A stretch of 32,215 nucleotides of DNA, from assembly GCA_947626485.1 (NCBI GenBank), contig CANQSG010000003.1, forward strand, positions 1 through 32,215, written 5' to 3'. Position numbers and translations under genes: made by a program. Positions 1 through 32,215 of the stretch are shown piece after piece. The notes under the pieces are model-generated. The model ran no database searches and was not told the DNA's origin. It worked only from the letters and a program-made list of their open reading frames with translations. This DNA comes from an uncultured Clostridia bacterium. GTDB lineage: Bacteria; Bacillota; Clostridia; Oscillospirales; Acutalibacteraceae. Each line of letters starts with the position of its first letter. Position 1 is the first letter of the stretch.

Positions 1-1
1 C

Positions 2-745
2 CCCTTTGCGCGCACACAGCTGCTGCTCGGCTGCGCGGCGATGCGGCGGCTGCAAACGGCGCGGGTCGCGGTCTTCGGCGTCGGCGGCGTCGGCGGGTAC
101 GCGGTCGAAGCCCTCGCCCGCTCCGGCGTCGGGGCGCTCGATTTAATCGACGGCGACGTTTTCAGCCCGACGAACCTCAACCGCCAGCTGCACGCGACGT
201 TTCAGACCATCGGCCAAGCGAAGGTCGAGGCGGCGGCCGAACGCCTGCGGACGATCAACCCCGCCCTGCGGGTGACGACGCACCGCATTTTTTACAGCGC
301 CGACACCGCCGACCGGTTCGACCTCGCCGCCTACGATTACATCGTCGACGCGATCGACGACCTGCGCGGCAAAATCGAGCTCATCGTCAACGCCGACCGC
401 GCCTCTACACCGATCATCAGCTCGATGGGGGCGGGCAACAAGCTCGACCCGACGGCCTTTGCCGTGACCGATCTGTCGCGCACCTCGGTCTGCCCCCTCG
501 CGCGTCTTCTGCGCCGGGAGCTGCGCCGCCGGGGCATTGTGAAGCTGAAAGTCGTCTCCTCGCGCGAGCCGCCGCGAAAGCCGTCCCCGCCGCCCGACGG
601 CGGCAGACCGGTGCCCGGCAGCACGGCCTTTGTCCCGTCCGTTGTCGGACTGATTTTAGCGGGCGAGGTCGTCCGCGACCTGACCGCCGGGTTGATTCCC
701 GACCCGCAAACCGCGCCCGACGGGTGCGAAAACCGATCAATTTAA
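2..745 (+). CDS. tcdA: ThiF/MoeB-family tRNA threonylcarbamoyladenosine dehydratase (5' end outside window)
   Basis: Frame is open from the window start (FARTQLLLGCAAMRRLQTARVAVFGVGGVGGYAVEALARSG); GxGGVG nucleotide-binding motif, DGDVFSPTNLNRQ, DAIDDLRGK, SSMGAGNKLDPT typical of TcdA. The listed Met41 is probably internal. Confidence 0.85.
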   Translation, partial: PFARTQLLLGCAAMRRLQTARVAVFGVGGVGGYAVEALARSGVGALDLIDGDVFSPTNLNRQLHATFQTIGQAKVEAAAERLRTINPALRVTTHRIFYSADTADRFDLAAYDYIVDAIDDLRGKIELIVNADRASTPIISSMGAGNKLDPTAFAVTDLSRTSVCPLARLLRRELRRRGIVKLKVVSSREPPRKPSPPPDGGRPVPGSTAFVPSVVGLILAGEVVRDLTAGLIPDPQTAPDGCENRSI

Positions 746-776
746 GGCGGCTCGTCCGCAGAAAGGATTTTGTATT

Positions 777-2083
777 ATGGCAGACATTCGCGATTCCAAA
801 AACTGGAGTTTTGAAACCAAACAGCTCCACATCGGACAGGAGCAGGCCGACCCGACGACCGACGCGCGCGCGGTGCCGATCTACGCCTCGACCTCCTTCG
901 TTTTCCACAGCGCGCAGCACGCCGCCGACCGCTTTGCGCTCAAGGACGCCGGCAATATTTACGGCCGCCTGACCAACCCGACGCAGGACGTTTTCGAGCA
1001 GCGTATCGCCTCGCTCGAGGGCGGCGCTGCGGCGCTGGCGACGGCGTCGGGCGCGGCGGCGATCCATTACACCATTTCAGCCCTCGCGAAATCCGGCGAG
1101 CACATCGTGGCGGCCAAGACGATCTACGGCGGCACCTATAACCTCCTCGCCCACACCCTGCCGCTTTCCGCGGGCATTACGACGACCTTTGTCGACCCAG
1201 ACGAGGCAGGCGCGTTTGAAGCCGCCGTGCAGCCCAACACCAAGGCGATCTTCGTCGAGACGCTGGGCAATCCGAATTCCAATATCATCGACATCGAGGC
1301 CGTCGCCGCCGTCGCCCACAAGCACGGCATTCCGCTCGTCATCGACTCGACCTTCGCGACGCCCTATCTCATCCGCCCGATCGAGCACGGCGCCGACATC
1401 GTCGTCCATTCGGCGACGAAATTCATCGGCGGGCACGGCACGGCCATCGGCGGCGTGATTGTCGACGGCGGCAGCTTCGACTGGAAGGCGTCGGGCAGGT
1501 ATCCGTGGATCTCCGAGCCCAACCCGAGCTATCACGGCGTTTCTTTCGCCGAAGTCGCGGGTCCGGCCGCCTTCGTCACCTATATCCGCGCGATTCTGCT
1601 GCGCGACACCGGCGCGACCCTCTCGCCCTTCCACGCGTTTTTGTTCCTGCAAGGGTCGAGACCCTCTCGCTGCGGGTCGAGCGGCACGTCGAAAACGCGC
1701 TGAAGATCGTGGATTATTTAAACCGCCACCCGCAGGTCGAGGCGGTGCATCACCCGTCGCTGCCGACCGAGCCGAGCCACCCGCTGTATCAAAAATATTT
1801 CCCGCAGGGCGCCGGTTCGATCTTCACCTTCGAGATCAAAGGCGGCAGCGCGGCGGCGACGAAGTTCATCGACAACCTGGCGATCTTCTCGCTGCTCGCC
1901 AACGTCGCCGACGTGAAGTCCCTCGTGATCCACCCCGCCAGCACGACCCACGCCCAGCTGACCGAGGAGGAGCTCGCCGAGCAGGGCATTCGCCCCGGCA
2001 CCATTCGGCTTTCGATCGGCATCGAGGCGGTCGACGACCTGATCGCGGCGCTCGACGCGGCCTTTGCGGCGGTCAAGGACTGA
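777..2083 (+). pseudogene. O-acetylhomoserine aminocarboxypropyltransferase/sulfhydrylase (PLP, Cys/Met metabolism family), interrupted by a single frameshift near 1653-1657
   Basis: Frame of 777 encodes FETKQLHIGQEQADPTTDARAVPIYASTSFVF...YGRLTNPTQDVFEQRIASLEGG...HSATKFIGGHGTAIGG...LSPFHAFLFLQG; homology continues in the frame of 1505..2083 (ETLSLRVERHVENALKIVDYLNRHPQVEAVHHPSL...VKSLVIHPASTTHAQLTEEEL). One missing base in CAAGGGTCGAG restores QGLETLSLR. Confidence 0.85.
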
Positions 2084-2107
2084 CCTGTTTTCGCAACCCG
2101 ACCCTTT

Positions 2108-2149
2108 CCCGGGCGCCCGGACGCAACCCGTTCCGGCGCCCGGGTTTTT
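2108..2149 (+). terminator. Rho-independent terminator after the sulfhydrylase gene
   Basis: Perfect 10-bp stem cccgggcgcc (2108-2117)/ggcgcccggg (2135-2144) followed by ttttt. Confidence 0.85.
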
Positions 2150-2191
2150 ATGATGTATGTTTTTGAAAAAGGCAGGTGTGTTTTTGGGGGC

Positions 2192-2220
2192 TTGCAATCC
2201 GGCGGCGGCTTTGGTATAAT
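2192..2220 (+). promoter_or_regulatory. Sigma-A type promoter driving the riboswitch/B12 operon
   Basis: TTGCAA (2192-2197), 17-nt spacer, TATAAT (2215-2220), with extended -10 TGG (TGGTATAAT). Confidence 0.8.
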
Positions 2221-2274
2221 AACCGTGGACAGGCTGCCGATCTGGGTGCCTGCCGGACAACTGAATCCGAACGG

Positions 2275-2479
2275 AAAATACGGTTTGAAAAGTTGTACGC
2301 TGAGTAGATGTAAAAGGGAATCCGGTTCGAATCCGGAACAACCGCCATTACTGTATTTGACGGACGACGGGCGCAAAAATCCATTGGGCGGACGCGGTAG
2401 CGATGCCGGCCGCCTGAGAAGGAGCGTTCGCCGGCGGTAAGCGCCGCCATGTCATAAGTCAGGATACCTGCCGTATTTT
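2275..2479 (+). promoter_or_regulatory. Cobalamin (adenosylcobalamin-type) riboswitch aptamer
   Basis: B12-box-like agtcaggatacctgcc (2457-2472; compare AGYCMGgAgACCkGCC), core taaaagggaatccgg...ccgccattactgt (compare GGGAA...CCGCTACTGT), and closing P1 helix aaaatacgg (2275-2283)/ccgtatttt (2471-2479). Downstream genes are an ECF transporter and DUF4430 proteins. Confidence 0.88.
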
Positions 2480-2499
2480 CTTGGGTTTTTCACAACTTT

Positions 2500-2566
2500 G
2501 GTGAGAAGCGTGTAACCGATGTTCGCTGCAAAAAACGGCGCCCGGATTGCGCTTCTCGCTTTTTTT
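2500..2566 (+). terminator. Riboswitch expression-platform terminator 1
   Basis: gtgagaagcg (2501-2510) pairs with cgcttctcgc (2550-2559), extendable by G-U pairs; inner hairpin cgctg/cggcg; followed by 7 T (2560-2566). Confidence 0.7.
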
Positions 2567-2613
2567 ACGCAGTCCGCCCGCCGAGCTTTGCCACACGCGA
2601 AATCATCAGTTAC

Positions 2614-2647
2614 ACGCTCTCGACCGAAGGGTTGAAAGCGTTTTTTT
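2614..2647 (+). terminator. Riboswitch expression-platform terminator 2
   Basis: cgctctcgacc (2615-2625)/ggttgaaagcg (2630-2640) with GAAG loop, one mismatch and one G-U pair, followed by ttttttt (2641-2647). Confidence 0.7.
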
Positions 2648-2672
2648 GTTGCGGAAAAGAGGTGTGCGGGAG

Positions 2673-2957
2673 ATGACGCAGGAGGAAAAAACGCGCTGGG
2701 CGGCAGCGTGTTTGCGGCAGAAACAGGCAGAACTGGGTCGGCTGCCGCGCAAGGAGGATTTTGATGCGCCCACGCGCTCGCGCATCAAAGCGTTTTTAGG
2801 TCCCTGGCCGCGCGCGCTCGAAGCGGCGGGGCTCAAACCGGCTCGCAAACCCCGGGCGGAGCGGACGCATCGGCACAAACGCCGTCCGTCCGACACGCAC
2901 AACGAGAGCCGGGAAAAACACGATCGGGAGGAATCTTCATGCAACAAAACAGAATAA
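2673..2957 (+). CDS. Small protein with homing-endonuclease-associated-repeat (HNH_repeat)-like domain
   Basis: ATG at 2673; MTQEEKTRWAAACLRQKQAELGRLPRKEDFDAPTRSRIKAFLGPWPRALEAAGLKP matches the LGRxPxxxDF...I...FGxWxxALxAAGL pattern; 3' end overlaps the next start. Confidence 0.55.
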   Translation: MTQEEKTRWAAACLRQKQAELGRLPRKEDFDAPTRSRIKAFLGPWPRALEAAGLKPARKPRAERTHRHKRRPSDTHNESREKHDREESSCNKTE

Positions 2958-5920
2958 AATTCGCGGCGCGGCGCGGTCTGCGGGTCGCCCTCGCCGCCGC
3001 CGTCGCCCTCGTTCTGGCCGCCGGAACGCTGATTTTGCCATCGAATGCGGCGGACGCCTCGGTTTTCGCGGGGTACGCGTCAAAGTCGGCGGCGCTCGAG
3101 GACTGGATCGCGGCGGCGGTCGACAGCGCGAAGGCGCACAACGGCCTGTCGTCCGGCGATTCGCTGCTCGGCAGCGAGGCGTTTTGCGCCGGCGCGAGCT
3201 CGACCGACACCGATTGGATGGCGATGGCGATGGCGCGGTTTTCGCGCGCGGACGGCACGCCCTGCCTCGACGACGGCGACGGCTACGCGCGGTATCTCGC
3301 CGCGATGCGCGACTTTTTGACCCAAACCTATGCCGAAAAAAACGGCCTGCTGCACCGCGTCAAGGCGACGGAATGGCACCGCGCGGCGTTGACGGTCGCG
3401 GCGCTCGGCGGCGATGAAACGGCCTGCGGCGAATGGAACGGCGCGCCGATCGACCTGCTCGCCGACGGGGTGTATCAATGCGACCGCCTGTCCGCCGGAC
3501 CGGGCGGGCAGGGCATCAACGGCTGGCTCTGGGGGCTGCTCGCCCTCGACGCGCATCTTACCCCCGTTCCCGCCGACGCGCGGTTTACGCGGGCGGACTA
3601 TATCACGCAAATTCTCGCACATCAGACGGCGGACGGCGCGGACGGCCGACCCTTCGGCGGCTGGTCGCTGGGCGGCGTGACGGCCGACCCCGACCTGACG
3701 GCGATGGCGTTGCAGGCGCTCGCGCCCTATTACAACGACGAGACGGTTTATACCTATGAAGACGCCGCCGGGCAGACGGTTGCCCGGACGGTGCGGCAGA
3801 GCGTCGACGACGCCATCGCCAAATCGCAGGCGCTGCAAAACGCCGACGGCGGCTTCACCTCCTGGGGCTCGGGCAACATCGAGAGCGTCGCGCAGGTGGT
3901 GACGGCGCTGTGCAGCCTCGGCATCGACCCCGCGACCGACCCGCGTTTTGTGACGCCGGCCGGCAAGACGCCGCTCGACGCCCTGCTGCAATACCGGCTT
4001 GCCGACGGCGGCTTCCGCCATGTGGCGAGCGGCGGCTGGAACGCGATGGCGACCGATCAGGCGACCTATGCGCTCGTCGCCTGCTGGCGGCTTGAGAACG
4101 GCATGCGCGCCCTCTATGATATGCGCCCCGCCCCGACGGCCGAAGTGCAATCAGCGGTCGCGGCGGCCAAGGAAGCCATCGCGACCCTGCCCGCCCCCAC
4201 CGACCCGACCTACCGCGCCGCGCTGCGCGAAGCCCTGACCCGCTGCCGCGCGGTGCCGGAGTCCGAACGCCGCTACATCTATCACTACGCAACCCTCGCC
4301 GCCGCGATCGAACAGGTCGGCGGGGAGGACGCCCTGACCGGCACGACGCCCTTTGCCGTTTCGCTCGCGGTGACGGTGCTGCCGACGAAAACGGACTACA
4401 CGGCGGGCGAGACCTTTGACCCCGCCGGCATGGAGCTGACGGCGACCTTCAGCGACGGCAGCCGCCGCGTCCTTACCGACGGCTGGCAATTTGCCCCCGC
4501 TGACGCCCTGCAGGAGCGCGACACGGTAATCACGCTGACCTACGGGGCGCTGCAGACGACGCTTTCCGTCACGGTGCGTCCCGCCCCGGCTGCCGACGAC
4601 CTTTCGATCGGCACGGCGGCGGAGCTCGAAGCCTTTGCCGCGCGGGTCAACGGCGGTGAATCCTTTGCCGGGCGCACCGTCCGGCTGACCGCGCCCATCG
4701 ACCTCGGCGAGATCGAGGACTGGATCCCCGCCGGTCGGACGCAGACCTGCGCCTTTGCAGGCGTGTTCGACGGGCAGGGCTATGCCATTGAGAATCTGCA
4801 TTCCACGACGGGCGGCCTGTTCGGGTACGTCGCGAACGCGGCGGTGCTGCGAAATATCCGGCTGCGCAGCGGGGAGATCCGCGCGGCGTACGAGAGCTTT
4901 GTCGGCGGGATCGCCGGCTGGAGCGACGGCGCCGATTTTGTGAATTGCAGCAACGGCGCCGACCTCTTCGACGGCAACTACGTCGGGGGTATCGTCGGCA
5001 CGGTGCGTTTCGGCGGCGACAGCGTGATCTCCGGCTGTTACAACACCGGCGCGATCACGACCGGCGGCGGCAACATCGGCGGCATCGTCGGCCACCTCGG
5101 CACGGGTTACGGCGCAGACGCCCCGCGCGTGACGATCGAAAACTGTTACAGCACCGGGGCGATCACGGCGGATTACTTCGTCGGCGGCATCGTCGGTCGC
5201 GCGCAGGACGGCCACACGCTGCGCAACTGCTATCAGGTCGGGGCGATCGCGAGCTCGTCCGACAGCGTTGAAGTCGGCGGCGTCCTCGGCTTATGCACCA
5301 AAGGGGTGACGGTCGAAACCTGCTATTTCTCGTCCGACGGCTGCAAAACCGGTATCGGATTTACGCGGGGCGACGACACGACCGTCGGGCAGGCGACCGC
5401 CGCGTTTTTCACCGACGATTTCCGCGCGGCGCTCGGCAGCGCTTTTCGGGCGGATCGCTACGGCTTTGAAAACGGCGGCTATCCGCTGCTCTACTGGCAG
5501 ACGACGCAAACCGCCGACGCGGTCGACGACGTGATCGCCAAAATCGCCGCCATCGGCGTCGTGACGCGCGAAAGCGCCCCCGCCATTCAGGTGGCGCGGG
5601 AAGCGTATGACGCCCTGCCGGAAGCGGCGCGGGCGGCGGTCGAAAATTACGAAACGCTCGAAGCCGCCGAGGCGACCTTCGCGGCGCTGCCGCCGGAAGA
5701 AACCGGCGAAGAGGGCGAAACCCCGCCGGAAAAGGACGAAACGAATTCCGGCGCGAGCGGGAGCGAAAATTTGAATCAAAGCCAGAATCAGAATCAAACC
5801 GATAGCGCGGACGCACAAATACCGGCGATGGGGGAGAAATTGCCGGTCGGCGGGTTGGTGCTGCTCGGCGCGAGCCTTGTTCTGCTGGCGCTTTGCCGCA
5901 GGGGGCTGCGGACGCGCTGA
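2939..5920 (+). CDS. Secreted, C-terminally anchored surface protein: terpenoid-cyclase-like alpha/alpha barrel + Ig-like domain + GLUG repeats
   Basis: N-terminal signal peptide; prenyltransferase/squalene-oxidase-like repeats (GINGWLWGLLALDA, DLTAMALQALAPYY, NADGGFTSWGSGNIESVAQVVTAL, LADGGFRH); Big_3-like Ig (TKTDYTAGETFDPAGMELTATFSDGSRRVL); GLUG-like repeats (FVGGIAGW, YVGGIVGT, NIGGIVGHL, FVGGIVGRA); C-terminal LPVGGLVLLGASLVLLALCRRGLRTR. RBS ggagg upstream of ATG. Confidence 0.85.
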   Translation: MQQNRIKFAARRGLRVALAAAVALVLAAGTLILPSNAADASVFAGYASKSAALEDWIAAAVDSAKAHNGLSSGDSLLGSEAFCAGASSTDTDWMAMAMARFSRADGTPCLDDGDGYARYLAAMRDFLTQTYAEKNGLLHRVKATEWHRAALTVAALGGDETACGEWNGAPIDLLADGVYQCDRLSAGPGGQGINGWLWGLLALDAHLTPVPADARFTRADYITQILAHQTADGADGRPFGGWSLGGVTADPDLTAMALQALAPYYNDETVYTYEDAAGQTVARTVRQSVDDAIAKSQALQNADGGFTSWGSGNIESVAQVVTALCSLGIDPATDPRFVTPAGKTPLDALLQYRLADGGFRHVASGGWNAMATDQATYALVACWRLENGMRALYDMRPAPTAEVQSAVAAAKEAIATLPAPTDPTYRAALREALTRCRAVPESERRYIYHYATLAAAIEQVGGEDALTGTTPFAVSLAVTVLPTKTDYTAGETFDPAGMELTATFSDGSRRVLTDGWQFAPADALQERDTVITLTYGALQTTLSVTVRPAPAADDLSIGTAAELEAFAARVNGGESFAGRTVRLTAPIDLGEIEDWIPAGRTQTCAFAGVFDGQGYAIENLHSTTGGLFGYVANAAVLRNIRLRSGEIRAAYESFVGGIAGWSDGADFVNCSNGADLFDGNYVGGIVGTVRFGGDSVISGCYNTGAITTGGGNIGGIVGHLGTGYGADAPRVTIENCYSTGAITADYFVGGIVGRAQDGHTLRNCYQVGAIASSSDSVEVGGVLGLCTKGVTVETCYFSSDGCKTGIGFTRGDDTTVGQATAAFFTDDFRAALGSAFRADRYGFENGGYPLLYWQTTQTADAVDDVIAKIAAIGVVTRESAPAIQVAREAYDALPEAARAAVENYETLEAAEATFAALPPEETGEEGETPPEKDETNSGASGSENLNQSQNQNQTDSADAQIPAMGEKLPVGGLVLLGASLVLLALCRRGLRTR

Positions 5921-5957
5921 ATCGGCTGCGAAAACGGGACGAAAGGAGGGGCGCGGA

Positions 5958-8354
5958 ATGCGAATTTTCAAGCAAATCGAAATTTTCCTGTGCCTGTGCG
6001 GCGTGCTGTTCGGGAGTTTTTGCGCGCCTGCCGCGGCTGACGCGGCGGTGGGTGAAGTGACGATGAGCGTCGAGGCCTTTTCGATCGGCTGCGGCTACCT
6101 CGTCGAGCCGACGCGGCTGTCCTTCTACGCGGGCGAGACCGACGCTGACCTGCTGCTGCGGCTGCTGCGGCAAAACGGCCTTGCGGCCTTTTACGGCGGC
6201 ACGACGAAGGCGGGATTTTACCTCGCCTACCTCGCCGACGGCGACGCGTCCGCCGCCGACGCGCCGGATTATCGCAAGAGCGAGACCCCGCCGAATCCCC
6301 GCGCGCTCGGGCTGCGCCCCGCGATCCCCGCCCTGCTGACGCCGCACCTGAAACGGACGATGACCTATTTCGCGCCGGACGACGCGAAAAATTGGCCGGG
6401 ACTGCTCGGCGAGTTCGTCTTTACAAACGGGTCGGGCTGGATGTACTGCGTGAACAACGCCTTTCCGAACGTCGGCTTTGCCGACAAAAAGCCGGCGGAC
6501 GGCGAGGTCGTGCGGGTGCAGTTCACGCTGGCCTACGGCGCGGATATCGGCGGCGCGGCGGCGGTCGGGCAGCTGTCCGGCGGGTCGGTCGGGGCGTTTT
6601 ATGCCGTCGCCGACCGGGACGCCCTCACCCGCCAACTCTGCCGCGCCTACGCCCTGCCGCAGGCCGAGCGGGACGCCCTCGGGCAGCCGCTGCGCGAGGC
6701 GCTCGACGCCATGGCGGCGCTCGACGCGAAGCAGAGCCGGGTGGACGCGGCGGCAAACGCGCTTTCCCGCGCCCTGACGACCCCGGCGGGACAGACGACG
6801 GTTTCCAAACCATCCGCCGCGAGCGGGTCGACTGTCTCTGCGGTGACCGGGAGCACGACGTCCGGGACGCGCCCGGCGCAATCCTCGGCGACCGCCCCCG
6901 CCCCGACCGGGCAGGGCAAGACCGCGCCCGACGCGGCGACCTTCCGCGCCCTTGCGGAGGGGATCATCCGATGGAAAAAGGCGCAGCTCGGGCTGGCGGC
7001 CGACGAAAACCTGCTGTCCGGCGACTTTCTCGCGTCGGCGGGGTCGACGGCGGGGGACTGGTTCCCCTTCGCGCTCGGGCGGCTCTGCGTTTCGGACGAT
7101 TTTGCCGCCTATCGCGCCGCGCTGCGCGAACAGGTCGAGGCGCGCTACCGCCGCCCGGGCAAGCTCAGCGCGGCGAAGGCGACGGAATGGCACCGCATCG
7201 CCCTCGCGGTGCTGGCGACCGGCGGCGACCCGACGGCCTTCGGCGACGACGCGGACGGGCGACCCATCGACCTGATCGCCGACGGGGTCTATGACCGCGG
7301 CAAGACGACGCCGCTCGGCAGGCAGGGCATCAACGCCTACCTCTGGGGGCTGCTCGCCCTCGATGCCGCCGGCTGCCCCGTCCCGACCGACGCCGCCGAC
7401 ACGCGCGAGACAATGCTGTGCGAAATCCTGCGCCGCCAGCTGCCCGACGGCGGCTTCGCGCTGCAGGGCACGGTCGCCGACGTCGACCTGACCGCCATGG
7501 CGGTGCAGGCGCTCGCGCCCTATTACAAAGAAAACAACGCCGAGCTGACCCGCGCCGAGGCGCAGGCGGGGCGGACGGTGCGGCAGTGCGTCGACGCCGC
7601 CCTCGCCTGCCTGTCCAAATTGCAGGAGGCCGACGGCGATTTTGTCAGCTGGGGCAGGCGCAACGCCGAGAGCACCGCGCAGGTGATCATCGCGCTGTGC
7701 TGCCTTAGCGTCGACCCGCTGACCGACCCGCGCTTTGTGACGCCGACCGGCAAGACGCTGCTCGACGGGCTGCTGCGCTACCGGCAGGCCGACGGCGGCT
7801 TTGCCCACGCCTATAGTTTCGACCCCGAAAACCCCGACGCGGCGCCCGGGCAGTCGAACAGCATGGCGTCGGAGCAGGCGCTTTGCGCCCTCGCGGCGCT
7901 CTGGCGGCGGGCGCAGGGGCTTTCTTCGCTCTACGATTTCCGCGGGGCGGAAAAAACTTCTGATACGGCAATCGGCTCCGAAGCCGACCGCGCGGCAGCC
8001 GCCGCCCGACAGGCCGCGATCGACGCCCTGAACGCCGACCTGCTCGCGCTGCCGCCGCTCGAGAAACTCTCCTTGCGCGACCGCCCGCGGGTGCGCGCCC
8101 TGCTCGCCCGCTACCGGGCGCTGGACGAAGCCGACCGCGCGCAGATCGAAAACGCGCAAATCCTCGAACAGGCGGCGGCAAAGCTCGACGGCAGCCTGCG
8201 GGCGCTCCTCGTCGGAATTTTTGCCTGCCTCGCCGCCGTCGGGCTCGGCGTTTTTCTCATCTTCGACCTGCGCCGAAGACGCCGGGCGCGGGCATTGCGA
8301 GACGCCGACGCGTTTTCGCCCGACGACCCGGACGAGGGGGCGCATACGGAATGA
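5958..8354 (+). CDS. Secreted, membrane-anchored DUF4430 + terpenoid-cyclase-like alpha/alpha-barrel protein (intrinsic-factor-like modules)
   Basis: ATG at 5958 with RBS aaaggagg; signal peptide; DUF4430-like GSGWMYCVNNAFPNVGFADKKPADGEVVRVQFTLAYG; barrel repeats paralogous to the preceding protein; C-terminal TM helix LLVGIFACLAAVGLGVFLIFDLRRRRR. Confidence 0.85.
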   Translation: MRIFKQIEIFLCLCGVLFGSFCAPAAADAAVGEVTMSVEAFSIGCGYLVEPTRLSFYAGETDADLLLRLLRQNGLAAFYGGTTKAGFYLAYLADGDASAADAPDYRKSETPPNPRALGLRPAIPALLTPHLKRTMTYFAPDDAKNWPGLLGEFVFTNGSGWMYCVNNAFPNVGFADKKPADGEVVRVQFTLAYGADIGGAAAVGQLSGGSVGAFYAVADRDALTRQLCRAYALPQAERDALGQPLREALDAMAALDAKQSRVDAAANALSRALTTPAGQTTVSKPSAASGSTVSAVTGSTTSGTRPAQSSATAPAPTGQGKTAPDAATFRALAEGIIRWKKAQLGLAADENLLSGDFLASAGSTAGDWFPFALGRLCVSDDFAAYRAALREQVEARYRRPGKLSAAKATEWHRIALAVLATGGDPTAFGDDADGRPIDLIADGVYDRGKTTPLGRQGINAYLWGLLALDAAGCPVPTDAADTRETMLCEILRRQLPDGGFALQGTVADVDLTAMAVQALAPYYKENNAELTRAEAQAGRTVRQCVDAALACLSKLQEADGDFVSWGRRNAESTAQVIIALCCLSVDPLTDPRFVTPTGKTLLDGLLRYRQADGGFAHAYSFDPENPDAAPGQSNSMASEQALCALAALWRRAQGLSSLYDFRGAEKTSDTAIGSEADRAAAAARQAAIDALNADLLALPPLEKLSLRDRPRVRALLARYRALDEADRAQIENAQILEQAAAKLDGSLRALLVGIFACLAAVGLGVFLIFDLRRRRRARALRDADAFSPDDPDEGAHTE

Positions 8355-8905
8355 AAAAGGACATTCTGGCGCTTTTTGCCGTGTTCCTGCTGCTCGCCGT
8401 GCTCGTCAACGGGACGCGCATTCAGTCGGTCGAGGAATACTATCTGCTGCACCTCGACGATATCACGCCCGAAAGCGAGACCGTGACGTTGAGCATCCGC
8501 TGCGACACGGCGCTCGCCGCCCGCGACGACCTCGACCCCGCGCTGCGTGATGCCGACGTCCTGCCCGCCGACGGCGTGATCCTGCCGCCGACGCAGTACG
8601 TCCTGCGCGCGGGGGATTCGGTCTTCGATATCCTGCGCCGGGCGGTGCGCAGCCGGCGGATTCAGATGGAGTATCAGGGCGCCGACCGCAGCGCCTTCGG
8701 CAGCGTTTACGTGCAGGGGATCGGGTATCTCTACGAATTCTCCTGCGGGCCGCTGTCGGGCTGGATGTACCGCGTGGACGGCGTCTTTCCGCAGTACGGC
8801 TGTTCGAATTATCTGCTGCACGACGGCCAGACCGTCGAATGGCTCTACACCTGCGACCTCGGCCGCGACGTGGGCTGCGCCTGGAAGGTGGGGAAATTGA
8901 ATTGA
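8351..8905 (+). CDS. Membrane-anchored DUF4430 domain protein
   Basis: ATGA overlap with previous stop; N-terminal hydrophobic helix LALFAVFLLLAVLVNG; DUF4430 signature YLYEFSCGPLSGWMYRVDGVFPQYGCSNYLLHDGQTVEWLYTCDLGRDVG. Confidence 0.8.
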   Translation: MKKDILALFAVFLLLAVLVNGTRIQSVEEYYLLHLDDITPESETVTLSIRCDTALAARDDLDPALRDADVLPADGVILPPTQYVLRAGDSVFDILRRAVRSRRIQMEYQGADRSAFGSVYVQGIGYLYEFSCGPLSGWMYRVDGVFPQYGCSNYLLHDGQTVEWLYTCDLGRDVGCAWKVGKLN

Positions 8906-9783
8906 ATGCCTTTGCCGCCTATCACCCGACGGTGCTGCTGACCTATTTTCTGTCGGTGCTCGTCGTCTCGATGTTCGCCCTGCACCCGGTGCTGCAAGCC
9001 GCGGCGCTGCTCGGCGGGCTGGTCTTCTGCGCGCTGCTGCAAAGCCGCCGCCGCACCGCCGCCGACCTCGCCTTTTACCTCCCGCTTTTCCTGCTCATCG
9101 CGGTGACGAACCCCCTCTTTTCCCACAACGGCGTAACGCCCCTCTTTTTCCTCAACGGCAACCCCGTCACCCTCGAAGCGTTGCTGTACGGCGTGCAGAT
9201 CGCTTTAATGCTCGTCGGGGTGCTGTTCTGGTGCAAATGCTACAGTAAGGTCATGACGACCGACAAATTCCTCTATTTGTTCGGTAGAGTCATCCCGAAG
9301 CTCGCCCTCGTGCTCTCGATGGCGCTGCGCTTTCTGCCGCTCTTCCTCCGCCGGGCGCGGGAGGTGCGGCGGGCGCAGAAGACGCTCGGGCTGCTCGCCG
9401 CGAAAAGCCGGGTCGACCGCATTCGGGGCGAAATGCGGGTCTTCCTCGCCGTGATCTCCTGGTCGCTCGAGCACGCGATGGCGCTCTCGTCCGCGATGAA
9501 GGCGCGGGGTTACGGGCTCAAAGGAAGAACACAGTTCTCGCTGTTTCGGTTCACGCCGGGCGACGGGGTGCTGCTCGGCGTCAGCCTCGCCCTGTTTGGG
9601 CTGACGCTGGCCGGCATGGCGACGGGCGCGACCCGCTTCGCGTATTATCCGCGGTTGACCGCCCCGCCCGCGTCGCCGCTCGGGCTGCTCGCGCTGTGCG
9701 CCTTCGCCGTGCTCTGCGCGCTGCCCGCGATTTTGGAAGGGAAGGAGTGGCTGACATGGAGCTTTTGCAAATCGAAAATCTGA
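8902..9783 (+). CDS. ECF transporter T component (CbiQ/EcfT-like)
   Basis: Likely TTG start at 8902 (TTGA overlap); polytopic membrane protein; FGRVIPKLALVLSMALRFLPLFLRRAREVRRAQKTLG and AMALSSAMKARGYGLKGRT, consistent with the EcfT coupling motifs (Ala-Arg-Gly core). Confidence 0.85.
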   Translation: MNAFAAYHPTVLLTYFLSVLVVSMFALHPVLQAAALLGGLVFCALLQSRRRTAADLAFYLPLFLLIAVTNPLFSHNGVTPLFFLNGNPVTLEALLYGVQIALMLVGVLFWCKCYSKVMTTDKFLYLFGRVIPKLALVLSMALRFLPLFLRRAREVRRAQKTLGLLAAKSRVDRIRGEMRVFLAVISWSLEHAMALSSAMKARGYGLKGRTQFSLFRFTPGDGVLLGVSLALFGLTLAGMATGATRFAYYPRLTAPPASPLGLLALCAFAVLCALPAILEGKEWLTWSFCKSKI

Positions 9784-11441
9784 CCTTTCGCTATCCCGGC
9801 GCCGAGGCCGACGCGCTGCGGGGGATCACGCTGACCGTGCGGCAGGGGGAATTTCTCGTGCTGTGCGGCGAATCGGGCTGCGGCAAGACGACGCTGCTGC
9901 GGCTGCTCAAGCGCGAGCTCGCCCCGGCGGGCAAGCGCGGGGGCGAAATTCGATATCGCGGCCGGTCGCTCGAAGCCCTCGACGCGCGCACCTCGGCGGC
10001 ACAGATCGGCTTTGTCCTGCAAAATCCGGACGAGCAGATCGTGACCGACAAGGTCTGGCACGAGCTGGCGTTCGGGCTCGAAAACCTCGGGCTGCCGACC
10101 GGCGTCATTCGGCGGCGGGTCGGGGAGATGGCGAGTTATTTCGGCATTCAGGACTGGTTCCGGCGGGAGACGGACGCCCTTTCGGGCGGGCAGAAGCAGC
10201 TGCTCAACCTCGCGTCGGTGCTCGTCATGCAGCCGAAGCTGTTGCTGCTCGACGAGCCGACCGCCCAGCTCGACCCCATCGCCGCCTCGGAATTTTTGCA
10301 GACCCTCTATAAGCTCAACCGGGAGCTGGGGCTGACGATTTTGCTCGTCGAGCACCGGCTCGAGGAGGCCTTCCCCCTCGCCGACCGGGCGGTGCTGCTG
10401 GAAGCGGGCAGGGTGCTCGATTGCGACGCGCCGCGTCGGCTCGGGCGGGCGCTGCAAACGCGGGAGCATACCCACCCGATGTGCTGCGCGCTGCCGAGCG
10501 CCATGCGCATCGCCCACGCGCTCGGCGCCGTCGAGCAAAGCCCGCTGACGGTGCGCGAGGGGCGGGATTTTCTCGAAGCTCGCTTTGCCGCGTCGGCGCA
10601 GGCACAGCCGCAAACGCAGCCGGAAATCCCGCCCGAACCGGACGACGCCGCCCCGGCGATCGAGCTGAAAAACGTCTGGTTCCGGTATGAAAAGGAGCTG
10701 CCCGACGTGCTGCGCGGCGTGACGATGGCGGTGCGGCGGGGGGAATTTTACTGCATCCTCGGCGCGAACGGCACCGGCAAAACGACGGCGTTGCAGGTCG
10801 TCGCCGGGCTGCGCCGCCCCTATCGCGGCGCGGTGCGCATCGACGGCAAACCGCTGAAAGCCTACGGCGGCGGCGCGCTCTACCGCGGCAAGCTCGCCCT
10901 GCTGCCCCAAAATCCGCAGACCCTCTTTTTGCAGGACACGGTGCGCGCCGACCTCGACGAGCTGCTCGCCTTGCGCGGGGTCGAAAAAGAAGCGCGCGAA
11001 GCGCAAGTTAAAGCGGTCGCCGCGCGGGTGGGTGTCGAACCGCTGCTCGACCGGCACCCGTTCGATTTAAGCGGCGGGGAGCTGCAGAAATGCGCCCTCG
11101 CAAAGCTCCTGCTGAGCGCGCCGGAAATCCTGCTGCTCGACGAGCCGACCAAGGGGCTCGACGCCTTTGCAAAGCAAAAATTGACCGCCCTGCTGCGGGG
11201 GCTGTGCGACGACGGCGTGACGCTGCTCGCCGTGACCCACGACGTCGAATTCGCCGCCGAAAACGCCGACCGCTGCGGCCTCTTTTTCGACGGGGAACTG
11301 CTCTCCGATGACCGTCCGCAGGCCTTTTTTGCGCAGAACCATTTTTACACGACCGCCGCCAACCGCATGGCGCGGGGGCTCTGGCCGGACGCCGTCACCT
11401 GCGCGCAGGTCGTCGCCCGCTGTCGGGAGGCAAAGCCGTGA
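9756..11441 (+). CDS. ECF transporter fused A-A' ATPase (two ABC domains)
   Basis: ATG at 9756; two Walker A motifs (GESGCGKTT, GANGTGKTT), two signatures (LSGGQKQLL, LSGGELQKC), two Walker B (LLLLDEPTAQLDP, ILLLDEPTKGLDA). Confidence 0.92.
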   Translation: MELLQIENLTFRYPGAEADALRGITLTVRQGEFLVLCGESGCGKTTLLRLLKRELAPAGKRGGEIRYRGRSLEALDARTSAAQIGFVLQNPDEQIVTDKVWHELAFGLENLGLPTGVIRRRVGEMASYFGIQDWFRRETDALSGGQKQLLNLASVLVMQPKLLLLDEPTAQLDPIAASEFLQTLYKLNRELGLTILLVEHRLEEAFPLADRAVLLEAGRVLDCDAPRRLGRALQTREHTHPMCCALPSAMRIAHALGAVEQSPLTVREGRDFLEARFAASAQAQPQTQPEIPPEPDDAAPAIELKNVWFRYEKELPDVLRGVTMAVRRGEFYCILGANGTGKTTALQVVAGLRRPYRGAVRIDGKPLKAYGGGALYRGKLALLPQNPQTLFLQDTVRADLDELLALRGVEKEAREAQVKAVAARVGVEPLLDRHPFDLSGGELQKCALAKLLLSAPEILLLDEPTKGLDAFAKQKLTALLRGLCDDGVTLLAVTHDVEFAAENADRCGLFFDGELLSDDRPQAFFAQNHFYTTAANRMARGLWPDAVTCAQVVARCREAKP

Positions 11442-12112
11442 AACGCGTGATGCTGCGCTGCATTTTCTGCGCGGCGCTGCCCGCCGTCGTCGTGGGCGGC
11501 GCCCTGCTGTTTCGCGAACGGCATTACGCCTTTGTCTCGCTCGCCGTCGCGCTGCTCGCCCTTTTCGCCTTTTTCCTGCGGTTCGAACGCGCCGCGCTCG
11601 ACGTCCGCCGCCTTGTGCTCCTCGCGGCGCTGACGGCGTTGAGCGTGACCGGCCGCATGCTCTTCGCGCCGCTGCCCGGGTTTAAGCCCGTGACCGCGAT
11701 GGTCGTGATCACCGGCGTGGCCTTCGGCGGCGAGGCGGGCTTTCTGACGGGCGCGTTTTCGGCGCTGCTCTCGAATTTTTATTTCGGGCAGGGCCCCTGG
11801 ACGCCCTTTCAGATGCTCTGCTGGGGGCTCATCGGCCTCGCCGCCGGACGATTTTCGGGGATTTTGCGCCGTTCGCCGCCGGCGCTCGCCGTCTGCGCGG
11901 TGCTCTCGGGCGTCGCCTATTCCTGCGGCATGGACGTCTGGACGGTGCTCTGGGCGGATGGCGGCTTCTCTTTGTCCCGCTATTTCGCCGCGCTCGCTTC
12001 CTCACTGCCCTTTACGGCGGTCTACGCCCTTTCGAACCTGCTCTTTTTGCTGCTCTTCGCCCGCCCGATCTGGCGGATTTTGGATCGTTTTCGGCAGAAA
12101 TACGCCCTGTGA
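11438..12112 (+). CDS. ECF transporter S (substrate-binding) component; cobalamin predicted from the riboswitch
   Basis: Overlaps previous stop; multi-TM protein with GRMLFAPLPGFKPVTAMVVITGVAFGGEAGFLTGAFSALLSNFYFGQGPWTPFQMLCWGLIGLAAG typical of ECF S components. Confidence 0.8.
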   Translation: MKRVMLRCIFCAALPAVVVGGALLFRERHYAFVSLAVALLALFAFFLRFERAALDVRRLVLLAALTALSVTGRMLFAPLPGFKPVTAMVVITGVAFGGEAGFLTGAFSALLSNFYFGQGPWTPFQMLCWGLIGLAAGRFSGILRRSPPALAVCAVLSGVAYSCGMDVWTVLWADGGFSLSRYFAALASSLPFTAVYALSNLLFLLLFARPIWRILDRFRQKYAL

Positions 12113-12134
12113 CCCGCCGCGCGGAAAATAACAG

Positions 12135-12163
12135 TTGCGAAATCGGGATAAACTTGGTAAAAT
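12135..12163 (+). promoter_or_regulatory. Predicted promoter for cyclophilin gene
   Basis: TTGCGA (12135-12140), 17-nt spacer, TAAAAT (12158-12163). Confidence 0.55.
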
Positions 12164-12208
12164 AAGAGCAAACGCTGTAGCAGCGCGAAACAAAAAGGAG
12201 TTGGTCGC

Positions 12209-12808
<600 letters not shown>

Positions 12809-12836
12809 CGCGCCGCAGAAAGGAACGGGAATTGCG

Positions 12837-13715
12837 ATGAAGGGAATCATTCTCGCCGGGGGCTCCGGCACGCGGCTCTATCCGCTGACGATGGTCACGT
12901 CGAAGCAGCTGCTTCCGGTTTACGACAAACCGATGATCTATTATCCGCTTTCCACCTTGATGCTCGCCGGAATTCAGGACATTCTCCTGATTTCGACGCC
13001 GCAGGATCTGCCCAATTTCAAGCGGCTGCTCGGGGACGGCTCGAGCTACGGCATCCGCCTGTCCTACGCCGAACAGCCCTCGCCCGACGGCCTCGCGCAG
13101 GCCTTTCTGATCGGCGAGGATTTCATCGCGGGGGACAGCTGCGCGATGGTGCTCGGCGACAATATCTTTTACGGCAACGGCCTCGGCAAGCAGCTGCGCC
13201 GCGCCGCCGCCAACGAGACCGGCGCGACGGTCTTCGGCTATTACGTCGACGACCCCGAGCGGTTCGGCATCGTCGAATTTGACGCGAACGGTCGCGCCGT
13301 TTCGATCGAGGAAAAGCCGCAGCACCCGAAGTCCAATTACTGCGTCACCGGCCTGTATTTTTACGATAACCGGGTCTGCGACCTCGTCAAGCAGGTGCGC
13401 CCCTCGGCGCGCGGCGAGCTCGAGATCACCGACTTAAACCGCCTCTACCTCGAGGACGGCAGCCTGAACGTCATCACCCTCGGCCGCGGCTTTGCCTGGC
13501 TCGACACCGGCACGATGGAGGCGCTCGCCGAGGCGACCGAGTTCGTCCGGGTCATCGAGGGGCGGCAGGGCGTGCAGATCTCCGCCGTCGAGGAGATCGC
13601 CTTTATCAACGGCTGGATCTCGCGCGAAAAGCTGCTGGAATCGGCGGAAAAATACGGCAAATCCCCCTACGGCGCCCACCTGAAAAAGGTCGCGGAGGGG
13701 AAGCTGATTTATTAA
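12837..13715 (+). CDS. rmlA: Glucose-1-phosphate thymidylyltransferase
   Basis: [104 protein letters not shown]. Confidence 0.95.
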
Positions 13716-13755
13716 AACCCGGCGCGCGGCGCGCGGGAACGACCGGAGGATTGCC

Positions 13756-14784
13756 ATGCGAGCGCTCAGCGTGATTGTCCCGGTGTATCAGGCGGAAGCG
13801 TACCTCGAAGCCTGCGTCCGCTCCGTGCTGACGCAGGATTTTTCCGATTTTGAACTCTTCCTCATCGACGACGGCTCGACCGACGGCAGCGGCGCGATTT
13901 GCGACAAATTCGCTGCGGAAGACGCGCGCGTGCGGGTGATCCACGGCGAAAACGTCGGCATGTCGGCGGCGCGCAACCGGGGCCTTAAACTTGCAAGCGG
14001 GGAATATCTCGCCTTTCTCGACGCCGACGACTGGCTCGAACCCGGCGCCTTTTCCTATCAGCTGCGTCGGGCGCGCGAGACCGATGCCGACCTCGTGCTC
14101 TGCGGGTATTATCTCGACGCGCCGGGCGCCGGATTGCGGCGGATTTCGACGGCCGACGGGCTGCTGCTGCCGCAGGATTACGGTGCGCACCTTGCGGAAT
14201 TAAAGTCCAAAAACCTGATCGACCCGTCCTGGAACAAGCTTTACCGCGCCGCCTTTCTGCGCGACGCCGGGCTGCAAATGCCGGTCGGCGAGCCCTTCGA
14301 GGACACGGAATTCAACCTGCGCGCGCTGCTGGCGGAGCCGAAAATCGCCCTCTGCGACGCCGCGTTTTACCACTATATGCAGCGCCAGAACGGCAACATC
14401 ACCCGCCGCTTCCTGCCCGAAAAGCGCGCGGTGCTGCTGCGCCGCGCCGACCTGCTCGACGCCTGCGCCGAGCGGTTTCCGGCGCCGGGGCTTGCGGAAT
14501 ATTGCGCCTTCTACCGCGTCAAATCGACCTTTTCCGCGCTGGCGGACGATTTCCTGCCGGCGGCGAATCTCACCGGCAAGGCGCGGCTTGCCCGCATTCG
14601 CGAGGCGCTCGCCGATGAGAGCGTGCGGCGGGCGGCGAAGATCGCGCGGGGAAAAGCGCTGCAGGACAAATGGACCGTCTGCGTGGCGCGCAGCGGCAGC
14701 GCGCGGCTGACGGCTGCCTATTGCCGCTGCGTGTATCTTTTGAAATACAAGCTGAAAAATCTGTTTTTCCGGGTGAAGAAATGA
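13756..14784 (+). CDS. Glycosyltransferase family 2
   Basis: LSVIVPVYQAEAYLEACVRSVLTQDFSDFELFLIDDGSTDGSGAICDKFA...NVGMSAARNRGLKLASGEYLAFLDADDWLEP. Confidence 0.92.
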   Translation: MRALSVIVPVYQAEAYLEACVRSVLTQDFSDFELFLIDDGSTDGSGAICDKFAAEDARVRVIHGENVGMSAARNRGLKLASGEYLAFLDADDWLEPGAFSYQLRRARETDADLVLCGYYLDAPGAGLRRISTADGLLLPQDYGAHLAELKSKNLIDPSWNKLYRAAFLRDAGLQMPVGEPFEDTEFNLRALLAEPKIALCDAAFYHYMQRQNGNITRRFLPEKRAVLLRRADLLDACAERFPAPGLAEYCAFYRVKSTFSALADDFLPAANLTGKARLARIREALADESVRRAAKIARGKALQDKWTVCVARSGSARLTAAYCRCVYLLKYKLKNLFFRVKK

Positions 14785-15755
14785 AATGTTCGGTCGTTCT
14801 GGCAGCCTATAACGGCGCGGCCTACCTCGAAGCGCAGCTCGAATCCATCCGCACGCAGACCCGCCCGCCCGACGAAGTCCTCCTCTGCGACGACGGCTCG
14901 ACCGACGGCACCGTCGATCTTGTGCGGGCGTATCTTGCGCGGCACGACCTGCCCGGCTGGCAGCTGATCTGCAACCCCGTCAACGTCGGCTATTGCCGGA
15001 ATTTTTACGGCGGCATCGACCGCGCGAGCGGGGAGGTCATTTTCCTCTCCGATCAGGACGACGTCTGGCTGCCCGAAAAAATCGAAAAGATGCTCGCGGT
15101 GCTCGAAAGGCAGCCCGACGTGCTGGCGCTCTCCTCGCGGTACGATGTCATCGACTCGGACGGCGAGCCGCTGCCCGATTCGGGCGTGACCTATCTCAGT
15201 GCGAAGGACGACGGCAGCCTCGAGCCGATCTCGGTCGATTCCCTGATCGGCTGCTCCTACGTCCGGGGCTTTTCGATGTGCTTCCGCGCGTCGCTGCGGC
15301 GGGATATGCGGCACATCGACCTGCAATCCATGCTCTCGCACGACTGGTATCTTTGTATGTTGGCGGCGATCAATGGCCGCTGCTGTTTTCTCAATCACAT
15401 CCTGACCCACTACCGCTATCACGGCGACAATGTCTCGCTGTCCGCCATGTCCCGCCGGACGCTGCTCGGCGACCGCGAACAGCGCAAGCAGGGGCTGCGC
15501 GAGTCGATCGAGGCGCACCGCTATCTGCTTGAGCTCGCCGCCGACCGCATCCCCGCCGCCGAACGCCGCGCCTTTGCCCGGCAGATCGCCTGCGAGGAAG
15601 GGCGGCTGCGGTTTTTGGAGGGCAAAAACCCGTTTCGCTGGCTCGGGCTGCTGCGCTATCGCGACTGCTACGCCCGCTATTACAAATTCGCCGGCTGGCG
15701 GCGGGTTTGGCTGGGCGATTTCTGCTATGCCTACGGCATCAACTGGAAAAAATAA
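14781..15755 (+). CDS. Glycosyltransferase family 2 (rhamnosyltransferase-like)
   Basis: ATG at 14781 in an ATGA overlap; MKCSVVLAAYNGAAYLEAQLESIRTQTRPPDEVLLCDDGSTDGTVDLV...GEVIFLSDQDDVWLPEKIEKM. Confidence 0.92.
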   Translation: MKCSVVLAAYNGAAYLEAQLESIRTQTRPPDEVLLCDDGSTDGTVDLVRAYLARHDLPGWQLICNPVNVGYCRNFYGGIDRASGEVIFLSDQDDVWLPEKIEKMLAVLERQPDVLALSSRYDVIDSDGEPLPDSGVTYLSAKDDGSLEPISVDSLIGCSYVRGFSMCFRASLRRDMRHIDLQSMLSHDWYLCMLAAINGRCCFLNHILTHYRYHGDNVSLSAMSRRTLLGDREQRKQGLRESIEAHRYLLELAADRIPAAERRAFARQIACEEGRLRFLEGKNPFRWLGLLRYRDCYARYYKFAGWRRVWLGDFCYAYGINWKK

Positions 15756-15756
15756 G

Positions 15757-15789
15757 CCGCCTCCCCGGCTGTGGGGAAGCGGTTTTTTT
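15757..15789 (+). terminator. Rho-independent terminator
   Basis: ccgcctcccc (15757-15766)/ggggaagcgg (15773-15782), then ttttttt. Confidence 0.8.
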
Positions 15790-16168
15790 AAAATAAGCTG
15801 TGCCAACGCAGCGACGCGTCGGCGCGCAGGCGGTCGAGCAGGGTCTGCAACCGCTTGCACTCGCCGCGATAAAGCGCGGCGTCTTTCGCGGCGGCGTAGG
15901 GCTCGAGCAGGGCGGTCGCGGCGTCGATCTCGTCGAGCACGCCGTGGTTGACAAAGACAGCGAGGCTCTCTTTGCGCGCGTCCCAATCCGCCTCGAGGGC
16001 GCGGGCGGCAGCGGCGGCGCGGGGCAGGTCGCCGGCCTCGCAGGCCGCTCTGCATGCCGCGACCAAATCGTCGAGCCGGTCGCATGCCGCGCGGGTCGAC
16101 AATGCGCCGCACAGGCAGGCAGCCGCGATGCAGAGTAGCAGGCAGCCCGCCGCGAGCAGTCGCCGCAT
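15788..16168 (-). CDS. DUF4363-like small secreted/anchored protein
   Basis: 126 aa with N-terminal hydrophobic segment (LLAAGCLLLCIAAACLCGAL) then a helical domain; directly downstream of a DUF421 gene, the usual partner. Confidence 0.6.
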   Translation of the reverse strand: MRRLLAAGCLLLCIAAACLCGALSTRAACDRLDDLVAACRAACEAGDLPRAAAAARALEADWDARKESLAVFVNHGVLDEIDAATALLEPYAAAKDAALYRGECKRLQTLLDRLRADASLRWHSLF

Positions 16169-16169
16169 C

Positions 16170-16853
16170 TTACGGCACCTCCTTTGGGACGATTCGGCGG
16201 TTGCCGTACCGGTCGAGGGTCATCAAAAAAACCCGGTCGACCGTCAACCCGTCGTCCGCCAGCAATTTTTCGACGGCGGCGGGCGCGATTTGCAGGGCGC
16301 GGACGGAATCGGGCACGAGCTTGCCGTCGCTGACGACCGGCAGGGGCAGGCCGTCGCTTTCCGGCTTCGCGCCGACGTCGCGCGCCGTGGCGGGTTGGTC
16401 GGGGGATTTTAAGAGCACGCTCAGCCCGCCGTTGACCTCGAGCACCGCGAAGGCGACCGTCGCGATGTCGAAGACGTTCTGCGCCCGCAGCAGCTCGATG
16501 AGGTCGAGCACCGTCATGCGCACCCGCCGCAGCGCCTTCTGGTCGGGCACGCCGTCGCGCACCAAAAGCACCGACGCGCCGCTCATGAATTTCCGGACGT
16601 GAAAGCTCTTGAGCGCGAGCGCCGAGACACCGATTTCGAGAATGACGAGCACGAACACGGCGACGACGCCGTTGAGGACGGGTTGGGTGTTGTCCTGCAA
16701 CGGGATCGCCGCAATTTCGGAGATCAGCAGCGTGACGACGAGCTCGTTGGGCTGCATTTCGCCGATCTGCCGCTTGCCCATGAGCCGGATGGCGAGCGTG
16801 ACGAAAAGGTAAAGCACCGCCGTGCGCAGAATCGTAACGATCATGAATATCAC
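16170..16853 (-). CDS. DUF421 (YetF-like) membrane protein
   Basis: ILRTAVLYLFVTLAIRLMGKRQIGEMQPNELVVTLLISEIAAIPLQD matches the RLMGKRQIGExxPxELVVxLLIS family pattern. Confidence 0.88.
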   Translation of the reverse strand: MIFMIVTILRTAVLYLFVTLAIRLMGKRQIGEMQPNELVVTLLISEIAAIPLQDNTQPVLNGVVAVFVLVILEIGVSALALKSFHVRKFMSGASVLLVRDGVPDQKALRRVRMTVLDLIELLRAQNVFDIATVAFAVLEVNGGLSVLLKSPDQPATARDVGAKPESDGLPLPVVSDGKLVPDSVRALQIAPAAVEKLLADDGLTVDRVFLMTLDRYGNRRIVPKEVP

Positions 16854-16891
16854 CGCGCCTTAGTGTGCGCCGCCGCGCGGAATTTATGCGC

Positions 16892-16924
16892 AAAAAAGCC
16901 CGCCCGTCTGCAAAAACGGGCGGG
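16892..16924 (-). terminator. Rho-independent terminator of rex
   Basis: On the - strand: cccgcccgt (16924-16916)/acgggcggg (16907-16899) followed by a T run (A run 16892-16897 on the + strand). Confidence 0.8.
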
Positions 16925-16945
16925 TGCTTCGGTTGGGATTAGTCG

Positions 16946-17581
16946 TTACGGCAGGTTGGTAAGCTGGTAGGACAGCGTCATTAAACTGTCGCCGAAATGG
17001 ACGTTTTCAACGGCGGCGCCGGGGAAGCGCAGGGCGAGGTCGGAATGGCTGAAATTCCAGAAGCCCTTCACGCCGAGGGCGATGAGCTGGGCGGCGAGCG
17101 GCTCGGCGGCCTCGCGCGGGATGCAGAGCACGGCGACCTCCGGCCGGTTTTCGCGGCAGAACTCGTCGAGCCCCGAAATGTGCCGCACCGGCAGGCTGCG
17201 AATGACCTGCCCGGTCAGCGATTCCTTCTGGTCGAACAGGCCGATGAGCTGAAAGCCGCGGGTCTCAAAGCGAATATGCTGGGTGACGGCGCGGCCGAGG
17301 TTGCCGACGCCGATCAAAATCGCTTTTTTGAGGCTGTCGAGCCCCAAAATTTTGCCGATCTCGGTTTTGAGCTGCTCGACCTGATAGCCGTATCCCTGCT
17401 GGCCGAACTCGCCGAAGCAGTTGAGATCCTGCCGAATCTGGCTCGCCGTCAGCCCCATGCGCGCGGCGAGCTCCCGCGACGAGATGCGCGTGACGCCCGA
17501 TGAACGCAGATCGTCCAGAAAGCGGTAATAGCGCGGCAGCCGCCGGATGACGGAATCGGAGATCCCCGCCTGATTGCGCAT
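16946..17581 (-). CDS. rex: Redox-sensing transcriptional repressor Rex
   Basis: SDSVIRRLPRYYRFLDDLRSSGVTRISSRELAARMGLTASQIRQDLNCFGEFGQQGYGY; VGNLGRAVTQH Rossmann motif; true ATG at 17581-17579 rather than the longer ORF start. Confidence 0.95.
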   Translation of the reverse strand: MRNQAGISDSVIRRLPRYYRFLDDLRSSGVTRISSRELAARMGLTASQIRQDLNCFGEFGQQGYGYQVEQLKTEIGKILGLDSLKKAILIGVGNLGRAVTQHIRFETRGFQLIGLFDQKESLTGQVIRSLPVRHISGLDEFCRENRPEVAVLCIPREAAEPLAAQLIALGVKGFWNFSHSDLALRFPGAAVENVHFGDSLMTLSYQLTNLP

Positions 17582-17609
17582 ACTGGTTCCTCTTTTCCTG
17601 CCGACGGGG

Positions 17610-19379
17610 TCAGTTCTGCGGGACGACGGTCGTCGGGCTGTTGGTGTTGGGCGCGTTGTTGGTGAAGGTCTCGCCGCTCGAGGAGGACTCGGGCGCCTTG
17701 TAGGAGTTGATATAGACCGTGACGGAATCGTCGAGGCTGACCTTCGACCCGGCGGCGGGCTCGGTCTGGATGACGACCTGGGGAGTCTTGGTGTCGTCAT
17801 ACCGATCGATAAAATGGATATTGTCCTTCAAAAAGCCGGTTTCCAGCAGGCGGATATAGGCGTCGTCGCGGTCGAGCCCGGCGATCGAGGGGATGGAGAC
17901 CGTCTCGCTGCCGAGGCTGATATAGACCTGAATTTCGGTGTCGCGCTTGACGCCGGTGTCTGCCGCGGGGCTCTGCTCGCAGATCATGCCGCGCGCATAG
18001 CGGTTGCTGAACTTCTTGCCGACGACCTTAAAGGTGAAGGTGCCCTGATAATCGAGGTTGGCGGTGACGTCGGAATACATCTTGCCGAGCAGGTTGGGCA
18101 CGGGATAGCTGTGCTCGGGGCGGGAGGAGTTGCCGGTGCCGTCGTTTGAACCGACCTGCTGCTCGCTCGGAATGCTCATGACGGAGGAGGTGTCGCCGCT
18201 CTCGTTCTGCGCGGTGCCGAACAGACCGCCGCGGAAATAGATCGGCAGGATAATCAGCAGCGCGCCGAGCAGCAAAACCCCGGTGGTGACGCCGGCGGCG
18301 ATCAGGCCGTAGCGGCGGTTGCCCTTCGGCTTTTTCGGCGCGCCGTCCTTGCCCTTTTTCGATTTGCCCTTCGTTTCATTCGAAGCGGAGGAGGAGGAGA
18401 GGACGGGGGCGGTGTCGTTCGACTGCATCAGGTCGCGGCGGAATTCGTCCATGTTGGCGGTGCGGTCGCCCGGCAGGATTTGCAGGGCGTTCGCCAGCGC
18501 GCTCAAAACGTAGGGCGGCAGCGATTCCGCCAGCTTTGCCGGCACCGACATGGTGTCGTTCGTGACGCGCTGGTTCGCCTCGACCGGCGGGTTGCCCATC
18601 AGCACGCGGAAAAGCGTCGCCGCCAGGCCGTAAGCGTCGGTCCAGGGGCCGTCCTTCGTCGCCTGATCGAAGCCGTATTGCTCGATCGCGGCGAAGCCGG
18701 GGAAGAGCTGCGCCGTCATATCGCTGCGCGAGGTGCGCGCCGCCCGGATGCAGAAGCCGGTGATGCGCAGCTTGCCGTCCCGCCCGACCATGATGGTCTC
18801 GGGCGAGAGGCCGCGGTGAATGACGCCCGCGGCGTGCAGATTTTTGAGGGTGGTGATCAGCGGCAAAAACAGCGGGCGGGTCTGCTCCCATTTCAGCGTG
18901 CCGCCGTTGCGCAGCAGGAACTCCCGCAGCGAGATCGACGAAATGGACTTCGTGACGCGGTAGGCCGTGCCGCCGTGCTCCATCACCTGCACGACGGGCA
19001 GCAGGCAGGGCAGGTCGGACGACATCGTGTAGAGCTTTTTGGAGAGCTCGAGGAATTCGAGAATGCCCTCGTTGTAGCTGTATTCCTTTTCGGGCAGGAT
19101 CGAAACGGTGTGGTCGCCGTTGCGCTGGGCAAGCCCGGCGGGGAAATATTCCCGCACCGTGACGACGGCGTCCTCCTCGTTGTCCCAGCCGATGTAGGTG
19201 ATGCCCTCGCCGTTGCGGTCGAGCTCGCAGCCGATGAGATAGCGATCCGCCAGCCAGTAGCGGACGGGCAGCGCGTCGGCGTTGTTCTGGGTCTGGGCGT
19301 CGTGTCCGCAGATGGGGCAGACGGCCTCGCCGCCGTTGTCGTTCATGCAGTTCATACAGAGTTGGTCGGTGTTTCGCAT
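17610..19379 (-). CDS. Membrane-anchored Ser/Thr kinase-fold protein with N-terminal zinc ribbon and two PASTA domains; predicted pseudokinase
   Basis: CMNCMNDNGGEAVCPICG zinc ribbon; kinase-fold landmarks (GEGITYIGWD, REYFPAGL, NGGTLKWEQ, HAAGVIHRGLSPETIM, GPWTDAYGLAATLFRVLMG); TM LIAAGVTTGVLLLGALLIILPIYF; PASTA-like YPVPNLLGKMYSDVTANL... and VSIPSIAGLDRDDAYIRLLETG.... Confidence 0.85.
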   Translation of the reverse strand: MRNTDQLCMNCMNDNGGEAVCPICGHDAQTQNNADALPVRYWLADRYLIGCELDRNGEGITYIGWDNEEDAVVTVREYFPAGLAQRNGDHTVSILPEKEYSYNEGILEFLELSKKLYTMSSDLPCLLPVVQVMEHGGTAYRVTKSISSISLREFLLRNGGTLKWEQTRPLFLPLITTLKNLHAAGVIHRGLSPETIMVGRDGKLRITGFCIRAARTSRSDMTAQLFPGFAAIEQYGFDQATKDGPWTDAYGLAATLFRVLMGNPPVEANQRVTNDTMSVPAKLAESLPPYVLSALANALQILPGDRTANMDEFRRDLMQSNDTAPVLSSSSASNETKGKSKKGKDGAPKKPKGNRRYGLIAAGVTTGVLLLGALLIILPIYFRGGLFGTAQNESGDTSSVMSIPSEQQVGSNDGTGNSSRPEHSYPVPNLLGKMYSDVTANLDYQGTFTFKVVGKKFSNRYARGMICEQSPAADTGVKRDTEIQVYISLGSETVSIPSIAGLDRDDAYIRLLETGFLKDNIHFIDRYDDTKTPQVVIQTEPAAGSKVSLDDSVTVYINSYKAPESSSSGETFTNNAPNTNSPTTVVPQN

Positions 19380-19467
19380 AGAGAAACCTCTCTTTGTCGA
19401 ACCGCGCGGGCGGTTCGTTGTTGGGGTCGCCGCGATGGCTCCGGCGCTTTTGCGCCTTCACACTACC

Positions 19468-19476
19468 ATTATACCA
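19468..19476 (-). promoter_or_regulatory. Extended -10 element (TGGTATAAT) upstream of the pseudokinase gene
   Basis: + strand attatacca; same 9-mer as the other strong promoters of the window; lies between the kinase start (19379) and the next gene. Confidence 0.5.
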
Positions 19477-19508
19477 TAGCTGTCAACAACAAGATTGTAA
19501 CCGAATTT

Positions 19509-20090
19509 TCACCGCTGCTCGTCGAGGGTCAGCGAATAGCTCGGCAGGAACTCCGCCAGGAAGCAGTCGACCTCCGGCAGCCGCATTTCTTCGAGGGCGG
19601 CTCTTGTCGAGCGCTCGGCGGCCTCGAATTCGAGGTTGCCCATCCGACGCTCCTCGATGCACTTAATGAGCGCCGAGAGCTTGTCGGCGGCCTTGACGAT
19701 GCGGCGTAGTTTTTCGTCCTCGTCCGGCGCGCGGTAAAGGGCGGCGTAGGTCTCGCGCAGGTCGGCGGGCAGCAGCTCGAGCAGCCGGTCGGTCGCCTCG
19801 TCCTCGACGGCGCGATAGGCGTCGCGCAGCTCGGGGCTGTAATACTTGATCGGGGTCGGCAGGTCGCCGGTCAGAATTTCGCTCGTGTCGTGGAACATGG
19901 CGACGACGGCGGCGCGCTCGGGGTCGACGGTCCCGCCGAAGCGGACCTTGCCGATGCAGGCGAGCGCATGCGCCAAAAAGGCGACCTCGAGCGAGTGCTC
20001 GCTGAGGTTTTCGGTGTGCACGTTGCGCATCAGACCCCAGCGATTGATGGATTTCATGCGGGAAAGCATGGCGTAAAACGAAGCGTTCAC
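19509..20090 (-). CDS. yfbR: HD-domain phosphohydrolase, YfbR-like 5'-deoxynucleotidase
   Basis: FYAMLSRMKSINRWGLMRNVHTENLSEHSLEVAFLAHAL; VAMFHDTSEILTGDLPTPIKYYSPELRDAY; KAADKLSALIKC. A GTG start at 20090 preceded by aaggaag is preferred over ATG at 20123. Confidence 0.88.
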   Translation of the reverse strand: MNASFYAMLSRMKSINRWGLMRNVHTENLSEHSLEVAFLAHALACIGKVRFGGTVDPERAAVVAMFHDTSEILTGDLPTPIKYYSPELRDAYRAVEDEATDRLLELLPADLRETYAALYRAPDEDEKLRRIVKAADKLSALIKCIEERRMGNLEFEAAERSTRAALEEMRLPEVDCFLAEFLPSYSLTLDEQR

Positions 20091-20139
20091 GCGAAAATCA
20101 CTTCCTTTTTTCAAATTCGGCATTTTGGGGGCTTGTTTT

Positions 20140-20162
20140 ATTATACCATCTGCTGGTATAAT
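20140..20162. promoter_or_regulatory. Divergent promoter with perfectly palindromic overlapping extended -10 elements
   Basis: attatacca-tctgc-tggtataat: TGGTATAAT on both strands within a 23-bp inverted repeat, between the divergent HD-phosphohydrolase and GT-C-like genes. Confidence 0.65.
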
Positions 20163-20244
20163 AGCAATAGGAATCTTTTCGCCGCGAAATTTCCCGGGCG
20201 AAAAAATCCGGCGCGAGCGCTCGCGCGGAAAGGGAACCGGGCTT

Positions 20245-21537
20245 ATGCAATTCGAACTTCGCAAACGGGATGTAACGCTGTTGCTGGCGGCGCTGCTCGG
20301 GTTTTCGCTGCTGCTGCGGCTGACGGTCGGCGTCGCCTACTCCAACCACTTCGACACCTTCTGGTATCGCAAGTGGGCGTTCGACCTGCCGAACGGCCTG
20401 TTCAGCGTCTACGCCCGCGCCAAGGACATCACCCTCGACTACCCGCCGCTCTATCTGTTTTGCCTCTATCTGACCGGCCTTGCCTACCGGCTGTTCGGCG
20501 AAAACTGCGGCGAAGCGCTGCAAATGTTTTTGCTCAAATTCTGGCCGATTCTCTTCGACCTGCTCTGCACGGTCGCCTTTTACCGCGTCGGCGCCTCCTT
20601 TTCGGCGGGGACGGGGCTGGTCGCCGCCGCGCTCTGGGCGTTCAACCCCTCGGTCTTCTTCAACTCCGCCATGTGGGGGCAGACCGACGGCGTCATGGCG
20701 CTGCTGCTCCTGCTCTCCTTCTGGTATTGCCGCAGCGGAAAGGCGAAAACCGCCTGCGTCGTCTTCGCAATCGCGGGCATGACGAAATTTCAGTGCTTGT
20801 TTTTTACGCCGGTTCTGCTGCTCGAGCTCTGGCGCCGGACGGATTTCAAACGCGTGCTCATCGGCTGCGGCGCGGCGGCGATCAGCGTCGCTATCGTCTT
20901 CCTGCCCTTTATGATCGGCTCGCGCGCCCCGCTGCTCTTTTTTGACGTCTATCTGAACGGTGGCGGCAAATACCCTTACTGCACCCTCAACGCCTTCAAT
21001 CTATACGGTCTGTTCGGCCTGAACTGGGTCAAGGAGAGCGAGCCGCTGATTGGCTCGCTGCCCATCGGCGCGCTCGGCGCGGTCTTCACGGTGCTGTCGT
21101 TCGGGCTGATCGTCTACCTGTTCCTGCGGGGCAGGCGCACCTGCGGATTTGTCGGCGGACTGCTGCTCATGCAGTGCCTCTTTCTGCTGACGACCCGCAT
21201 GCACGAGCGGTATCAATACGCCGTCCTCCCCTTCGCGCTCGCGGCGTGGCTGATTCACCGCGAACGCCCCTTTTTGCGGCTGTTTGCCGCGCTGACGGGG
21301 ATGACGCTTGTCAACCAGGCGCTGCTGCTCTTTTTGAACCAGAAGCTCAGCCCCTTTTTGACGAAAACTTACGACGTTTGGATGCAGCTGTTTTCGGCGG
21401 TCAACCTCCTGCTGTTTGTCTGGAGCGTCGCCGTCTGTGTCCGCTTTTTCCTGACCGCGCCGCCCGACGCAGCCGACGCCCCGCCCGCCGAATCCACAAC
21501 GCCGAAGGAGGAACCGACCGATGGGATTCTCGTATAA
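20245..21537 (+). CDS. Multi-TM GT-C/dolichyl-phosphate-mannose-mannosyltransferase-like protein
   Basis: Polytopic; FDTFWYRKWAFDLPNGLFSVYARAKDITLDYPPLYLFCLYLTGL, FNPSVFFNSAMWGQTDGVMALLLLLSF, LTTRMHERYQYAVLPF. Confidence 0.75.
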   Translation: MQFELRKRDVTLLLAALLGFSLLLRLTVGVAYSNHFDTFWYRKWAFDLPNGLFSVYARAKDITLDYPPLYLFCLYLTGLAYRLFGENCGEALQMFLLKFWPILFDLLCTVAFYRVGASFSAGTGLVAAALWAFNPSVFFNSAMWGQTDGVMALLLLLSFWYCRSGKAKTACVVFAIAGMTKFQCLFFTPVLLLELWRRTDFKRVLIGCGAAAISVAIVFLPFMIGSRAPLLFFDVYLNGGGKYPYCTLNAFNLYGLFGLNWVKESEPLIGSLPIGALGAVFTVLSFGLIVYLFLRGRRTCGFVGGLLLMQCLFLLTTRMHERYQYAVLPFALAAWLIHRERPFLRLFAALTGMTLVNQALLLFLNQKLSPFLTKTYDVWMQLFSAVNLLLFVWSVAVCVRFFLTAPPDAADAPPAESTTPKEEPTDGILV

Positions 21538-24196
21538 AAAGCTGACGACGCTGCGCCCGCAGAAGGAGCAGAAGCTCGCCACCTTCCTGACGGCGCTGCT
21601 CACCGCGGCGCTGCTGTTCCTGCCCTATCAGTTTCTGGGACACGGCTATTTCCTGTTTTACGGCGATTTCAACGTCCAACAGGTGCCGTTTTACAAGATG
21701 TGTCACGCGATGATCCGCAGCGGGAATATCGGCTGGAACTGGCTGACCGACCTCGGCGTCAACTTTATCGGGTCGTACAGCTTTTACCTGCTCGGCAGCC
21801 CCTTTTTCTGGCTGACGATCCCCTTCCCGAACGCCTGGGTGCCCTATCTGATGGGGCCGCTGTTGATTCTGAAATTCGCCTGCGCGGCGCTGACGGCGTA
21901 TTGCTATCTGCGGCGCTTCACCCAGTCGGCGCAGACGGCGAAGCTCGGCGGCCTGCTCTACGCCTTTTCGGGCTTCTCGGTCTATAATATCTTCTTCAAC
22001 CATTTCCACGAGGCGATCATCTGCTTCCCGCTGCTGCTGCTCGGCATGGAGCTGCTGCTGACCGAAAACAAGCGGGGCGTCTTTGCCGCCGCCGTGTTCC
22101 TTTGCGCCTTCGTCAATTATTTCTTCTTCTTCGGCATGGTCGTCTTCGCGGTGCTGTACTGGATCGTGCGGCTGCTCTCGGGGTGTTACAGCCTGCGGCT
22201 CTCCCGCTTCTTCGTCCTGCTGTTCGAGGCGGTGCTGGGCGTCGCCCTCGCGGCGGTGCTGCTGCTGCCGTCCTACCGCGCGCTGATCGGCAACTCCCGC
22301 CTGAGCGAGATCAACCTCGGCTGGAGCGCGATCCTCTACGGCAAGGAGCAGATTTACCCCAACGTGCTGGAATGCTTCTTCTTCCCGCCCGACCTGCCGG
22401 CGCGCCCCGTCTTTTTCCCCGAAGCCAACGTCAAGTGGTCGTCGCTCGGGGGCTGGCTGCCTGTTTTCAGCATGGTCGGCGTGCTCGCCTGGTTCCAGGC
22501 GAAGAAGGGGCACTGGCTGCGCCGCCTGATCGGCATTTCCGCCTTTATGGCGCTCGTCCCGATCCTCAACAGCGCCTTTTACGCCTTTAATCAAGCCTAT
22601 TACGCCCGCTGGTTCTATATGCCGATCTTGATGCTCTGCCTCGCGACGGCGATGGCGATCGAGGATCGCTCGGTCGAATGGAAGAGTGCCTTCCACTGGG
22701 TCGCCGGCATCACCCTCGCCGTCTCGCTCGTCATCGGCTTCTTCCCGTCCTATCAGACCGACGAGAGCGGCAAGCGGACGTCGCTGCGCTTCGGGCTTTA
22801 CACCAACAGCGATTCGGCGATGTACCTCGTGCGGTTCTGGACGACCTGCGCCATCGCGCTCGGCGGGCTGCTGCTGCTCTGGCTGCTGCTGAGTCGCCTG
22901 CGCACCAACCGCGCCCAGTTCTACCGCACCGCGACGGTCTCGGTCTGCGTGCTCTCGCTGCTCTATTCGGCGGTCTTCGTCGGCACCGGTAAGACCCATT
23001 CCTACAGCGTCGAGGACGTCATGATCCCGCAGCTGATCGAAGGGCACGTCGACCTGCCGGACGACCCGGACAACTACCGCATCGACGTTTACAGCGGCGT
23101 CGACAACACCGGCATGTTTTTGGGGCTTTCCTCGATCAACGCCTTCCATTCCATCGTCCCGACCTCGGTGACCGATTTCTGGGAGTACGTCGGGGAGGAG
23201 CGGGGCGTCGCGAGCCGACCCTCGACCGATTCCTACGCCGCCCGCAGCCTGCTCGGGGTCAAATACCTGCTCAACCGCACGAACGGCGACGATTTCCTCG
23301 AAAACCGCGAGCCGCGCATGCCCGGCTTCACCTATCGCAGCACGAGCGGCGGCTACTACGTCTATGAAAACGAGAATTACATTCCCTACGGCTTCACCTA
23401 CGACGCCTACATGACCCGCGCCCAGTGCGACGCCTATACCGACGGCTACCGCGCGAACCTGATGCTCAAGGCCATCCTGCTCGACGATGAGCAGGTTAAC
23501 CGCTACGGCGACCTGCTGCCCAACCTCTTCGACGCCGGGACGACCCTGCCCGACGGCACCGTGGGCGAATATATCCCCGACATGACCGCCGAGGCCTACG
23601 CCGCCGACTGCGCCGCCCGGGCGGCTTCGGCTGCCGACGGCTTCGAGCGGGACAACGGCGGCTTCACCTCGACCATCACCCTTTCGCAGGACAATCTCGT
23701 CTTTTACGCCGTCCCCTATGACGAGGGCTGGACGGCGACGGTCAACGGTGTGCCCGCCGAGATCGAAAAGGTCAACGTCGGCTTTATGGCGGTGCGCGCC
23801 CCCGCAGGGCGAAACCGCATTCGCTTCGAATACCGCACGCCCGGCCTGCTGACCGGCCTTTCCATCACCGGCGGCGCCGCCGTCGTCTTTCTGCTGTACT
23901 GCATCATCTGTGCGGTCTGGCTGAAAAACCGCCGGACGGTCGAGGAATACCCCGAGGGCAACGAGCTGCTCTGCCTCTGGCAGGAGAACGAGGCGGAAGA
24001 CGCCCGCGCCGCCCTCGCGCGGGAGATGGAGGAGCAGTTCCCGCAGCCGCCGAACGCCGCTTCCGGCGCCCCGTCCGCGGCAAAACCGGCGGGCAGCGGC
24101 TTCCACGGCGGCTTTCAGGTGCGGCTCGATCTGTCCGAGCCCCCCGCGCCGACCCCGCCGGACGACCCGGCGGACGGCAATCCCCCGCCGCAGTAA
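21521..24196 (+). CDS. YfhO-family multi-TM membrane protein
   Basis: GHGYFLFYGDFNVQQVPFYKMCHAMIRSGNIGWNWLTDLGVNFIGSYSFYLLGSPFFWLTIPFP; LLYAFSGFSVYNIFFNHFHEAIICFPLLLLG; C-terminal soluble segment VFYAVPYDEGWTATVNG. 17-nt overlap with the upstream gene. Confidence 0.85.
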   Translation: MGFSYKKLTTLRPQKEQKLATFLTALLTAALLFLPYQFLGHGYFLFYGDFNVQQVPFYKMCHAMIRSGNIGWNWLTDLGVNFIGSYSFYLLGSPFFWLTIPFPNAWVPYLMGPLLILKFACAALTAYCYLRRFTQSAQTAKLGGLLYAFSGFSVYNIFFNHFHEAIICFPLLLLGMELLLTENKRGVFAAAVFLCAFVNYFFFFGMVVFAVLYWIVRLLSGCYSLRLSRFFVLLFEAVLGVALAAVLLLPSYRALIGNSRLSEINLGWSAILYGKEQIYPNVLECFFFPPDLPARPVFFPEANVKWSSLGGWLPVFSMVGVLAWFQAKKGHWLRRLIGISAFMALVPILNSAFYAFNQAYYARWFYMPILMLCLATAMAIEDRSVEWKSAFHWVAGITLAVSLVIGFFPSYQTDESGKRTSLRFGLYTNSDSAMYLVRFWTTCAIALGGLLLLWLLLSRLRTNRAQFYRTATVSVCVLSLLYSAVFVGTGKTHSYSVEDVMIPQLIEGHVDLPDDPDNYRIDVYSGVDNTGMFLGLSSINAFHSIVPTSVTDFWEYVGEERGVASRPSTDSYAARSLLGVKYLLNRTNGDDFLENREPRMPGFTYRSTSGGYYVYENENYIPYGFTYDAYMTRAQCDAYTDGYRANLMLKAILLDDEQVNRYGDLLPNLFDAGTTLPDGTVGEYIPDMTAEAYAADCAARAASAADGFERDNGGFTSTITLSQDNLVFYAVPYDEGWTATVNGVPAEIEKVNVGFMAVRAPAGRNRIRFEYRTPGLLTGLSITGGAAVVFLLYCIICAVWLKNRRTVEEYPEGNELLCLWQENEAEDARAALAREMEEQFPQPPNAASGAPSAAKPAGSGFHGGFQVRLDLSEPPAPTPPDDPADGNPPPQ

Positions 24197-24220
24197 GCCG
24201 CGGCAAATCCCGACAAAAAG

Positions 24221-24268
24221 CGCCCCGCGCATCCCTGCCGTTCGGTCGGCGGATGTGCGGGGCGTTTT
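24221..24268. terminator. Bidirectional terminator between convergent genes
   Basis: cgccccgcgcatcc (24221-24234)/ggatgtgcggggcg (24251-24264), flanked by aaaaa upstream and tttt downstream. Confidence 0.8.
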
Positions 24269-24279
24269 GCGTTGCGGGG

Positions 24280-24648
24280 TCAGCCCTGCGCGGCGATGTG
24301 GCGCTTGAGGGCTTCGAAGCTGACGTCGCTGATGTCGTGCTCGATCTTGCAGGCGTCCTGCGCCGCGACGTCCTTCGGGACGCCGAGCCGTTCGAGAAAA
24401 TCCGAAAGCACCAGGTGCCGCTCGTAGATGCGGGTGGCGATCTCGTGTCCCGGCGGCTCGAGCCGGATCGCGCCGTCCTCGGCGACCGAGATCATGCCGC
24501 CGTTTTTGAGAATGCCGACCGCCCGGCTGACGCTCGGCTTGGAATAGCCGGTGCGGTTGGCGATGTCGATGGCGTGCACGGCTTCGCGGGTCTGCGAGAG
24601 AATGAGGATGGTTTCCAGATACATCTCGCCGGATTCCTGAATTTGCAT
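24280..24648 (-). CDS. DtxR/MntR-family metal-dependent transcriptional regulator
   Basis: MQIQESGEMYLETILILSQTREAVHAIDIANRTGYSKPSVSRAVGILKNGGMISV...HLVLSDFLERLGVPKDVAAQDACKIEHDISD; ATG at 24648-24646. Confidence 0.88.
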   Translation of the reverse strand: MQIQESGEMYLETILILSQTREAVHAIDIANRTGYSKPSVSRAVGILKNGGMISVAEDGAIRLEPPGHEIATRIYERHLVLSDFLERLGVPKDVAAQDACKIEHDISDVSFEALKRHIAAQG

Positions 24649-24673
24649 GGGGGTGTCCTCCCTGTCTGGGTTT

Positions 24674-26020
24674 TTATTTTTTCCGTTTTTCGGGTTTGTC
24701 CTCGGGGATGGGGCGGTAGACGACCTTGCGGGTCTTTTTGCGCCCCTTGCGGTTGAGCAGCAGCACAAGCAGCAGAAAAATGAAGATCGCGAGCAGCGCC
24801 AGCGCGACAAACAGCAGAAAGATTCGCGAGGAAACAAGGTCGGTCACGCGGCGCCAGAGCACCAGCCAAAAGCTCGCGGGCACCGATTCCGCCGCGACGA
24901 GCCGGACGCTGCCGAGCTTTTCCTCGGCGTAATACAGGTCGGCCGTGCCGAGGACGTCGCCCTTTTGGATCGGGGCGTCGAAGGTCGGGCGGTCGAGGTG
25001 GGGCTCGACGCGCACCGTCGAGGAATCGGCCTCCACGGGCAGCACGGCGGACAGCCCGTTTTCGAGCAGCAGCGGCACGTGGTCGACGTCCCGCGAAAGG
25101 GCGACCGGCGCCTCGCCGACCGGCGTCTGGGGGTCGATGACCGATTTGTATTCGAAGCTGTTGAACGCCCAGCGGAAGAGGTTGCGCGCGTCGGTGAACT
25201 CCCGCCGCACCGTGTTGCCCTTGTCGTCGGTCGGCGGGCAGCCCATGACGATGCAGAGGTAGTGATACCCGCCGTATTCCGCGGTGTTGACAAGGCACCG
25301 CCCCGCCTCGTCGGTGTAGGCGGTCTTGCCCTGCCGGGCGTAGGAGTAATAATACGCCGTCGAGCGGTCGATGAGGAAATTGGTCGTCACGAGGGTGCGG
25401 GCGGGGGAGAGGTTCGTCGCCGCCATTTCGTAGCGCGCGGCGGCGGTCACCTCGCAGAAGGCGTCAAAGGTCAGCGCGTGGCGGAATAATAAGGCGAGGT
25501 CGTTGACCGTCGTGTAATGGTCGGCGTGGTGCGAGCCGTAAACGTCGGCGTAGTGCGTGCCGGTCATGCCGAGCGCCTGCGCCCGCGCGTTCATCTGGTC
25601 GATAAAGGCGGCGTTGCTGCCCGCGCAGTATTCGGCGATGACGTTGGCGGCGTCGGCAGCCGAGGGCACCAGCAGGCAGTAGAGCAGCTGGCGGGCGGTC
25701 AGCTGTTCGCCGGCCTTTAACTCCATCACGGCAAGCCCGGTGCCGAGCAGGGAATTGACGGCGTTTTTCGAGACGGTGACGGTCGTGCCGTCGAGGTCGG
25801 ATACCTTTTCGAGCAGCAGCACCGCCGTCATGACCGTCGTCAGCGAGGCGGGAAAGACCCGCTCGTCCGCGCCCTTTGTATAGAGCACGTCGCCGGTGTC
25901 GAGGCTGACGAGCAGCGCCTGCCGGGCGTTGAGCGAAAAGCCGGTGATCTGATAAGCCGAGGCGGGAACGGCGGTGAAAAGCAACAGCCCGAGCAGGAGG
26001 CAGAGGAGCCTTTTTTTCAT
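24674..26020 (-). CDS. Peptidase S11 (D-alanyl-D-alanine carboxypeptidase-like) with PBP5_C-like domain and C-terminal TM; catalytic motifs altered
   Basis: Signal peptide; ARQALLVSLDTGDVLYTKGADERVFPASLTTVMTAVLLLEK; LLVPSAADAANVIAEYCAGSNAAFIDQMNARAQALGMTGTHYADVYG; GKTAYTDEAGRCLVNTAE; C-terminal TM. Confidence 0.88.
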   Translation of the reverse strand: MKKRLLCLLLGLLLFTAVPASAYQITGFSLNARQALLVSLDTGDVLYTKGADERVFPASLTTVMTAVLLLEKVSDLDGTTVTVSKNAVNSLLGTGLAVMELKAGEQLTARQLLYCLLVPSAADAANVIAEYCAGSNAAFIDQMNARAQALGMTGTHYADVYGSHHADHYTTVNDLALLFRHALTFDAFCEVTAAARYEMAATNLSPARTLVTTNFLIDRSTAYYYSYARQGKTAYTDEAGRCLVNTAEYGGYHYLCIVMGCPPTDDKGNTVRREFTDARNLFRWAFNSFEYKSVIDPQTPVGEAPVALSRDVDHVPLLLENGLSAVLPVEADSSTVRVEPHLDRPTFDAPIQKGDVLGTADLYYAEEKLGSVRLVAAESVPASFWLVLWRRVTDLVSSRIFLLFVALALLAIFIFLLLVLLLNRKGRKKTRKVVYRPIPEDKPEKRKK

Positions 26021-26048
26021 TGAAATCTCTCCGAATATATAGTATAAT
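26020..26048 (+). promoter_or_regulatory. Predicted promoter for the metallophosphoesterase gene
   Basis: TTGAAA (26020-26025), 17-nt spacer, TATAAT (26043-26048); abuts the divergent S11 start. Confidence 0.5.
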
Positions 26049-26185
26049 AACGCTGGAAGCGACTTTGGCGTGAAAAAAGTCGAAGGGCTTTCTTATAGTA
26101 TACCTTAAAACTCGCAAAATGAAAAGACATTCTTTTGGCTGACGGCATAATTTTTTTTCGCGCAGTCGGAAAAGAGGAACGAAAC

Positions 26186-26899
26186 ATGGTCTATGTAACG
26201 GGGGATATGCACGGCGACGAGGCGCGCCTGTTCGACCGGGAATGGCGCAAATTAAAACCGGGCGACACCCTCATCGCGCTCGGGGACTTCGGCTATCTCT
26301 GGAACGGCAGCGCCCGCGAAAAGAGCACCGTCGAATGGCTCGGCAGCCGGAAATTCACCGTCGCCTTTCTCGACGGCCCCCACGAAAATTACGATGCGAT
26401 CCGCAAATGCCGCACGACTTATTGGAAGGGCGGCATGGTGCACCGCATTCGCGGCAACCTGCTGCACCTGATGCGCGGGCAGGTCTTCACGATCGAGGGC
26501 ATGCGGCTTTTCACCTTCGGCGGCGGGGAGAGCGACGACAAGGAAATGCGGCTCGAACAGGGCTTCTGGTGGGAGGATGAAATGCCCTCCCCGACCGAAA
26601 TGGCGGACGGCGCCCGCCGCCTCGACGAGATCGGCTGCCGCGTGGATTACATTCTGACCCACGAGCCGCCGTCGCTCGTGAAAAGCGCGATGCTCATGCG
26701 CTTCGGCGAGCCGGAATCGGTCAGCAAGCTCAACGGCTACCTCGAAGAGATCGGCCGCGCCTGCGAATACCGCAACTGGTATTTCGGCGCGATGCACGAG
26801 GACAGGCGGGTCACGCCGCGCCACACCTGCGTTTACCGCAAGCTGCTGCCCCTCGCGCCGCCGCCGCACCCCGCCGAAGAACCGGACGACGAGGTCTGA
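26186..26899 (+). CDS. Metallophosphoesterase family protein
   Basis: MVYVTGDMHGDEARLF (GDxHG), LIALGDFGYLW (GDxG), LDGPHENYD (GxHE-like), DYILTHEPP; RBS agagga upstream. Confidence 0.85.
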   Translation: MVYVTGDMHGDEARLFDREWRKLKPGDTLIALGDFGYLWNGSAREKSTVEWLGSRKFTVAFLDGPHENYDAIRKCRTTYWKGGMVHRIRGNLLHLMRGQVFTIEGMRLFTFGGGESDDKEMRLEQGFWWEDEMPSPTEMADGARRLDEIGCRVDYILTHEPPSLVKSAMLMRFGEPESVSKLNGYLEEIGRACEYRNWYFGAMHEDRRVTPRHTCVYRKLLPLAPPPHPAEEPDDEV

Positions 26900-26984
26900 C
26901 GGCATTCGACGAAATTCGACAAAAGCACATTCCAAAGCCCACGTTTCGACGTGGGCGCGTTTACGCGGACGGGAGGGATTTTGC

Positions 26985-28186
26985 TTGCAGGTTAAAAAAC
27001 GCGTCGTCGCCTGGTGCGCGCTGCTGCTGACGGGGCTTTGCGGCGGGCTGCTCGGCGCACTGTTCCACCTCAGCCTCGACGTTTCGACGCGCGCGCGGCA
27101 GTCCTTTCGGCCGCTTCTCTTCGCGCTGCCCCTCGCCGGGCTTCTGATCGTCGGGCTTTACCGCCTGCTGCGCGTGCCCTTTTCGACGGGCACGCATCAG
27201 GTGCTTTCCGCCGTCCGGGGCGAAAAACCGATTGCCCCGGCGCTCGCCCCCGCGATCTTCGGCGGCGCGGTGCTGACCCACCTGTGCGGCGGGTCGGCGG
27301 GCAGGGAGGGGGCAGCGCTGCAGCTCGGCGGGAGTTTAGGCAGCGCGCTCAGCCGGCTGTTTCGCCTGCCTTCCGCATGGGGCTCTCTGGCGGCGACGGC
27401 GGGCATGAGCGCCGTCTTTTCCGCCCTGTTCGGCACGCCCTTTGCCGCCGCCTTTTTCTGCGCCGAGGTGCTGTGTGTGCGCCGGTTCTCGCTGCCCGGT
27501 CTGGTCGCGGGGCTCGTCGGCGCGCTGCCGGCGGCGGGCGTCGCGCGGCTGCTCGGCGTCGCCCCCGTGCGGTATCAAATTCCGACCCTGCCCGGTCTCT
27601 CACCGCAGAGCGTCTGGTGCTGACGGCGGGCTGCGTCGCGCTGGCACTCTTGTTTTGCACGGTTCTGCGCATCGCGCACGGCGGAGCGAGGCGGCTGATC
27701 CCCAACGCGGCGCTGCGCATCGTCGTCGTCGGGCTGCTGCTCGTCGGGCTGTCGCTCTGCTGCCCCTCGGGGGATTACAACGGCGCGGGCGCCGACGTGA
27801 TCGCGCGCGCCGTCGGCGGGGACGCCCGCCCCGAGGCCTTCGCCCTGAAGCTGGTTTTCACCGCCCTGACCCTCGCCGCGGGGTATCGCGGGGGCGAGAT
27901 CGTGCCGGTCTTTTTCCTCGGCTCGACCTTCGGCGCGGCGTTCGGCGGCCTGCTCGGCCTGCCGCCGGGGTTCGCGGCGTCGCTCGGCATGATGAGCTGC
28001 TTCTGTGCCGCCACCAAGACCCCGCTCGCCTCCTTCCTGATGGCGCTCGAGCTCTTTTCCGGCGCGGGCGCGCTCTGGTTCCTGCCGGTCTGCGCCCTCA
28101 GCTTCTTCGCGTCGGGTCGAAACGGGCTCTACGGCGAAAGCGAGCACCCGTTTTTCCCCCGAAAACGCGAAAAACGATCCGCATAA
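26985..28186 (+). pseudogene. ClC-type chloride/anion channel or transporter, frameshifted near 27612-27620
   Basis: TTG start with RBS gggaggga; first half (26985 frame) GGSAGREGAALQLGGSLGSALSRLF...FGTPFAAAFFCAEVL; second half (frame of 27014..28186) LTAGCVALALLF...YRGGEIVPVFFLGSTFGAAFGGLLGL...MSCFCAATKTPLASFLMALELF. Confidence 0.78.
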
Positions 28187-28200
28187 AGACGAAAAAAAAC

Positions 28201-28245
28201 AGCGCCCCGATCCTCTGCTGCGGCAGGGTCGGGGCGCTCCTTTTT
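28201..28245. terminator. Bidirectional terminator between convergent genes
   Basis: agcgccccga.../...tcggggcgct stem, aaaaaaaa upstream and ttttt downstream. Confidence 0.8.
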
Positions 28246-28249
28246 GCGT

Positions 28250-29125
28250 TTATTGCGCCGTCGGCAAAACGGTAAAGGTTTCGGTGAACCGCGCCTTTTT
28301 GAAGGGCGCGCCCGCCTCTTCGGGACGGCCGAACAGCCGGGTCAGCCAGGCGATGGAAAGCGGCATCCAGCCCGCCGCGTCGGCGTCGACAAGCCCCGTC
28401 GTCACCGTCGCGAGCGCCAGACCGTGGCAGCCGTTGGGGTAAACGTGCAGCTCGGCGGGCACGCCGGCGTGGATCAGCGCGGCGGCGAAGATCAGGCTGT
28501 CCTCCACCGGGACGGAGGTGTCCCGCGCGGTGTGGAACAGGAAGGTCGGCGGCGTGTGGGGGCCGACCTGCTCCTGCGTGTTGAGCAGGCGGGTGACGGT
28601 CTCGGCGTCGCCGTCGCCGATGAGACGCTGCAGGTTGCCGGAATTCTTGATCCAGGAGGTCGAAATGACCGGATAGCCGAGGATCAGGGCGTTCGGGCGC
28701 ACCTCCTCCGCCTTGAAACCGCCGAGGGCGAGGAATTCCTCCCGGTTCCACAGCGTGCCGAGCGTGGCGGCGAGGTGGCCGCCCGCCGAAAAGCCGCAGA
28801 CCGCGATTTTATCGGGCAGCAGGGCGAATTCCTCGGCGTGCGCGCGCAGGAAGCGCATCGCCGCGAAGATGTCGAGCAGGGGGCGGGGAAAGGCGGCGTC
28901 CGCGCCCAAAGAATAGCGCAGGACAAAGGTGTGGAACCCGGCGGCGAGGTAGGGCATGGCGATGGGGTCGGCCTCGCGGTCGGAGCACATCGAATAGCCG
29001 CCGCCCGGCACGACCAGCACGGTCGGACGGGGGGCGGGCTCGGGGCCGCGATCCAGGTTGTTGAACTGGAAGCGCGTCAGGGTGACCGCCGGGTCGTTCG
29101 TCGGATGGTAAACGTTCGTCAGCAT
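28250..29125 (-). CDS. Alpha/beta hydrolase (esterase/acetyl-esterase-like)
   Basis: TVLVVPGGGYSMCSDREADPIAMPYLAAGFHTFVLRYSLG; GFSAGGHLAATLG nucleophile elbow; PTFLFHTARDTSVPVEDS; GCHGLALA. Confidence 0.88.
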   Translation of the reverse strand: MLTNVYHPTNDPAVTLTRFQFNNLDRGPEPAPRPTVLVVPGGGYSMCSDREADPIAMPYLAAGFHTFVLRYSLGADAAFPRPLLDIFAAMRFLRAHAEEFALLPDKIAVCGFSAGGHLAATLGTLWNREEFLALGGFKAEEVRPNALILGYPVISTSWIKNSGNLQRLIGDGDAETVTRLLNTQEQVGPHTPPTFLFHTARDTSVPVEDSLIFAAALIHAGVPAELHVYPNGCHGLALATVTTGLVDADAAGWMPLSIAWLTRLFGRPEEAGAPFKKARFTETFTVLPTAQ

Positions 29126-29691
29126 GATTGATCTCCTCCTGTATGACCCGGCGCGCCCGTCTGCCGCAGCAGGGCGACCTTCAGCAGCGCAACCTGGGTT
29201 TTTGCGTCCTTGATCTCGCCCGCCAGCACCATCTTCACCGCTTCTTCGAGCGGGATGCGGTCGGGCTCTAAAAATTCGTCGTCGTCGGGGCGGGTCTCGC
29301 CGAAGGTCAGACCGGTCGCGAGAAACAGGTGAATGACCTCCGCGCAGTAGCCGGGCGAGGGGTAGAGGACGCCGAGCGGCTCGTAATGCGCCGCCGCAGC
29401 GCCGGTCTCCTCGCGCAGCTCGCGTTTCCCGGTGGCGAGCGGGTCCTCGCCCCGGTCGCGCTTGCCCGCCGGAATTTCAAGCAAAACCTCGCGGTAGGGG
29501 TAGCGGAATTGCCGCACAAACAAGACCTCGTCGCGGTCGGTCAGCGCCACAACGCCGACGCCGCCGGGGTGGTCGATGACCTCCCGCGTCGCTTCACCGC
29601 CGTCGGGCAGGCGCACGCGGTCGACCCGCAGGTCGATGATGCGGCCGTGATAATAGGTTTCGCCGGACAGTTGCTGTTCGATCAGATTCAT
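29119..29691 (-). CDS. NUDIX hydrolase, ADP-ribose pyrophosphatase-like
   Basis: NUDIX box GKRDRGEDPLATGKRELREETGA; VGVVALTDRDEVLFVRQFRYPYREVLLEIPAG; ATG at 29691-29689. Confidence 0.92.
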   Translation of the reverse strand: MNLIEQQLSGETYYHGRIIDLRVDRVRLPDGGEATREVIDHPGGVGVVALTDRDEVLFVRQFRYPYREVLLEIPAGKRDRGEDPLATGKRELREETGAAAAHYEPLGVLYPSPGYCAEVIHLFLATGLTFGETRPDDDEFLEPDRIPLEEAVKMVLAGEIKDAKTQVALLKVALLRQTGAPGHTGGDQSC

Positions 29692-29753
29692 GAAGGCGCC
29701 CTCCTGCGTCATATATATGGGAAGAAAACGGAAACGAAAAGGAGCCGGAGCGG

Positions 29754-30659
29754 ATGGAAGAAAGCAGGATAAGACCCGTGGAATACGATTACCTCGGCTA
29801 TCGCAGGCAAATCGAGGCGCTCTGCCGCGCCTACGGCTCGCTGCAAAGCTACGTCATCGGCAGGTCGGCGGCGGGGCGCGACCTCTGGGCGCTGCGGGTC
29901 GGCAGGGCGAGCGAATACGTGCTTTTTGCCGCCGCGTTTCACGGCAGCGAGCGCATCACCTGCTCGCTGCTGCTGCGCTTCCTCGAGGAGCTCTGCGAGG
30001 CGCTGCAGACCGACGGCGAGATCGCGGGGCTGCGGGCGCGCAACGCCATGTTTGGGCGGGGGCTCCTCGTCGTCCCCCTCGTCAACCCCGACGGCTGCGA
30101 GATCGCCCTGCGCGGGTCGATCGCCTGCGGGCGGCAGGCGCCGGAATTTGCGAGGCTCTGCCGGGGCGATTTTCGGCATTGGAACGCCAACCTGCGGGGC
30201 GTCGACCTCAATCACAACTTCGACGCGGGTTGGCAGGCGCTGCGCGAGCGGGAGCGCGCGGCGGGCATCTACGGCCCCGGCCCCACCCGCTTCGGCGGTT
30301 TTCGCCCCGAAAGCGAGCCCGAGACCGTCGCCCTAACGCGGCTTTGCTGGAACGGCCGCATTCGCCACGTCGTCGCCTTTCACACGCAGGGCGAGGTGAT
30401 CTACTGGACGGCGGGCGAAAAGCAGCCCGCCCGCGCCGCGAAAATGGCGGAGATTTTAGCGACCGCCTCGGGCTATGCGCTCGACGTTCCGGTCGGGCTG
30501 GCGGAGGGCGGCGGCTTCAAGGACTGGTTCATCGAGACCTTCGACCGCCCGGGCTTCACCGTCGAGGTCGGCAGGGGAGAAAACCCGCTGCCGGCGTCCG
30601 ACCTGCCCGCGCTCTACGACCGCCTGCGGGAAATGCTGATGCTCGCGGTTATTCTCTGA
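29754..30659 (+). CDS. M14-family zinc carboxypeptidase-like peptidase
   Basis: IGRSAAGRDLWALRVG, AAAFHGSERITCSLLLRFLEEL (HxxE), VPLVNPDGCEIAL, GVDLNHNFDAGW, HVVAFHTQGEVIYW, GFTVEVGRGENPLP. Confidence 0.9.
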   Translation: MEESRIRPVEYDYLGYRRQIEALCRAYGSLQSYVIGRSAAGRDLWALRVGRASEYVLFAAAFHGSERITCSLLLRFLEELCEALQTDGEIAGLRARNAMFGRGLLVVPLVNPDGCEIALRGSIACGRQAPEFARLCRGDFRHWNANLRGVDLNHNFDAGWQALRERERAAGIYGPGPTRFGGFRPESEPETVALTRLCWNGRIRHVVAFHTQGEVIYWTAGEKQPARAAKMAEILATASGYALDVPVGLAEGGGFKDWFIETFDRPGFTVEVGRGENPLPASDLPALYDRLREMLMLAVIL

Positions 30660-30774
30660 AAAATTCCGCTCGCATTTCCGGCGTGCTTCCCCATTTTAGC
30701 ACACCCGCCGCCGCAGCGCAAGGGGCAAATTTGCGCACTTGCCGCGCAAACTGCGAAAAAAATCCCGAAAACGC

Positions 30775-30804
30775 TTGACAACGGCGGTCGGCATACAGTA
30801 ATAT
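30775..30804 (+). promoter_or_regulatory. Predicted promoter for glycyl-tRNA synthetase
   Basis: TTGACA (30775-30780), 18-nt spacer, TAATAT (30799-30804). No T-box leader recognised. Confidence 0.55.
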
Positions 30805-30895
30805 AAAATGGAATGCGGGCTATCCGCACACCGCGGCGCGCCGTTCGGGTCGCAAAAATCCCGCGCCCGCCGCGCTTTGGAAAAGAGGAAGCTGA

Positions 30896-32215
30896 ATGGA
30901 AAATTCAAAGAAAAGCATGGAAACGATCGTCGCGCTGGCGAAGGGACGCGGCTTTGTCTACGCGGGCAGCGAGATTTACGGCGGCCTGTCCAACACCTGG
31001 GACTACGGCCCGCTCGGCGTCGAGTTCAAAAACAACGTCAAAAAGGCGTGGTGGAAGAGCTTCGTGCAGGAAAACCCCTACAACGTCGGGCTCGACAGCG
31101 CGATTCTGATGAATCCGCAGGTCTGGGTCGCGTCGGGGCACGTCGGCGGCTTTTCCGACCCGCTGATGGACTGCAAGCAGTGCAAGACCCGCCACCGCGC
31201 GGACAAGCTCATCGAGGACACCGGCGTCAACCCCGCCGGCTGGTCGTTCGAGCAGATGTCGGATTACATCCGCGAGCACCACATCACCTGCCCCGACTGC
31301 GGCGCCTGCGATTTCACCGATATCCGCAAGTTCAACCTGATGTTCAAGACCTTCCAGGGCGTGACCGAGGACGCGAAAAACGAGCTGTTTCTGCGCCCCG
31401 AGACGGCGCAGGGCATCTTCGTCAACTTCGCGAATATCCAGCGCACGACCCGCAAAAAGCTGCCCTTCGGCGTCTGCCAGATCGGCAAATCCTTCCGCAA
31501 CGAGATCACGCCGGGCAACTTCGTCTTCCGCACCCGCGAGTTCGAGCAGATGGAGCTCGAATTCTTCTGCAAGCCGGGCACCGACCTCGAATGGTTCGCC
31601 TATTGGAAGCAGACCTGCAAGGACTGGCTGCTGCGGCTCGGCATGCGGGAGGAAAATCTGCGGCTGCGCGACCACGAGCAGGCCGAGCTCTCGCACTATT
31701 CCAACGCGACGACCGACTTCGAATTTCTCTTCCCCTTCGGCTGGGGCGAGCTGTGGGGCATCGCCGACCGCACCGATTTCGACCTCAACGCCCACATTCG
31801 CCAGTCGGGCAAGACGCTCGACTATTTCGACCCCGACACGAACGAGCGCTTCGTGCCCTACGTCATCGAGCCGTCGCTCGGCGCCGACCGCGTGCTGCTC
31901 GCCTTCCTCTGCGACGCGTATGACGAGGAGGTCGACGAAAAGGGCGAGACCCGCGTCGTCCTGCGGCTGCACCCGGCGCTCGCTCCCTTCAAGGCCGCCG
32001 TGCTGCCGCTGAGCAAGAAGCTCGCCGAGCCCGCCGGGAAAATCCACGCGCAGCTGGCGAAGGAATTCATGGTCGATTACGACGACGCCGGCTCGATCGG
32101 CAAGCGCTATCGCCGCCAGGACGAGATCGGCACGCCGTTCTGCATCACCTATGACTTCGAGTCCGAGACCGACGGCTGCGTCACCGTGCGCGACCGCGAC
32201 ACGATGGCGCAGGAG
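30896..32215 (+). CDS. glyQS: Glycyl-tRNA synthetase, dimeric (GlyQS/eukaryote-like) type, 3' end outside window
   Basis: Frame starting at ATG 30896 (RBS aagaggaa): [46 protein letters not shown]...[79 protein letters not shown]. Absent from the ORF track because no stop occurs before the window end. Confidence 0.95.

Follow-up and report, generated by a model that had tools for sequence, protein, structure and literature searches.

A corrinoid riboswitch leader of gut Clostridia with a probable composite platform: two terminators in series on one P13 strand, of opposite predicted ligand sign

Mutational work on corrinoid riboswitches has set out two platform layouts (Procknow et al. 2023, PMC10653944): when the 3' strand of P13 pairs with the 5' side of the terminator the riboswitch represses, and when the 3' strand of P13 is itself the 5' side of the terminator it activates, a type of which one natural example was known before. 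In the repressing metE leader of Priestia megaterium, P13 forms the kissing loop and is destabilised by an internal loop that is needed for switching, and there is one terminator, with none inside the antiterminator loop; the activating cobT leader of Alkalihalobacillus halodurans also has one terminator, and controls the cobT gene (both PMC10653944). Two termination decisions per leader are made by tandem riboswitches, in which two complete TPP or AdoCbl switches are joined (reviewed in PMC2258182), and the rimP-leader has a second terminator in tandem with its first, together with a potential anti-terminator (Naville and Gautheret 2010, PMC2965389).

The window, by which we mean the whole stretch of 32,215 nucleotides analysed here from an uncultured Clostridia bacterium (contig CANQSG010000003.1), contains a leader at 2227-2660, between a promoter-like site (2192-2220) and an operon start at 2673, in which, by layout, an activating terminator (T1) and a repressing terminator (T2) stand in tandem on one P13. 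As in P. megaterium metE, P13 carries the kissing loop and, destabilised by an internal loop, is weak by itself, but here a terminator lies inside the antiterminator loop. It differs from A. halodurans cobT in that a second, opposite-type terminator follows and in its genes, which are for probable uptake; from the rimP-leader, which is unrelated in sequence, in having a cobalamin aptamer; and from tandem riboswitches in that both terminators are served by a single aptamer and by a strand common to the two. We consider it probable, at roughly 0.6, that the leader is a single cobalamin (corrinoid) riboswitch whose platform is composite, T1 and T2 acting one after the other and responding to ligand with opposite signs. 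No corrinoid riboswitch with such a composite, two-terminator or band-pass platform was found in the literature searched, most subscription papers and bioRxiv preprints being outside its reach. The features are as follows.

2192-2220, forward strand: sigma-70-like promoter TTGCAA-17-TATAAT with extended TG, from a consensus scan; the sole promoter-like site in 1800-3400
2264-2489, forward strand: cobalamin riboswitch aptamer, assigned to RF00174 at 78.3 bits against a gathering score of 31.5
2343-2347, forward strand: kissing-loop bases CGCCA of L5, complementary to L13
2484-2517, forward strand: P13, an irregular helix found in most relatives too; constrained fold -4.2 kcal/mol
2501-2566, forward strand: terminator T1, activating-type layout, from the hairpin fold; conserved in relatives
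2503-2621, forward strand: long antiterminator (AT), 2503-2521/2604-2621 with inner helices, from the MFE and covariation
2505-2518, forward strand: X, common to P13 (3' side), T1 (5' side) and the antiterminator (5' side), read directly from the sequence
2614-2647, forward strand: terminator T2, repressing-type layout; hairpin 2614-2641, U7 2641-2647
2673-2957, forward strand: first gene, a 94-aa protein with one HNH_repeat (PF18780, E 1.9e-10)
2939-12112, forward strand: regulated operon of a Big_3/GLUG surface protein, two DUF4430 proteins, CbiQ/EcfT, a double ECF ATPase and an ECF S component

A scan of the genome bin (about 86% complete) gave no RF00174 member besides this aptamer, and the operon downstream of this B12 riboswitch is a probable vitamin B12 uptake operon of a gut Clostridia bacterium. 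Directly 5' of the aptamer a stable hairpin, GGACAGGC...GCCUGCCGG, was observed at 2227-2254; its 3' arm, CCUGCCG, is a copy of the start of the aptamer 3' P1 strand.

A first set of 132 leaders, the window included, was taken from the family, and further leaders were collected with the L13-X motif from genomes of the family and then from GTDB species genomes, mostly metagenome-assembled Clostridia of animal guts. At least 96 leaders shared the P13 strand, and among the matches listed 77 remained once near-duplicates were removed; these relatives are not independent, and X is partly fixed by the search pattern used to collect them. Leaders are given below as L numbers and genomes as G numbers.

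The hairpin at 2484-2517 is P13, stabilised by the kissing loop upon corrinoid binding. Its pairs are GGUU 2484-2487/AACC 2514-2517, CAC 2491-2493/GUG 2510-2512 and CUU 2496-2498/AAG 2506-2508, and its loop, L13, is UGGUGAG (2499-2505), in which UGGUG (2499-2503), 3' of P1, is complementary to the CGCCA of L5. This pairing, as UGGYG x CGCCA or as a GGCG/GGUG x CGCC/CACC variant, was present in nearly all 77 listed relatives, one of which carried a compensating change; within P13, paired changes were seen in L132 (AUC/GAU), L073 (ACU/AGU) and L057 (UGU/GCA). By itself P13 was weak in the leaders folded (about -2 to -7 kcal/mol). X has three partners, each excluding the other two and each pairing conserved among relatives, which are transcribed in the order P13 5' strand, T1 3' arm, T2 5' arm.

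The arms of T1, GUGAGAAGCG (2501-2510) and CGCUUCUCGC (2550-2559), are followed by U7 (2560-2566), and the hairpin folded at -27.1 kcal/mol (z = -3.2). X serves as its 5' arm, which is the activating layout. Because X is the 3' strand of P13, and because T1 of the window also takes the GUG of the kissing loop, T1 and the ligand-bound fold exclude each other; T1 is therefore expected to form without B12, and on these grounds it should be a terminator of the ligand-free state that corrinoid relieves. T1 was better than undocked P13 by 5-13 kcal/mol in 18 T1-bearing leaders, in folding energies that ignore tertiary contacts and kinetics.

In 61 of the 77 listed relatives a U-run was directly preceded by a T1 duplex at or below -13 kcal/mol, as compared with 15% of shuffled spacers. 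In the earlier leader set the corresponding values were p = 0.007 for the window and, with the window left out, a Fisher p = 3e-10, probabilities not to be taken literally given the kinship among leaders. X and the T1 arm covaried at two positions among the listed relatives: at position 5 of X, a C (window, L186, L200) faced G in 3/3, beside 60 A-U and two G-C pairs, and position 11 gave A-U 28 times, G-C nine times and G-U three times. These pairs were counted from duplexes, as a MAFFT alignment set the T1 arms out of register, and a generic terminator scan over the 132 leaders was too loose and went unused.

A different account would make T1 a ligand-independent attenuator that merely lowers the maximum, leaving regulation to T2. 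In L071-like relatives most of T1 (GAGUGCAACC/GGUUUGCAUUC) would survive the shrinking of P13 to CUU/AAG, which speaks for this account, but T1 of the window directly excludes L13 docking and T1-only leaders would become unregulated aptamers, and we regard it as very unlikely. A P13 shrunk to CUU/AAG could also coexist with a shorter T1 in some relatives, which counts against the composite platform; for the window this is excluded, T1 taking the L13 bases.

T2 (hairpin 2614-2641) folded at -15.7 kcal/mol (z = -4.3). The 5' arm of T2 pairs with X in the long antiterminator, whose core, AGCGUGUAAC (2507-2516)/GUUACACGCU (2609-2618), has 10 contiguous pairs and is flanked by GAG(A) and GAUG/CAUC. 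The MFE of the whole platform was built around this helix (z = -4.7 and -4.4), with nested inner helices that include CGGAUUGCG (2543-2551)/CGCAGUCCG (2568-2576), in the loop of which lie most of the T1 3' arm and the T1 U-run. Over 16 distinct rows 89.3% of cells were paired and 8 of 14 pairs were changed on both sides; 0/500 shuffles were as good, and slid controls scored far lower. The long helix is thus a conventional antiterminator of T2, and this repressing layout, in which the 3' side of P13 pairs with the 5' side of the terminator, predicts that T2 is induced by corrinoid.

A sequence-only reading of this DNA had proposed that the long helix (2503-2521/2604-2621) disables both terminators, and that one switch gating the two would give an unusually tight OFF state. 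The two terminators (T1 2501-2559 and T2 2614-2641, each with U7) were confirmed, and so was the helix, 10 contiguous pairs and flanks, exactly as it had been described; the helix excludes both T1 and T2, with which it shares X and the T2 5' arm, formation of T1 does leave that arm free, and the folding and covariation checks which that reading had called for bore the helix out within a platform larger than it had seen. The disabling of both terminators held for T2 alone. The distal strand begins at 2604, about 40 nt past the T1 release point at 2560-2566, and being transcribed after release it is unable to protect T1; AT therefore gates T2 only. A coupled OFF state calls for the ON helix to be available before the first terminator acts, and 2604-2621 lies downstream of 2560-2566. 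By the rules of Procknow et al. (2023) the two layouts imply opposite ligand signs, against a single tight OFF state.

The double OFF account can still be stated in full: T1 and T2 would both be ligand-induced, and the long helix would prevent both without B12. Every pairing for it exists, T1 formation frees the T2 5' arm, and T1-only and T2-only relatives control similar operons, as if interchangeable. It is nonetheless quite unlikely in our judgement, as the distal strand is made too late for T1, the 5' arm of T1 takes in bases of P13 and, in the window, kissing bases of L13, and comparison of the relatives gave no conserved upstream partner other than P13 that would hold X off T1 without ligand. 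When a conserved element of the aptamer that might sequester X from upstream was sought, the best duplex reached -12.8 kcal/mol as compared with -12.2 kcal/mol for shuffled sequence, with no recurring element. A window hairpin, GUUUUUCAC (2485-2493)/GUGAGAAGC (2501-2509), with a fold of -9.6 kcal/mol, was considered as a T1 antiterminator and rejected as a general gate, being unconserved in relatives and burying L13.

AT was better than P13 by 3-20 kcal/mol, mostly about 15, in T1-bearing leaders, and T2-only leaders mostly had the same margin; the idea that, on thermodynamic grounds, AT would override ligand-bound P13 in T1-bearing leaders alone was rejected accordingly. In the window AT reached -72 kcal/mol against -43 kcal/mol for T1 plus T2, so that exchange from T1 to AT would be downhill. 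This suits a plain repressing riboswitch in which the T1 hairpin terminates little, pulls X from P13 and holds it until the T2 5' arm arrives, its U-run serving as a pause site. L190, L252 and L253, in which a T1-like X-complementary arm has little or no U-run, are in keeping with it; their pattern suggests either that the terminator has decayed or that the hairpin does something other than terminate, and since the latter may be so they also weigh against the composite platform. On the other hand, 38 of the 69 listed leaders with a T1 arm had 6-8 U among the next nine bases, the window hairpin (-27 kcal/mol, U7) resembles a strong terminator, and T1-only leaders exist; we find the holding role rather unlikely.

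Among the 77 listed non-redundant leaders, 58 scored T1 together with AT/T2, 10 had AT/T2 without T1, eight had T1 without a scored AT and one had neither, several of the eight (e.g. L184, L199, L261) showing a shifted antiterminator by eye. The composite layout, as judged from sequence, recurs in dozens of related genomes. T1-only leaders (L102, L186/L225, L226, L251) came from at least four lineages, and RF00174 was present in L186, L226, L251 and L102; T2-only leaders were L166, L168, L171, L132 and L057. Two leaders of this P13 type per genome occurred as L166/L167 (G323, contig 65, 3 kb apart) and L168/L169 (G288), in each case one T2-only and the other with a T1 arm. The sole other genome of the genus searched (G001) has a cobalamin leader, L002, whose platform is of another kind and shows a single obvious terminator; conservation of the composite therefore does not extend across the genus. 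L210 and L218, both leaders of the Clostridia type, come from one record under the name Alistipes sp. (NALB_7813_19), which is probably misnamed or a metagenome bin of mixed origin.

Where checked, DUF4430 surface proteins, EcfT and ECF ATPases lay downstream of T1+T2 leaders and of one T1-only leader or more, while T2-only leaders were followed by EcfT-like or HNH_repeat genes. Similar operons of the surface-protein/ECF type downstream of both T1-only and T2-only leaders would be unexpected if the two had different signs, and this counts against the composite platform: either one half of a band-pass was lost in particular lineages, or T1 may not have the sign that its layout predicts. The first gene after many leaders, as in the window, encodes a small homing-endonuclease-associated-repeat protein (L071, L059, L140, L152, L156, L158, L165, L166, L170 and L171). 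By a rough motif it followed 34 of 74 listed leaders, 29 of 56 with T1+T2 and 2 of 10 without T1; this protein could be a nucleic-acid-binding partner.

From these pairings we infer that T1 and T2 terminate in vivo, the ligand sign of each and the net dose response. With ligand, L5-L13 kissing would lock P13, T1 would be blocked, and X would be unavailable to the antiterminator, so that T2 stops transcription. Without ligand, X would leave P13 and meet the T1 3' arm first, and T1 would stop a fraction of polymerases; in those that pass, the T2 5' arm would capture X in the long helix, T2 would be blocked and the uptake operon read. A weak T1 would then give a repressor with a capped maximum, and an efficient T1, with exchange of ligand or docking between the two decision points, an expression peak at intermediate B12. 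In a two-checkpoint calculation with assumed parameters, a T1 of about 50% efficiency yielded a repressor with its maximum halved; T1 at 90% efficiency or more, with bound and unbound states exchanging over seconds between the two terminators, yielded a bell-shaped output; and two efficient terminators with no exchange were nearly always off.

The net output may thus be that of a capped repressor, a band-pass or an activator, among which sequence alone cannot choose. With an efficient T1 ahead of T2 a plain repressor has a lower maximum, and that such a T1 is conserved needs a reason, a further point against the composite platform. One tentative possibility, which we hold to be rather unlikely, is a natural single-aptamer band-pass, widespread in gut Clostridia, in which ligand relieves T1 and induces T2 and the uptake operon is on mainly at intermediate corrinoid.

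Gut Clostridia appear to carry the activating layout commonly, in most cases together with the repressing one on a shared strand. The natural T1-only, T2-only and T1+T2 leaders form a comparison set for the change of sign of a platform, and are suited to asking whether one aptamer can give a non-monotonic response; they also have a bearing on the way in which gut bacteria regulate their uptake of this contested vitamin.
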